Shown here: positions 1 to 64,000 of the stretch, in pieces
Layout of the letters: the number at the start of each line of letters is the position of its first letter
How positions within the stretch are numbered: position 1 is the stretch's first letter
From: Brachycybe producta
Taxonomy: Eukaryota; Arthropoda; Diplopoda; Playtdesmida; Andrognathidae
Length of the DNA: 64,000 nucleotides
Assembly (NCBI GenBank): GCA_036925085.1
Contig: JAUPFP010000025.1
Location: 2,709,733-2,773,732, forward strand
Reading direction: 5' to 3'
Translations under genes and position numbers: made by a program
The notes under the pieces: generated by a model
Databases searched by the model: none
What the model saw: the letters and a program-made list of their open reading frames with translations, nothing else
Told to the model about the DNA's origin: nothing

Positions 1-63
1 ATATTTCCAACTTGACCACCAGGGGGCTCCTCCACACATTCATTCGATTCAATGAGTAATTAT

Positions 64-264
64 AACAGGCATCTCTGCGCAGCGCTAATTTTTCGTTTGC
101 TCTCCCCACCCTTTTATGAGCGTCAGACCAAAATATCAACCAATTAGAAATTGAAAAGGGCGGAGCATGTGACATCAGACCAAGTAATAAACCAATTAGA
201 AATTGATGACGCACATAAAAAGGGCGGGGCAAACAAAAAGCTCGTGCTGGGCACACTTGCCTGG
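64..264. mobile_element. hAT-type foldback MITE, family C2
   Basis: It starts ACAGGCATCTCTGC and ends in a decayed CTTGCCTGG. The arms read as a CTGCGCAGCGCTAAT-like stretch and its diverged complement. Inside are GC-box, CCAAT and GTGACATCAG motifs shared with all CAGGCA-type MITEs in this window. The terminal repeats have diverged and I do not see a clear target duplication, so this is an older copy. Confidence 0.75.
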
Positions 265-404
265 GTACTTTTAATGTTTTTTATGTGTGAACCATGCGAA
301 AAAATATTTACAATGAAAATATTTGCTCTGAGTCTGACCTTAAGGGGGGGGGGGGCATATTCTTAATAAATTGCTTTAGCTGAAGGTAGTACACTAAAAT
401 AATT

Positions 405-610
405 AGAGGCAGTTAGAAATAGGAGAAAACTTCAGTTGGTTCCGTCCTTGTTATGACGACCGGTTAATTCTAATTGGCTGGTTATGTAGTCTGACGTCAC
501 ATGCTCCGCCCTTTTCAACGTCAGACTACATAACCAGCCAATTAGAATTAACCGGTCGTCATAACAAGGGTGGAGCCAACTGAAGTTTTCTCCTATTTCT
601 AACTGCCTGT
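405..610. mobile_element. Family A MITE, near-perfect 93-bp-arm hairpin
   Basis: Positions 405-497 are the reverse complement of 518-610 with only a few mismatches, leaving a 20-nt loop at 498-517 that holds a GC-box. The right end is CTGCCTGT and the left end is AGAGGCAG, a mutated ACAGGCAG. AAAATAATTA flanks both sides apart from the junction. Other A copies have an asymmetric centre, so this copy has been converted to an almost complete palindrome. Confidence 0.85.
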
Positions 611-754
611 AAAATAATTAAGCAGTCAATTAAGATTTACAACAATAAAAACCGGGTCTTATAGGGTTATTAACTTATTATTTTCTTGACAAACAATCTT
701 AACAAAAATAATGGCGAAATGCATGCGGTTTACGGCCATATTCTAAAACGTTAC

Positions 755-1319
755 TTAAGGTGGTGGCTTAATAGATATTTTTTTCCTTGAGCTCTCCAAG
801 ATGGCGTCACTGTAGTGGCTAATGCTACGCTCCATAGAAGTTTCTGCAAATTTTGGACGCAAAAGCATCAAGCGAACGTTTTTTTTTTTGGGGGGGGGGG
901 GGGACAACGTTACGAAAAAAATTCAAGTTGTTTTTAAAACTAGAAAGGTGCTAAAAGTTTTTTTCATGGCAATATCTTAAAAAATAAACAATTTTATAGT
1001 TCAGTTTGAAAACGACCTGTTTTTTTTTTTTTAATTGACATTTCATGAAAAAGCTATTTTCGGCCTATTTCAAACTTTCATAAAAAGTTTATTTTGAAAT
1101 ATATCACCTTGAAAATACTTTTAGCATTATCACCAACTATTCTAGTTTCTAAAACACTTTGAATTTTTTCGTAATGTTTCTCCTGAAAAAAGTTCGCTTG
1201 AAAAATATAAAATTTCTTCAAACCCCCGCAAGTGGGTGAGGAGACATCCTATTGAACATGATAGCCACTGCAGTGGCGCCATCTGAGGGACAAAAAAAAT
1301 ATCTATTGGGTTACCTTAA
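755..1319. mobile_element. TTAA-flanked foldback element, family G
   Basis: It is bounded by TTAA on both sides (755-758 and 1316-1319). The left end is GGTGGTGGCTTAATAGATAT and the right end is the complement of a matching sequence (ATATCTATTGGGTTACC). Just inside each end is a CACTGTAGTGGC or GCCACTGCAGTGGC motif. The interior is itself roughly palindromic and contains the AAACTAGAA motif of family H. TTAA target duplications are the hallmark of piggyBac-type transposition. No transposase is present. Confidence 0.75.
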
Positions 1320-1343
1320 AGCCAAAGTGAAAATTAAACACAC

Positions 1344-1783
1344 GAACCACTTTGTGTCGCCACAAAGTAGCATCACCTAGTGGTTTAACAGGCAATTAGA
1401 AATCGGGACAAACAGAAGTTGACTCCGCCCTTTTTATGACGACCGACAACTTCTAATTGGTTGTGGTTGTGTGGTTCGACGTTGAAAAGGGCGGAGCATG
1501 TGAAGTCAGACTACATAACCAACCAATTAGAAGTTGCCGGTCGTCATAAAAAGGGCGGAGACAACTTCTGTTTGTCCCGATTTCTAATTGCCTGTGTGGT
1601 TTACGTGATCAACATGAACACTGCTGACAAACGGGAGGTCGTCGTTGCCACTTGTGGCCGAATTCGCGTACACTTCGCCTATGTAGTGTAAAAAATACGG
1701 TGTCGGTGGCTTGCGCGAACACCTCCCATGTAATCAATAGGCAGGCTAGAACGACCACTTACTGTGGCGATACAAAGTGGTCC
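1344..1783. mobile_element. Inverted-repeat element (TIR ACCACTTTGTRTCGCCACA) interrupted by a family A MITE
   Basis: The sequence at 1344-1370 (GAACCACTTTGTGTCGCCAC) is complemented at 1756-1783 (ACTGTGGCGATACAAAGTGG). A family A MITE occupies 1388-1595 inside it. No coding sequence is visible. The superfamily is unknown. Confidence 0.55.
1388..1595. mobile_element. Family A hAT-type MITE with perfect 8-bp target duplication
   Basis: The ends are ACAGGCAATTAG and CTAATTGCCTGT. The 8-bp duplication GTGGTTTA sits immediately before and after the element. The arms include GAAATCGGGACAAACAGAAG and its complement, followed by the shared core. An 8-bp duplication with CAGG-type ends is typical of non-autonomous hAT elements. 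Confidence 0.9.
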
Positions 1784-2257
1784 GTATGAAGCTAGTCTTA
1801 AGACTTAATGTATAAATGATTACGATGGTCAGTTTTATTAGATGTAAATGGTCAGTTCGTAATGTCGTCACAACGAGTAAAGACTGCAATAAACAACGCA
1901 AGAAAAATAAAGCGTTTTTCGCTGCCAATATAACTAATGTAAACCATGAAAAAGAAAAAATCAATCAGCATTAAAAGCCTTGAGTGAATGATAGCAGTGA
2001 TTGCCTACCATCAGGCTGAAGATGAAGAATAATAATCCAGACTTTCTGAACATAATAAATACCCTCCTCCCGTCCTCCTCCCTTTCGATAGGAAAAAAAA
2101 GCTCAATAAATTCAATAAACCAATCAGCAACACCCATTGCTATCTCTTATGTGGCCATAGTTAAGCTATCAACACTTTTTCATGTCAAATATAACTTGAG
2201 TTCACGTAATCTCCAATGTCTATTGACCTCTCTGCACTGCTTATACATGTATATATG
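1784..2257. other. AT-rich spacer, no gene seen
   Basis: I see no gene, splice-flanked coding exon or RNA gene here. The longest open frames are AT-rich and show no recognisable domain. Confidence 0.5.
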
Positions 2258-2451
2258 GTACTTGTCAATCTGCGAAATCAGTCCATCTGCAGATCGCCTA
2301 GGCAATCTGCAAAAACCACCAACCTGCTAGTGAATCTGCAAAATCCAACACCTAAAATATATTGAATTTTGCAGTTTCACTAGCAGGTTGGTGGTTTTGC
2401 AAATTGCCTAGGCAATCTGCAGATTGACTGCTTCCGCAGATTGACAGTAAC
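2258..2451. mobile_element. Foldback MITE, family M
   Basis: This is a hairpin-type repeat. GTCAATCTGCGAAATCAG at the left is complemented by TTCCGCAGATTGACAGTAAC at the right, and the inner arm GCCTAGGCAATCTGCA is also present on both sides. A second copy lies at 50518-50691. The flanks are TA-rich, so the target duplication cannot be read with confidence. Confidence 0.75.
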
Positions 2452-2539
2452 ATATATATTGGGGGAGGAGAGGGGAGGGGGTCCTACCGTTGCCAATAAA
2501 AAAAAGTTCACAGCAGATAAAAAAAAAAACCTTACTTGG

Positions 2540-2870
2540 TTGCCTACGGTTCAGATTCAAGAAGAAAACTTGGTATTTTAACTTCAACTTGAACCCTCTG
2601 AACAGGCTCCAAATAAAAAAATGAGTAACATTTGTGATTTGATGACATTTTTCTATTTTGGAACTCTGATGAGAGGATTCAAGTTAAAGTTCAAAAGCTA
2701 AGTTTCTTTCTTGAATTTGAATCCCAAAATAGATTCACACTATATTCGAGTTGGCACTTGAACTTCAACCTCAAGCCTCTTCAACAGGGTTCAACACAAA
2801 AAATTCTGTTCAAGGGTACTTCAAAAAGTTCTTGTTTGAAACTCTGATTAGAGGAACTCAAGTTCATTTG
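2540..2870. repeat. Dispersed palindromic repeat, family I
   Basis: Its motifs are TTCAACTTGAACCCTCTGAACAGG, shortened here to TTGAACCCTCTGAACAGG, and the complementary GAGGATTCAAGTTAAAGTTC. The same diverged module recurs at about 14755-14960, 17930-18065, 23165-23345, 41600-41770 and 54890-54930. It is non-coding and of old, variable sequence. Confidence 0.5.
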
Positions 2871-3300
2871 AAACATTTGTAAAAAAAATTGGAAGTGTTT
2901 TAGAGACTATAATAGTTGGTGATAATGCTGAAAGCTTTTTTTTCCATTATGATATCTTTCAAAATAAACTTTTTACGACAGTTTGAAAAATAGCGAAAAT
3001 AGTTTTTCATGAAATGTCAATGAAAAAAACATAAAAACGAGTCATTTTCAACCTGAACTTTATAAAATGTTATTTTTTTAAAATATCGCTATGAAAAAAA
3101 AACATAATATTTTACCATTCTAGTTTTAAAAACAATTTGAATTTTTTTTAATAAAAAGTTTTCTAAAAAAACGTTCGCTTGACGTTTTTGTGTCCAAATT
3201 TTAATAAAAAAAAACGTCTATGGAGCTTAGCATTAGCCACTGCAGTGGCGCCATCCATGAAGACAAAAAAACAAAATAAATACCTATAAAGTCACCTTAA
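2871..3300. mobile_element. Truncated family G element (right end intact)
   Basis: The right end carries GCCACTGCAGTGGCGCCAT, then CACC and TTAA at 3297-3300, matching the right end of the copy at 755-1319. The interior has the GTGTTTTAGAGACTATAATAG stretch in shortened form and the TTCGCTTGACG motif of family G. No left terminus is visible. Confidence 0.6.
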
Positions 3301-3436
3301 GATGGCTATTTAAACGTTTAATTTGTCCATGTAGCTCTAGAGGACGTCACCATCTCTCCATAGAAATAATATGGAGGAGACGGTGGCGACATCTAACACT
3401 ATACAGACAAATTAAATGTTTAAATAGCCATCTTAA
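3297..3436. mobile_element. 140-bp TTAA-flanked foldback MITE, family T
   Basis: TTAA then GATGGCTATTTAAACGTTTA at the left, and the complement ending GCCATC then TTAA at the right (3433-3436). Its left TTAA is the right TTAA of the family G fragment, so the two elements are back to back and share the target site. The terminal repeats are about 35 bp. Confidence 0.75.
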
Positions 3437-4517
3437 GTTTTAAGTATGTAAAGCGTTTATTGTTTCTCAGGATAATCTAGTTTAAAAACTAGACTGTGAC
3501 ATGTAAGTTTACTCTAATAATAAGACGGGTGGTGATGATTTTTGAGACATACTGTACATTCCCTATGGTCCTTTTTCATTTGCATATTTTACTTATAAAA
3601 CGTCTGCAACGTCATCGACCCCCCTCCCTCCTTCCTCTCCAATATAAATAGTAATAAATGTACTCCACGTGACATGTTTGAAAAAGACACGTGCATTTCT
3701 ATTAAATGTGGTAAATTATTATCCCGCCATCATTCAAAATGGAAGTATTGATCTCCTTTTGTGTGTGGTGGATCAGGAAAGTATGCCACCTGGTGTCAAT
3801 AGAATGGAACTATTTTATCTACTGAATTAATGTATTCTATAGATGTTTTTTTATATATAAACCCAATTTTTAGAATCGATCTAAGTCAAACCGTTAAAAA
3901 TCGATAAATGGAAGAAGAAGAAAAAATTACCACAGAAAAAAATCAATCATTAAAAAGATCGATAATGTTTTATTAAATGAAAAAAGAGGAAAATGTTATT
4001 TTTATCATTTATTGGAATATGAATATTTTTTGAAAATTATAAAATAATTTATTTATAAGCAAAAACGTATTTTTTAACAATTTGTTTAATTTTGAGCGAA
4101 AAATCGAATTTTCTATCAATGAAAAAGAAAAAAAAATCCATTCTCAAAATAGATAGCGGAAGAATCGATTAATAAATCGATATTTATGGGTTATTCTAAT
4201 CGATATTTCCAAAAAAAATTATCTAAAAATTGGCATCATTGCTTGTAACAAAGAATGTTATTTGATCAAAATAATGCATGTTTTATTGAAAGAATGTGTA
4301 ATTGTCGAAATTAATGTATGTTTCATAAAATATGTTTTCATCATAAAATGCAAGTCACAATTGTAAAATGCATGTTTCAAATAAAATTAATGTTTCTAAT
4401 ATTTAAATGCACATTTTCAATTCAGAAAAAAAAAGGATATTTTAAGTCATTAACTGTGTATGGTTAATTTCATCAAAATGCATGTTAATTAAATATAAAC
4501 CATTAGCGTTCATAATT
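3437..4517. other. AT-rich region with an ATCGAT-rich inverted repeat
   Basis: No gene is seen. At 3860-4230 a loose inverted repeat is built from AATTTTTAGAATCGAT and complementary AATCGAT-rich sequence. At 4250-4490 a degenerate direct repeat of about 40 bp centres on AATGCATGTTT. Both look like decayed transposon or satellite sequence. Confidence 0.4.
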
Positions 4518-4815
4518 AGGGCTCGGATTTTTATGCAATATCAAGCAACTGTTTCTCAATCTGTGGCTCAAGTGCATAATTGTGAAGTAATCATCCTAAT
4601 TAGCGCAACTGCAATTATGTTTTTTTTTCTAATCAAAAAAGCTGGATAGAGAGGCTAGATGTCTGGTTACTATCAGTTGTCAACTAGAGTTCTAGCTTCT
4701 AAACCAGTGTTTTTAATTGAAAAAACAAAACAATTATTGGTTGATCTAAAAACAGGATATTGTTACTTCACAGATTGAGAAACATATGCTTGATATTGCA
4801 TAAAAATCCGAGCCT
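4518..4815. mobile_element. Foldback MITE, family N
   Basis: The left arm AGGGCTCGGATTTTTATGCA is complemented by TGCATAAAAATCCGAGCCT at the right. The inner arms TTTCTCAATCTGTGG and CAGATTGAGAAAC also match. Flanks TCATAATT and TTATAATT agree at 7 of 8 bases. A second copy at 6239-6549 has a cleaner target duplication. Confidence 0.75.
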
Positions 4816-4934
4816 TATTTATAATTCAAATATATATAACACAAATAAGTTAGGCCAGGATCAGTGACGAATTTCGACCTAGGCGCGCGCCTAGAGGTAC
4901 CCAATATAAAAGGGGCCTCAAAAAATCAAAACAT

Positions 4935-5361
4935 TAGTCAAATTTTATTTTATTTTAAATTTTATTTTATTTTAAATTTTATTTTATTTTAAATTTTATT
5001 TTATTTTAAATTTTATTTTATTTTAAATTTTATTTTATTTTATTTTAAATTTTATTTTAAATTTTATTTCATTTTAAATTTTATTGCATTTTAAATTTTA
5101 TTGCATTTTAAATTTTATTTTAATTTAAATTTTATTTTAATTTAAATTTTATTTTAATTTAAATTTTATTTTAATTTAAATTTTATTTTAATTTAAATTT
5201 TATTTTAATTTAAATTTTATTTTAATTTAAATTTTATTTCATTTTAAATTTTATTTCATTTTAAATTGTATTTCATTTTAATTTTAATTTTAATTTTAAT
5301 TTTATTTCATTTTAAATTTTATTTCATTTTATTTTAAATTTTATTTTAAATTTTATTTTAA
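4935..5361. repeat. A+T-only minisatellite of about 430 bp
   Basis: Tandem units of about 17-18 bp of the form TTTAAATTTTATTTTA, with ATTTTAATTTAA and ATTTCATTTTAA variants in blocks. Almost no G or C occurs across the array. It lies just inside a GGCGCGCGCC-containing stretch at 4880-4895. Confidence 0.9.
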
Positions 5362-5392
5362 GGTGTAGACATTTATACTTGTGCCGCCCACT

Positions 5393-5598
5393 GATGAAGC
5401 TTGTGACGTCAGAGGGATTAACAAAATAAAAAATTTAGGATTATGTCATTTTGTCTTATTAAGAAATATGTAATAAACGTTTTTTAACAATTAAAACAAA
5501 AGGGTTTTTTTTGTATTCTTTTGTTATTACCCTTTTTGTCAGACAAAAATGACACAATCCTTATTTTTTGTATGCCCCTCTGACGTCACAAGCTTCTT
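5393..5598. mobile_element. Foldback MITE with GAAGCTTGTGACGTCAGAGG ends
   Basis: GAAGCTTGTGACGTCAGAGG near 5396 is complemented by CCTCTGACGTCACAAGCTTC near 5578-5597. Inner segments (AATTTAGGATTATGTCATTT against AAATGACACAATCCTTATTT) continue the pairing. It is about 200 bp and non-coding. Confidence 0.7.
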
Positions 5599-5612
5599 TT
5601 AAGGTTTAGCCA

Positions 5613-5805
5613 CATGCATCTCCGCCCAGCAGTAAAATATTGTTGGCCCCACCCTCATATGAGCGTCAGACCAATTATCAACCGATTAGAAATTGAAAAG
5701 AGCAGGGCATGTGACATCAGACCAAGTAACTAACCAATTAGAAATTGATGACGCTCATAAAAGGGCGGGGCAAACGGAAAGTTAATGCTGTGCAGAACTG
5801 CCAGC
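5613..5805. mobile_element. Family C2 hAT-type MITE
   Basis: It carries CCCAGCAGTAAAATATTG at the left and the related complement TTAATGCTGTGCAGAACTGCC at the right (first 20 bases match), with the shared CCAAT and GC-box core between. GGTTTAGCCA lies directly before and after, which gives the 8-10-bp target duplication. Confidence 0.8.
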
Positions 5806-6238
5806 GGTTTAGCCAAGTATCATTTCACTACACAGAGGGCAATGAGAGCAGTTTGCTGCTGGCGCCAATCTATAAAAATGCTGCTTCTCAAATTTTATTG
5901 TAATTAAATTTTTATTTCGAAGTTTCCTGATTAATAAGTAATAATTTTATATTAATTAGTAAGGCGAAAACGTTTTTTTGGGAGACACTCAAGATTTTTT
6001 TTTGGCCCTCGGAGCCAAAAAGCTAACTACACCACCCCTTAGGCCAAGAACCCCACATGCTGAAAAAAATCGCCTAAAAATGCGACTAAATTATATTCCA
6101 TATATTCTGCAGAAAGTAAGCAGAAAAATCCTTAAAACTGTTTTTTTTTCTTATTTAAGTACTGTCACTTAAGAAATAAGAATTACATTTTATCAGCCAA
6201 TAGAAAGGCGTCATTCAGACACATCATTCTTTATGACT
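5806..6238. other. Spacer with decayed transposon-like sequence
   Basis: No gene. The TTTATATTAATTAGTAAGGC stretch near 5947 recurs at 63200-63220, so both belong to one old dispersed repeat. Part of it resembles elements ending CAGTGGCG..CTAGG, but the copy is too decayed to classify. Confidence 0.35.
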
Positions 6239-6549
6239 AGAGCTCGGACTTTTATTCAATAGCAAGCTAATGTTTCTCAATCTGTGGCCCAAGTGCCAAT
6301 TGTGAAGTAATCATCATCATCATCATCATCATCAGAGCAACTGCAATTATGCTTTTTTCTAATAAAAAAGGCACGTTAGAGGCTATGGAGGTTTGGTTAC
6401 TATCAGACATCAGTCATAACCTCTAAAAAGCGTTTTGGGTTAAAACCCCATAGTTGTTTGATTTAAACTTGATTGTTACTTCACAATTGGCTCTTGGGCC
6501 ACGGATTGAGAAACATTTTCCTTGATATTGCATAAAAATCCGCGCTCTA
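6239..6549. mobile_element. Family N MITE with perfect target duplication
   Basis: AGAGCTCGGACTTTTATTCA at the left pairs with TGCATAAAAATCCGCGCTCTA at the right (20-base core). TTTATGACT is present at 6230-6238 and 6550-6558. That 8-9-bp duplication puts family N in the hAT group. A short ATC microsatellite lies at 6311-6334. Confidence 0.8.
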
Positions 6550-7180
6550 TTTATGACTCTTTCTAGTCTCTTCCATGCACTCTAAAATGTCTTTAAAGTG
6601 TTTTCCATTGCACTGTCTGTATACCCTTTAAACGGCGAATGAAAGCAGAAATGTAAAAGAAACTTCTTTTCCTGATTGATTTTTATTAGATTTTGCGGAG
6701 GAGTGTGTTTTGTGGAGTCCAGGCTTTACAGCAAAAAGCGTCGACGTGGCATTCATCGCTGGTAGCCTAGCATGTGTGTTTTTATTGGGCTCTTTCTTCA
6801 GCATAGATTACAAGCACAACAGTTGCGCGCGCCCCGTTGTGTGATTTATGGCAAACTAAAACTAAAAACAGTGAACCAAAAAAAAAAGGATTGAAAGCCA
6901 GACATGGCGTCCACATGACGTCACAAGAACCACCTACACACACACACATTCATATTTTACTGTTACCTTCCAAAGTGAAAAATCCGACATTCTACAAACC
7001 AACTCGTCAATTTCACAAAACTACCAAATAGTAGTAAACTCTACTAAACTCACTGCCTAGCATTTAAGCCATTTTGCAAAACGACTATTACCATGAAGCA
7101 AATCTAGATAATGTCTTAATTACATTTTAAAAAAATTGGTATTTTTGTTTTAAGCATTTATTACACATTACTTAAAATTG
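6550..7180. other. Spacer, no gene seen
   Basis: A somewhat GC-richer patch (6690-6840) contains AAGCGTCGACGTGGCATTC and GCGCGCGCCCC, but I find no conserved reading frame or splice-flanked exon in it. The rest is AT-rich. Confidence 0.35.
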
Positions 7181-7194
7181 GTGGTTTTGATAAC

Positions 7195-7660
7195 TTGACT
7201 AGTGAATTTGCATAATGATTGATTTTTTTTCCACTTTTAACAGCAATCCCTCTACAAATATATACATAGACATTCTACACATTGCCTAAAATGCTAGCCA
7301 ATGTGAAAATTTTATCACTGAATTATATTTTTTTCACAAACTGTCTAGTGAATTTGTACAATGATTGATTTTTCCATTTTAGACAGTAACCCCTCTACAA
7401 ATATAGACATTCTACACATTGTCTAAAATGCTAGCCAATGTGAAAATGTTATCACTGAATTGTATGTTTTTTTTTGCAAACTGTCTAGTGAATTTGCATA
7501 ATGATTGATTTTTCCACTTTTGACAGTAACCCCTCTACAAATATATACATATATAGACATTCTACACATTGTCTAAAATACTAGCCAATGTGAAAATGTT
7601 ACCACTGAATTGTATGTTTTTTTTTTTGAAAACTGTCTAGTGAATTTGCAGAAAAGCTCA
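7195..7660. repeat. Three tandem copies of a ~145-bp unit related to family M
   Basis: Each unit holds GACATTCTACACATTG, CTAAAATGCTAGCCAATGTG and TGTCTAGTGAATTTGCA followed by a GACAGTAACCCCTC motif. The last part resembles the family M terminus, so a MITE end seems to have been amplified in tandem. Confidence 0.7.
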
Positions 7661-8179
7661 TTTTCCAACTTTGACAGCTCAACATAATAGAAAAGACAGC
7701 AGCAGCAGCAAGCGCGTCATAAAAATCTCTCGAGTCTATCCGATCTGTAACGCCCTCTACAATAACACACATACATACAATGTGGTGTATCTAAATACTA
7801 TAGAGATGCTCCACCCATCTAACCTCCTTCGGATCCCCCTTTTTGCAAATACACATACACCCACCCACCCAACAAAAAAAAAAGCTTATCGGTTACTATA
7901 GTCGAAATTTGCCGTTGAAAATAACATGGCTCCCCGTTATGCAGTAGTATAAAATAAGTGCGGGTTTTCTACACTATATAGACGAAGAAGAAGAAGGGGG
8001 AAAAAATGGGACTGCAGTGGTTGTATTTTTTTGATGAAAAAGTGACAAAATGCAAAACGTGAAATTTAAACAACGTTTGAGGCCGTTTTGCATCGTTTAC
8101 ACCAACAAAAAAGGTATTTTTTTTAATTCAATTTTTACACCAAAAAAAAACTGAAAAAAATATATTCGAAAATTCAACC

Positions 8180-8180
<1 letters not shown>
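7661..8180. other. Spacer, no gene seen
   Basis: It contains a GCAGCAGCAGCA run near 7698, CACACA/CCACCC runs near 7850 and GAAGAAGAAGAAG near 7985. No recognisable gene. Confidence 0.35.
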
Positions 8181-8252
<72 letters not shown>

Positions 8253-8280
8253 CATTATTATCATTATTATCATTATTATG
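8181..8280. repeat. ATT trinucleotide microsatellite
   Basis: About 100 bp of TTA/ATT repeats, ending in a few ATC-interrupted units. A poly-isoleucine open frame on the minus strand is its by-product. Confidence 0.95.
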
Positions 8281-9200
8281 GTTCGCAATGCAGAAAAAAA
8301 AGAATATTTTTCTATTTAGTCAATCATTTGTGGATATTTCATTTTAAACAATTTTTAAAATTAAACTATTCTGCATTAAAAAAATGTCAATATTTGAATT
8401 TAAACAATCTTAAAAAAATAATAATTAAAAAAAATCCCTCTTGGATGTTATTTTAAACTATTTTTTTTTTCTTCATAACAAATATAAAAGATGCAAAATC
8501 GAATATTTTAATTTAAATCATCTTTTATTATTAACAAGGACAGAGGTTTTTTTTGTCTAATTAAAAATATCCATCATTTTTAATTAAGTAATTAAGAAAT
8601 CTTTAAGCTATTATATATACATGTAATAATATAAAAGATCTTTTGAATTTATAACAAAAAAAAACCCTCCTCAAAATTAATCCTTAAAGACGTTAAACGT
8701 TTGCTGTAAGGTCGCGGTAAAGCAGCAGCAGCAGCAACAACTAATATCTGCATAATATAACATTATCGGTAAGCTTTCCGTAAACAACGTTAGAGCTTTA
8801 TCGGTATCGATAAGCGTCTGTAAACACGACAGAAAAAATAGCTAAATGTTAAAGTGCATTATGAATAATTAATTAGCTTGAAAAAACATCTTAAGTAAAT
8901 TGTTACCGTTAAAAAAATCCTTTAGAAAAATTTGTAAGTTCAGTAAAAAAAAAATCCTGGATAACAAAAAAATAAACCTGTTACCATTTGTGCTTTACAG
9001 CGCATTTGGTAAGAGCTTCAGCAACAAAAAAAAACGAATTAGAAACGTTAGACCTTTTCACACTTCCTGTTGGTCAGTAATATCTGAAATATGGTTATCA
9101 AGTTATCACTTATCGTAAGTGATTACTGAACTTAATATGTCGGTATATCTTGTTTATCAATTTTGTCTTTTAAGATGTTTACCAAATCTCATCCATTTTT
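8281..9200. other. AT-rich spacer, no gene seen
   Basis: It is dominated by poly-A/T runs. The short motif GTTATCGGTAAGC and variants recur loosely (8760-9130), grading into the degenerate tandem repeat that follows. Confidence 0.35.
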
Positions 9201-9204
9201 TTTT

Positions 9205-9600
9205 TTTGCTTGAGCTTGCCAATAATTTAAAACCTCTTGTTATCAGATTCGGCTGAGACTTTTACTGAATCTACCAACGATTTAAAGCTCTGTTATCAAT
9301 GTTTTAAAACATTTACAGAGCTTACCAATATTGTAAAAACCCAGTAATCCAATGTAATATGACCTTTGCTGAGCTAACCCAACGATTTAAAGCTCTGTTA
9401 TCAATGTTTTTAAAGCATTTACACAGCTTACCATTATTGTAAAACCCCAGTAATCCAATGCAATGTGACGTTCGCTTGAGCTTACCAATGATTTTTGAAG
9501 CTTTGTTATCGCATTTTCTAAGACGTTTAAACTGAGCTTTAGCCAATACTTTAAAAAGCTTTGTTATCAACTTTTTGAAAGCTTGAAAAAGCAATTTAAA
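9205..9600. repeat. Degenerate tandem repeat of ~105 bp
   Basis: The unit is ATTTAAAGCTCTGTTATCAA ... ACAGCTTACCA ... CCCAGTAATCCAATG. The two central copies (about 9280 and 9385) are clear and the outer copies have decayed. The 105-aa open frame on the minus strand spans these repeats and shows no domain. Confidence 0.7.
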
Positions 9601-9640
9601 TTTATCATTTAGGGCCGCTGCTTTATGAAAAAATGACAAT

Positions 9641-10310
9641 AAGCCTATTTGTAGTAAGTACCTGCTATCGTTTTAGAACTGATTAATTTTATTTTAAAAA
9701 AATGATAGTAGTTATTAAATATGTTTGCGTCTTGTACGTATCGGTAAGGGGTAACTAAGAAAATCACGTTCAAAACAGAACTTTTTGCCATTTCTGCTCA
9801 ATTTTTAAACTGTTTAGTTATCGTTATATTTCTGTAATTACTGTTTGCAAATGCAATTCTAGCACATAGTTCAACATTTGTCATCATTTAATAATACCTT
9901 GCAGAGAGAGAGAGAGATCTAACAAATCTCCGCAACCGTAGGTACATTTGTATCTTTGCTTGTATATAAAATAAAATCAATTATGGTGGCATATTTTTCA
10001 ATGCGATATAGGCCTATCGTATTGTAGAAACGAACACCATTTTTTTTTTGTTAATGCAGTTCATGTAGCCTCTATGTAAAGGTCTTTTTTTTCTGAAAAT
10101 CTCAAAATGCGGAAGCAAATAACAATTATGGATCCAGATATATATGAAGAAAACAAGAAACAGAAAAAAATTAAAGGTGAAAAATAAAATGCTCAACCAT
10201 AAAAACAACTGTGAAAAATTTAAACACAAGAGATAAACATTTTTTTAGGAGAAAAAAAGCAAACAAAATTTCTTAAATTAGGTTGTAGGTGAAAAAAAGG
10301 GTTGTGGACC
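9641..10310. other. AT-rich spacer, no gene seen
   Basis: Contains a short GA run at 9905-9917 and an AATAAA-type AT-rich segment. No supported gene. Confidence 0.35.
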
Positions 10311-10319
10311 CGAGTTAAA

Positions 10320-10534
10320 TGGAAGGAGAGGGAGAGAGAGAGAGACAGAGAGAGAAAGAGAGACAGAGAGAGAAAGAGAGAGAGGGAGGGAGAGACAGAG
10401 AGAGAAAGAGAGAGACAGAGAGAGAAAGAGAGAGAAAGAGAGAGACAGCGAGAGAAAGACAGCAAGAGAGAGACAGCGAGAGAAAGAGAGAAAGCGAGAG
10501 AGAGAGAGAGAGAGAGACAGAGACAGAAAGAGTG

Positions 10535-10579
<45 letters not shown>

Positions 10580-10600
10580 CAGAGAGAGAGAAGGGAGGGG
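10320..10600. repeat. GA-rich microsatellite
   Basis: Purine-only GAGAGA with GACAGA and GAAAGA interruptions. Long Arg-Glu and Leu-Ser open frames on both strands result from it and are not genes. Confidence 0.95.
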
Positions 10601-10874
10601 GTCGATATTTTTGTTGTTTTTCCTCATTCTCTCCCTCTTTCTCCAAGCCAGAATGATGGAGATATAGAGGAAAACGAGAGAGAAAGAGATGCGTTAGAGG
10701 CTAAGAACATCAAAATTGGCAATTACTTGCGCCATGTTTTAGAAAAGGAGCAGCAACTTGTAAAAGTAGCGCTCTTCAAGAGCTCATACAATGTTCATTG
10801 TTTATGACGTCATTTACAACTGCAATGTGTGCTGTTTGTGTAGACATATTAAATGAAGCCTCCTCCTCCTTGTC

Positions 10875-10916
<42 letters not shown>

Positions 10917-11330
10917 CTACCACTTTTATTTTTCAATGGAAAAGAATGGATTAACGTAGACATACTATGGGCTGTAAAAATTGTGCGCATGCGTGGTTGT
11001 TGTGTGTCAGTGCTGCAAATGGAAACAAGTTAACTATTACTGTACATTTTCTATAGTCACTGAGGTCATTTTTATTAAGGTACACACACGCGGAAAGAAG
11101 AAAAAAACCGGAAATTAAGCATAAAAAAGTGGTCGCATTTTTCTGACCAAAAAAAAATATGAAACGAAGATTTAATCTCAAAGATTTTATCGATCGGTAT
11201 ATCGATATAATATTGGCGCCAAATTTCAATGCTTTTTTTAACATTCAAGTGCAATGGAAATGCTATATATAATTGCTAAACTGAACAAATGCTAAAGACA
11301 AAAACTTAAAATGCCAAAAAAAAACGCTAC
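10601..11330. other. Spacer with a CT microsatellite
   Basis: A CT run lies at 10878-10915. The rest has no recognisable exon. ATCGATCGGTATATCGATAT near 11190 is a short palindromic patch. Confidence 0.4.
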
Positions 11331-11334
11331 ACAC

Positions 11335-11640
11335 TCATAAAGAGCTAAACTGTTTCACGAGCTAAACTGTTTCACGAGCTAAACTGTTTCTAGAGCTAAA
11401 CTGTTTCTAGAGCTAAACTAGACTAAGACTGCACAAAACTAACCTCCTAATCAACTAAAATTTAAAACTGAAATATTCAATAGATAATAGTTGAAGCTAG
11501 ACAAAAATTTAGTATAATTATTAAATTTAGCTTTCAAACTGTTTAGCTTTTTTTTTAATAAATTTAGATCTTTATCAACTATACTTTTGCTCTGTATAGC
11601 TGTTTAAATGTGTAAAATTCGCTCTTTAAACTTAGCCACG
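11335..11640. repeat. GAGCTAAACTGTTTC degenerate satellite
   Basis: Four to five clean 17-bp units (GAGCTAAACTGTTTCAC or TAG variant) at 11345-11415 are followed by decayed GCTAAACT-type units. The same motif family dominates 52590-53060 (complement) and 60110-61400. Confidence 0.75.
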
Positions 11641-11803
11641 GTCATAGAGATGTATGGACGTGGCCACGTGAATTCACTAACTCCATCTAGTGGCATCATT
11701 TGTAATTAATTTTAATATAAAACCTAATGGTCACACACACATACCTTAAACAGACCATTAACCACTTGGAAAAAAAAAAACCATGAGCCACCAGGTTCTT
11801 AAC

Positions 11804-12218
11804 ACAGGCATCTGTAGACGGCTTCAGAATTTCTTTGGCTCCGCCCTTTTATGAGCGTCAGACCAAATATCAACCAATTAGAAATAAAAAGGGCGGGGAA
11901 TGTGACGTCATACTCAGTAACAAACCAATTAGAAATTGATGACGCTCATAAAAGGTAACAGGCAGTTAGAAATCGGGGAGAACTTCAGTTGGCTCCGCCC
12001 TAGTTATGAAGACTGGCAACTTCTAATTGGTTTGTTGTGTGGTTCGACATTGAAAAGGGAGGAGCATGTGACGTCAGACTACATAATCAACCAATTAGAA
12101 GTTGCGTTCCTCATGACAAGGGCGGAGCCAACTGAAGTTCTCCCCGATTTCTAACTGCCTGTTAAAAGGCACCATAAGCCAAAGAAATTCTGAAGCTGCC
12201 TACAGATAGCTGCCTGTG
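11804..12218. mobile_element. Family B hAT-type MITE carrying a nested family A MITE
   Basis: Its ends are ACAGGCATCTGTAGACGGC and the complement ending TAGCTGCCTGT. The subterminal arm TTCAGAATTTCTTTGGC is matched at the far end. GTTCTTAA is duplicated outside both ends. A complete family A element at 11958-12162 splits it. The outer element ends about 145 bp upstream of the calcium-channel exon, so both lie in the preceding intron. Confidence 0.85.
11958..12162. mobile_element. Family A MITE nested in family B
   Basis: ACAGGCAGTTAG ... CTAACTGCCTGT, flanked by TAAAAGGTA and TAAAAGGCA (8 of 9). It has the standard A core with GACGTCAG, two CCAAT boxes and three GC-boxes. It is younger than its host. 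Confidence 0.88.
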
Positions 12219-12363
12219 TTCTTAATCAGTTTAGCGCTTGTACTGTTTAGCACCTGTCCAGTTTAGCCCCTATCACAATCGAAATGTAAATAAATTGCCG
12301 AAAATAAATTAAGCCAACTATTTCAACTCATTAACATATTTTTTTTTCTCTATATATTTCTAG

Positions 12364-12570
12364 GTTGTCGGCCCTTAATGCTGGATCTGCTTTAAATGCA
12401 GTCCATGATGGCACACCCGGAAGTGACGCTTTAAGTTACTCGGGACGGCCCAGCGGAATGGCTCCAAGAAGGGGTGCTCAAGGCCCTTTGGGCACAGGGC
12501 CCAGTTCCCTATTCATATTTAGTGAAAAGACTTTAGTTAGAAAGTACACCAGGTTCATCATTGAATGGCC
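12364..12570 (+). CDS. Cav2: Exon of voltage-gated calcium channel alpha-1 subunit, Cav2 type (N-terminus to start of helix IS1)
   Basis: The exon encodes 68 codons plus one base at the front and two at the end. Near its C-terminal side it reads GPSSLFIFSE, then VRKYTRFIIEWP. From memory this matches the conserved cytoplasmic N-terminus of Cav2 (N/P/Q/R-type) alpha-1 subunits just before the first transmembrane helix, where the next residues are PFEY. Cav1 channels have a different sequence there (EWKPFD). The protein is the pore subunit of presynaptic calcium channels in the plasma membrane. The preceding acceptor is good: a CATTAAC branch-like site, a pyrimidine tract and TTTCTAG at 12357-12363. 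The donor is ATATCCTTTT at 12571, the U12-type consensus. The exon is clearly GC-richer than its surroundings. The upstream part (12365-12480) is low in recognisable similarity, as expected for this variable region. Neither the first exon nor any later exon was found in the window. A retained fragment of a dead copy cannot be excluded. Confidence 0.8.
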
Positions 12571-12580
12571 ATATCCTTTT
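12571..12580 (+). promoter_or_regulatory. U12-type (AT-AC class) 5' splice site
   Basis: ATATCCTTTT follows the codon fragment for the proline of EWP. This is an exact match to the minor-spliceosome donor consensus RTATCCTT. There is no usable GT donor at the conserved exon boundary. U12-type introns are known in voltage-gated sodium and calcium channel genes, in part at homologous places. No matching branch site plus AC acceptor followed by a PFEY-type exon was found downstream. Confidence 0.75.
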
Positions 12581-13443
12581 TTTTTTAGTGTGTTTTTTTT
12601 TTGGTTAAAAATTACTACTTCAACCTTTCTTATCTTCACCATCCTTGTTGCTTCAACCTCTGAGGCTCATGCCCTAACTCCTAACAAAGCCCACTTTTAG
12701 TCATTTTTTTTTTTTTTTAAAAAAATATAATTAATAATTGGTAACCCATGTCGACACCCCACCTTTTCATATTTTTTTTTGCTTGTTTTTTTTTTTAGTA
12801 AAAGTTTTTTCAAATGAAAATCTCAAAGGAATTTCCCTTCCATTTTTTTTTCCGTCTCTAATATTGGGCTTTTGAGAAGATTAAAAAAGAAAAGGTCGGT
12901 GGCCATATTGAGCTTATAAGTTAACGTCACCAACACAAAACGTGAATCTCATATTTATAAGGATATTAATTCATTTCTGAGAAAAGATAAAAAAAATATG
13001 ACAAAAAAAAAAAAAAAGATATGCCTTGGATATAAATCATGTAATTTTCGTCTGGTGTGAGACTTCAAAAAAAAAGGTAAGACTGTTCCAAAAAAAAAAA
13101 TCTCTTTTTTCTTCAATCTTTCTTGTTATTTTTCATATTTTGGAAATAAGAGTGAAAACCTGTCTGGCAATTACATTATGCAAAATAACCGTAAGAGAAA
13201 AACTTCAAAGAGCCAATATTATATATTTTATAACCAAAACTGTGGGTATAAATTCAAGAAGAGACAACACTTAAGATTTTTGAAATTTAACTTGAATTCT
13301 CACTAAAAACGTTCACACATTTTAAAAAAAAAACCCTGTTCGAGAGTATATGAATATTCTTTCGATTAGCAGCTACTAGCCTCGAAGCAATGCCTGTGGA
13401 GTTGTTATATACTTTGAGTCGAAGGCGCGAAAAAGCGTACGAA
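12581..13443 (+). other. Start of the presumed Cav2 intron, AT-rich
   Basis: Poly-T and poly-A rich, with no second exon. An open frame runs on from the exon to 12700 but is intronic read-through. Confidence 0.5.
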
Positions 13444-13459
13444 TACGAGGGTGAGTCAA

Positions 13460-14292
13460 AAAGTTAGTAGAAAAGACATACATCATTTTTCAAAATTATT
13501 TGCTTTTTTCAATACACTTTGTCCATTTTGTCAACAAGCATTCGTATTTCCCTTATTAAAAATGTTTTAGGCTGAGATGCAAGCCATGAATGCACACCCT
13601 GCTGTTTTCACTTCATCAGACAGCCAAGTAAAGACAGGAATAAACTACGCCCCGCCCACCCATAGGGTATAAGGGCCAAAGTAAAGACAGCAAAGACAGT
13701 ATTATCACTCCACCAACCCGTAGTTATTAGGGCATGGCAATCTCTTTTCTTTTAACCTATCTTCTTATTACTCAAGATTTAGTGTCACTGTGGATGAGAA
13801 AAAAAAGCCGAAGCCCCCCCCCCCAAAAAAACCCCATCCAAAGTAAAGACAATAAGATAGTCGTTTGCTCCGCCCCTTTTATGAGGACCAGCAACTTCTG
13901 ATTGGTTTGTTATGCGGTCTGACGTCACATGCCCCGCCCTTTTCAATTACCAGTTGGTTGATATTTGGTCTGAAGCTCATAAAAGGGCGGGGCAAACGAC
14001 TGTATCTCCCTGTCTTTACATACCTGTCTTCATCAGAGGTGAATCGTCATCCTCCAAGGGCTTTTTTCAGGGGACCAATAGGGGAGGACTATAGGAAGGA
14101 TGCTTTAACACCACGAAGTTTTTGCAGAGTGTAAACAGTGTGGGCAGAGGTGTGCGGACGTGCATTGTCATGCAAGATCACCACGCTCTTGGCTATCAGC
14201 AGTCCTCTGCGTTTAATCCGAAGCTTAGGCTTCAGCTCTTGAGTGAGCATCTCACTGTAACGAGCACTGTTCATTGCGGAACCTTTTTTCAT
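13460..14292 (-). pseudogene. mariner transposase remnant (C-terminal part)
   Basis: On the minus strand, 14292-14089 encodes the block with ILHDNARPHTS, which holds the second catalytic aspartate of the mariner DDD triad. It then passes through a frame disruption into GPLKKALGG and RFTSDE, typical of the mariner C-terminus. The frame is split by the MITE insertion at 13620-14027 and has several in-frame stops (for example after ALGG). The N-terminal DNA-binding domain and the first catalytic aspartate are absent. It cannot produce active transposase. Confidence 0.88.
13620..14027. mobile_element. Family D hAT-type MITE inserted in the mariner
   Basis: Left end ACAGCCAAGTAAAGACAGG, right end CTGTCTTTACATACCTGT, with CTTCATCAG duplicated on both sides. 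The interior has the GTCGTTTGCTCCGCCCC arm and its complement, a TGACGTCA site and a CCAAT-type core. At 408 bp it is about twice the usual length; the extra left portion (13640-13850) repeats the AAAGACAG motif. Confidence 0.85.
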
Positions 14293-14426
14293 TGATAGTG
14301 TTCCAATACTGGCCCTTGAGAATCTCGGAAAACTGGAGTGAAGATAATTTTTGACTCACCCTCGTACAATCTTACTGTGTAGAGCAGTGATTCCCAATTA
14401 GGGTTTCCCTAACCCGTGTCCGGTGA

Positions 14427-14626
14427 CAGGGATTTAGAAATCGGGACGAACTTCAGTTGGCTCCGCCCTTGTTATGAGGACCGGTAACTTCTAATTGGTT
14501 ATGTGGTTTGACATTGAAACGGGCGGAGCACGTGACTTCAGACTACATAACCAACCAATTAAAAGTTACGTTCGTCATAAAAAGGGCGGAGCCAACTGAA
14601 GTTCGTCCCGATTTCTAAATGCCTGT
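14427..14626. mobile_element. Family A MITE with perfect 8-bp target duplication
   Basis: ACAGGGATTTAG ... CTAAATGCCTGT, flanked by GTCCGGTG at 14419-14426 and 14627-14634. This is one of the clearest duplications in the window and defines the family as hAT-like. Confidence 0.93.
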
Positions 14627-14754
14627 GTCCGGTGTTCCGCAGATAATTTGCAAAAAGTTTGCACACAAAAAAATTACTCAATAGAAATAGCCAACGGTTC
14701 CTCTCGAAACACTGGTTGTAAATCATTGGCATATAGGCTAAAGCAGCTGTTAAT

Positions 14755-14960
14755 AAAAAAACCCTCTGAAAGTAGGTTTTCTCTATGTTGGAACACCTCT
14801 GTTAGAGGGTTCAAGTTGAAATTCAAGCCGACACGTTTTTACTTTTATTTGGTTGGTCATTTGACATTTTCTCGTAATTTATTCAAATGTGAGAGTTTTT
14901 CTGAAGTAGCCTTTCTCAAGAGGACTCAAAACATGGTTTCAAGTTAAAAGTTTAATGGTG
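14755..14960. repeat. Family I dispersed repeat
   Basis: Contains CCCTCTGAAAGTAGG, TTCTCTATGTTGGAACACC and GAGGGTTCAAGTTGAAATTC, the diverged family I module. Confidence 0.5.
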
Positions 14961-15245
14961 AATTTTGGCTTTATAGTCAAACTCGCTCTCAATCTGTGTG
15001 TGTATCTATGCAATATGGTTAGAGTATGCTGACAGTAGAGGATGTTAATTTGGTCTCCAGTGCAAATCTCAAGTAATTCCCTAATAACTAGCCTCTACTC
15101 TCGTCGTTCTTTGAGATGAATACAGTCAAGCTCTACTCTTAAGCTTTTTACTTGCTTTTTATTCTCGTTTTCACAATGATAGTTGCTGTCATGACAGAAA
15201 CCATCATCGTGAAGACCCACATGATAGTCACTACCACACTGTTGC

Positions 15246-15807
15246 GTAGTGTTGGGCGATCCGTATCGATTTTTCGGAGTATCGATGTTTTCCTTCCGAT
15301 TTTTGTATCGATTTTCGTTTTCCCGATTTTCCTATGGATCGATTTATTTTGGTCAAAATTGATTCTTTCGATCCAATGAAAAAATGAATGAATAGGCCAA
15401 TAGGTGAATAGGGCCGATAGATCATATCGCTATGAAGTATTTGCCAACTGTAGCTACCTCTGTGCAATCAGAAGCAATATAATGAATGTGAAACGAAACC
15501 GGCTTACGGGTAAACGACTTTCCAAACTATTATTTTTAAGCTTGTTGGGAAAAAAAAATTTGGTTCTAAAATTGAGATCGCACGGATTAAAATGAAATGA
15601 AATTCAATGTTAAATTATATGCATTTTCAATACTTTTCACTGTTTTCAGTACATATGCTAAAATGTAAGCAAAGATTTAGGTTTTTTGGTAACTATAATT
15701 AGTATACTTAAATATAAAAATCGATCCAAAAAATCGATTTTTTAGTACCGATTTTTGGATCGGATCGGATCGAAGAATCGATTTTTTGCTGTGGATCGCC
15801 CATCACC
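15246..15807. mobile_element. hAT-type MITE with GTTGGGCGATCC ends
   Basis: TAGTGTTGGGCGATCC at the left, and the complement of TGGTGATGGGCGATCC at the right. CTGTTGCG is duplicated on both sides. The sub-ends are rich in ATCGATTTTT and complementary AAAATCGAT. No coding sequence. Confidence 0.8.
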
Positions 15808-15819
15808 ACTGTTGCGATA

Positions 15820-16027
15820 ACAGGCAATTGGAAAACGGGATAAACAGACGTTGGCTCCGCCCTTTTTATGATGAAAGCAACTTCTAATTGGTTGGTTATA
15901 TAGTCTGACGTCACATGTTCCTCCGCCCTTTTCAACGTCAAACCACACAACAAACCAATTAGAAGTTGCCATTCGTCACAAAAAGAAGGGAACCAACATC
16001 CGTTTATCCCGTTTTCTAATTGCCTGT
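15820..16027. mobile_element. Family A MITE
   Basis: ACAGGCAATTGG ... CTAATTGCCTGT with GTTGCGATA before and after. It landed exactly in the right target duplication of the neighbouring GTTGGGCGATCC element, so it is younger than that insertion. Confidence 0.9.
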
Positions 16028-16352
16028 GTTGCGATAGCACTATCACTATCTCGGTTTGACTAGTTTGATAGTAATGTGTCGCAATAGTAATAGTTGAGTG
16101 ACCGGCGCTTGTAGGGGAAAATATCTCCTTTGTATAGGGAAATTTGGCTTCTGGGGGGAGAGAGAGAGAGAGAGGCAACACTGTTGTTGTTGTTGTTGAC
16201 TCAATGATATCTGTGAAGTAGACGACGTCACACTGTCACCAGTGACACAACTATCACGTTACTTTTAAGACAAGACAGTTGCTATCGTGAGAGTGAACTA
16301 TCGCAACTTTCATGACAGCTACTCTCACAAAAGAACTATCACCGTGAAAACA

Positions 16353-17148
16353 AGACTTTTATTTAACTTCCTAATTTGTTCGTGAAATTATTTGAAAATA
16401 ATCCACACCGCACGGGGTTCAAAAACCATGACTAAGTTAGACGAATATTTCAAATGGGCTCAGACCCTAACCACAACACCAGCAACACAAGACACAATTA
16501 CATCTTGTTTTACTTTTTAGACCCCCTTTTTCTTATAAAAGCGAAAAATCACAAAAAAAAACCATGTTTTTTGTTTAATTTTCTTGTTTAGAAAATAACT
16601 TTCAGAACGAATCTTTAGATTGAAATTGGCAATTACAAATTTCTTGTCAAAATTTACCCAACGAATTTACTTCGATGGTTAATATCGTTAAAAAAATTCA
16701 AAAATATTCTGAAATAGTATTTAATTCCAATTTATTCTTCTATTTTTCTAGAATAAAAATAGAATATTATTGTCTAAAAAATTACTTATTTTCAAAGAAG
16801 AAGAAGAAGAAGAAAAAAACCTAACAACTTGTAGTAACAATTCCAGTCTGTTAGACTGTATACGTTAGCAACAGTCGACTGGAATATTCATTTGAATTTC
16901 GAAGCAAAACGTTATTGTTGTCGTGTTTGTTATGTTCCAGTGTCACAGAGTTTTACGATATTTCTGTTTTATTCTTTAAAAAAAAACTTAACAATTGGCT
17001 GAAAAACAGCATTAAATTGAGTGGAAATCTACCAATGAGACAAACTTAAACCCCATTTCCACCTCAGGAAGAAAAAAAATCCTATTTCCAACTTCTAAAA
17101 AAAAACCAATGTTTAATGTTTATGTAGACACATTCTCATAGTGTAGAG
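16353..17148. other. AT-rich spacer, no gene seen
   Basis: It contains a GAAGAAGAAGAAG run at 16796-16813 and a CTGTTAGACTGTA patch. No exon or RNA gene recognised. Confidence 0.35.
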
Positions 17149-17668
17149 CAAACATGTCAAACTCGCGGCCCACAACGAATATCTTTGCGGCCCAGCTAAT
17201 ACTTTTAGAAATTTACTACCATTTTTTTTCCCATCCATTCATTACTTTTTCTCACATCTGAAATATAATTCTCATTTTTTTTGTGCTGCCCTTATTGCAT
17301 TTCTAAAGTAACAATCTATTACACGCAATTAGAAATCGGGACAAACAGAAGTTGGCTCCGTCCTTTTTATGACGACCATCAATTTCGAATTGGTTTGTTG
17401 TGTAGTTCGACGTTGAAAAGGGCGGAGCGTGTGACGTCAGACTACATAACCAACCAATTAGAAGTTGCCGGTCATCATAAAAAGGGCGGAGCCAACTTCT
17501 GTTCGTCTGATTTCTAATTGCCTGTCAGTCAATTGTCCTTTCTACTGTACTGTACTTTTCGAAAGAAAAACCTACGTTTCTATAAGAATTGAGGGGTTTT
17601 TTTGCGGCCCACATAAACTTAGACCTTGTTTATTTGGCCCGTGTTAGCTTTTGAGTTTGACATGCTTG
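17149..17668. mobile_element. hAT-type MITE with CATGTCAAACTC ends, interrupted by family A
   Basis: Left ACATGTCAAACTCGCGGCCC, right TTTGAGTTTGACATGCTTG. GTGTAGAG and GTGTAGAA flank it (7 of 8). Internal GCGGCCCAC and TTATTTGGCCCGTGTTAG match a second copy at 59264-59543 that lacks the insertion. A family A MITE occupies 17321-17525. Confidence 0.82.
17321..17525. mobile_element. Family A MITE, left terminus mutated
   Basis: It starts ACACGCAATTAG (a change from ACAGGCA) and ends CTAATTGCCTGT. The core is complete, including GTGACGTCAG. The flanking duplication is not clean. Confidence 0.85.
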
Positions 17669-18239
17669 GTGTAGAAGTAAACCTTTTGATTTCAAAATGA
17701 GACTTTCAAGTTAGAAAGAAAAAAAAAAATTTAACTCGTTTATGTGGCCATTTGTAAGCGATAAAGTTTCCGCCAAACAAAAACCTTAAAAACCAAAGGG
17801 CTTTTTTTTCTCTACACAATTACATGGCAAAAAGGGGGGGGGGGCTCACCGAACTTAAAATGTGGCCCACTGAGTGTAGGGTATATTACGAAGGGTCCAA
17901 AAATGAAGAAAATTCGAGAAGTAAACTGTTAACACTAGAATCCTCTCTGAACAGGGTTCCACAGCATAGAAAACAACAATTTCATGGAATATTCCCAATA
18001 GGTTTCTTTTCAATGTTGGAACCCTGACTCAAAGAGTTCAAACTAAAGTTCAAGTGCTAAGTATTCATCTGGAATTAGGCATTAAGTTTAGAGGTTGCTT
18101 CAGTTAACAAGTATGTTATTAAGTTTAGAAATGGTTCACAAAGTTTACCAAGTTATTCAAACTCAAGTTTAGAAATCCCAACAATCTTATTAAGCAGGTG
18201 TCAGTCAACCACTTCAGAAGGCGCTCAGTAACTTTACAA
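17669..18239. other. Spacer with family I repeat
   Basis: 17930-18065 holds the family I motifs AACAGGGTTCCACAGCATAG and TTCAAACTAAAGTTCAAG. 18065-18200 has decayed AAGTTTAGAA units. No gene. Confidence 0.4.
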
Positions 18240-18640
18240 GCTCTGTAGCACAATGGAGATGGTCTCCGATACAGGCATTTAGAAATCGGGACGAACAGAA
18301 CTTGGCTGCGCCCTTTTTATGAAGACCGGCAACTTCTAATTGGTTGGTTATGTAGTCTGACGTCACACATGCTCCGCCCTTTTCAACGTTGAACCGCACA
18401 ACAAACCAATTAGAAGTTGCCGGTCGTCATAAAAAGGGCGGAGCCAAGTTGTGTTCGTCCCGATTTCTAAATGCCTGTCTCCGATTGCTGCGCACAGGGT
18501 TCCAGGTTCGAATCCTGGCGAGGGCATGGATGTTTGTGTTTGTTCTGATTTGTTACAAATTTGACTTGCTTGAATATTGACTTGCACATTGGGATAAATA
18601 AACCGGATTGTGTTTGATAATTGATTTGTGTTGATTTAAC
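18240..18640 (+). mobile_element. tRNA-derived SINE split by a family A MITE
   Basis: Joining 18240-18270 to 18486-18526 gives a 72-nt tRNA-like head. It has an A-box-like TAGCACAATGG near 18246 and a perfect B-box GGTTCGAATCC at 18505-18515. A CCAGG/CCTGG T-stem encloses a TTCGAAT loop. The 5' acceptor strand (GCTCTGT) pairs only partly with the 3' strand, and the anticodon arm folds poorly, so this is a SINE head, not a working tRNA. An unrelated body to about 18640 follows (for example GGGATAAATAAACCGG). The pol III promoter boxes are now about 250 bp apart. Confidence 0.7.
18271..18477. mobile_element. Family A MITE inside the SINE head
   Basis: ACAGGCATTTAG ... CTAAATGCCTG with TCTCCGAT at 18263-18270 and 18478-18485. 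The target is between the A and B boxes of the SINE. Confidence 0.9.
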
Positions 18641-19058
18641 TTGTATTGCTTAATGGCTTTGTATTGGCCCTGATAGTTATGACATCGATGTTGATGGGGA
18701 TGTTAAGCATTTAATAAACAAAGTTCACAAGTCACTAGCTATAGTCAAAGTCATATTAAGAAGGGATAAAGGCTACTCAAAGGCTTTCCTTTGATCCATT
18801 TTTATATTAAGCAGGGACTACTTTTTGTATTATGCATGCATATAATTTAAAATTATTGGTGATATGGCTAAAACGTCCAGTAGGGGGCAGTCATTTTTTA
18901 TCGTTTTTTAATATGGCTCGGAATATAGTTTATAGGTGGCTCAGTTAAATTAAATGTCGTTATAAGGTAGGTTTACTAAGATAATATTTGGCTCAGTACA
19001 TTTAGAGGTGGCTCACCACAGTTAGTGCAAATTAGCGGTGTCTCACTATGGTTATAGG
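18641..19058. repeat. Degenerate precursor of the 20-bp satellite
   Basis: Irregular GTGGCTCAGTTAAA, TTGGCTCAGTACATTTAGAGG and GTCTCACTATGG units (each quoted in part) appear from about 18920. They have diverged from the clean array that begins at 19205. Confidence 0.5.
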
Positions 19059-19200
19059 ACAGGCAGTTGGGCGCAGCCAGAAAAATTCTGTTAGCCCCGC
19101 TCTTTTATGAGCATCAGACCAATAACAAACAGAATCAAACACGTAACAAACCAAAATAACCAATCAGAAGGAACTTTTCTGGCTGCGCCCAACTGCTTCT
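19059..19200. mobile_element. Family E hAT-type MITE
   Basis: The left arm ACAGGCAGTTGGGCGCAGCC is complemented by GGCTGCGCCCAACTGCTTCT at the right. GGTTATAGG is duplicated on both sides. Its core is shorter than in family A (142 bp in total). It keeps CCAATAAC and GCTCTTTTATGAG motifs but lacks the full TGACGTCA. Confidence 0.85.
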
Positions 19201-19204
19201 GGTT

Positions 19205-19690
19205 ATAGGTGGCTCACTACAGTTAGAAGTGTCTCACTACAGTTAGAGGTGGCTCACTACAGTCAGAGGTGGCTCACTACAGTCAGAGGTGGCTCACTAC
19301 AGTCAGAGGTGGCTCACTACAGTCAGAGGTGGCTCACTACAGTCAGAGGTGGCTCACTACAGTCAGAGGTGGCTCACTACAGTCAGAGGTGGCTCACTAC
19401 AGTCAGAGGTGGCTCACTACAGTCAGAGGTGGCTCACTACAGTCAGAGGTGGCTCACTACAGTCAGAGGTGGCTCACTACAGTCAGAGGTGGCTCACTAC
19501 AGTCAGAGGTGGCTCACTACAGTCAGAGGTGGCTCACTACAGTCAGAGGTGGCTCACTACAGTCAGAGGTGGCTCACTACAGTCAGAGGTGGCTCACTAC
19601 AGTCAGAGGTGGCTCACTACAGTCAGAGGTGTCTCACTACAGTTAGAGGTGTCTCACTACAGTTAGAGGTGTCTCACTACAGTTAGAGGT
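19205..19690. repeat. 20-bp satellite, about 24 copies
   Basis: The unit is GGTGGCTCACTACAGTCAGA. The central copies are essentially identical. The outer copies carry GTCTCACTACAGTTAGA variants at both edges, the usual pattern of recent central homogenisation. It is stop-free in all forward frames and gives the same 20-residue peptide in each, so the open frames are artefacts. Confidence 0.95.
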
Positions 19691-20792
19691 GGCGCACTTA
19701 AAAATTAAAGGTTACTTGTAAAAATTTAAAAAATAACATGCTTATTACCAATATTAAAACTTTAAAAGTGGCTCACTATAAGTTCAAAATATGGCTCGCT
19801 TAATTGAAAGTGCTGATCCAGAAACTTGAAAAGCAGCTCCGTTCAATTTAGAAAGAGTCCATTAAGTTTTGAAGGGACTTCCGTTAGAATTCAAAGTGAC
19901 GCAAACTGCTTTAAAGTGACCCAAGTTTTAGATCATGATCTTTTAAAACACTGTCTATATTTCAATGGTGGTCTTTTGTGTTAAGAAAGGATTCAAAGCC
20001 AAAGACTATGACACGCATAACGTCACACATTCTGATCTCTATACGTGTCTACTTCCAAAACCCCCATTCCCTTCAGAGTTAAAGGGGTCCTCCTCCTCCT
20101 CCCCATTCCTCCCTCCCTCCTCCCAATCCCCTCGTTCCGATCGATGAGGTTGTCTTTTTTAGTGCAGCCTATATAAACCAACTACTACTACTACTACTAT
20201 TTTGGTTACCATGGTAACGTGCCCTACTATGCAATGAATGGAGTTCAAAATGTGGCAAGAAAGAAAAATTCGTCAGAGTGAAGAAGAAAATGAATAACAA
20301 GAGTCACTTGAGTGAGGCTTGGGTTTAAAAAAAAAACCATACAAACAGAATGGGAACCTCATTCCTGAACCCAACGCCCCCCCCCTCACTCTTCACCCCC
20401 ACCTCAAAAAAAAAACGAGAGTTCGGTTCTTGAATCTAATTTCAGAACGCATCCTTTTAAAGGGAAGAAGAAGAAGAAAAAACCCATACAATTATATTGC
20501 AATTGAACTTTCAATTATAAATTCAAGCATTCGTATAAATAAGTTAAACAACAAACAGATCAATAAACCGAAAAGAAGAAAACGGAAATGTCTTGTTTTT
20601 TTTTGTTCTTTACTTTGTTTGGCTAATCTCAGAATAGCCTCCTCCTCATCCTCCTCACAGTGGTCAGTAACATTAAACGCATGATTACACGCCTGGGTCT
20701 CACGCGCATGAAAAAAGCAGAAAATAGAAATAGGAAGAAAAAAAAAATTACTTTTCTGCTTTCCTTCGCGTTCATGTTTATAGAACTAGAAG
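19691..20792. other. Spacer with a possible promoter-like patch
   Basis: 19691-19930 continues the decayed GTGGCTCACT repeats. 20085-20140 is CT-rich. A TATATAAAC box lies at 20169-20177 and a perfect GTTACC/GGTAAC palindrome at 20205-20218. No convincing exon follows, only poly-A and GAAGAA runs. Confidence 0.35.
20205..20218. promoter_or_regulatory. Perfect RFX-type X-box palindrome
   Basis: GTTACCATGGTAAC is an exact inverted repeat fitting the RFX-factor X-box (GTNRCC then RGYAAC). It sits about 30 bp downstream of a TATA-like box. A related ACCATGGTAACC lies near 56133. Function is untested and no gene is attached. Confidence 0.4.
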
Positions 20793-21228
20793 TAGAAGTG
20801 GGACGAATCCTAAATTTTCTCGAATCCGAATCCTAAAAGGTTCTCGAATCCCTCGAATCCTCCATATAAGAATCTTATATAATTCATTAAGAAGATACAA
20901 ATAAATGAAATAATATTAAATATTGAATTATTAATAATAATAAAACAGTGTGGCTTCACTCAGGGTCGTGACAAGGTGATATTCGTGATCCGGATACCAC
21001 CGAAACTGCAACAATAGCCGGGTTTTTTTTTGTTTGTTAGTGAACGCTTCTATTGGACACGTCAATTGGAGTTAAAACCAATTTTACCAAAGTTTTTAAC
21101 AGTTTTTTAAGGTTAGGGATTCGAAAAAGATTCGAAAGACGAAAAAAAGCGCGAAGATTCGAGTTTTCGAATCTCGTATATATTTTTCAAGATTCGCGGG
21201 ATTCGAGGATTCGCATGTCCCATCCCTA
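20793..21228. mobile_element. hAT-type MITE, family J
   Basis: TAGAAGTGGGACGAATCC at the left and the complement of TAGGGATGGGACATGCGAAT at the right, flanked by ACTAGAAG on both sides. The interior is rich in TTCGAATC. Other copies lie at 36702-37112 and 55304-55746. Confidence 0.88.
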
Positions 21229-21287
21229 ACTAGAAGGGCAACTCAATCACTTACGCCTGGATTTTCTAAGACAGCGGTACCGTAATA

Positions 21288-21478
21288 TAAAGGCAGTTGA
21301 ATGATCCATCCAGCACATACTATTCGTTTGCCCCACCCTTTTACAGCACTTACGAGCATCAGCGCCATCTATAGGCATTGTGATAGAGTAACGGCGAATT
21401 CTAATTCATTGATATTTTGTCTGACGCTCATAAAAGGGCGGAGCAGACGAATAGTATGTGTTGGATCCAAACGCCTGT
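21288..21478. mobile_element. Family F hAT-type MITE
   Basis: The left arm AGGCAGTTGAATGATCCATC pairs with a right arm ending TTGGATCCAAACGCCTGT. The inner ATACTATTCGTTTGCCCC is matched by the complement of GGGGCAGACGAATAGTAT-like sequence. CCGTAATA and CCGTAATG flank it. Confidence 0.75.
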
Positions 21479-21500
21479 CCGTAATGTAGCGTCTGTAATA

Positions 21501-21695
21501 ACAGGCAAGTAAAGACAGTAAGATACAGTCGTTAGCCACGACCTTTTTTTATGAGGACCGGCAACTTCTAATTGGTTTGTTATGTGGTATGACGTCACAT
21601 GCCCCGCCCTTTTCAATTTCTACTTGGTTGATATTTGGTCTGACACTCAAAAGGGGCGGGGCAAACGACTGTATCTCCCTGTCTTTACATGATTG
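21501..21695. mobile_element. Family D hAT-type MITE
   Basis: ACAGGCAAGTAAAGACAG at the left; CTGTCTTTACATGATTGT at the right (decayed terminus). TCTGTAATA and TCTGTAACA flank it. It has an ATGACGTCACAT site and GC-boxes. Confidence 0.82.
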
Positions 21696-21696
21696 T

Positions 21697-21864
21697 TCTG
21701 TAACATGACGGTAAATGACGTCACAAAAACCGTTTTATAAATGTAAATTTGGATGTCGTTTTTCTCTCGAGAGCGTTGGTGTGTGCTGCTAGCACTGGAG
21801 AAAACCACATCCATTTAATTCTATGAAAACGGTTTTTGTGACGTCATTTACCGCTACATTACAG
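21697..21864. mobile_element. Hairpin MITE with GGTAAATGACGTCAC arms
   Basis: ACGGTAAATGACGTCACAAA near 21708 is complemented by TTTGTGACGTCATTTACCG near 21834-21853. The arms are about 38 bp. Family D and F insertions lie against its left end and have displaced part of the terminal sequence. Confidence 0.75.
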
Positions 21865-22221
21865 TACAGCAGCTATCTTAGGAAACCCCCAGGCTTAAGC
21901 CAATTTCAACTGAATTCAATGCCGCATAAAGACATTGTAAAAAAAAAAACTTTCTACGATAATAAATTGAATAAAGAAAAAAGTTTCAATGAAAAACAAT
22001 GAACCGAAATTTCCAAGAAAAATCTCTCGTATTGTATGACGTCATAAGCATAATCATCAACATCTGCATTGTTGACTAGACATAAAGTGTGACGTCACTT
22101 ACACACACACGCCAACGTCAATCAACGTTTATTAAACCCGACCCCACTTTTATTAAAAACAACTCAATTGAAACTATGTTTAAAGAGGGACGACGAATAT
22201 ATTTCAAAACACATATGTGGG
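21865..22221. other. Spacer, no gene seen
   Basis: AT-rich with several isolated TGACGTCA sites (22035-22095). No gene or clear repeat. Confidence 0.35.
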
Positions 22222-23095
22222 TTAAGGTGGCTGAATAGATATTTATTTTGTTCTTGTCCCCGCATGTGGTGCCACTGTAGTGGCTATCATCTTCTAAACG
22301 AGGTCTCTTTCCCCCACCCCACCCAACAGGCAAGTGAGCTCAAAAAATACAGTCGTTTGCCCCGCCCTTTTATGAGCGTCATACCAAACATCAACCAATT
22401 ATAAATTGAAAAGGGCACTTCATGTGACGTCACAACAAATAACAACCCAATTAGAAGTTGTCGTTACTCATAAAAGGGCGGGACGAGGAGGCCGAGGAAC
22501 GGCAACTTCTAATTGGTTTGTTATTTTTTGTGACGTCACATGAAGTGCCCTTTTCCATTTTTAATTGGGTGATGTTTGGTGTGACGCTCATAAAAGGGCA
22601 GGGCAAACGACTGTATTTTACTGCGCTTACTTGCCTGTCCTCACCCGCGATTTTGAGAACAGTTCGCAGGACAAACATTACAAAAAAAAATTTAAAGTGT
22701 TTTAGAAACTAGAATAGTTGGTGATGAAGTTAAGTTTTTTCATAATGATATCTTTCAAAATAAAACTTTTTATGACAGTTTGAAAAACGCTAAAGCAGCT
22801 TTTCATAAAATGTCAATGGAAAACACAAAAAAACCGGGTCATTTTCATACTTTTTTAAGATGATTGCTATTAAAGTACTTTTAACATTATCTTTTACCAT
22901 TCTAGTTTTGAAAACAATCTGAATTTTTCTTTTCTTCATGTTGTTGTTTCTTTAAAAAAAAACCGCTCGCTTGACGTTTTTGCGTCCTAATTTTACAAAG
23001 ATGCATACGGAGCTTAGTATTAGCCACTACAGTGGCGCCGTCAAGAGGGACAAAAGCAAAATAAATATCTATTAAGCCACCTTAATTAGCAAAAA
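22222..23095. mobile_element. TTAA-flanked family G element carrying a family D MITE
   Basis: TTAA at 22222-22225 and 23092-23095. The ends are GGTGGCTGAATAGATATTTA and the complement of GGTGGCTTAATAGATATTTA. TGCCACTGTAGTGGC and GCCACTACAGTGGCGCC lie just inside. A family D MITE fills 22326-22638, and the interior right half holds a family H-like AAACTAGAATAG module. Confidence 0.85.
22326..22638. mobile_element. Family D variant MITE, long palindrome
   Basis: ACAGGCAAGTGAGC ... GCGCTTACTTGCCTGT, flanked by CCCACCC-type sequence on both sides (7 of 8). It is 313 bp with two TGACGTCACA-type sites, four CCAAT-like motifs and four GC-boxes, as if two cores were joined head to head. Confidence 0.82.
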
Positions 23096-23164
23096 CCTAT
23101 AATATACCGCGGTTATTTTAAAAGAAATATCAAGAAAAATATCTTGCCCCCTTACATGGTAGGC

Positions 23165-23410
23165 AAACCATACTAACACGAAGGCCCAAATTCAAGAAGA
23201 CAACTGAGCACTTGAACAACTTCCATTTGTAGCCTCACAACAACGTTCCAACATAGAAAAACTCTTGTTCAGAGTTTTATATAATAAAACAAGGTTTGAA
23301 TACCCTTTTCTGAGGGTTCAAGTTGAAGTTAATGAAGTGCTTCTCATTCTTTAATTTTGGTCGAAAAGTATTAAGAGGTTAAAAACTGGAAAGTGTTTCA
23401 GAAACTAGAA
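23165..23410. repeat. Family I repeat followed by a family H fragment
   Basis: GTTCCAACATAGAAAAAC and GAGGGTTCAAGTTGAAGTT are family I motifs. GTGTTTCAGAAACTAGAAGG at 23391-23410 is family H. Confidence 0.5.
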
Positions 23411-23439
23411 GGGTACCGCCCATCAATTATAGTGCTTTT

Positions 23440-23905
23440 ATGTTGATATCTTTCCACACCAGGTTGACAAAACACAAAACAAAACAGAAACTCAAGTGTT
23501 TCGAGACAAATCGGCGACAATTCAAAAACATTTCTACAACTTTTGTGTTTTGTTTTGTTTTGTTTTGTTTGCAATTTCACAAACTTATTCCCGTGTCTCG
23601 GCTCAAGTCGGGTAAACATCAAAAATTGTTTGTGTTTTGCCTCTGTATTATGAAACATTTTTTTTCATCTCTTGTCTGTGTAGTGTGGACAGTTAGTATT
23701 ACAACAAAAACAAAACCCAAATTTGTTTGTGTTGTGTGTCACAAATTTGTTGTGGTTTTGTTTTGAGTATACTTGTGATGACAGTTGTTGTTTCAGGTTC
23801 TTGTTTTAGTTTTCAAAATCTTGCTTTTTCTGTCATATTTTTGTTGCGTTTTTGTCTCGAACTCATGTTGCACTTTTGTCGGCTTTGATCAGTGGATCAG
23901 GCCAT
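23440..23905. repeat. TTTTG/CAAAA-rich dispersed repeat, family L
   Basis: CCACACCAGGTTGACAAAAC, then AACTCAAGTGTTTCGAGACA. A diverged copy at 36510-36690 has CCACACCAAGCTGACAAAAC. The long open frames here lie within the repeat and show no domain. Confidence 0.6.
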
Positions 23906-23922
23906 AAGTATCCTATAAAGTG

Positions 23923-24611
23923 TGTGAGCTTTTGACATCAACCAATATTTTATTACCAACCTTTAGATGACATTTTCTACTTTTCGTTTCTTCTCTGAGC
24001 AGTATGACACCTGCACAGAGAAGATCCGAGCTGTAGAGAGAGCTGGATGGAGATAGATTGAAGTCACTCTTCTGCATGGGGGTGAAATCAATGCAGGAGA
24101 GTGGCGGCCATCTCTCTCTCTTCCGGTTGATGCTGATATACATCTTCTCCATCGGTATTCCGACTAGAGAAGATGTTGTAGCTGCTGAGAATCGTATAGC
24201 TCCTGCCCTATGAAACCTCCGGCCTCTGAAGAGAAGTTATTAGTATAAAGACATAGAGACAACGCTACTTCTTATTACAACACTTTTATTCATTCCTTGT
24301 AAGAAGTACAGATACAAGGGTGAATAGTAAAATACTAACTGGAAATCCTCAGGCCCATTGATTTGGAATGTATCGCAAAAACAGGCAAAGGAAAGAACTG
24401 AGGAACAAAGAGGAACATGGTCCTTTTATACCTTGGACCTGTGTACACCTGCGAGGTGTAACCAGGTCCAAGTGACCATGGTCCTTTACGTATCAATCCG
24501 CCACTTGGGCATGAGTCAGAAAGGTGAGTCAGAGAGGAGGGAGGGACGGTTGAGAGTTGTTTACCCCCCAGGCTATGGTTTTGGCGGGATCACGATTTAC
24601 AGGGTGTTACA
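23923..24611 (-). repeat. 3' LTR (element orientation)
   Basis: 689 bp. In the minus direction it carries a TATAAAAG box (24424-24431) and an AATAAA signal (24285-24290), spaced as in a working U3-R-U5. It differs from the other LTR by T instead of C on the + strand at 24244. Confidence 0.95.
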
Positions 24612-24612
24612 T

Positions 24613-24654
24613 ACCCTCCAACTTTGCTTGGAGTACGTCCTCGTACTCCAGCCA
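24613..24654 (-). promoter_or_regulatory. Polypurine tract and adjacent hairpin
   Basis: In element orientation GGAGGGTA abuts the 3' LTR and fits a short polypurine tract for plus-strand priming. Just upstream, TGGAGTACG and CGTACTCCA (24629-24650) form a perfect 9-bp stem with a 4-nt loop. Confidence 0.6.
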
Positions 24655-25011
24655 AGGGTGGAAGGTTTTCAAGTTACGCAGCGGGGAGACATGGGTGGCT
24701 GAGGACTTACCGTGTACAGAGGTGGTTATGGAAAGGCACTGGCACCGAAGTGTCAGCGCCCTTAAAAATTGGAAAAGGCTGAAAACATAAAACAAAGATA
24801 ATTAATGCTCGCTGAGTGGCGAGCCGCTATTGAAATCTAAAAAGAAAAGAACAGTTGCAACGTATTTTATTTTTTTATAAATTTTTCGATAATGCCACCC
24901 GGATGGGTGGCAACCACATGAGTACATGTGGCGCGCAGCTATCCCTGCTGCGGAGGGTGGGGAGGATCCTGGGTCCATGAACCGTACGGGGTAATCCCGC
25001 CGGACCTGGCC

Positions 25012-27189
25012 TCATCGGTAGCTGGATGCGGCAGACAGCCATTGTCCCTGGTCGTCAGGTAGATCCCGGTGGAAGATATTGAAGATGTCCCGGTCCCCGA
25101 TAATCTTGCGGGAGGACCGCTTGTTGTACAGTGTAGCCCAAGCGGCGTCCCACAAGACGGCGATTCGGTAACGAGGATCCGGTTCCGGAATGTAGTGACG
25201 GCTGGTACGGAACGTCTGTCCAGCTGGCAGTCTAAAGACGGAGTTGACGAAAGCTCCCAAAAGGGCTTCCGTGGCTTCATCGATGGCATCTCCGGCGAAA
25301 CTGGTGGTTTCAACAATCCGTCTTCTTGGGAAGACGATGGTGATGAGGACACTTGTTAGGCGGGAGAGTCCCACGACATATCGCTCCCGGGGAGGGAGGT
25401 CCAGACGGGGAAACCCTTCCTCCAAAGAGAAGTGTCCTATGTAAAGGGTGTTGGCAGAGCGCACTTCGCGCTGCCAAGTGACCCACCGATTGTTGAGCAA
25501 TCTCTCGCCGGAGGTGGCTGCACGGAACGGATGATCCAGCGGTAACCGCCCCAGAGTAGCCCCGGCATGGGGTACAGTGGGCGGTGCGGCTGGTCGGGCT
25601 GGTGTTGGAGCCGCAGGTTCCAAAGAAACTGATGCGCCCGTGATAGGCCTGGCATGGCGCAAGGCGGACCGGGCCATATCGCGGGCCCGCTGACGTAGTC
25701 GCTTCGATGCCGACTTCCTGCTCAGCGCCTCCAGTGGCTTGGCACTTCCTGGTGCATGGCCCAGTGCTTCCATGGGGTCACCTCCCTGTCGCATGACGTC
25801 TTGCAGAAGGTTTGTGATGGCCTTCTGTTTTTTCAAGAACGCGGCACGCTCTGCGGAAGGTGGCGGCATCAAAGGTGTGGGCGTAGGTTGTCCAGAAGGG
25901 CGGCCCGGAGGTGGCGGAGGAGGAGAGCGATGCGGGACCCGAGTAGGAGGGCCCCGAGTTTCGTAGCGATGGTCGCGGTCCAGTTGGACTCGGTGATCCT
26001 GTAGGTCTTGCCTGACCCTTGGGTCGAAGTTATTACGCGGCGGAGGGCCGCGTCCAGAGGAACCACGTTGTTCCTGCTGACTTCTTCCGTCGGGTCGGCG
26101 TCGGGGCGAAAGATGGGAACCACGTGGCGAAGAGCGACGTGGTTGTGGCCGTTGAAGAGAGTCTCGAGAAGAGTGGTGGCCCCTGTAGGACTGTTGAGGC
26201 TCCTTGGGGCGAGCCCCAGTGGGAACCTGAACACGAACAGGTTGGGGAACCACCACTATGGAAGGTAGCTTTGGAGTCGGAGTTGGTGTGGCGGCCTCGC
26301 TGCGTGGAGGCGTGGCACATCGGGAGGTTGGTGGTGACGATAATGGTGTATGAGGAGGAGGCGGCGGAGTGATTGACGGCACCGGTGAGCAGTGTTGGAA
26401 AGGCTCTGGTGGCGTTATGGGTGGAGAAGGAGGTGTGGAGAGGCCAGTTGTCAGGGTTGCTGGCGAGTTTGAGGATGGAGGTGATGACGTGGCCGATGAC
26501 GTAACTTGGGCGGCTTCTTGGAGTCGGGCCTCGATTTGCAGGAGCTCCTCCTTCGGGAGTTGCGCCGTACACGGTAAGCCCAGCTCGACAAGGCGGGCGC
26601 AAACCGCACGGAGGTACGCCAGATTGTCCTCCCCTTCCTTTTTATCTCTGGCTGCCTGGCGAAGGGCAGCCTCCCTCTGCATCTCCAAGTGGAGGTCTTC
26701 GAGGGGGGAGGGCACAGATCCACCTCCCCCACGCTTCCCTCTTGCTTCAGCTCCACCCGGAATGGGTTGACCAGGCGCGATGCTATCGCGGAACGCCTGG
26801 TTAACCCCCCATGCCATTGTATTAATATCGATGCGGTCTTCCCGCTCCTCCCAGTAGTGTTTTGATGTCGTGACGTCGAAGGGGACGATGCTGCTTGGAG
26901 CAGCAGGCTTCCCTTCGCGCCCGACATTGGCAGGTCGCTTGAAGCTTGCTTTTAGGCGCTTCTCCCCACGCCGGTGAAAATTCTCCGGTTCGGAGGAGGT
27001 GCGGCGCCTATCTATTGTGTTTGGCGACTCTCTTCTTGTTATTGGCGCACTGGCGGCGCCCGCCCTTTGTAGCTGGCAGGTAGATTGAGAGAGGGGTTCA
27101 GCGGTCCCCGCCGTTCCACTCTCCGTCTCATCTTCACTAGAAGAGGCAGACATCATTCTGCCTCCTCTCCATGAGCCTCTACCTGGCAT
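25012..27189 (-). CDS. Uncharacterised 725-aa ORF2 of the LTR retrotransposon
   Basis: I do not recognise this protein. Residues 1-100 are basic and Ser/Arg-rich. Residues 100-150 contain a short ordered-looking stretch (KHYWEERED, MAWGVNQAFRDS). Residues 160-228 look helical and charged. Residues 235-445 are strongly Pro/Ser/Arg-rich and surely disordered. Residues 446-515 look helical and basic. Residues about 550-725 look like a compact globular domain with hydrophobic strands (RYVVGLSRLTSVLITIVF) and conserved-looking aromatic residues. There is no signal peptide, transmembrane helix, zinc knuckle, YXDD box or DDE-like pattern, so it is neither a typical env nor a pol fragment. The long intact frame and much higher GC than the flanks argue for selection or a recent origin. 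Ideas without proof are a nucleic-acid-binding accessory protein, a second structural protein or a captured host gene. Confidence 0.85.
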   Translation of the reverse strand: MPGRGSWRGGRMMSASSSEDETESGTAGTAEPLSQSTCQLQRAGAASAPITRRESPNTIDRRRTSSEPENFHRRGEKRLKASFKRPANVGREGKPAAPSSIVPFDVTTSKHYWEEREDRIDINTMAWGVNQAFRDSIAPGQPIPGGAEARGKRGGGGSVPSPLEDLHLEMQREAALRQAARDKKEGEDNLAYLRAVCARLVELGLPCTAQLPKEELLQIEARLQEAAQVTSSATSSPPSSNSPATLTTGLSTPPSPPITPPEPFQHCSPVPSITPPPPPHTPLSSPPTSRCATPPRSEAATPTPTPKLPSIVVVPQPVRVQVPTGARPKEPQQSYRGHHSSRDSLQRPQPRRSSPRGSHLSPRRRPDGRSQQEQRGSSGRGPPPRNNFDPRVRQDLQDHRVQLDRDHRYETRGPPTRVPHRSPPPPPPGRPSGQPTPTPLMPPPSAERAAFLKKQKAITNLLQDVMRQGGDPMEALGHAPGSAKPLEALSRKSASKRLRQRARDMARSALRHARPITGASVSLEPAAPTPARPAAPPTVPHAGATLGRLPLDHPFRAATSGERLLNNRWVTWQREVRSANTLYIGHFSLEEGFPRLDLPPRERYVVGLSRLTSVLITIVFPRRRIVETTSFAGDAIDEATEALLGAFVNSVFRLPAGQTFRTSRHYIPEPDPRYRIAVLWDAAWATLYNKRSSRKIIGDRDIFNIFHRDLPDDQGQWLSAASSYR

Positions 27190-28685
27190 ATTTCTTAAGA
27201 GTTAGAAAGTTCTTACTTTTTCAAAAGTCCCGCTGCTGGTGGTTACTTCCAAATAATAACAGAAATCGGTCCCCGATCACTCTGTTATTATTTCAAGAGG
27301 TCCAAAGAGTTCTGAAGGCCTGATGCACTGCACGTGAGTTCAAAGGCTTGAAGGTGGTACTCAAGCTTTGGATTGACAACAAAACTGAAGAAGTTCGAAA
27401 TTAAAATTTGGAACTTGGCACAGAAGTAGATTGAAGATTTGATGATTGAAGAAGATCGAGCATAAAGAGATGAACAAAAACGAGTGCTTCTTTGAAGAGA
27501 GCAAATCGAGTGGTAATTGACCAAGTTTGGTCACTCTCTTATTTAATTTTAAAAGTTAGAAGGGCCGGCCCCTTTTAGAATAAGACACCTTACTCTAATT
27601 GGTTTCTTCACGACTTTATTTATTGGGGGTGGGGGTTGTCCCACCGATATTAGATGTGAGAGGTGTTGATCTAATTCTTATCAGAGTCGGTCCTGTTTAT
27701 TATTTTTAGATAAACAAAAGGACTAAGGAATCTCGAGGGGGAAGGGCCGTTATTTTATTTCACACCGAGGTGTGAAGTTGCCCATTAACTTTCTCCCCTT
27801 CTTTTCCTTAATGCCTTTTTTCTTTTTTGGAAAGAATAGGTCAGCAAGGTTACTAATGTACCTTGCTGTTTGTTATTATTTTTAGGGGGGAGTGGGGCAG
27901 GAGTTGGTGTCCCACAATTCGATCTTAATTGAGAGGGTGACAGGTTCTTCAATTTTATTTTTTAATTGAAGGTGTCCGCTCTCACAAAATCTTCAAAACT
28001 GATTTTCTTCCTTTTTTTATTTGTTTATGGCCAGCAGTTTTTGTTGTTCGTTTTTTTCTTTGAAGTCCCAGTGCATTGGTCTGGCCCCCAGAGCAATTGT
28101 CTCTTTGAAGTTTCTATCCTTCTACTGTCAACAGCATGGTCAATGACGTTCGTCCATAATAAAGGGGAGCACGGTGTTTTTCTTTTGCTGACCCTTTTAT
28201 GGCTCTTGATTTTTCTTCTGAACGTCCTTGACTAGCCTTCGGCGTTTTTCCCAGGTGTACCACGTGGTTGACAGTTGTTTGTGAAGGCCACGTGGTTCCG
28301 GTGTAGTTTATTGCATGTTTGAAATGGTTGCCAATATGTAAATATTGGCGGCCATGTTGAAAAGTTTAGAAGTGTTTCAAAAATTAAAGTTGTGTGAATT
28401 TTGTAGAGTTTTGGGAGTTATTTGAGAGTGTTTAGAGGGGTTGTTGATGCTGTGGGGTTGTTTATTCGTTGGGGGGTTCCTTTTATCCCCTCCCCCACCT
28501 CTTGACAACTGTCCTCAGTTGTTTCTTAACACAACAATTCTCAAATTCCTCCCGCTCTTCTATTGTTGATATTTGATGGTTGCTGGTGTTTATTTCCATG
28601 GTCATGAAATAAACACTGGTGAATTATTGTTTTATTTTCGTCGCGTTTGGTTTCTTGACAGCGTGGGTGGCCGTTGCTTTCGTCG
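27190..28685 (-). other. Gap between gag-protease and ORF2, where pol would be expected
   Basis: About 1.5 kb, AT-rich, with no RT, RNase H or integrase motif in any frame. In element direction it ends with a pyrimidine-containing CTTTCTAACTCTTAAG just before the ORF2 ATG, a possible splice acceptor that would allow a spliced ORF2 message. It may be the scar of a pol deletion or a regulatory spacer. Confidence 0.6.
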
Positions 28686-31067
28686 TCACTTACGGGGTGG
28701 AGTTTCGAGGTTTTCCTTAGAGGTGCTGGCAGATTTGCCAGGGGCCTCTACGGAAGTTTCTCCCAGAGCCCATCCGATGTGTGCTTCAATGCATTTTTGT
28801 CGGAGTGTGGATTCGAAGAGATCGTCCTCCACGTATACTTTGTTTGTTGTCATGGACACAGCTAAGTGCAGAGCCCGGCCTAGATCTCGGCCTAAGATGG
28901 CTTCGTGCCGGCCGGTAATCACTAGTAAGTGCCCTCGCACAGCGTGGGGGCCTAGCTGGACCGTCGCGGCGAGTCGCCCCACCACGGTGATCCTTTGGCC
29001 TCCCACACCCTGAATGTTGGGTGGGATTAACACAGGCTCGATTTCGAACTTGTGTTCCTGCGCGAGTTCAATGGTGATAACGCTGCCCGTAGCTCCGGTG
29101 TCCGCGAGCATCCGTATACTCTTTCCGTTGATCGTGACGGCGATGCGCGGGTTCTTGTCGCTGGCATCATAGTCTCCGACTTCTTGAGGTGAACAGCTGC
29201 TTACCAGCTGCTCATACACCGTTGTCATTAGTCTTCGGCAGCAGGAGTGGCCCTTCGTCGGCGATTGGGTTCCGGGAGCCATGATGGCTATTGTTTTATT
29301 TTCACGGCACCCAATCTCCTTGACGGATTGTTTAAGGACGTCGAGCGTGTCCTGCCAAACGATTAGATCGTCCGGGGTCCATTTATGTGCAGGAGCCCGG
29401 TCGAGCACCTTGACTGGTATATCCTCAGAGTCGTCAGAACTGTCGTTGTCGGGTTTATCAGGAGTAGGCGCTCCGGCGGCTGAGTCTGCTGCTGGAAGAG
29501 GAATCCGGCGGATTTGTCCCGCCACTCTTATTAGAGCAAACTCAACGCCGTCTTCGGTGATGATATCCGTTTCAGGCACCTCTCCTTTGATGTCATAGTC
29601 GGTAACCGGCTCTCCAAACTGCTTGATTGCAACCTTCTTCTTTGGTTGCCGACACTCACGGACGAAATGCCCCAATTTGCCACAATTATAACACGTCGAC
29701 TTACTCTTGTCGAACGTGCGAGTGGTCTCTGGTTGGGTGTCCGCTGCAGAGTGTCGGTTTGAATTGGTGGCAGCAGTCTGACTAGGCTTTTTATCATGCC
29801 TAGACCGGTGTGTTTTGTCTTTAGGGCTGGCGGCTGCCGCCGGCTCCTGGTCGGTCTTCGATGCTCCTTTACCCGACTGTGAATCAGCTGCGGGTTTTGG
29901 TTCCGTCGGCCATTTATCCAAGGACAGCAAGACCACCTCCATATTGAGGACGGCGTTTGCGAAGTCCTTGAACGACGTCGTAGATGCGTGGTGCGCGGCA
30001 TTCTGTATGGTGGGATGTAGAGCGCGGCGCAACTGGCTTATACGCAGCTGATCGTCAAGTTGCGGGTAAACTCGGTCGCCGAGTATCATAAACTCCCAGA
30101 TGAAAGCTTGTGTACTCTCACCTTCCTTCTGGAGCATCTCTGTATACTTTTTCTCCAAGATGGCCAGTTCGTTCGGCTTTCCGAACGTATCTACCATCTG
30201 TACTCTCAGTGCTGGCCAAGGAATGTCCTGAAGCTCATACCTCAGTTTACTCAGCCACGTACGGGCGGCCCCAGTGAAACACCCCGTGATGTATTCCTCC
30301 TTGTGGTGGTCTTTCCAACCGTACAGGTGTGCCACTTCCTCGAATTCTTCCAGGAAGGGACGAAAACCTGTCAATCCGTTGAATTTTTGGATTGAGTCGG
30401 CTGGGTGGCGACCGCTGTATTTCTTATTGAATTCTTCCACGGAGGGTTCTCTGGGGGTTGGTCGATAGATGCCATCCTGGACGTTTGACATTCCAGCCGG
30501 CATCAGACCTACCCCTTGAGGTGGAAAACGTGGCGCGTAAACTGAAGTGCCTTGTGTCGCTCCTTGGCTAGGCTGTTGTTCCGGGGGTGTCGAGCGGCGA
30601 CCGCTACGTGCAACCCGGACAAGCGAGTGAGGAGAATCAGCACGTGTCGTGATCGGTATTTCCGCACGCTCATCTCTGTGACGCGGATCATCTGACTGCC
30701 CTTGTTGTTGCCAGTCAGGGTTACGCGGTAGATGACGTGTGTGCGGTGTGTAATGTCTTTCGTAACGATCGTGACGCTCTCTGTAGCCAACATAGGGGGC
30801 TGAAGAGGCGTCCGAGTCATCGTCGCGAAGTCGGTGTGTGCGTGTTGTCCGCCGTGGTGTAGTCGGTCGATTCGGCGTGAATCGGTCGTCTATGAACTGA
30901 GACATACGAGTCGAGAGTGCAGCCACTTGTTGTGACAGGTGGTCAAACTCGGCCCCAGTCGGCCGCGGCGGTGGTGTCACATCAGTAGTCACGGGTACTT
31001 CCAACAGATCTTCGTGCGAACCCTGGTGATCAGACAGGGACCCCGTATTGTCGTGTGAGGTAGCCAT
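28686..31067 (-). CDS. gag-PR: Gag-protease polyprotein of the LTR retrotransposon
   Basis: 793 aa with an intact frame. Residues 1-200 are polar and Arg/Pro-rich. Residues about 215-385 match a retrotransposon Gag capsid domain (FLEEFEEVAHLYGW, ARTWLSKLRYEL, MVDTFGKPNE, then FIWEFMILGDRVYP). A CCHC zinc knuckle lies at C459-C462-H467-C472 in the pattern CX2CX4HX4C. An aspartic protease follows, with the active-site LADTGATGSV at 654-663 and the HEAILGRDLG flap-distal motif at 721-730. Gag builds the particle and packages RNA through the zinc knuckle; the protease cleaves Gag. In autonomous gypsy elements the frame would run on, or shift, into RT, but here it stops at about residue 793. ATG at 31067 is the first in frame after the leader. 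Confidence 0.92.
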   Translation of the reverse strand: MATSHDNTGSLSDHQGSHEDLLEVPVTTDVTPPPRPTGAEFDHLSQQVAALSTRMSQFIDDRFTPNRPTTPRRTTRTHRLRDDDSDASSAPYVGYRERHDRYERHYTPHTRHLPRNPDWQQQGQSDDPRHRDERAEIPITTRADSPHSLVRVARSGRRSTPPEQQPSQGATQGTSVYAPRFPPQGVGLMPAGMSNVQDGIYRPTPREPSVEEFNKKYSGRHPADSIQKFNGLTGFRPFLEEFEEVAHLYGWKDHHKEEYITGCFTGAARTWLSKLRYELQDIPWPALRVQMVDTFGKPNELAILEKKYTEMLQKEGESTQAFIWEFMILGDRVYPQLDDQLRISQLRRALHPTIQNAAHHASTTSFKDFANAVLNMEVVLLSLDKWPTEPKPAADSQSGKGASKTDQEPAAAASPKDKTHRSRHDKKPSQTAATNSNRHSAADTQPETTRTFDKSKSTCYNCGKLGHFVRECRQPKKKVAIKQFGEPVTDYDIKGEVPETDIITEDGVEFALIRVAGQIRRIPLPAADSAAGAPTPDKPDNDSSDDSEDIPVKVLDRAPAHKWTPDDLIVWQDTLDVLKQSVKEIGCRENKTIAIMAPGTQSPTKGHSCCRRLMTTVYEQLVSSCSPQEVGDYDASDKNPRIAVTINGKSIRMLADTGATGSVITIELAQEHKFEIEPVLIPPNIQGVGGQRITVVGRLAATVQLGPHAVRGHLLVITGRHEAILGRDLGRALHLAVSMTTNKVYVEDDLFESTLRQKCIEAHIGWALGETSVEAPGKSASTSKENLETPPRK

Positions 31068-33483
31068 GATTAATGAAGTGGCTTGTGTAATGTGAATGTG
31101 CGGTGATGAACGAGTCCGGCGAAGTCCAAGTCGTTGTGTGCAGCTCCGAGGGTTCTCGAGTACACTCTGAGCTATACTTTTCGGTTCCAGTATGATGGGA
31201 CTCGTTCAGTTTGTAGGTCGGTGTCGTCACTGTGCGTCGGTAACTTAGTGCTTGTCGGCAACCGACACTATCGTACTCTTATACACTGAGTAACGATAGA
31301 TTACCTAAGCTTGTGACGTGTATAACGAAGTGGCCGTTCACTCCGTTAGTGTGGTGATGGTTGTGTCGGGTTGATCGTGTTCTCAGTTGGGCGTGTGATG
31401 AGTTTTGGTTCCCAACTGGTGTGGCGTCGTGAGTTCTTTATTGAGCGTCAGATTTTGGAAGGATCTCTCTCGACACGTGGTATTTGGCGACCACGTGGAG
31501 GTTACGAGAATTCCAAAAACCTCAATAAAGAAACAGCAGATGTACAATACAACCTCGAGCGTGGTACACCACCCAATCAAGATTGCACTGCGGAAAGTGA
31601 ATTAGAAATGAAAGTGTATTGCAATTGCCTGAAGAAGAGGAAAGCAATACGAAGAGTAAAGCTAGAGCGCGGTGCCCGCACTTTTAGTTTTACTTAGAAA
31701 CAAGAATGAAGAGTGTGTGTGTGAAGAACACACAAAGAACAAAAAGTTCAAGATGGCTGAACTTTTTAAATGCACAAACAAAGGAGAAGTTCAAGATGGC
31801 TGAACTCTCCAAAGAAGCAAGAAAAGAAAGCTGTTTTACTTTGAAAGTTTAAAACTTAGGTGCGGTGCCCGCACATCAAAAGTTTCAATTTAGTTTTATT
31901 AAAACAGTAAAACAGTGTAGAAATTGAAGTGTGTTCAACAAGATAAATACTTGGTGAACCAGAAGAAATGTTCAGACTGGAGAAATTTTGAGTCCTCACT
32001 GCTGGATGGCTCTGGATGAAAAGACAGAGTCAGTGCCCAGTGAGGGACTATGTTGAGTAGAAGGAAGAGGTCCGTAGGTGGCGCTGAGGTGGCCACTTCC
32101 GGTTCAGTTTATTGCAATGTCCAAAAATTGATGATTGAAAAGTTCCTCCGGGGCACGTTTTTATGGTGGCCAGGAGAAAGACACAAAAAGAGAGAAAATT
32201 CAAAGAAAAAGAGAAGTTTTCTCTAACAAGAGGAACTCCGCCAGGGGGCGCGTGAGTGCAACCCTCTGGAAGAGAAGAGAAGAGAAGAGAACACAAAAAG
32301 ATGAGAGAAGGTACAACAATGAGTCACATGGAGCGAAAAACCGCTCCGTTGGCGCTTTTTGAAGTGTCCGGTCGATCCAAGATGGCGGCCGGGCTTCAGT
32401 GCTGTCCAATGGAGAAAGTTCATGTGATGATGCATTGAGGTGATGATGATGAAGAAATTGAAGAACATGACTTGGGACATAGAGGGTCCCAAGGGAAACA
32501 CAAGTGTAAAAACAAAGAACAAAGAAAAGGGGGGACAAGAAAGTCCCACGTGGCTAGAAAAAGTGTGTTTTAAGCTTGTAAGCCCCCTAACAATGAGATA
32601 GAGTTAGGGAGAATCTTGCTTGAAAATTAAAGATGAAGAGTGAAGATAATAGGACATTTTAAAAGACACACACGTCCTTTAAAAGCCTATTAATAGATGA
32701 ATAGATTAGTAGATGAGATTTGTTTGCTCATCTCATAATGAGACTGCAAACTCCTCTCGGAGAGTAAGAAGAATTTGTTTAAAGTGTTGCCCACGTGGTG
32801 TGGGTTTCACTTTGAAAATTAAAGAAGAGTGAAGGTGACAGTGGGTGATTGTAATGGAAACATGAAATACAAAAACACGGACGGAAACACGTGTGTCCAA
32901 ACGGTTGTCCACTTTCCGAGTGCTAAGCGGTCAGCAGATAAAAGTTCGTTCCCACGTGTCTCTAAGGACAGGACACAGAATCGCGCGGTCGACACGTGGT
33001 GTGTGTAGCCACAAGTCTCTTTCGCGATTCCACAAAAACGGTACCATGCGGTTGGCTTTGACGTGATCGAGGGCCTCCATACATGGTCCCAACATAAAAA
33101 GGCGCCACGCGGTTGGCTTTGACGCTATCGAGGGCCTCCATACGTGGTTCCAACACAAAGGACGCCGCGCGGTTGGCTTTGACGTGATCGAGGGCCTCCA
33201 TACGCGGTTTTACAAAGGCGCCACGTGGTCGACTTTGACGCTATCGAGGGTCTCCACACGTGGTTCCAACACAAAGGACGCCGCGCGGTTGACTTTGACG
33301 TGATCGAGGGTCTCCATACGCGGTTTTACAGACAGGCGCCACGCGGTTGACTTTGACGCTATCGAGGGTCTCCATACGTGGCTCCAACATAGAAAGGACG
33401 GACGAAGCCTCGTGAGGCACAATCACGAGACTTAGGACAAAGGACGGCTTCTGTTTACAGGTCGGAGAAGGCAGATGGAGCTA
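31068..33483 (-). other. Long 5' leader of the retrotransposon
   Basis: About 2.4 kb between the primer-binding site and the gag ATG. It contains short upstream frames (for example 31230-31030, overlapping the gag start in another frame) and the ~60-bp tandem repeats. No conserved domain is seen. Leaders this long usually hold packaging and translation-control signals, which is inference here. Confidence 0.6.
33041..33398. repeat. Six tandem ~60-bp units in the retrotransposon leader
   Basis: Each unit has GCGCCACGCGGTTGGC, TTTGACG(C/T)TATCGAGGG and CTCCATACGTGGTTCC. Two alternating subtypes (ending CCAACACAAAG or TTTTACAAAG) suggest a 120-bp higher-order unit. The CACGYGG motifs at both ends of each unit are near-palindromic. 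Open frames through it are by-products. Confidence 0.85.
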
Positions 33484-33501
33484 TGCCCAGCTCCTCCACC
33501 A
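33484..33501 (-). promoter_or_regulatory. Primer-binding site, probably for tRNA-Ala
   Basis: Two bases inside the 5' LTR, in element orientation, the sequence is TGGTGGAGGAGCTGGGCA. From memory it matches the complement of a tRNA-Ala 3' end (TGGTGGAGGTGCTGGGGA) at 16 of 18 positions. The following GGAGCT/AGCTCC can form a small hairpin. Confidence 0.6.
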
Positions 33502-33503
33502 AA

Positions 33504-34192
33504 TGTGAGCTTTTGACATCAACCAATATTTTATTACCAACCTTTAGATGACATTTTCTACTTTTCGTTTCTTCTCTGAGCAGTATGACACCTGCACAGA
33601 GAAGATCCGAGCTGTAGAGAGAGCTGGATGGAGATAGATTGAAGTCACTCTTCTGCATGGGGGTGAAATCAATGCAGGAGAGTGGCGGCCATCTCTCTCT
33701 CTTCCGGTTGATGCTGATATACATCTTCTCCATCGGTATTCCGACTAGAGAAGATGTTGTAGCTGCTGAGAATCGTATAGCTCCTGCCCTATGAAACCTC
33801 CGGCCTCTGAAGAGAAGTTATTAGCATAAAGACATAGAGACAACGCTACTTCTTATTACAACACTTTTATTCATTCCTTGTAAGAAGTACAGATACAAGG
33901 GTGAATAGTAAAATACTAACTGGAAATCCTCAGGCCCATTGATTTGGAATGTATCGCAAAAACAGGCAAAGGAAAGAACTGAGGAACAAAGAGGAACATG
34001 GTCCTTTTATACCTTGGACCTGTGTACACCTGCGAGGTGTAACCAGGTCCAAGTGACCATGGTCCTTTACGTATCAATCCGCCACTTGGGCATGAGTCAG
34101 AAAGGTGAGTCAGAGAGGAGGGAGGGACGGTTGAGAGTTGTTTACCCCCCAGGCTATGGTTTTGGCGGGATCACGATTTACAGGGTGTTACA
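33504..34192 (-). repeat. 5' LTR (element orientation)
   Basis: 689 bp. TATAAAAG at 34005-34012 (minus) would start transcription near 33980, and AATAAA lies at 33866-33871. It is identical to the 3' LTR except at 33825. Confidence 0.95.
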
Positions 34193-35008
34193 AGTGGGTT
34201 CAACAAATTTGCCTGTAGTAAATGCGCGACCCCCTAAACCCTAAATTAATTCTTCATTATTATCGATATATCGTGAGTTTTTGTTAAGTTTCATTTTGCA
34301 TAGTAACAATGAATAAATAAAGATATTCTTTTTCTCGATGACGGAATTATAAAAAAAAAACTTATCTCAAAGTACATATAACCAACGCCCCCCCCCCCCC
34401 CCCCAAAAAAAAATATTCTATTTTTCGTTATTTATATCAAATGTAGTTTTTTTTATTAAGACTGACTAGATGATAATATTTATAAAAATACGAATTTTTC
34501 TATTTGTCATGAAAACGAAAAAAAGGCAACGAACAATAAAAGATATTTGAATTGATTTCGTTACAATGCCAACAAAATCAGAGAGACTGAAAGAAAGAAA
34601 GAAAAGTGATTGAGAAAGAAAAGAGTGATTGAGAGAGAGAGAGAGAGATAGGGAGGGGAGAGAGAGAAAAAAGAGAGAAAGAGAAAAAAAAAAGAGAAAA
34701 AAAAGAGCGAGAAAGAGAGAGAGGGAGAGATAGAAAGGGAAGAGAGAGAGGAAGAGAATGAGAGACTGCGAACGAAAAAAAGACAAGAAAAAAAGAATGA
34801 GAGAAAGAGACATATATTACATTATTGGATTTTCGCTTCTTTATTCTGACGTCATTGCGTTTAATTCAAAATTGGCAAACTGCCAAAATAAATGATTATC
34901 ATTGATATTATTATATAAAAAGCTGAAAGGAGATATTTTCGAAGAGGGCAAAAGAGGACATATTTCAACACCTTTTTTGTAATAATAATAATAAGAAATA
35001 TGCATAAA
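34193..35008. other. Spacer with a GA-rich microsatellite
   Basis: A poly-C run lies at 34388-34404. A purine-rich GAGA/GAAAGA tract fills 34580-34810; the 115-aa Leu/Ser frame on the minus strand is its artefact. The rest is AT-rich with no gene. Confidence 0.5.
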
Positions 35009-35142
35009 TAGAGTTAGCGATATTTCGTACAAAATTAAGTTTAACGAAATTTATATACTATTTCGTTTTCGTTTCAATTTCGTACTTTCAGTAAGTGAAA
35101 CAACACCGAACACGAAAACATTGTCCAAATACGGCGATTTGT

Positions 35143-35337
35143 AACAGGCATCTAGTAGACAGCTTCAGAATTTCTTTGGCTCCACCCTTTTATGAACGTC
35201 ATCAATTTCTAATTGGTTTGTTACTGGGTCTGATGTCACATGACCCGCCCACTTTATTTCTGATTGGTTGATATTTGGTCTGACGCTCATAAAAGGGCGG
35301 AGCCTAAGAAATTCTGAAGCTGTCTACAGATGCCTGT
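35143..35337. mobile_element. Family B hAT-type MITE with perfect target duplication
   Basis: AACAGGCATCTAGTAGACAG ... CTGTCTACAGATGCCTGT, with CGATTTGT at 35135-35142 and 35338-35345. The arm TTCAGAATTTCTTTGGC and its complement are both present. Confidence 0.9.
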
Positions 35338-35532
35338 CGATTTGTGTGATCACTTTTTACTAATCAATTGCAGCTAAACAAAGATTTGTTACCTTTTATT
35401 GTTCTCTACACTTATTGGTCTTACCTTAATCGGAAACCTTCCATATAGGAATGGTTAGTCCTTCATAATCGACATCTTTTTACGTCCAAGCGGTGGAAAA
35501 AAATGGCGTCGTCGTTTTCAAGTTTCTCAAAC

Positions 35533-35665
35533 ACAGGCAATTGTGCCCAGCATTAGAATTTCTTTTGCCTTATGAACGTCATCAATTTATAATTGTTTAT
35601 TACTTGGTGTGACGTCATAAAAGGGCGGAGCGAAAGAAATTCTAATGCTGGGCACAATTGCCTGT
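35533..35665. mobile_element. Family C hAT-type MITE, short form
   Basis: ACAGGCAATTGTGCCCAGC ... GCTGGGCACAATTGCCTGT, only 133 bp. TCTCAAAC and TCACAAAC flank it (7 of 8). The arm CATTAGAATTTCTTTTGC is matched by its complement. Confidence 0.88.
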
Positions 35666-35857
35666 TCACAAACGGCGTTATCACGCTTCAGCGCATGCGC
35701 GTTTATATTTCGTTTATACGAAATCCAACTACGAATTTATTCAATAATTTCGTTATTTTAGCGATCATTTTTCTGTACGAAATGGGGCGAAAGTGACGTC
35801 GAAATCCACCATTTCATAAATAAAATAATTTCGTTGCCGAAATTTCGCTAACTCTCT

Positions 35858-36307
35858 AATATACATGTACCCATTGTAATTGCCGAAATTACGGTCATTT
35901 ACGAACTCTTGGTTATTTTCTATTCATTCAGAAGAGCAACCACCACACTATAAAGTAGAAAATTGAAAGTGTGTTAGAAACTAGAATGGGTATCTGAATC
36001 ACTTCCATTAGTATTTTCAATTTCGAAAGATATTAAGATGAAAATACCTCTAAGTAATTGAGCTACCCTTCTAGTTTCTAAAATAAATTCAACTTCCACT
36101 CCATTCTGCACCTCAAAAGAAATAATAACTTAAGAGGCTCCCCCCCACCCCGTTTACACTTGAAAATACCATTGATTTCTTCTTACCAGATTTCTTTTTT
36201 TCCATTGATTTTTATCTTCGGTCAGATCGAATTTCTTAAGTTAAACGAACCTGAAATTAGACAAGTTTGAAAATAAATTAAATCTCATTTTGTTTGCTTA
36301 AAATAAT
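35858..36307. other. Spacer with a family H module
   Basis: 35975-36095 holds GTGTTAGAAACTAGAATGGG and its near-complement CCCTTCTAGTTTCTAAAAT, the two arms of one family H palindrome. The rest is AT-rich. Confidence 0.5.
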
Positions 36308-36470
36308 ACAGGCATTTAGAAATCGGGACGAACTTCAGTTGGCTCCGCCCTTTATATGACGACCGGCAACTTCTAAACCACACAACACACAACAAACCAA
36401 TTAGAAGTTGCTGGTCGTCATATAAAAGGCGGAGCCAACTGAAGTTCGTCCCAGATTTCTAATTGCCTGT
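36308..36470. mobile_element. Family A MITE, core-deleted
   Basis: ACAGGCATTTAG ... CTAATTGCCTGT in only 163 bp. The central TGACGTCA part is missing while both arms remain. TTAAAATAAT occurs on both sides. Confidence 0.85.
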
Positions 36471-36509
36471 TTAAAATAATCCATATTTCCAGACAAAAAG
36501 AAGTCAATG

Positions 36510-36690
36510 TAAGGCCAGGTCCACACCAAGCTGACAAAACACAAACCAAAAAAAAAACTCAAGTGTTTCAAGACAAATTGGCAACAATTCTAAAACATTT
36601 CTGCGACTTTTGTGTTTTGTTTTTATTTTTTTACGTTTTTGTTTTAGTTTTCAAGATCTGCCTTTTTCATGTTGCATTTTTGTCAGCTTC
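36510..36690. repeat. Family L dispersed repeat
   Basis: CCACACCAAGCTGACAAAAC and CTCAAGTGTTTCAAGACAAA match the copy at 23440-23905. Confidence 0.6.
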
Positions 36691-36701
36691 ATATGATCGG
36701 G

Positions 36702-37112
36702 TAGAGGTGGGACGAATCCTAATTTTTTTCGAATCCGAATAGGTTCTCGAATCTCTCGAATCTTTCACGTAAGAATCCTATATTATTCATTAAGAAGATA
36801 CACATGAAATAATATAAAATATTAAAATTAATAATAAAAAACAAGTGTGACACTCAGGGTCGTCACAAGGTGATTTTGGTGATCCGGATACCACCACCAA
36901 AATTGCAACCAATCGCCGGTTTTTTTTTTGTTAGTGAACACTTCCATTGGACGTCAATGGAATTAAAACTAATTTTACCAAAGTTTCTTAACAGGTTTTT
37001 TTAGGTTACGATTCGAAAAGATTCGAAAGACGAAAAAAGGGCGAAGATTCGAGTTTTCGAATCTCTTAATATTTTTTAAGATTCGTTGGATTCGAAATGG
37101 CTCCATATCCCT
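36702..37112. mobile_element. hAT-type MITE, family J
   Basis: TAGAGGTGGGACGAATCC at the left; the right end reads CCATATCCCTA after TTCGAAATGG. The interior GTGATCCGGATACCACC is shared with the other J copies. Its target duplication is not clear. Confidence 0.75.
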
Positions 37113-37832
37113 AGGATATAATCGTTCATAAGATCCGTTCTTGAATTTGGGCCTTAATATCGCATCCAGGTTAGATTTGATGGCATTCGGAATTTCGAAT
37201 TCTCGTCCTGTTCACTTGGACAAGAGCTAAACTCAATTAACTTAAACTGATTAACAATTATACTTTGACGAGATGTCATACATTTTATTTCTCGTCCAGC
37301 TTTAGCCTTTTTTTTCAACTCTTTTTTTCTACAAGCTAAAAGAAATTCCTTTTACATTTTTACAACAACAACAACAAAAAAAAAAGATAACATGATCAGT
37401 GATCACTGATCAATATATTATCCACAAAAAAAGAAATCGAAATCGAATCATAAAGAAAATGGAATCCATAAAGCAGAGTAATTTGAGATTAATTTGTCTT
37501 CAGGTCCACTGAGAGATGCAGAAGATAATTAAGATAAATTGTGTTCTGGTCTTTCGTTACGATCTGTGGGTCTTTTCTCTGTCTCAAAAGAAAAAGGAAA
37601 AAGTGGACAAACAAACGAAAATCAGATAGAAAAATACGGAGGGTGAAAGTCTCAAGATGGCCGTCAATTTGACAATGAAGCTCCAAAATGATTGACAAGT
37701 ACATCTGCATCATCATTAGTTGCACGTGTTCAATGGAATCAGGCACAGAAAAGAGAATTTATACAGAAGAGAACTCACTCTCTCTCTCTGTCGGAAACTT
37801 TGATGTTGCTGTGACAGGAAGTCACGCTGAAA
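37113..37832. other. Spacer, no gene seen
   Basis: It includes an ACAACAACAAC patch near 37367, TGATCAGTGATCACTGATCA near 37392 (a short palindrome) and a CAAGATGGCCG at 37653. No exon recognised. Confidence 0.35.
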
Positions 37833-38039
37833 ACAGGCAATTAGAAATCGGGACGAACACAAGTGGGCTCCGCCCTTTTTATGATGACCAGCAACTTCTA
37901 ATTGGTTGGTTATGTAGTCTGACGTCACATGCTCCGCCTTTTCAACGTCGAACCACACAACAAATTAATTAGAAGTTGCCGTTCGTCATGAAAATGGGCG
38001 GAGCCAACTTCTGCCTTGGCCCGATTTCTAATTGCCTGT
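37833..38039. mobile_element. Family A MITE
   Basis: ACAGGCAATTAG ... CTAATTGCCTGT, flanked by CGCTGAAA and CGCAGAAA (7 of 8). Complete core. Confidence 0.88.
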
Positions 38040-38134
38040 CGCAGAAAGTCTTTATTTTAACCGGTTACTTGATCAAAAGTTGAAAGCCGCCATCTTGAAA
38101 CTGAGGGTAGACTCGGTATTCTTCTAAATAGCTG

Positions 38135-38337
38135 ACAGGCAATTAGAAAACGGGACGACACAAGTTGGCTCCGCCCATATTTACGACTGGCAACTTCAAT
38201 TTGGCTGGTTATGTAGTCTGATGTGAAAAAGGGGCGGAGCATGTGACGTCAGACTTCATAACCAGCCAATTAGAAGCTGCCAGTCGTCATAACAAGGGCG
38301 GAGCAACTGAAGTTTTCACCTATTTCTAACTACCTGT
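38135..38337. mobile_element. Family A MITE
   Basis: ACAGGCAATTAG ... CTAACTACCTGT, 95 bp from the previous copy. The core is altered, with GATGTGAAAAAGGGGCGG in place of the usual centre. No clear duplication. Confidence 0.8.
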
Positions 38338-38372
38338 AAAACATCCAAAGGAGTTTCTCCCGTTTGTTCAAG

Positions 38373-38516
38373 ATGGCCGCCGCCTCTATACCTTTATTGA
38401 TTCTTCAGTTTTGGTCGCTGAAATTTGTATCTGCTACGCTAGAAAACGACGCCCAAAATGAAAATAACGGAACCCAGTTTTATCTTTTTATAAGAAAAAA
38501 ATCTAAGAAAATGTGA
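38373..38516 (+). CDS. Doubtful 47-aa ORF with a signal-peptide-like start
   Basis: I do not recognise it. The frame begins in a CAAGATGGCCGCC context, which also looks like a YY1-type promoter motif. The first 20 residues (MAAASIPLLILQFWSLKFVS) resemble a secretory signal peptide followed by Ala and a polar segment with one NGT glycosylation sequon. The frame then runs into Lys-rich AT sequence and stops. If real, it would be a first exon, but I see no strong donor. CAAGATGG-type motifs occur several times in this window within non-genic DNA, so chance is likely. Confidence 0.2.
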   Translation: MAAASIPLLILQFWSLKFVSATLENDAQNENNGTQFYLFIRKKSKKM

Positions 38517-40899
38517 GAATTATTCGTTTTAAGTAAAAAAGAACTGTTATAATGACGGCAATGGTGGGGAGATTATGTAGCCTCCTCCTTGGGTTCCTCG
38601 AGTAAGGCAACCATCTTAAAGTGGGGGGGGGGAGGTAGAGGTTAGAAATTAGTGTAAATGTTAGTGGAGAAGTTTCTAGCAGTAATTTCCAGTTAAGTTT
38701 AGAAACTTGCGAAAAGGATGCAAAGCAGTTATTTAGCTTGCGTCGAAATACGCATTAAGGCGCGAGAATCCGCGCCGCCGCCAACGCCGATTTCATTTAT
38801 TCGTTTGGCTCTCAACCTGTACCTCACAATATGGAGGCCAGTGGCTTCTAATTAAAAGACTTACTCGAGTTGTATGCCTACAAGCTTGTACACATAGAGG
38901 CTAAGTGACTCTAATCGAAAGAATTTCCGAGGTCTATAAAGCACTTATTGCTCTGAACATAATTCGAGGTCAACAAAGCACGCGCCACACCTTTGAACAT
39001 ATCTCACATTCGAGATGTATACCGCCACGCGTGTTCTGAGGACCTCAATTTAAAGGTCTAACCATCGCACGTGTTCCTCGACACCATACAATAAAATAAT
39101 AGCCGCATTTCCGGAAACTTTTTCGTGTTCACCTTTCTCTCGCTTTTCACAGCATAAAAAGTTCAATATTTACGTTTTATAAGATGTATAACCCCTGTTT
39201 TTCGCAATTATAACATCAGGTATACCGTATTAATTCTTCTTTTAAGATTAATTTCGATTTAATAACTTACGTTGTCGAATTGTCGCTACGATTTTCCACC
39301 CCACACGCACACCAGCACAAAAAGAAAATGGCGGTAACGAAAATTCGAGCTAAAATCAGCTTGTTCATTGCGTAATTCCATGATGTGTGCCATGACGTCT
39401 TATATTTGATTATAAATAGGGTGTACTAATATGACGAATTGTACTTCTAATATTGGCACAAAACGGCCATATATGATTATAATCCCTTTCATTGACATCT
39501 TTGATATATCATGTGCTTCACTTTTTTACACAGTTATGTGTGTCTGATGACTTCTCCTCTTATCATTTCGCGCGCTACTTATTGTTGTATACGATTACTT
39601 CATCTGCCAGCTCAGAGTGGAATCTAATACAATGATCTCTACATACAGAACAATGATCCGAACACTCCAAGAGGTTAAAAATGTAATGGTTCTCAAGCAT
39701 TTTAGCTAAAAGGGCAAAATACAAAATTATACTCATTAAAATTGGTTTGTATGAGATTTCATATGACCTATTTAATAATTTAATATACGTAACAAATTAA
39801 AAACGCGGCAAAATAGGTCAATGCATCTGAAAGCAAGATATATTGTTCACAAAAAAAAATAGTACACAATGTGCCATTAATGGCTCATGAGCCGTATATT
39901 GAGTATTCTTTAGTTTTTGCTTGCCAAACTAATGAAACCTTCTCTAGAAAAATAAATCTCAACACAGAATGAAATTAACGCCCCATAGTTATGCAAAAAT
40001 AATGTGTGTAGATAGAGGGGGTCCATTATTTGCATACTGTTAGAACATTAATTTATTGTAGGCCTATTTGCTATGATAGTAGAACATTGCAGTGAAGCCC
40101 ATTAACTTATGAAATTGTGGGCAGAAGGGGGAGAGAATAGAATGAAAAAGAATCAAATACATTCATGATTCATAGTTCAAAACTCATTATTTACATTATA
40201 AATTATATATTTGAATTTAATATTTACGGCTTAATCGCATAAATGGAGAAAAGAGGGTTTTTGAATAAGGTTTTTTTGGGGGGAGGGGAGTTCTTTTTTG
40301 TTATGAACTTATGATACACTGAAATCATCCCATTTTAAGTGCACATAAATTTGTTTTTGGGATGTATAAGGCCTACGTGAGATTTGCGTTTTAACTTCTT
40401 TTAAGTGTATTTTTAACAAAAAAGTATTACTATGATAACATTTGTTGTTATGTTTGTTTCTCATATTAGGAATTTAAATTCTATGTTAACTTTCTTAATT
40501 TTAAACCTCAATACTGAAATGAATCATTTTTATCAGTTAGGCTATAGTTACACGGAACTACTTATTCCTCCTAAGCAGGCTCCATACCCCTCTTATTTTC
40601 AATTGCTTTGTGATGTGAGATCCCATATATATATATCCCAAAATAGATTGCCCAATAATGTCCCCATACCCCCTTTGCAAGACTGTAGAAATCATCATCA
40701 TCAGTTCAATCATTACCAGTATGACTTCAAAAGATGTCAATTGCTTGGTTTTACTTTAAATATGGATAGCTAGGAACAGAACTGCTGAAAAAAAATCATG
40801 ATATCATCAGTTTTTTTTTGTAAAAAAAATTGTTTAGAGATAAGAGCCCCCCCCCTATACCTCCATTATATGGTTCCCATACCCTCAAGGGGTAAGGAC
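38517..40899. other. 2.4-kb spacer, no supported gene
   Basis: A GC-rich patch at 38755-38795 (GCGCCGCCGCCAACGCC) stands out. 38880-39070 has loose GAGGTCTATAAAGCAC/GAGGTCAACAAAGCAC repeats. AAAATGGCGGTAACG near 39326 starts only a 15-residue frame. The rest is AT-rich, and the 113-aa frame at 40432-40773 shows no domain. Confidence 0.4.
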
Positions 40900-41095
40900 A
40901 CACACTAAACCGGCCCAAACAGAATCGGAGACAGATGCATGCCGGTCACTGTGGTCGAGCCGAGCCAAATTCTTTTTGGGCCAAGTGTCGGTTTATACCT
41001 AAATGATTCTTTGGTTTTTATTCCATCTGGAATTTTCCTGTCCGATGTGGGCCGGTCTAGTGTGGGCCAACCTTAAGAACCTCTGGTCTAGATAC
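40900..41095. mobile_element. Possible MITE with GGCCCA-rich inverted ends
   Basis: CACACTAAACCGGCCCAAAC at the left is loosely complemented by GATGTGGGCCGGTCTAGTGT at the right. Non-coding and diverged. Confidence 0.45.
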
Positions 41096-41308
41096 TAAGC
41101 CAAGTCTTTTTTACTGAAAAAAAATACATAATTGTGGTTTCTACTAAAAATTTATGAGGCCTAAAACCTTTAAAATCTAAGTCAGGAATCAGGATGCACT
41201 TATCAAATGATCAAGCATTGAAAAGGTCACAAAATCTTGCAATTTTTGGCTATACTGAACTATTTTGCAAAAGTTCAGCATCCCATTTTTTTTTTGTAAA
41301 AAAATTAA

Positions 41309-41368
41309 ATGACACATTGTCCAAAGACGTTTTTTGTGAAAAAAAAACGTCTTTGGACAATGTGTCAT
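41309..41368. repeat. Perfect short hairpin
   Basis: ATGACACATTGTCCAAAGAC followed by GTTTTTT is exactly complemented after a 5-nt loop (stem about 27 bp, 41309-41335 with 41341-41368). The loop is too short for a typical microRNA precursor. It looks like a fresh inverted duplication. Confidence 0.85.
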
Positions 41369-41599
41369 AGGGGGACCTAGACATACATGTATTTCTGCCT
41401 ATTTTCAGAAATTCAATCAGTTTTTTTGTCTTGAAATACTTGAACTTTTTGAAAATTTCAACCAGTGAAAAATAGAACAAACGTGGCTCCCCGCCCATTC
41501 ACTATTATACGCAAAAGCCACATTTCGTTGGACGTGTGTCCATGGTCTTTTCCATAATGTATAAATTCTAAGGCTCACACAATCAAAAAGAAAATTTGA

Positions 41600-41770
41600 C
41601 ACATCAACTTGAACCCTCTAAACTGGGTTCCAACGTATAAAACCCTTGTTTTATTCAGTTCACTCGAACAGGGCCGGATTTTCTATGTTGAAACCGTTTT
41701 CTGAATTTTACAGGTCAAAGTATTTCGGCCTGAAAGACTGAAAATGGGATTCAGACTCTCTGAAGTCTGA
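41600..41770. repeat. Family I dispersed repeat
   Basis: AACTTGAACCCTCTAAACTG and GGTTCCAACGTATAAAACCC are diverged family I motifs. Confidence 0.45.
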
Positions 41771-42149
41771 TAATTTAAATGCATTTAAATAATAAACGTG
41801 TTCTACAGAGCCCTGTGAAGGACAAACAAACAATATATCGAATTCAATTTATTCTGTTAATAATCTGAAAATATTGAGTTAATACTTAAATCTAATATAT
41901 AAACTATTGACATAATATTGATTTAGTATTTCAATTTAAAATCAATTTAAAGTCAATTTTTATTTGGGGTTCATGTGTCCTTAACTGGATTCCGTATAAT
42001 TCACCTAAACACATTTAATCTGAATTCATTTAACTCATGCGTGTACAAGGTATAAAACGATCCATGGGTGAATGCATTCACAACCAATATGGTGTACAGT
42101 ATATACACATTCAATCATTGTTGGCCTGCAGAAAAAAAAGAATCTTAAG
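41771..42149. other. AT-rich spacer, no gene seen
   Basis: GTCCTTAACTGG at 41990 resembles a U12 branch site followed by AC, but what follows does not encode the expected calcium-channel residues. Confidence 0.35.
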
Positions 42150-42313
42150 GAGGAATCACACACGCTGAAAAACAACCAGAAAATAGAATTGGAAATATTA
42201 ATTTTTTTACAGTTCTTTCCACTGAAAGATAGATGGTTCTTCTGGTAAATACATTACAAAGTAAAATTCATTGGGTCCAGTGGGATTTTTTTTTCAGCAT
42301 GTGTGATTCTTCC
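42150..42313. mobile_element. Possible MITE with AATCACACACGCTGAAAA ends
   Basis: GAATCACACACGCTGAAAAA at the left pairs with TTTTTTCAGCATGTGTGATT at the right. Non-coding. The target duplication is unclear. Confidence 0.55.
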
Positions 42314-42654
42314 CTTATTTCTTTTCTTTATTTCTATATTTATTTTCTGTTTTTTTTTTCTGCATATTGAATCTTGGCATTAAGAACAGCCAACAATTTA
42401 CAATCTAGTAATCAGACTACTATCTAAAATCTAGCCTTGTCTAGACTAGAATTCTAGTCTCAAGCAAGAGGTACTTTGACAGAAATAGAAACAGATTTCT
42501 AATTAAAAGCTAAAGTCAGAAATTAATTAACAAAACACTTAAATATTGATCGTAATTTTTTTTTAAGTACAATAAAACTGATTCAAGATCATTAAGTCTC
42601 TATACTGTAACTGGAGATTTTGTTTAAAATGTTTTGAATTACATTTTCAATTAA
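42314..42654. other. AT-rich spacer, no gene seen
   Basis: Short pieces such as CTAGCCTTGTCTAGACTAG recall the AGCTAAA-type repeats, but nothing is supported. Confidence 0.3.
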
Positions 42655-42657
42655 TTA

Positions 42658-42833
42658 GGCCTTGTTTCCACTGAGGTGAAAATTTGAACTTTTCGAAAAT
42701 TTCAACTGGTGAAAAATAGAAGAAACGTGGCTCTCACCCATTCACTATCATAGACGGGACCATGTTTTTTTCTGTTTTTCACCGGTTAAAATTTTCAAAA
42801 AGTTGCAATTTTCACCCAAATGGAAACATGGCC
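42658..42833. mobile_element. PIF/Harbinger-like MITE, family Y
   Basis: GGCCTTGTTTCCACTGAGG at the left and CCAAATGGAAACATGGCC at the right, with TTA directly on both sides, the 3-bp duplication usual for PIF/Harbinger. GAAAATTTCAACTGGTGAAA is matched by its complement. Another copy is at 47706-47858, and a fragment lies near 41440-41500. Confidence 0.75.
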
Positions 42834-42839
42834 TTACCA

Positions 42840-43480
42840 TGTTTTTGGAAATATAAAACTTAAGATGGTTCAGGAACAACAGATTTTCAAACTTCAATTA
42901 TTCTGTTTTTTTTAGACGAGCAAAATTGAGAGAAAAACTAGAAAGTGTTTTTAGAAACTAGAAGGTTAGCTAATGTCTACTTAAAGTTGGGTTATTTTTC
43001 AAACTTACATAAACAAGCTTATTTTGAAAGATATCAAACATGAAAATAATACTTAAGTGATTGAGCTACCCTTCTAGTTTGCAAAACACATTCAAGTTTC
43101 TCTTCATTTTGCACATAAAAGACAAAATTAATCACAGTTTCAGTATATCATTTACATTTTAAAATCACATTAAGATAATTCAATGAAGATTTTCAAACTC
43201 TATTCTGTATTTCAGAATTGCAACAACACTTAACGAGTAATTTAAAGTGTTTTTTTTTTAAACTAGAACGGTAGCTAAATCACTTAATAGTATTTTCATC
43301 TTCATATGTTTTAAAATAAACTTTTCATAAAGACAAAAAAAAGTTTCGTCGCTCTGGTCTACATTTCTAGTCTGTAAAATGCAATCAAGTTTGTTCTGCA
43401 GTTTGTGTCTGAAAGAAAGAATAATCAAGAGTTTTAGAGACGATTAAAACCACCTTAATAAAATAATTACCAATCAATTA
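42840..43480. repeat. Palindromic family H cluster
   Basis: Repeated arms: GTGTTTTTAGAAACTAGAAG, TTGAAAGATATCAAACATG and the complement CCCTTCTAGTTTGCAAAACA. Two to three partially overlapping palindromes. The same module recurs near 870, 2900, 22700, 35980, 45900, 48050, 49980 and 55010. Confidence 0.65.
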
Positions 43481-43562
43481 TTTGATTGTTAATTAGAATG
43501 TTTTTTAAAAAAATATGTATTATATTTGATACATTAAATTATAATCGTAAAAATTTCATTAA

Positions 43563-43608
<46 letters not shown>

Positions 43609-43638
43609 TTAGCCAGGTCTGTGTGTGTGTGTGTGATC
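43563..43638. repeat. AT and GT dinucleotide microsatellites
   Basis: An (AT)n run at 43566-43604 and a (GT)n run at 43619-43635, which form the outer edge of the adjoining family R repeat. A similar AT/AC edge occurs at 59080-59130. Confidence 0.9.
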
Positions 43639-44077
43639 TAACGCTGTACAAATGTCTCAAGGTCAACTATATATTGCATTCTCCCAATCCAAGAACCCCA
43701 TTGATATTAAATTGGAGAGGGGAAAAGGTTGGAAAGTGTAGAAGGGGGGAGAGAAACGGGGAGGGGGAAAAAGTTGGAGAGGGTGACTGAAATTGAACTG
43801 AAAGGAGTAAAAAAGGAACAAACGACGCGCATGCGCACACCAGAGAAAATGAAAAACGCATTTTCTCTTTCAAATATAAAAAGGGGAGGAGATAATAGTA
43901 GCAAAATTAAACTAGAATTTATCACAGGCAATTGTGCCCAGCATTAGAATTTCTTTTGCTCCGTCCTTTTATGAACGTCATCAATTTCTAATTGGTTTGT
44001 TACTTGGTCTGACGTCGTAAGAGGGCGGAGGAAAAAGAAATTCTAATGCAGGGCACAATTGACTGTGAATTTTGCTC
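43605..44077. mobile_element. Partial family R composite with a family C MITE
   Basis: It contains GCCAGGTCTGTGTGTG, GCGCATGCGCACACCAGAG and GGGGAGGAGATAATAGTAGC, then family C, then GAATTTTGCTC, where the homology stops. The expected GACGGGTTACCCCAC terminus is missing. Confidence 0.7.
43924..44065. mobile_element. Family C hAT-type MITE
   Basis: ACAGGCAATTGTGCCCAGC ... GCACAATTGACTGT. It carries the CATTAGAATTTCTTTTGC arm and a short core with a GACGTCG site. Confidence 0.85.
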
Positions 44078-44551
44078 ATCATGATTCATATTTTCAATTA
44101 ACATTTTTTAAAACAAAAACAAAAATCAATTTGAAATAAAGAAGAAGAAAAATAAATAAAAAAAGAAAGAAAAAAAATGACAGAAAATCAATAATTGAGT
44201 AAAAACTTCGAAATTGATTTCCGATTCTAATTTTTTTTTTCTTGCTTATTGTTCAGAATTTTCTTTGTGATGTCTGTCTGTCTCTCTGTTCAATATTTTC
44301 TCCATTCCATTTGCAAATGTAATAAAAAAATAACCCGTTTAATTTTTGTTGACAGAACAAAAATGATAAATGTGCTGCTTCTATTGAGTTATCACAGAGT
44401 TTATTATAATGTAGTTTGAAGTTGAACGTGGTTAGTTAAGCCTATCGATCAATTGACAATCCTTTATTTTTTAAATTAGTTGTCACTTTTTTTTTTCTTT
44501 CTTCAAATTCTACTTACAGACACACAATAATATAACACAAAATAAACAACA
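44078..44551. other. AT-rich spacer, no gene seen
   Basis: Mostly poly-A/T with GAAGAAGAAAAA and TCTGTCTGTCTCTCTG runs. Confidence 0.35.
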
Positions 44552-44627
44552 TTAAGGTGGCTTTTACTGATATTTATGTTGCTTGTTTTTGTTCCGCCCT
44601 CCCCTTTCCCCCCCCCCCTCCGGACGG

Positions 44628-44835
44628 ACAGGCAATTAGAAAACGGGATGAACAGAAGTTGGCTCCGCCCTTTTTATGACGACCGGCAACTTCTAATTGG
44701 TTTGTTGTGTGGTTCGACGTTGAAATGGACGGAGAGCATGTGACGTCAGACTACATAACCAACCAATTAGAAGTTGCCGTTCGTCATAAAAAGGGCGGAG
44801 CCAACTTTTGTTCATTCCGCTTTCTAATTGCCTGT
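44628..44835. mobile_element. Family A MITE with TCCGGACGG target duplication
   Basis: ACAGGCAATTAG ... CTAATTGCCTGT, with TCCGGACGG on both sides. Complete core. Confidence 0.9.
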
Positions 44836-44863
44836 TCCGGACGGTGCCACTCCAGTGGCTAAT

Positions 44864-45794
44864 GGTCCTGACACACAGCGCACCTCGGAAACTTTTATGT
44901 TGAACTCCATTGAGTATGCGCTCGTAAAATGCAAGTAAAAATACGTAAAAATAATTTTAAAAAACCACAATTAAACCACAGTGAAGCCAACACATTGGTG
45001 CACGTGCTGAATTTTTTCAGGTTTTTTAAAATTATTTTTAGGCATTTTTACGAGCATTTCAATGGGATGTTTTTTTGCTTACAAGCGCGTACTCAATGGA
45101 GTTTAACATTAGAGTTAGAAATTCGCGATTTCGAAATATTTTTTTTAAAAAAATAGGAGGACACTTTCCAACAGATCACTAGATTAGCATATATTTAAGG
45201 TGCACATTTCACTTTGAAAACTTAACATTGGACAACTTTAAATATGAAAAATAAACATATTGCCCCGACTGTGTATTTTAAAAATTAACATTTCTTCTTT
45301 AACATCGGGTCTATGGGTTCAATAGAAAAACGATGCTAGCGCTCTTTGTGGAGATTTTTCAAAGTAACTTTGCGTTATAGCCTCTTAACTTTAAACTCAA
45401 TTTTCCTAAAGAGTGTTTTTTTTTAATTGTGCCACTCTTCCAGTCGAGGCGCGACATGACCGGGCTGAGACAGGGCTGGAACAACGGCCACGCTCCGGCC
45501 CTGCCACGGTTCGGTCGTCTTTGACAAACTTGATCGGGCCGTGCTTACTTAAAGAGGTTCCATTTGTTAATAATTAATTAAACTCCTCCCCTTTCTCTAA
45601 TCTGCAATCCGAGAGTGGATCGTGACTGGGAAAAAAGAACATATTATGACAATATCCACCCGGGCCCAGTGGCAGGGCCAAGACACTGTCCTGTAACGGC
45701 ACGCTGTTGTGTGAACAGGCGCATTGAATTTAATAGTGCAGTTTCTACACTGAATGACGGCCGCCTTTCCGGCCCAGTCATGTGTGTCAGGACC
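44864..45794. mobile_element. Transposon with GGTCCTGACACAC ends
   Basis: GGTCCTGACACAC at 44864 is exactly complemented by GTGTGTCAGGACC ending at 45794. TAAT/ATAAT flanks suggest a 4-5-bp duplication. Its left part (GAACTCCATTGAGTATGCGC, CCACAGTGAAGCCAACACA) is a dispersed repeat also at 51420-51850 and 57950-58500. Its right part contains an inner GCAGGGCC palindrome. No transposase is seen; the 74-aa frame at 45615-45839 has no domain. Confidence 0.65.
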
Positions 45795-45980
45795 ATAATG
45801 CTATGCTCCATAGACATGTTTTTGTTAAATCTGGTTTAAAAAAAAACGTCAAGCGAACGTTTTTTTTTTTAGAAACAACATTCTGAAGAAAAAAACTCAA
45901 ATTGTTTTCAAAACTAGAATGGTAAAATATTATGTTAGAAGTTTTTTCATGGCAATATCTTAAAACGCCGACGAAATCGA

Positions 45981-46365
45981 CCACTAAAAGGTGGTCTTTG
46001 TGTCAAATATCTAAAAAATGTTTGGTGTGAGTTTGCCATTCTCTGTAAACCACCCTGTCAACCCTGGTCAGCATATATAAAACGCTATTGCAGTTCTGTA
46101 ACAACAATATAATGTTATACACGTATAGAAGACAATAAAAAGCGCGATAAAAATCGATGAACAACAACAACCGCAATTAAAAGTGAACCACATTTATTCG
46201 AGTAGACAGTTAATTGTGTGTGTGGTATCCAACACTTTTCAATCATTAAGGATATCGAACAAGACAGCAAGAGATCACTCACAATTAGATTAAGTATATA
46301 TTAAGAGAAAACCTAAAGAACAAACTCAAGAAAGAAACTTGGCACTTGAACTTAAAATTGGAACC

Positions 46366-46395
<30 letters not shown>
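45981..46395. other. Spacer with ATT run
   Basis: No gene. A TTATTATTA run at 46368-46396 borders the next element. Confidence 0.4.
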
Positions 46396-46396
<1 letters not shown>

Positions 46397-46436
46397 CTAG
46401 TGGGGTAACCCGTCATAAATGACGGGAGCAAAATTC

Positions 46437-46579
46437 ACAGGCAATTGTGCCCAGCATTAGAATTTCTTTTGATCCGCCCCTTTTATGAACGTCGTCAATT
46501 TCTATTTGGTTTGTTACTTGGTCTGACGTCATCAAAGGGCGGAGGAAAAGAAATTCTAATGCTGGGCACAGTTGCCTGT
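46437..46579. mobile_element. Family C MITE (left copy in R)
   Basis: ACAGGCAATTGTGCCCAGC ... GCTGGGCACAGTTGCCTGT. Full arms. Confidence 0.85.
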
Positions 46580-46950
46580 GATAAATCCTAGTTTAATTTT
46601 GCTACTATTATCTTCTCTCCTTTTTTATATTTGAAAGAGAAAATGAGCTTTTCATTTTCTCTGGTGTGCGCATGCGCGTCGTTGGTTCCTTTTTTACTCT
46701 TTCATTTCAATTTCAGTTTCCTCCTCCCCCTCCCCCTCCACGTTTCTCTCCCCCTTCTACATTTTCCAACCTTTTCCCCCCTCTCCAATTTAATAGCATG
46801 GGGTTCTTGGATGAGGAGAGCGCAGTAATCTTGACCTTGAGAAAAAAAAGGGGTTCATTTATTCATTTAATTTATTTATTTATTCATTTTCTCTTTTAAA
46901 TATAATAAAGGGGAGGGGACAATAGTAGCAGAATTAAACTAGAATTTATC

Positions 46951-47079
46951 ACGGGCAATTGTGCCCAGCATTAGAATTTCTTTTGATCCGCCCTTTTATG
47001 AACGTCATCAATTTCTAATTGGTTTGTTACTTGGTCTGACGTCATAAACGGGCGGAGGAAAAGAAATTCTATTGCCTGT
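46951..47079. mobile_element. Family C MITE (right copy in R), right arm shortened
   Basis: It starts ACGGGCAATTGTGCCCAGC and ends GAAATTCTATTGCCTGT. The ATGCTGGGCACA part of the right arm is deleted. Confidence 0.82.
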
Positions 47080-47120
47080 GAATTTGGCTCCCATCATTTA
47101 TGACGGGTTACCCCACTAGT

Positions 47121-47550
47121 ACAAAAATAATAACATTACATAGAAAGGAACACCCCTCCTAAATAATAGAAACAGTCCCCCTTTCGAATGCTACAACCGA
47201 AAAAAGAAAGAATCTCTATTCTTTTTTAAAAAATTACGTTTTTAAAAAATCGAAATTTTATATATGAAATCGCTCTATAATTTCAATTTGTTTCAAGTTT
47301 CATCGTCAGAATGTGTACATCATGTTCGACCCACAAAAAATTATGATCAAAAACTCAAAATTTGTTTCTAAGAAATTCATAAAAAAATAACCCCTGGGTA
47401 AAATTGCCAGGAATGTCATATTGACCCACTGAATCAAATAAAATATACTGCATGTCTTTATCTCATTCCGTTCTTGAGTTGTTCGACCCACAAACCCTGT
47501 GTTATGGACATATGGACACACAGACATACTTTTTATCCCTTTTTTTGCAG
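47121..47550. other. AT-rich spacer, no gene seen
   Basis: The GTTCGACCCACAAA motif occurs twice (about 47318 and 47479). No supported gene. Confidence 0.35.
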
Positions 47551-47664
47551 TGGAGCCCATCCTAGGGTGGTTTATTTTTTTAATTAATTTAAATTTAAGA
47601 AGAAGCATACAAATAATTTTTTTTAATTTTAAATTAAAAGATAAACCGTCCTAGGACGGGCTCC
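47551..47664. mobile_element. Short hairpin MITE with GGAGCCC ends
   Basis: GTGGAGCCCATCCTAGGGTG is complemented by CGTCCTAGGACGGGCTCCAA. AT-rich inner arms continue the pairing. 114 bp. Confidence 0.7.
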
Positions 47665-47705
47665 AACACGAAAAATACAGCTCTAGGGTTTCATTTTGAT
47701 CTTTA

Positions 47706-47858
47706 GTCCTTGTTTCCATTGGGATGAAAATATAAACTTTTTGAAAATGTCAACTGGTGAAAATTAGAAGAAACTTGGCCTTTACCTATGACAGGGAATG
47801 GGCCACGTTTGTTCAATTTTTCACCAGTTGAAATTTTCGCCTCAGTGGAAACAAGGCC
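47706..47858. mobile_element. PIF/Harbinger-like MITE, family Y
   Basis: GTCCTTGTTTCCATTGGGAT ... CAGTGGAAACAAGGCC with TTA on the left and ATA on the right. Matches the copy at 42658. Confidence 0.7.
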
Positions 47859-47869
47859 ATAAGAGGAAA

Positions 47870-48680
47870 TTAAAATATTGAGTCATTTTGGGTATTTTTT
47901 ATTTTGATATCTTTAATAAAATAAACTTTTTATGAGAATTTCAAAATTTTTTATTTCCGTTTTTCATTTTAAGATGGTTTATAAACAGAGAGCTTAATTT
48001 TCGTACTGTTGATTATTTATGTTTTTCAGGAGCAAAATAAAGAGAAACTAGAAAGTGTTTTAGATACTAGAAGGGGTATAGCTTAATCACTTTATTTTCA
48101 TGTTGATATTTTTCAAAATACACGTTTTATAGAGAAGAATTTTAAGAAAATATCGACTTCTTAAAGTTGGGTCATTTTTAAACTTAAATAAAAAGCTTAT
48201 TTTGAAATATAATCAACATCAAAATACACCGTTAAGTAATTTAGCTAAGCTTCTAAAACAAAGCTAGAACAAGCTAAAACAAAGCTAGCAAAGTTTCTAG
48301 AACACTTTTCAAGTTTCTTTTCAATTTTTTCAAGTTGAATTTTTAGAACTTTTCAGAAAATTACAGTGTTTTTAGAAAGTTAAAGAATGACAATTTAGTC
48401 AATTTTTATTTTATTTTTTTTTAAAAATAAACTTTTTATGACAGTTTCAAAATTTTCTATTTTCGTTATTCTTTTTAAGATGATTTTCAAACTCACAGAA
48501 ATATCCTATTTTGAAAGATATCAACATGTGAAATACCTTTAAGTGATTTAGCTACCCTTCTAGTTTCTAAAACACTTAAGTTTTTCTTCATTTTGCATCT
48601 AAAAAAATAGAATAATCAAAAAGTTTGAAGGGCATTTTAAAATCACCTTCAAAATTGGACCCCCCAAAAAAAGCGACGAA
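47870..48680. repeat. Palindromic family H cluster
   Basis: Several overlapping modules with GAAAGTGTTTTAGATACTAG, AGTTGGGTCATTTTTAAACT and the complement GCTACCCTTCTAGTTTCTAA. Long arm pairs give at least two foldbacks. Confidence 0.65.
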
Positions 48681-49160
48681 AATCATTTTATAATGTTAAA
48701 ATTCATAATTTTCATTTGAGAAGTTTGAAAATTCCTGTAGGAGAACAACAATTGCATCAATAATGATGATCATCTTGACGTCAAAGTCGCTGCTATAGCA
48801 ATATTTCTGCAGGGATTTCCAAACTCAAATATTGATAAATGCTTAACATTCTATAGAGGCAAAAAAAAAATACATTTTTAACATGATGTTCCATTTATAT
48901 CACAAAGAAGACATTTTCATCAATTGAGCCTTTTTTCTTTTATGAGGGGAAAAAACAGTAATGTTTTCTATTCTAGATGCAAAAAATGTGCAGAAAATAA
49001 AGCGACTTCGTTGTAAACTTTTATGCTTTTGTGAGCACTAATAATACTATTATAACTCCTATAGATTTTCATCTATAACATTAGGAGATAATATGATCCT
49101 ATGTACAGAGTGCACACAAAAGGTGTACACACTTCCAAATTTAAAAACTAAAAAATTGCA
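48681..49160. other. AT-rich spacer, no gene seen
   Basis: No recognisable repeat or gene. Confidence 0.35.
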
Positions 49161-49710
49161 CACCTACCATCAGTCAACAGATAACTAAGATAACAGACTA
49201 GAACAGAACAACGAACCGAACACCGTTCGCAAACAGTTTGGACGGTTTTTAAGAACATTCTCTGTAACAAATTTCGTTCGGCCCCGTGATCCATCAGTTG
49301 TCGGGTTTTTGTCTGTGCCATCAAGAGATGTTGTTGTAACACCCAATATTGCCGGAGCCCCTGAGAATGCTAGCCTGGGGAGTGCATGACTCTCTGCCAT
49401 CCTCCCTCTCTTTGTGTACGAACTTGTTTCGGAATGCAGAGGGGATATCCCTTGGGACGCGGTCGCTTGGACCTGGTTACACCTCGTAAGTTTACACAGC
49501 TTCAAGCACCGTGCACCGCTTTGTTCTTCGACCATTCGCTTTCTCAAACTTGTTCACGTTTTTTTCTTCTTCTGGGAACATGTTCGCAAACATGTTCTGT
49601 TCATGTTTTGACACTCTGGCCACGGCGACCAGAATAACGACTTGTTCTTTTGGAAATGAGAGCGAACATGGTCTGTTTAGTGTTCTGTTCTAGTCTGGAC
49701 CAACCCTAAG
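49161..49710. repeat. Family Q repeat (GAACATGTTC-rich) interrupted by an LTR fragment
   Basis: AGACTAGAACAGAACAACGA at the left is complemented by GTTCTGTTCTAGTCTGGAC at the right. GGGAACATGTTCGCAAACAT is inside. Another copy lies at 54720-54860. An LTR-like fragment fills 49335-49510. Confidence 0.6.
49335..49510 (+). repeat. Diverged LTR fragment related to the 10-kb retrotransposon
   Basis: In the + direction it starts TGTAACACCC like the LTR and shares TAGCCTGGGG, CCTCCCTC and, most clearly, CTTGGACCTGGTTACACCTC (20 bases identical) in the same order. It ends before the TATA region. No partner LTR or internal sequence lies nearby, so it is an old solo or truncated LTR of a sister family. 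Confidence 0.8.
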
Positions 49711-49970
49711 GGTTAGGTTTATACTCTAACTAAGAACGTGAATTTATTACTCATGAGGTCATAATATCAGTGCTGACCGCAAAAGGAGCAGCACTTGATA
49801 AAATTATCACTGAGTTGCACTTCCTGGTAATAAAGACAATGTGAAGAGAGCAGAAAAAAATTATGATATATAGTTTTTAAAATTCTAGGAACAGTATATG
49901 TTAAAGTGACTTTAAAGTGTAAATGTCTCGCGATATTCTGTCTTGCAGGTGCCAAACGAAGACAGACATG
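49711..49970. other. Spacer, no gene seen
   Basis: AT-rich with no recognisable repeat. Confidence 0.3.
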
Positions 49971-50215
49971 AACATGTTTTAGAAACTAGAAGGGTATCTC
50001 AGTCCCTTAAGAGTATTTTTATGCTGATATCTTTCAAAATAAGTTTTCTATGCAAGTTTGAAAATGAGTCAACTTTAAGCAGACTACATTTTTAAATTTT
50101 CGTTTAGAAAAAGCTTATTTTAGAAAGATAACCAACACGAAAATACCCCATAAGTGATTAAATTACTCTTCTAGTTACTAAAACACTTTCTAGATTCTCT
50201 TCATTTTGCTATTGA
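49971..50215. repeat. Family H palindrome
   Basis: TGTTTTAGAAACTAGAAGGG at the left pairs with CTCTTCTAGTTACTAAAACA at the right, and TGATATCTTTCAAAATAAG with its near complement. Confidence 0.65.
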
Positions 50216-50517
50216 AAGACAAAAATCGGAAAAATCAAGTTGTTCATAAACCTTCTTAAATTGGGGCATATACAATTTTCTGTTGGTTTGTTTGATGCGT
50301 TTGGGATTTTGGTTCATTTTGTAAAACATTCTATAAAGTCTTGCAAAATGTATAGATCTTTTTGTGTTCACCCTGTATATGTGGCTATGAATGATGAGGT
50401 CTTCGAAGACCGTCGAGTAGTAGTTAGTTTGACAACACCAGACGCTTTTAGATTATTTTAATATTAAGTCCAAATGTTCGCACGGATAAATATTACATAC
50501 AGTATTACAGTATATTA
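50216..50517. other. Spacer with an unremarkable 73-aa frame
   Basis: A frame at 50240-50461 (+) has fairly balanced composition near its end (VYVAMNDEVFEDRRVVVSL), but there is no start context, splice signal or family I recognise. Confidence 0.25.
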
Positions 50518-50691
50518 TGTTACTGTCAATCTGCGGAATCAGGCAATCTGCAAAACAACCAAACTGCTAGTTAATCTGCAAAATTCAATACATTTTAGGT
50601 GTTGAATTTTGCAAAATTCACTAGCAGATTGGTTTTTTGCAGATTGTCTAGGCAGTCTGCAGATTGACTGATTCCGCAGATTGACAGTAAC
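50518..50691. mobile_element. Foldback MITE, family M
   Basis: TTACTGTCAATCTGCGGAAT at the left and ATTCCGCAGATTGACAGTAA at the right are perfect complements over 20 bases. Confidence 0.82.
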
Positions 50692-51419
50692 ATATATATA
50701 TAAAAAAAACTCCTTTTAGAGTTTTATGATAATAACTCAATCTATAGTCTCATCTTAATAAATGTTTTCATCTTTGTACTCATATTAAAATAAAATGTGC
50801 AAACGTTAGAAAAAATCTCTTAAAAGCTGTTTTCTAGTCAATTCAGCACATATTTTTTGTATCAAAACCTTTCAAAGTTGAAAGTTTTTTTTCTTCTCCA
50901 TTTTGAGCAGAAAAAAAAAAAAAAACATTAAATAATATTTACAATAAGTTACCCGGGTATCTAAAGCCAGAATTACACCGTGGAAACATTGTGTTTGCAG
51001 TGCCGTAGCTAGAGTTTGGGCCGCCCGGGGCGTCCCTTAGTTTGCTGCCCCTTATTTAAGAAAAACACAACACGATACACATGAGTGGCACAACCAGGAT
51101 TCTGACCTGGGAGGGGCCAAACGAATATTATCGATATTCAGTGATTGAAATGGTTTATAAAATTTTATATTAATTATGAAATTGTTAAATAAACCAGTAC
51201 ACGCGGACTTAAAAACATAATTCTGGATTGCAGAATACATTCCGCAAGCACAGCAATAAGAGGCCGATAAAAAATATAATTCCGCCTGGCAGAATAGAAA
51301 CAAAATTGAACTAATTTCAGGTTTTTATTCAACCTATATTTCGTGATGGTGACCAACACAAATTTAAATTAAGAGCCTAGATATAGCGTTTAGTTCAAAT
51401 TTTTTTTCCGAATGTATTC
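50692..51419. other. AT-rich spacer with decayed CAGTGGCG-type elements
   Basis: GCAGTGCCGTAGCTAG at 50998 and CACAACCAGGATTCTGACC at 51090 resemble termini of common animal hAT elements (CAGTGGCGTAGC, CAGTGGCGGAACC). TTCTGGATTGCAGAATAC and ATTCCGCCTGGCAGAAT at 51220-51300 belong to a loose repeat also near 56980. No gene. Confidence 0.4.
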
Positions 51420-51850
51420 GCTGCGATCGTTTTTGATTGGAAAATGTTTTCAAGTCACATAATAATTAATAGAAAAATAATTTCACGTGCTAAGCTTATA
51501 AAAATCAAACATCGTGAAGCCAATAGATTCATGCACGTGCTAGTTAGTATGTTATTGTTCTAAGTCGTTTTAACGAGAGTTCTTCAAATGTTTGTGGGAC
51601 GGTTTTTTAGTCCTAAGGGATTTAACATAGAATTAAAAAATGTAAGATTTTAAATGTTAATTAAAAATAAAAGGACCTTTTCAAAATTTATATAAATCGA
51701 GCAATTAAAGAACAATACTTTTTATTGCATTTTGCGCTTTACTGTATTTTAATTGAGCGACTGTGAGGCGATTTCTTGCAAGTTTAGTTAACACCATATA
51801 GTAACGTTCATTTGTCTCGTTGTCGTCTGCTCCAAACAACAAGATGGAGG
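51420..51850. repeat. Dispersed repeat, family P
   Basis: GTGAAGCCAATAGATTCATG then CACGTGCTAG, and GATTTAACATAGAATTAAAA, match diverged parts of 44870-45130 and 58260-58490. Confidence 0.5.
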
Positions 51851-52180
51851 ACACGTGTATCTAGGCTCTTAAAGCACAAGTGGTGTCGCACAAATACAAC
51901 GATTAACCCATTGAGGTAGCTAACACCCAAAATAGGAAGGAGGAGAAGACTTCAAAAATTAGAATTGCAAATAATATTGAGAAGGCTTATTTTGAGCAAA
52001 AACTACCTAAGGCATAGATTTGCGAATTTTTAGCAAACCTTCAGGTTATTTACCCCACACATACACACAATAAAAATAAGCAGCATAGCACAACACCACC
52101 AGTCCACCACAACCCTCAAGCAATTTTGAGCTGATCTCTTATTCTACACCTTCACCCTCAAAATACAAGAAGAGGAGTGG
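51851..52180. other. Spacer, no gene seen
   Basis: CA-rich patch near 52060. No gene. Confidence 0.3.
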
Positions 52181-52266
52181 TTCACCCCCCCCCCCCACCT
52201 TTTCGGTATTTTTCTCTATGTTTGTTGATAGTTTGCCAAAACATCATCCGATTGAAGAGCAAAAAA

Positions 52267-52267
<1 letters not shown>

Positions 52268-52354
<87 letters not shown>

Positions 52355-52366
52355 GAGAGAGAGAGA

Positions 52367-52405
<39 letters not shown>
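52268..52405. repeat. GA microsatellite
   Basis: Nearly pure (GA)n with three GGAA interruptions, preceded by a C-run at 52187-52196. It creates false Arg/Glu and Leu/Ser frames. Confidence 0.95.
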
Positions 52406-52410
<5 letters not shown>

Positions 52411-52589
52411 GTTAATCCATAACACTCTCCCATCTTTTATTCAAAACCATCTGTCGCAATTGAATCGATTTCTTTTCTCCTCTGTTCTTTTTTTTTTTAG
52501 CTTTCACATCAGAAGGTTAAATTGATTTTAAAATTGTCTCTAAACTGTTGTTTGTGTTTTTAATATTGTCCCCTTCTTTACATTAAAAA

Positions 52590-53080
52590 TACAAACACAC
52601 AGCAGAAACTCTAGCCTCAACCCAGTTTTTTTTTTCATTGCAAAAAGCATAATTCTTTTTATGTTACTCATGACCAGTCCAGTTGTTGTAAAAATTCAAC
52701 TCTTATTTAGTCCAGTCTTGAAAAAAACTTAGCCTTTGTTCAGTTCAATTTTTATCCTATTACGATCGTGCCAAATGTGACTTTCATCACATGTCCCATA
52801 GTTGCCTAGCTGTGTAAACGTCTCGAGTCAATCTCCATCTTAACTTCTGTAGGGTAAAAGGTCACACTTTGCCATCATACGAGTTAGTGCTTCTGGTTAC
52901 CATAAGTCTGTAATTTGCTATAATCTTAGCTATTGCTCTGTTCATCTTTTGTCTAGTTTAGTTACTGTCCAAATTAAATAAGTTTAGTCTTTGTTCAGTT
53001 TAGCTCTTGTGTATTGTAGTCCTTGGCAAATTAAGCCTTAGTTCAGTTCAGCTTAAGTTGTATTTAACTGCAAATTCAGT
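52590..53080. repeat. Degenerate TTTAGCTCTTG-type satellite
   Basis: Units such as TTGTTCAGTTTAGCTCTTGT and TTTAGTCTTTGTTCAG are the complement of the GAGCTAAAC repeats at 11335 and 60110. Confidence 0.6.
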
Positions 53081-53315
53081 TGGATCACAAAAACAACCCC
53101 TTTGTGTAGGCAATCACTGCAAACACCTGCAAGTACAGTTGGATCACAAAAGCAACCCCTGTGAGCAGGCAATCACTGCAAACACCGACAAGTAGAGTTG
53201 GATCACAAAAGCAACCCCTGTGACAAGGCAATCACTGCAAACAACTATACGTGCAGTTTGATCATAAAAGCAACCCCTTAATCAAGACAATCACTACAAA
53301 TACCTGCATTTTCTT
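53080..53315. repeat. 60-bp minisatellite, four copies
   Basis: The unit is GTTGGATCACAAAAGCAACC ... AGGCAATCACTGCAAACA. Copies start near 53080, 53140, 53198 and 53257 with 80-95 percent agreement by eye. A 62-aa frame across it is an artefact. Confidence 0.85.
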
Positions 53316-53431
53316 TCACACTGGAAACTATTAAAAGAGAAAACGGATAACACGAAATATGTTTTCGTTCCCCATTCTTCAGTATAAGATTTTCTATTAT
53401 AACTCGAAAATAGTAGAACATCTACTAAAGC

Positions 53432-53863
53432 ATAGGGTGCGTGCGTTCAATTCCACAGCACCTTAGAAACTCCTCGAGCAAAATTGATGTGCTTAATTAT
53501 CTGAACGCCAGAAAATAAATCGGTCACATGGAGCCCACAATAAAAGTCGTGGCTCGTGGAAAAGTCCTCGAACGAGCAGAAAAAGTAAAGTCACAAAAAG
53601 GTCAAGAAGCTTAAAAAAAACCTATTTGAGATAGAAGGAAACCGATTTGAGATCCTGAAAGCACATCTTTTTTTTGCGCTCGTTGCTCGTTTAAAGCCAA
53701 ACAAGCCTTTTTTGTGATTTTTTTTTTCGCTTGTTTGACGAGCGCACCGAGCGGCTCCATTCAAGCTGTTTTTTTTTATTTGGCGTTCAGATCATAAATA
53801 CATAAAAATTGCTCGAGCAATTTCAAAAGTGCTTACAAACTGAACGCACCCTATGCTCCATGA
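53432..53863. mobile_element. Foldback element with GCATAGGGTGCGT ends
   Basis: GCATAGGGTGCGTGCGTTCA at the left; TGAACGCACCCTATGC at the right. The inner CTCGAGCAAAATTG / AATTGCTCGAG and GAACGCCA / TGGCGTTC pairs extend the arms. No coding sequence. Confidence 0.75.
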
Positions 53864-54719
53864 AATGTAGTATGCGTGACTAGATGCTTTTTACTATGCA
53901 TAAGTGCATTTTGAGGTGACTGCGAGTCACTGCTTTAGTCGTTGCTCCACTATGTTTTTACCCTTTATTTTCTCAGAATTCAAGAGCAATCTTTCATTTT
54001 TTTAGTGTCTCTTAAGCGTCAACTAATAGCCAATAGATTCACTTGATAGTTTTATAGATAATGGATTTTAGAGTCGATTTAAACATATAATAAGTCTTTT
54101 ATTTGCTTTCAGACACATAACTATTTCTTTGTGCCTTAAACAACGTCAAAAAAAAAAAGAGAATTAATGATTATTTTAATGATCATGTAGCCCACACATT
54201 TCATTCTTAATCTCAGTAATTTTCAGTTATAATAATTATTACCATAGTTAACTATTATTAAGCACAACGGCCTTATGACGTTCCTAAAACTAGAACTGAA
54301 ATGCGTTTGTGGTCACATATTTCAGAAAGAGCTTTTTCTTTTAATTGATGCACTTTTTTTTAGTTTTCATCTTTTGAAAAGAGAAGCCAAACTTTTTTTT
54401 TTCTATTCTAGGCACATACTTTGTATGTGCTCGATTAATAAATTTTGTTAAATGGGTTCTCTCCACACGTTGAATTTTGTAAAACATTAGCTGCGGTTAT
54501 CAAACTTTCTATCAAAAGGGCCCACACATTGTGACATGCCTGGATCTCCGGTTTCAAAATCCAGACAGTTTTTGTCCTTTCTGTTTCTATTGTCCTCGGG
54601 ATCGGAAGGAATTCGGAGAAACTTTTCTCCGAAAGAAAAAATAACTTGACATGACACACCGAGTAAAATAAACTCTTTATGTTATCTGAACTGGTTACGT
54701 TGATGTTAATACACAGTGT
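53864..54719. other. AT-rich spacer, no gene seen
   Basis: A 122-aa minus-strand frame (54803-54435) is Cys-containing but shows no domain or splice context. Otherwise AT-rich. Confidence 0.35.
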
Positions 54720-54860
54720 ACAAAGACAACAGGGAATAGATTGCGAACATGTTCTGTTCAAGTTTAAACACTCCGTCGCCACAGCGAACAGAACGACAAA
54801 CATGTTCTTTGGAAATGTTCGCGAACGTGTTCTGTGCAGTGTTCTATCCTAGTCCGAACT
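54720..54860. repeat. Family Q repeat
   Basis: GCGAACATGTTCTGTTCAAG and GTTCGCGAACGTGTTCTGTG match the copy at 49161-49710. Confidence 0.6.
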
Positions 54861-54889
54861 CGGCTTAAAAAATATTTCTAAGTTGGAGC

Positions 54890-55200
54890 CCCCCGTTCAG
54901 AGGATTTAAGTTCCAAGTTTTCGGACTGAATTCGAGCGCTACACCCCCCCCCCCTCCTCAGCTTTCAAGCAACAACTTGAACAAAAAAAAAATTCAACAT
55001 TGATAGAAACTAGAAGAGCAAATGAATAGCTTAAAAGTATTTTCATAATAATTTATTTCAAAATAAACGTTTTATGAAAATTTGAAATTTTAATTTTCAC
55101 TTAAGGTGGTTAAGGTGGTTACAGTGATTATTCTGTCTTTTAGGTGCAAAATGAAGATAAAAGTGTATTAGAAGCTAGAATTGTTGCTCAAAATAAGGTT
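54890..55200. repeat. Family I fragment followed by a family H palindrome
   Basis: CCCCGTTCAGAGGATTTAAG is family I. GATAGAAACTAGAAGAGCAA and TTAGAAGCTAGAATTGTTGC belong to family H. Confidence 0.5.
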
Positions 55201-55303
55201 TTCTCTTGAAAAACAATATTTTGAGTTCAGTTTCATTCAGCTTTTAAGCACGTTCCACACTGTAGGCTTACAGCAAGTTATCTGCGAACTTACGTGTTTT
55301 TAT

Positions 55304-55746
55304 TAGAGATGGGACATTCGAATCCTCGAATACCGCGAATCTTGAAAAGTATTCGAGATTCAAAAACTCGAATTTTTGCGTTTTTTTACTCTTTCGAATA
55401 TTTCGAATCCTAACCTAAAAAACCTTTAAAAACTTCAGTGAAATTATTTTTAACCTCCATTGACATCCAATAGAAGTGTTGACTAGCAAAAAAAACGGCG
55501 ATTGTTGGCAATTTCGGTGGTACCCGGATCACCAATATCACCTTGTGGCCTGACCCTGAATGCCACACTTTTCAGTTTATTATTAATAATTTAATATTTA
55601 ATATTATTTCATTTATTTGTATCTTCTTAATGAATAATATAGGATTCTTATATGAAGGATTCGAGAGATTCGATATTCGAATGATTGTGGAACCTTTTAG
55701 GATTCGGATTAGGACTCAAGAAAATTTAGGATTCGTCCCACCTCTA
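55304..55746. mobile_element. hAT-type MITE, family J, perfect target duplication
   Basis: TAGAGATGGGACATTCGAAT at the left; GATTCGTCCCACCTCTA at the right. GTTTTTAT at 55296-55303 and 55747-55754. It is in inverse orientation to the copies at 20793 and 36702. The 114-aa frame through it is a by-product. Confidence 0.9.
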
Positions 55747-55754
55747 GTTTTTAT

Positions 55755-56276
55755 AGTTGCCACACTCGTAGCTTGTGACAATATAAATTTAAATATAAAT
55801 TTGTCTGCTGTTTACAACAAGCTGTTTGCCGAAATGACACGAGGTCGTCAATCTCTTTCAGTGCGGCAACTATATATAGGTGGGTGAGGAGGGTGGTGGT
55901 GGTGGTGGGCCCAAACATTACATGCGAGTTATTATTTGAGAGAACCTGAATTGAAAGAGAGAATTGCTTGTTGTAATTAAAACCACAAGAAAGTGAAGAT
56001 AAATTTTAAAACTCTGGTCGCTTCTTTTGACAGCGCATGAATTGAAAATCAAGACATTTTTCCTACATAATGGTCACTTTTAAGGCTTGTTCTATCTGAT
56101 AAAAAATATATAGGGCCTAGTTCCAACTATAACCATGGTAACCAATGCAGTATATATCCTTCCCCTGACTTTTCTGCATTTTGAATTTGAAAAATACATT
56201 TAATTAAAGGTACCCTCCCCTCCTATAACAGCAGATCCTGCATGACAGATCATTCGAGGATCCGTCAAAATTATAG
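55755..56276. other. Spacer, no gene seen
   Basis: A GGTGGTGGTGGTGG run at 55890-55905 and AACCATGGTAACC near 56132. No exon recognised. Confidence 0.35.
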
Positions 56277-56413
56277 TCATCACTGCCCAGCACTTAACAT
56301 TTCTTTTGCCCCGTCCTTTTATGAGCATCAGACCAAATATCAACCCCAATTAGAAATTGATGACGCTCATAAAAGGGCGGGGCAAACGAAATTTTAGTGC
56401 TGGGCAGAACTGC
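56277..56413. mobile_element. Family C2 hAT-type MITE, termini decayed
   Basis: The arms CTGCCCAGCACTTAACATTT and AAATTTTAGTGCTGGGCAG pair, with a short CCAATTAG and GC-box core. The outermost bases have decayed (CTGCTTGGG). Confidence 0.78.
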
Positions 56414-57949
56414 TTGGGTCAACATTTGATAGATTAACAGGTCGCACTAGTAAAGGCTGCAGTATACAAAATTTCAGCTCTCTATAGGTCATCAGGGGGG
56501 AAAGTTGGTTAAAATAGGAGAACTACAAGTCCACGCAAAACAGAAAACGTTTTCTCTAAATTTCTGCTTTCCTTCGCGTTCAACGGTTCTCGTACATTAC
56601 AATAGAAAAACACATTCAGTGCATTTTTTGAGTTTATCTTATGTGAAAAAGAAATAGAAAGGAGAAACTTTAAAGAATGATGCAACTGAAATAAGCATTC
56701 CTTTTGGCTAAGACCAAGATTCCCATAATATGCAGAAAACGCCAACTTCAAATGTAACTTGAAAATTATTTAGCAGAAAAGTAGGCAGAAAAAAGCTGGA
56801 ATTTTTTTTACTAACTTCCTTTTTAAATTAGATAAATTCTATTTTCAGTCAGCCATTTCTGCATTTGAGATCTTGGCATAATAATATGTCATTTTAATAG
56901 TTATTTAAATTAAGATAAATTCTATTTTCGGTCGCATTTTCAGGCACCATTTTCTTCATGTGGGATCTTGGCATAATAAAATGTAATTCCGCATAGCAGA
57001 ATAGAAAAAAAAGCGTACTTTCTGCTTGACTAAACAGATTAGAGTTATATAAATTAGGACAAATTCTATTTTCAATTGCGTTTTTCAGTCAGCATTTTTT
57101 TCTGTATGTGGGATCTTTGCCTTACTGACTATTAATTCAGTGATTACTGTGGCCATGTCTTGTCCAAAATGATCATACAAAAGCAGGTTAAAATCTAATT
57201 TTAGCTAGTTTAAAATAAATACAATTGCACTTGGGACACTTATACAATTTTACAAAATTTAAACCCTTTTTTTTAGAAAAAAAAATACATTTATCTGATT
57301 TGATCACCGATTTTTAATCAATCTTCCTTCCAATAATAAAAAATTGACTTGAAAACAATACCCCACGCAAAACAAAAACAAAAAGGTTAACCCAGAAATA
57401 TCTTAGAAAAAAATCTCGTAAACGGAAGAAATCCAATTCTATATTTATCTCGGGAGGAAATGTATTTTTTTTTATACAAGTGGCTACTTCTTTTTTTTTT
57501 AAGGCTGGGTGACGTCTGCAACAGACGTCACAGAATAAGTACTTTCAATATTGATTTGACCAAAATAAATTTTGTTTTTTCAATAAGAGAAAATGAAATT
57601 GTAGTAGCAGCACTTTTTTTTAAAGACGAAACACATCAATATTTAACGAAAAAAAAAATTAAAAATTCGACCAAATTTAAGCACTTTATAATTTAGCTCA
57701 TTAGCAGCTCTATTTTTAAAATAAATCATTGCGACCTCGGGTTGCGGTGAGGCTTGTCATTTTTAATATTATATTCCCTTCCTTCTACATCTCTTCATTT
57801 TTCAATATTATATAATGTATACAGTATATTCTGCAAGCTAATTTGTAAGAAACTACTGCAAAGTCTTTGCAAGAATCTTGCATCAATTTATCACAATAGA
57901 AATTGCATTTTATTTATAGAATCCCACCTGTAAATATTGCCAATGTGTG
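56414..57949. other. 1.5-kb AT-rich spacer with a degenerate direct repeat
   Basis: 56820-57125 holds three loose units of AAATTCTATTTTCAGTC ... GATCTTGGCATAAT. No gene recognised; the frames here are AT-biased. Confidence 0.4.
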
Positions 57950-58500
57950 ATCGCTTCTTAAGAGGCTACATCACAAAATTACTTCGAAAAATCTCCGCAA
58001 AGAGCGCTAGCATCGTTTTTCTATTGAGCCCATAGAGACCCAATGTTAAAGAAGAAACGTTAATTTTTAAAATACACAGTCAGTTGCGGTAATATGTTCA
58101 TTTTTCATATTTAAAGTTGTCATATTTTAATTTTTCAAAGTGCAATGTGCACCTTAAATATATGTTGATCGAGTGATAGAATGACAAAAAATTGGTAAGT
58201 GTGGTTCTATTTTTAAAAACTATTTCAACATCGCAAATTTCTATTTCTTATGATAAACTCCATTGAGTACCATTAAAAAGCTCATAAAAATACCAAAAAA
58301 TAATTTTAAAATAAAACAGAAAAAAATTCAGCACGTGCGCCAATGTGTTGGCTTCACTGTAGTTTAATTGTGTTGTTTTTTTTTAATTATTTTTAGGCAT
58401 TTTTTTCAAGCATTAACTAAATGAATGATTTTTTTTTCTTACGAGCGCGTACTCAATGGAGTTTAACATAAAGAGTTAGAAATTCGCGATTTTGAACCGG
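57950..58500. repeat. Dispersed repeat, family P
   Basis: AAAGAGCGCTAGCATCG and GTGCAATGTGCACCTTAAAT are the complement of parts of 45186-45360. CGCGTACTCAATGGAGTTTA matches 45088-45107. Confidence 0.65.
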
Positions 58501-58616
58501 TTCCGAAGGGAATAGAAACGGTTCGGTTCTACCCGTCGCCAAATCTAGCCGGACAGTTTGTTATATTAATTTGGACATCTAGATTTTTCTCCACAAAACA
58601 AATGAATAATCTAAAA

Positions 58617-59125
58617 TAACTAGTGGGGTAACCCGTTATAAATGACGGGAGCAAAATTCACAGGCAATTGTGCCCAGCATGAGAATTTCTTTTCCTCCGC
58701 CCTTTTATGACGTCAGACCAAGTAACAAACCCAATTAGAAATTGATGACGTTCATAAAAAGGTTGAGCAAAAGAAATTCTAATGCTGGGCACAATTGCCT
58801 GTGATAAACTCTGGTTTAATTTTGCTACTATTATCCCCTCCCCTTTTTTATATTTGAAAGAGAAAATGAATTTTCATTTTTTCTGGTGTGCGCATGCGCG
58901 TCGTTTGTTCCTTTTTTACTCCTTTCATTTCAATTTCAGTCACCCCCTCCACGTTTCTCTCTCTCCCCTCCCCTTCTACACTTTCCAACCTTTTCCCCTC
59001 TCCAATTTAATATCATGGGGTTCTTGGATGGGGAGTGTTCAACATATAGTTGACCTTGAATTTATATAAATTGTACAGCGTTAATCACACACACCGAAAC
59101 ACACACACACAGACCTGGCTTAATA
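58617..59125. mobile_element. Family R element, one terminus only, with a family C MITE
   Basis: ACTAGTGGGGTAACCCGT at the left, a family C copy at 58660-58802, then the R body (GCGCATGCGCGTCG, CT-rich tract) to an AC/AT microsatellite edge. No right terminal repeat is present. Confidence 0.75.
58660..58802. mobile_element. Family C hAT-type MITE, core inverted relative to the others
   Basis: ACAGGCAATTGTGCCCAGC ... GCTGGGCACAATTGCCTGT. The core (GACGTCAGACCAAGTAAC) reads in the opposite orientation from the copies at 46437 and 46951 although the surrounding R sequence is in the same orientation. Confidence 0.85.
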
Positions 59126-59263
59126 TATATATCTACTATTGGATATTTATTGTTCATTACACTTATCGCTACCATTGATACATAATATAATTAGTGTAAG
59201 AACGAAGCCACTGTCGCCAGTGGCTGCAGCTGCATCTGGAGATCAAACAGCTACACTATAAAA

Positions 59264-59543
59264 CAAGCATGTCAAACTCAAAGGCTAACACGGGCCAAAT
59301 AAACAAGGTCTAAGTTTATGTGGGCCGCAGAAAAAAACAAAAACTTCAATTTTTATAGAAACTTGCGGCATCTCTTCTCAGCTACAATCTTTCCTATTTC
59401 GAGGGGAAATCTTGTTTGCAGTGATTACTTTCAAAACTGACCCAAGTTAAATGTCAGTAATAATAGATCTGACAGGGGCTGGGCCGCCAAGATATTCTTT
59501 GTGAACCGCATGCGGCCCGCGGGCCGAGAGTCTGACATGCTTG
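59264..59543. mobile_element. hAT-type MITE with CAAGCATGTCAAACTC ends
   Basis: CAAGCATGTCAAACTCAAAG ... GTCTGACATGCTTG with CTATAAAA at 59256-59263 and 59544-59551. GGCCCGCGGGCC and ACACGGGCCAAATAAACAAG inside match the element at 17149. Confidence 0.92.
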
Positions 59544-59551
59544 CTATAAAA

Positions 59552-60109
59552 AGTGACAAACTCATTGCGCAGACAAACAGATAACACAAAACATATCAAC
59601 AACAACAAAAAAAAACATGTCCAGACTCGCAAGCAGTCATACAAACCCCACAAACAGACTCCAATCAACACAAACATTTACTGTTTTCAAAACATGTTTT
59701 CACATAACTGCATTTCACATTGATAATAATTCCCTTTCCATAGCAACCGCATGACGTTTTGCAATTTTTTTTTATTTATTTCATATTTATTAAATTCTTT
59801 CTTAAAAGGTTAAAATGTAAAAAGAAAAATGGTAATGATTGTCGTCAACAACAACAACAAAAATTGTTTGCACATAATTATGTTCTTTTCCGATCTGTAA
59901 AAGCCATTTACAAATATAGCAAGTCATTTAACTTCTACAAAAATATGGGTGACACACTCCGAGATCGTAATAAATTCAAAGTGCAATCTCATGCTAAATG
60001 CAATTCAAAAGAAAATCTTTATTGAATGTTCGTTCGTTCATTGATGATCGAAATTTGCTGAAAATATCTAGTTGAATCAATGAATACAATGGAAACAAGA
60101 CTAGTAGAG
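59552..60109. other. AT-rich spacer, no gene seen
   Basis: ACAACAACAAC runs at 59600 and 59846. An 88-aa frame at 59759-60025 has no domain. Confidence 0.35.
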
Positions 60110-60730
60110 ATGAATAACAGATAAAACTTCAGGAAAAGAGCGAAAACTAGATGATAAGAGCTAAACATTCAAAACAAGAGCTCAATTATATAAGAGCTAA
60201 AACTAGATGACAAGAGCGAAAACTAGATGACAAAAGCTAAAACTAGATGACAAAAGCTAAAACTAGATGACAAGAGCGAAAACTAGATGACAAGAGCGAA
60301 AACTAGATGACAAGAGCGAAAACTAGATGACAAGAGCGAAAACTAGATGACAAAAGCTAAAACTAGATGACACAAGCTAAAACTAGATGACAAGAGCTAA
60401 AACTAGATGACAAGAGCTAAAACTAGATGACAAGAGCGAAAACTAGATGACAAGAGCGAAAACTAGATGACAAGAGCGAAAACTAGATGACAAGAGCGAA
60501 AACTAGATGACAAGAGCGAAAACTAGATGACAAAAGCGAAAACTAGATGACAAGAGCGAAAACTAGACGACAAGAGCTAAAACTAGACGACAAGAGCTAA
60601 AACTAGACGACAAGAGCTAAAACTAGATGACAAGAGCTAAAACTAGATGACAAGAGCGAAAACTAGATGACAAGAGCTAAAACTAGATGACAAGAGCTAA
60701 TTAAGATAACAAAAGCTAAACTAAATGACA
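60110..60730. repeat. 20-bp satellite, about 26 copies
   Basis: The unit is AAAACTAGATGACAAGAGCG, with T replacing the last G and AAAGCT variants in blocks. It is the clean core of the wider GAGCTAAA repeat zone (60090-61400). Confidence 0.95.
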
Positions 60731-61200
60731 AGTGTTAAACGCTAGATCCAGAGCTGAACTTCAAAATATGAACTAAACTTGATGATGAGAGCTAAACATT
60801 CAGAACAAGAGCTCGATTATATAAAAGCTAAAACTGCAGCACAAAAGCTAAATTTCAGGACAAGAACTAAAACTAGATGACAAAAGCTAAATTAAATTAC
60901 AAAAGCTAATTAAGATAAGAAAAGCTAAACTAAACAAACTAAGCTTGTTTGCATTAAACACGCAAACAAGAGCTAAAAAGAGGATACTATCCTAAACCAA
61001 AGCTAAGCTTGTTTGCATTAAACAAGCGAACAAGAGCTAAAAAGAGGATACACTATCCTAAACCAAAGCTAAGCTTGTTTGCATTAAACAAGCAAACAAG
61101 AGCTAAAAAGAGGATACAATATCCTAAACCAAAGCTAAGCTTGTTTGCATTAAACAAGCGAACAAGAGCTAAAACAGATGACAACATCTAAACTTGAAGA
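60731..61200. repeat. 66-bp tandem repeat within the GAGCTAAA zone
   Basis: Three and a half units of AAGCTAAGCTTGTTTGCATT then AAACAAGCGAACAAGAGC and AAAGAGGATAC between 60940 and 61170. Each has an AAGCTTGTTTGC / GCAAACAAG inverted repeat. A 60-aa frame across it is an artefact. Confidence 0.88.
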
Positions 61201-61604
61201 CAACAGCTAAAATATAGAACAAGTCTAAAACCAGAGACTAACTGTCTTATTTTTATACTGCTAAGTCAAAGGTAGAGCTAAACTCATGAACTTTTATTGT
61301 AAACTTTAACATAAGAGTTGATGAGTTTAGCTCTTTGATTACCAATCATTAAGAATACCACCCTAAAAGCTAAACTGATTCACAGCTAAAGTAAATATTG
61401 GCTTCAATAAACGTGACCTAACCTCGTTAAACTAAATAAAACTGAACCCAATAAAACTGGGACCAATTATTTAAAAAAAATGCATTCATTTTAACTTTGC
61501 TGACAGTTCTGTCAATTTTGATTGGACAATAAAAGACACAAAAAAAGTGTGGTGGCTATTATTGTTGGTAAAAGTCGCAACTGACAACTCAAGAAAAAAG
61601 ACTG
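61201..61604. repeat. Decayed GCTAAA repeats and spacer
   Basis: Scattered AGAGCTAAACT and AAAGCTAAACTG units to about 61400, then AT-rich spacer. Confidence 0.5.
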
Positions 61605-61811
61605 ACAGGCATTTAGAAATCGGGGAGAACTTCAGTTGGCTCCGCCCTTTTTATGACGACCGGCAACTTCTAATTGGTTTGTTGTATGGTTCGACGTTGA
61701 AAAGGGCGGAGCATGTGACGTCAGACTAAATAACCAACCAATTAGAAGTTGCCGGTCGTCATAAAAAAGGGCGGAGCCAACTTGTGTTCGTCCCGATTTC
61801 TAAATGCCTGT
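61605..61811. mobile_element. Family A MITE
   Basis: ACAGGCATTTAG ... CTAAATGCCTGT with AAAGACTG and AAAAACTG flanks (7 of 8). Complete core with GTGACGTCAG. Confidence 0.88.
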
Positions 61812-63835
61812 AAAAAACTGAGGTATGTCACAAACGACTCAAATGTAACTGTTTTATGCAATTTGACCGCAAAAAAAAAAGTTTTTTTTCTACAAAAAGC
61901 ACGTTTTTTGAGACTGTTTTCGAAAAGATAAATTATTATTAGTCTTAATAATATTTAGTGTTTGAATTAGGTTGCAATTGTAGGTTCTAAGAGATGAACG
62001 ATTATATTAAAGGTTTTTTTTTATCTTTAGAAGTCTTTCTGGCAAAAATAGATAACAAATCCAATTATATTACTAAAACAATAGACAGACAAAAAAACTT
62101 ATTTAAATTTGAAAATTGAAACCAACGACACCTGGCAGAAAATAGCCTTAAATACACACCCAGGCATTGACCACGGATGACACATTAAACCAGTGCCCCA
62201 GCCTTAGCCTCCTTGGCGCCCTGGGGGCAGATTTTTTCCCGGGGGGGGGCATTAAAAATGAGAAAATGAAAATATGTGCAAAAAAATAAAAATACATCAA
62301 TTATGTCCATAGAGAAAACCATATTATTTTTAGATTAAAAAATGACCCAAGTTGGACTGACCAGTTCTGACTGACCAGAAAAGCGCTCTTATACTGGTTC
62401 TATATACAACATTTCGTTACAATTGAGCGAAATGCTCTTCAGTTTCACGCCATGTGCGTCATAATATATCCTGTGACGACATGTGGAGTTGTTTGAAATT
62501 AAGAAACGTATTTTTTTTTTTCTAAAATCAAAATATCAGACATCAATCACTCAAAAATTTCGAAGTTGAACAAGTGTCATTGTTGGAATATGTCCGTCAT
62601 TTTAAATATCTCGTTCTCGAGTTGTTCTGTTCACAAGGTGAAAATGTTTCGACCCAATAAACATAAAAGAATTTTAAGAGGGGCGAATTTGGCGCCCCAA
62701 AACTCGCTCAGCACCCTAACCTGCTCGGTGCCAGCGTGCGGTGCACGACCACGCCACCCCCAAAGGCCGGCACGGCATTTCACAGTGCATTTAGCTGTAC
62801 ATAAATCCGGCCATGGGTGTACTTCGAGACCATTTTCTAACAAACCGAGGTAGGAGTTAACAAACGCAGTCATTGAAACAACATTTTTTGTTGCTGTTTT
62901 GCAACCAAGAAAAAGTGGTGCCCATAAAACATGTAGGGAGAGCAAGGGTGTGCTTAATCCGCTGTGGATTAAACACCTTTTTTTACAGGTGCAGGTTGCC
63001 CTAGCGAGACCCCTGGTACTGCCACTGAAAGTCCTCGGAATCCGTCGCGAGGTCCCAGCTCTTCGAAAATCGATGCCGCAAACGAGCGCACCGTTTCCGG
63101 TACAAATTTTTGAGGACCGTCCAAAAATGTGCCTTCTAAAATCTCATTTTAGTTATTAAAATCTTATTTCCAAGTTTAATGATTAATAATTAATAATTTT
63201 ACATTAATTAGTAAGGCAACCAGAAAAAAAAATGCAATTTTAAGTTAAAAACGCACACAACAATTGAGTCTTGATTAGGTTTTGCTAGATGCTAGTTTCA
63301 TGTCTGAATTCTAGCCTCTAACCAGGTTCTTTGACTGAAAAAGGTATTTTTTGTTTACTTATTATGAATTTCTATTTAAAAAAAATGTTGGCGGTCGTCC
63401 TGGGGCCAAAATACCTAGCTGCGCCACTTAACATGTCACATTAGGAATGGCACCCTTTTTCTGGAAATATTTTAAAAATCCATTGCAAGTATTACCCGGT
63501 AATGGTTCCGGTACGGTAGTACCTATGCTAGGATAAAATTACAGGAAAAGTTAAGAAAACGAGAAGTCAAGAGTCGAAAACGAAGTAGAAAATGAGAGTC
63601 TTGCTTTGTCATGGTAGATAATGAAATAATATTCAAGGCTATATTTGACATCATTTTGACGGACATTAATCAGTCTAGGTTAAGAAACGAACGAGTGTCC
63701 AAGTTAATGGATGTTGATGGTTGTACAATAGACAACTACCACCAGTTTCCATCTAAATCTGATTGCAGCAAAATGAATCTAAACTGAATCTAAATCTAAG
63801 TGAATTGTTTGGAATTTTCGATTTTCAGGGTAGTG
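61812..63835. other. 2-kb spacer with decayed transposon ends
   Basis: CCAGTGCCCCAGCC at 62191, GCGCCCTGGGGGC at 62215 and a GGTACTGCCACTG at 63015 look like remnants of CAGTGGCG-type hAT elements. 63180-63420 shares TTACATTAATTAGTAAGGC with 5940-5970. The GC-richer stretch 62690-62880 is open for 95-104 residues on both strands but shows no domain or splice-flanked exon. No gene supported. Confidence 0.4.
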
Positions 63836-64000
63836 ACAGGCAGTTAGAAATTGGGGAGAACTTCAGTTGGCTCCGCCCTTGTTATGACGACCCGGCAACT
63901 TCTAATTGGTTTGTTGTGTGGTTCGACGTTGAAAAGGGCGGAGCATGCGACGTCAGACTATACATAACCAACAAATTAGAAGTTGCGTTCATCATAACAA
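63836..64000. mobile_element. Family A MITE, cut by the window end
   Basis: It begins ACAGGCAGTTAG and continues through the left arm, the ATGCGACGTCAG centre and part of the right arm before the sequence ends. Confidence 0.88.

Follow-up and report, generated by a model that had tools for sequence, protein, structure and literature searches.

Positions 23923-34192 of the window (the whole 64,000-nucleotide stretch of DNA analysed here) contain a young LTR element of Ty3/Gypsy type, oriented on the minus strand. It encodes capsid (CA) and protease and carries no polymerase; elsewhere in the genome, nearly identical LTRs enclose the complementary set of genes. We propose that the window element is probably one half of an old, recently active two-component (bipartite) LTR retrotransposon. 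Sequence comparisons revealed that the two types share their ends but have complementary gene content, and that each exists in many near-identical copies; they also revealed a split already present in older copies and purifying selection on the genes that each type retains. From these we infer that the two types may be mutually dependent, with co-packaging, template switching and entry of the partner Pol into particles. We lean slightly towards the stronger form of this proposal, an obligate and long-lived bipartite element in which CA and pol would reside on separate, deeply diverged elements with shared ends that move only together, one subtype being capsid-only.

The window element and its missing pol

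The element is bounded by a pair of 689-bp LTRs, the 5' LTR at 33504..34192 (minus strand; it begins TGTAACACCC and ends GCTCACA) and the 3' LTR at 23923..24611 (minus strand). The two are identical at 688 of 689 positions, the sole mismatch lying at position 368, and are flanked by the target-site duplication AGTG (left copy 23919..23922, right copy 34193..34196, strand not applicable). The likely primer-binding site (PBS; TGGTGGAGG...) is located at 33490..33501 on the minus strand and is presumably a fit to tRNA-Ala; tRNA and Rfam searches of the window returned no match. The leader (31206..33503, minus strand) contains a tandem array at 33044-33389 and is 94-96% identical to the leader of the pol-bearing partner described below, up to approximately position 31254. 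Paired LTRs, a PBS and a short target duplication, all characteristic of Ty3/Gypsy elements, are found in the window element and also in the partner. A preliminary description of this DNA gave no strand; it is the minus-strand orientation that makes the higher-numbered LTR the 5' one.

The gag-protease open reading frame (ORF1; 28686..31205, minus strand) is 839 aa from stop to stop, with the first ATG at 31067. Pfam searches identified Retrotrans_gag (capsid; 30015..30290, residues 306-397), zf-CCHC (the CCHC zinc knuckle; 29646..29696, residues 504-520) and Asp_protease_2/RVP (the aspartic protease; 28884..29144, residues 688-774), all on the minus strand. The partner has the protease and lacks the other two. 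At the expected place of pol there is a gap (27202..28685, minus strand) without pol similarity. Specifically, no RT, RNase H or integrase was detected in the element by Pfam, by tblastn with pol pieces as queries on the 1.5-kb gap (best E=0.05) or by a profile of 28 rows of Gypsy pol from the same genome (best control E=1e-141) run on all six frames of the interior, 24612-33503 (best E=2.1). These searches rule out a pol hidden within the interval.

The preliminary description had taken the element to be very young, from LTRs one base apart, an intact AGTG duplication and two open ORFs, and to encode gag and protease without pol; both assessments are borne out here. It had also considered that pol might have been deleted from this copy only. 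Such a private deletion is ruled out, as sister copies carry the same gap and junction in place of pol. In eight copies around gag-protease (L001-L008) the gap is the same as in the window, at 93-99.7% identity, two of them (L005 and L006) having it in two pieces with small rearrangements.

Downstream of the gap lies a second, proline-rich frame, ORF2 (25012..27201, minus strand; 729 aa, first ATG 27189). ORF2 had no match in Pfam (above the cut-off), PHROGs or PDB and no relative in IMG/VR, and a single-sequence fold of its C-terminal part reached a mean pLDDT of 41. The C-terminal region (25027..25689, minus strand) is shared with a 365-aa ORF that follows integrase in the partner, whose own C-terminal region matches it at 37.6% identity (E=2e-35); in both types ORF2 occupies the env position. 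Judging by position, ORF2 may have a role in the export of genomic RNA similar to that of CERV of Cer1, a Gypsy/Ty3 element of C. elegans. CERV is reported to be an env-position ORF without known homology that is needed for genomic-RNA export (PMC10309623). The likeness is one of position, and Cer1 differs in carrying gag and pol in one element.

A pol-bearing partner without capsid

The partner copy begins at G000:C2:4175267 (pieces L059, L060, L057 and L061). The two LTRs of this copy match each other at 100% identity, with the target duplication ACTT, and are 99.3% identical to those of the window element (99.4-99.6% in the LTR matrix). High identity between the two elements ends some 50 bp upstream of the gag ORF and returns in the 3' UTR. 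Between these points the partner encodes, in one frame, protease, RT, RNase H and integrase (Pfam PRO, RVT_1, RT_RNaseH, Integrase_H2C2 and rve). The Gypsy domain order PRO-RT-RNase H-INT is thus found in the partner type only. This copy has a reading-frame change near the end of integrase, and most other copies have longer frames. The best solved relative of its RT-RNase H-integrase is Ty3 (PDB 7q5b, E=4.5e-101). Ty3 encodes Gag and Pol within one element, in contrast to the partner, whose Pol is unaccompanied by capsid.

A Gag with CA and zinc knuckle is present in the window type and absent from the partner: Pfam found neither Retrotrans_gag nor zf-CCHC there, and its ORF1 contains no CCHC motif. 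A CA-NC profile run on 15 pol-type pieces gave a best E of 1.2. The same profile matched the complete outgroup L063, which supplied one of its rows, and the gag-type L092, which supplied none; it did not match L089, a piece that starts in protease and so should hold no CA. Partner ORF1 aligns with window ORF1 only across the linker and protease (residues 582-825, 48% identity), and across gag-pro the two share just 47-48% of amino acids. If the 280-residue N-terminal region of the partner were a diverged capsid, the partner could nevertheless be autonomous and the window type would be a parasite of the usual kind. A probe from the window N-terminal region does match an old pol-type copy (37% over ~65 residues, E=1e-4), but the match falls in the region before CA, and in the partner the linker and protease follow directly, with no CA profile match and no CCHC motif. 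We regard a diverged capsid as highly improbable.

The preliminary description had held that the window element must borrow RT and integrase, and the partner, with its near-identical LTR and leader, is a candidate lender. Borrowing probably runs in both directions, because these potential lenders of RT and integrase have no capsid domain of their own. It is conceivable that there is instead a chain of one-way parasites, in which the partner takes its capsids from a Gypsy family unrelated to it and in turn lends pol to the window type. Gypsy pol is abundant in this genome (all 150 scored RT_RNaseH_2 matches pass the cut-off), and the same kind of explanation is offered for Tos17 of rice (PMC3977881). 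Against such a chain, the LTR, PBS and leader are common to the partner and the window type only, and none of 30 fetched RT loci resembles the window element in DNA or in protein. We consider it quite unlikely, and favour exchange between the two types.

Capsid and polymerase across the genome

We searched the genome assembly (295 Mb, 442 contigs) with probes from both types. The LTR end plus PBS was found at 503 sites at <=3 mismatches, the CA probe of the window element at 348 and the partner RT probe at 167, the control for each giving 0. CA and RT sites add up to 515, close to the number of LTR/PBS sites, with the probes not paired one to one. At the 94 PBS sites listed (contigs C1-C3), exact probes downstream detected CA at 40, RT at 12, both at 0 and neither at 42; RT lay 3.7-5.0 kb from the PBS and CA 2.6-3.4 kb. 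For the 100 CA sites listed, the 15 kb downstream contained no listed RT site in any case.

The junctions left by the missing genes are equally recurrent. The protease-to-gap junction of the window type has 221 exact sites genome-wide, and the CA-less junction of the partner 90. A further 76 exact sites carry a protease-deleted junction, which marks a CA-bearing, protease-less subtype, a third form that has lost protease and would retain capsid alone. Among the 100 listed CA sites, 67 are followed by the protease-to-gap junction, 28 by the protease-deleted junction and 5 by neither, so that one of the two pol-less junctions comes after 95 of them. The CA-less junction precedes 76 of the 100 listed RT sites, the other 24 having no exact match; one RT site of the latter kind, C2:629705, is the old copy L081 and is without CA. 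We found no point in support of an assembly artefact or of recent private deletions, and hundreds of exact copies of three separate junctions, their open frames and the same losses in older copies make this explanation scarcely credible.

Scored copies have intact frames, with the caveat that for ORF1 and ORF2 these are the best-scoring copies and form a biased sample. No stop was present in 54 of 54 copies found with the ORF1 protein (frames of 839 or 846 aa) or in 61 of 61 found with the ORF2 protein. A 1-kb gag-protease query returned 660 first-look candidates, of which the best 40 were scored, all at 100% identity as listed. Pol frames lacked stops in 66 of 67 scored copies and were 1573-1597 aa long in 57 of the 67, with none longer; this matters because the addition of CA and NC would lengthen the frame.

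At 40 LTR/PBS sites we also read the downstream sequence in pieces of 2 kb or 2.5 kb. These comprise 28 sites of gag type, four of pol type (L057, L077 and the older L044 and L081) and eight of neither. Sites of neither type include L046 and L058, with LTR or 3' parts only, and L045 and L047, with nothing of the family. Four sites were rejected as family members on finding other elements inside (L043, L054, L076 and L082; pieces of other elements are carried by L043/L096, L076 and L082). CA and RT of the window/partner family occurred together at none of the 40; at 20 of these the sequence read lay 5-7 kb in, past CA. Overall, no complete CA plus RT copy of the family was found in these samples of the 503 sites.

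Alternatively, both types may parasitise a third element, a complete gag-pol member of their own family that the assembly contains rarely or not at all. The division into 442 contigs leaves room for it, as do the sites that exact probes left unassigned (5/100 for CA, 24/100 for RT, 42/94 for PBS), and complete relatives do exist at a distance (L063/L054). It is opposed by the absence of joint CA and RT at both the 94 PBS sites and the 40 fetched sites, and by the lack of any pol frame above 1597 aa or gag-pro frame above 846 aa among the scored copies. We judge a hidden third element unlikely, and retain the two-component reading. The distant complete element (C1:6155634; L054, L062-L064) was picked up by the PBS probe, and L063 and L054 show that it has CA, knuckle, protease, RT, RNase H and integrase. 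It was rejected as a partner and treated as an outgroup because its LTR is not alike; amino-acid identity is 67% for RT over 206 residues and 28% for CA.

Age of the split, proposed mechanism and known systems

The losses are seen in older copies. In all three older pol-type copies (L093 with L044, L094 with L081, L095 with L068) CA is missing between the N-terminal region and the linker and protease. Older gag-type copies consist of gag-type parts without pol (L075 with L097, L098 with L055), as does L056 with L099, judged by ORF2 and the gap. The gap of the window element retains a likely scar of the lost pol, a 20-nt exact match (28505..28524, minus strand) to partner DNA just after the integrase-coding region, and its 16-nt core is present in 24 of 25 gag-type loci tested. 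This apparent remnant argues that the two types probably arose from a complete ancestor by reciprocal loss.

The LTR of another gag-type copy is 98.1-98.4% identical to both the window and the partner LTRs, and the LTR of the old gag-type L056 is 80% identical to two old pol-type LTRs and 70% to young ones. In this small sample of six clearly assigned elements, LTRs appear to group by age and not by coding type.

Purifying selection is indicated in both types by dN/dS values that include some neutral decay, as the copies compared contain stops, which were skipped, and that span dS from 0.21 to 1.63, the high values being near saturation. For CA, dN/dS is 0.12-0.15 in three comparisons, which involve L098, L075 and L073 (individual values 0.13, 0.15 and 0.12), and 0.06 in a fourth comparison (L090) of just 35 codons. 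Values for protease are 0.15, 0.17 and 0.10, and for ORF2 0.19-0.42, with 0.24 for the ORF2 of the partner. The partner enzymes give 0.11-0.22 (RT), 0.07-0.10 (RNase H) and 0.11-0.20 (integrase). The N-terminal gag region reached 0.60 in one comparison. Constraint on the CA of a pol-less type and on the pol of a CA-less type would be needless in mere parasites, and it too speaks against a third, complete element.

Given the bipartite reading, we suggest that window-type RNA would supply the particle proteins (capsid, nucleocapsid and protease) and partner RNA the enzymes (protease, RT, RNase H and integrase, without capsid). The shared leader would package both RNAs and the shared PBS would prime the copying of both. 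Particles built from both protein sets could then copy and insert both RNAs, the cDNA ends of the two types being suited to one integrase. If co-packaged RNAs exchange templates during copying, template switching may keep the ends alike while the coding cassettes stay apart.

LARDs are LTR elements with a long non-coding interior; the window element instead has two long open ORFs, both under purifying selection. TR-GAG elements of plants resemble it as LTR elements with gag and without pol, and are closest to the protease-less subtype. The window type differs from their gag-only plan in keeping protease and a large second ORF, and in having a reciprocal partner.

Tos17 is reported as a rice element without gag that probably uses the capsids of a complete element (PMC3977881). 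It resembles the partner as an active LTR element with pol, without gag and with presumably borrowed capsids; the partner likewise combines pol, absence of CA and NC, and recent copies, but is Gypsy and not, like Tos17, Copia, and Tos17 has very few copies. Its suspected lender, Lullaby, is complete and does not share the LTR integration signal of Tos17, whereas in the present pair the type that supplies capsid is without pol and the LTRs are almost identical. As reported in PMC2410132, many Athila elements of Arabidopsis lack pol and have gag and env-position ORFs under purifying selection. They are similar to the window type in their intact Gag and Env-position ORFs and in recombination between families, and cooperation has been proposed for them. 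According to the same paper every pol-bearing Athila also has gag, which makes the dependence one-way, in contrast to the pol-bearing type here, which lacks CA and NC. In the open-licence PMC literature we found no reciprocal gag-type/pol-type pair, only the one-way cases of Tos17 and Athila.

Non-autonomous LTR elements are normally viewed as parasites of complete ones. The pair described here raises the question of how Pol is packaged without a Gag-Pol fusion. If the bipartite reading is true, the genome of a retrotransposon can be divided between two elements and still endure, as in multipartite viruses, and division of labour among selfish genes would become testable within one genome.

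Leader and primer-binding site

The leader of the minus-strand Ty3/Gypsy-type element carries a tandem array of 60-bp/116-bp units (33044-33389), which also has a match in the leader of the partner, the pol-bearing, capsid-less element. The variant of the primer-binding site (PBS) found in the window element (33490-33501) is exact in only 5 of the 503 genome sites that match the LTR end and PBS with up to three mismatches; most of the sites among those listed have GGTGCGGGGT at the corresponding position.

Other Gypsy elements in the genome

A separate Gypsy element (G000:C1:6154300-6165500; L054, L062-L064) encodes capsid, knuckle, protease, RT, RNase H and integrase, and resembles the window element in its PBS but not in its LTR. 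At a further locus (L043 and L096; G000:C19:2508233-2513600), an RT with 51% identity to that of the partner adjoins a leader stretch 79% like that of the window element over 363 nt, a mixture that perhaps reflects nested insertion.

Non-coding gap and capsid-only copies

Within the non-coding gap between the protease ORF and ORF2, the segment 27554-27804 is ~81% alike in the window element and the old gag-type copy L099. It is possible that the segment is a splice or RNA element.

The window element also occurs as a capsid-only subtype, represented by the copies L079, L085 and L091, in which the linker end and protease are gone. The missing stretch corresponds to 28673-29367 in the window, with breakpoints common to all three, and a probe for the junction of this protease-deleted subtype identified 76 genome sites.

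Repeats elsewhere in the window

The window also contains two minisatellites of 20-bp units, at 19207-19698 (24.6 copies, 98% alike) and 60136-60732 (30 copies, 90% alike). A 46-bp stretch at 49461-49506 is 87% like the LTR of the window element, and the surrounding ORF (49188-49553) resembles LTR sequence. The stretch is probably the remnant of an old LTR.
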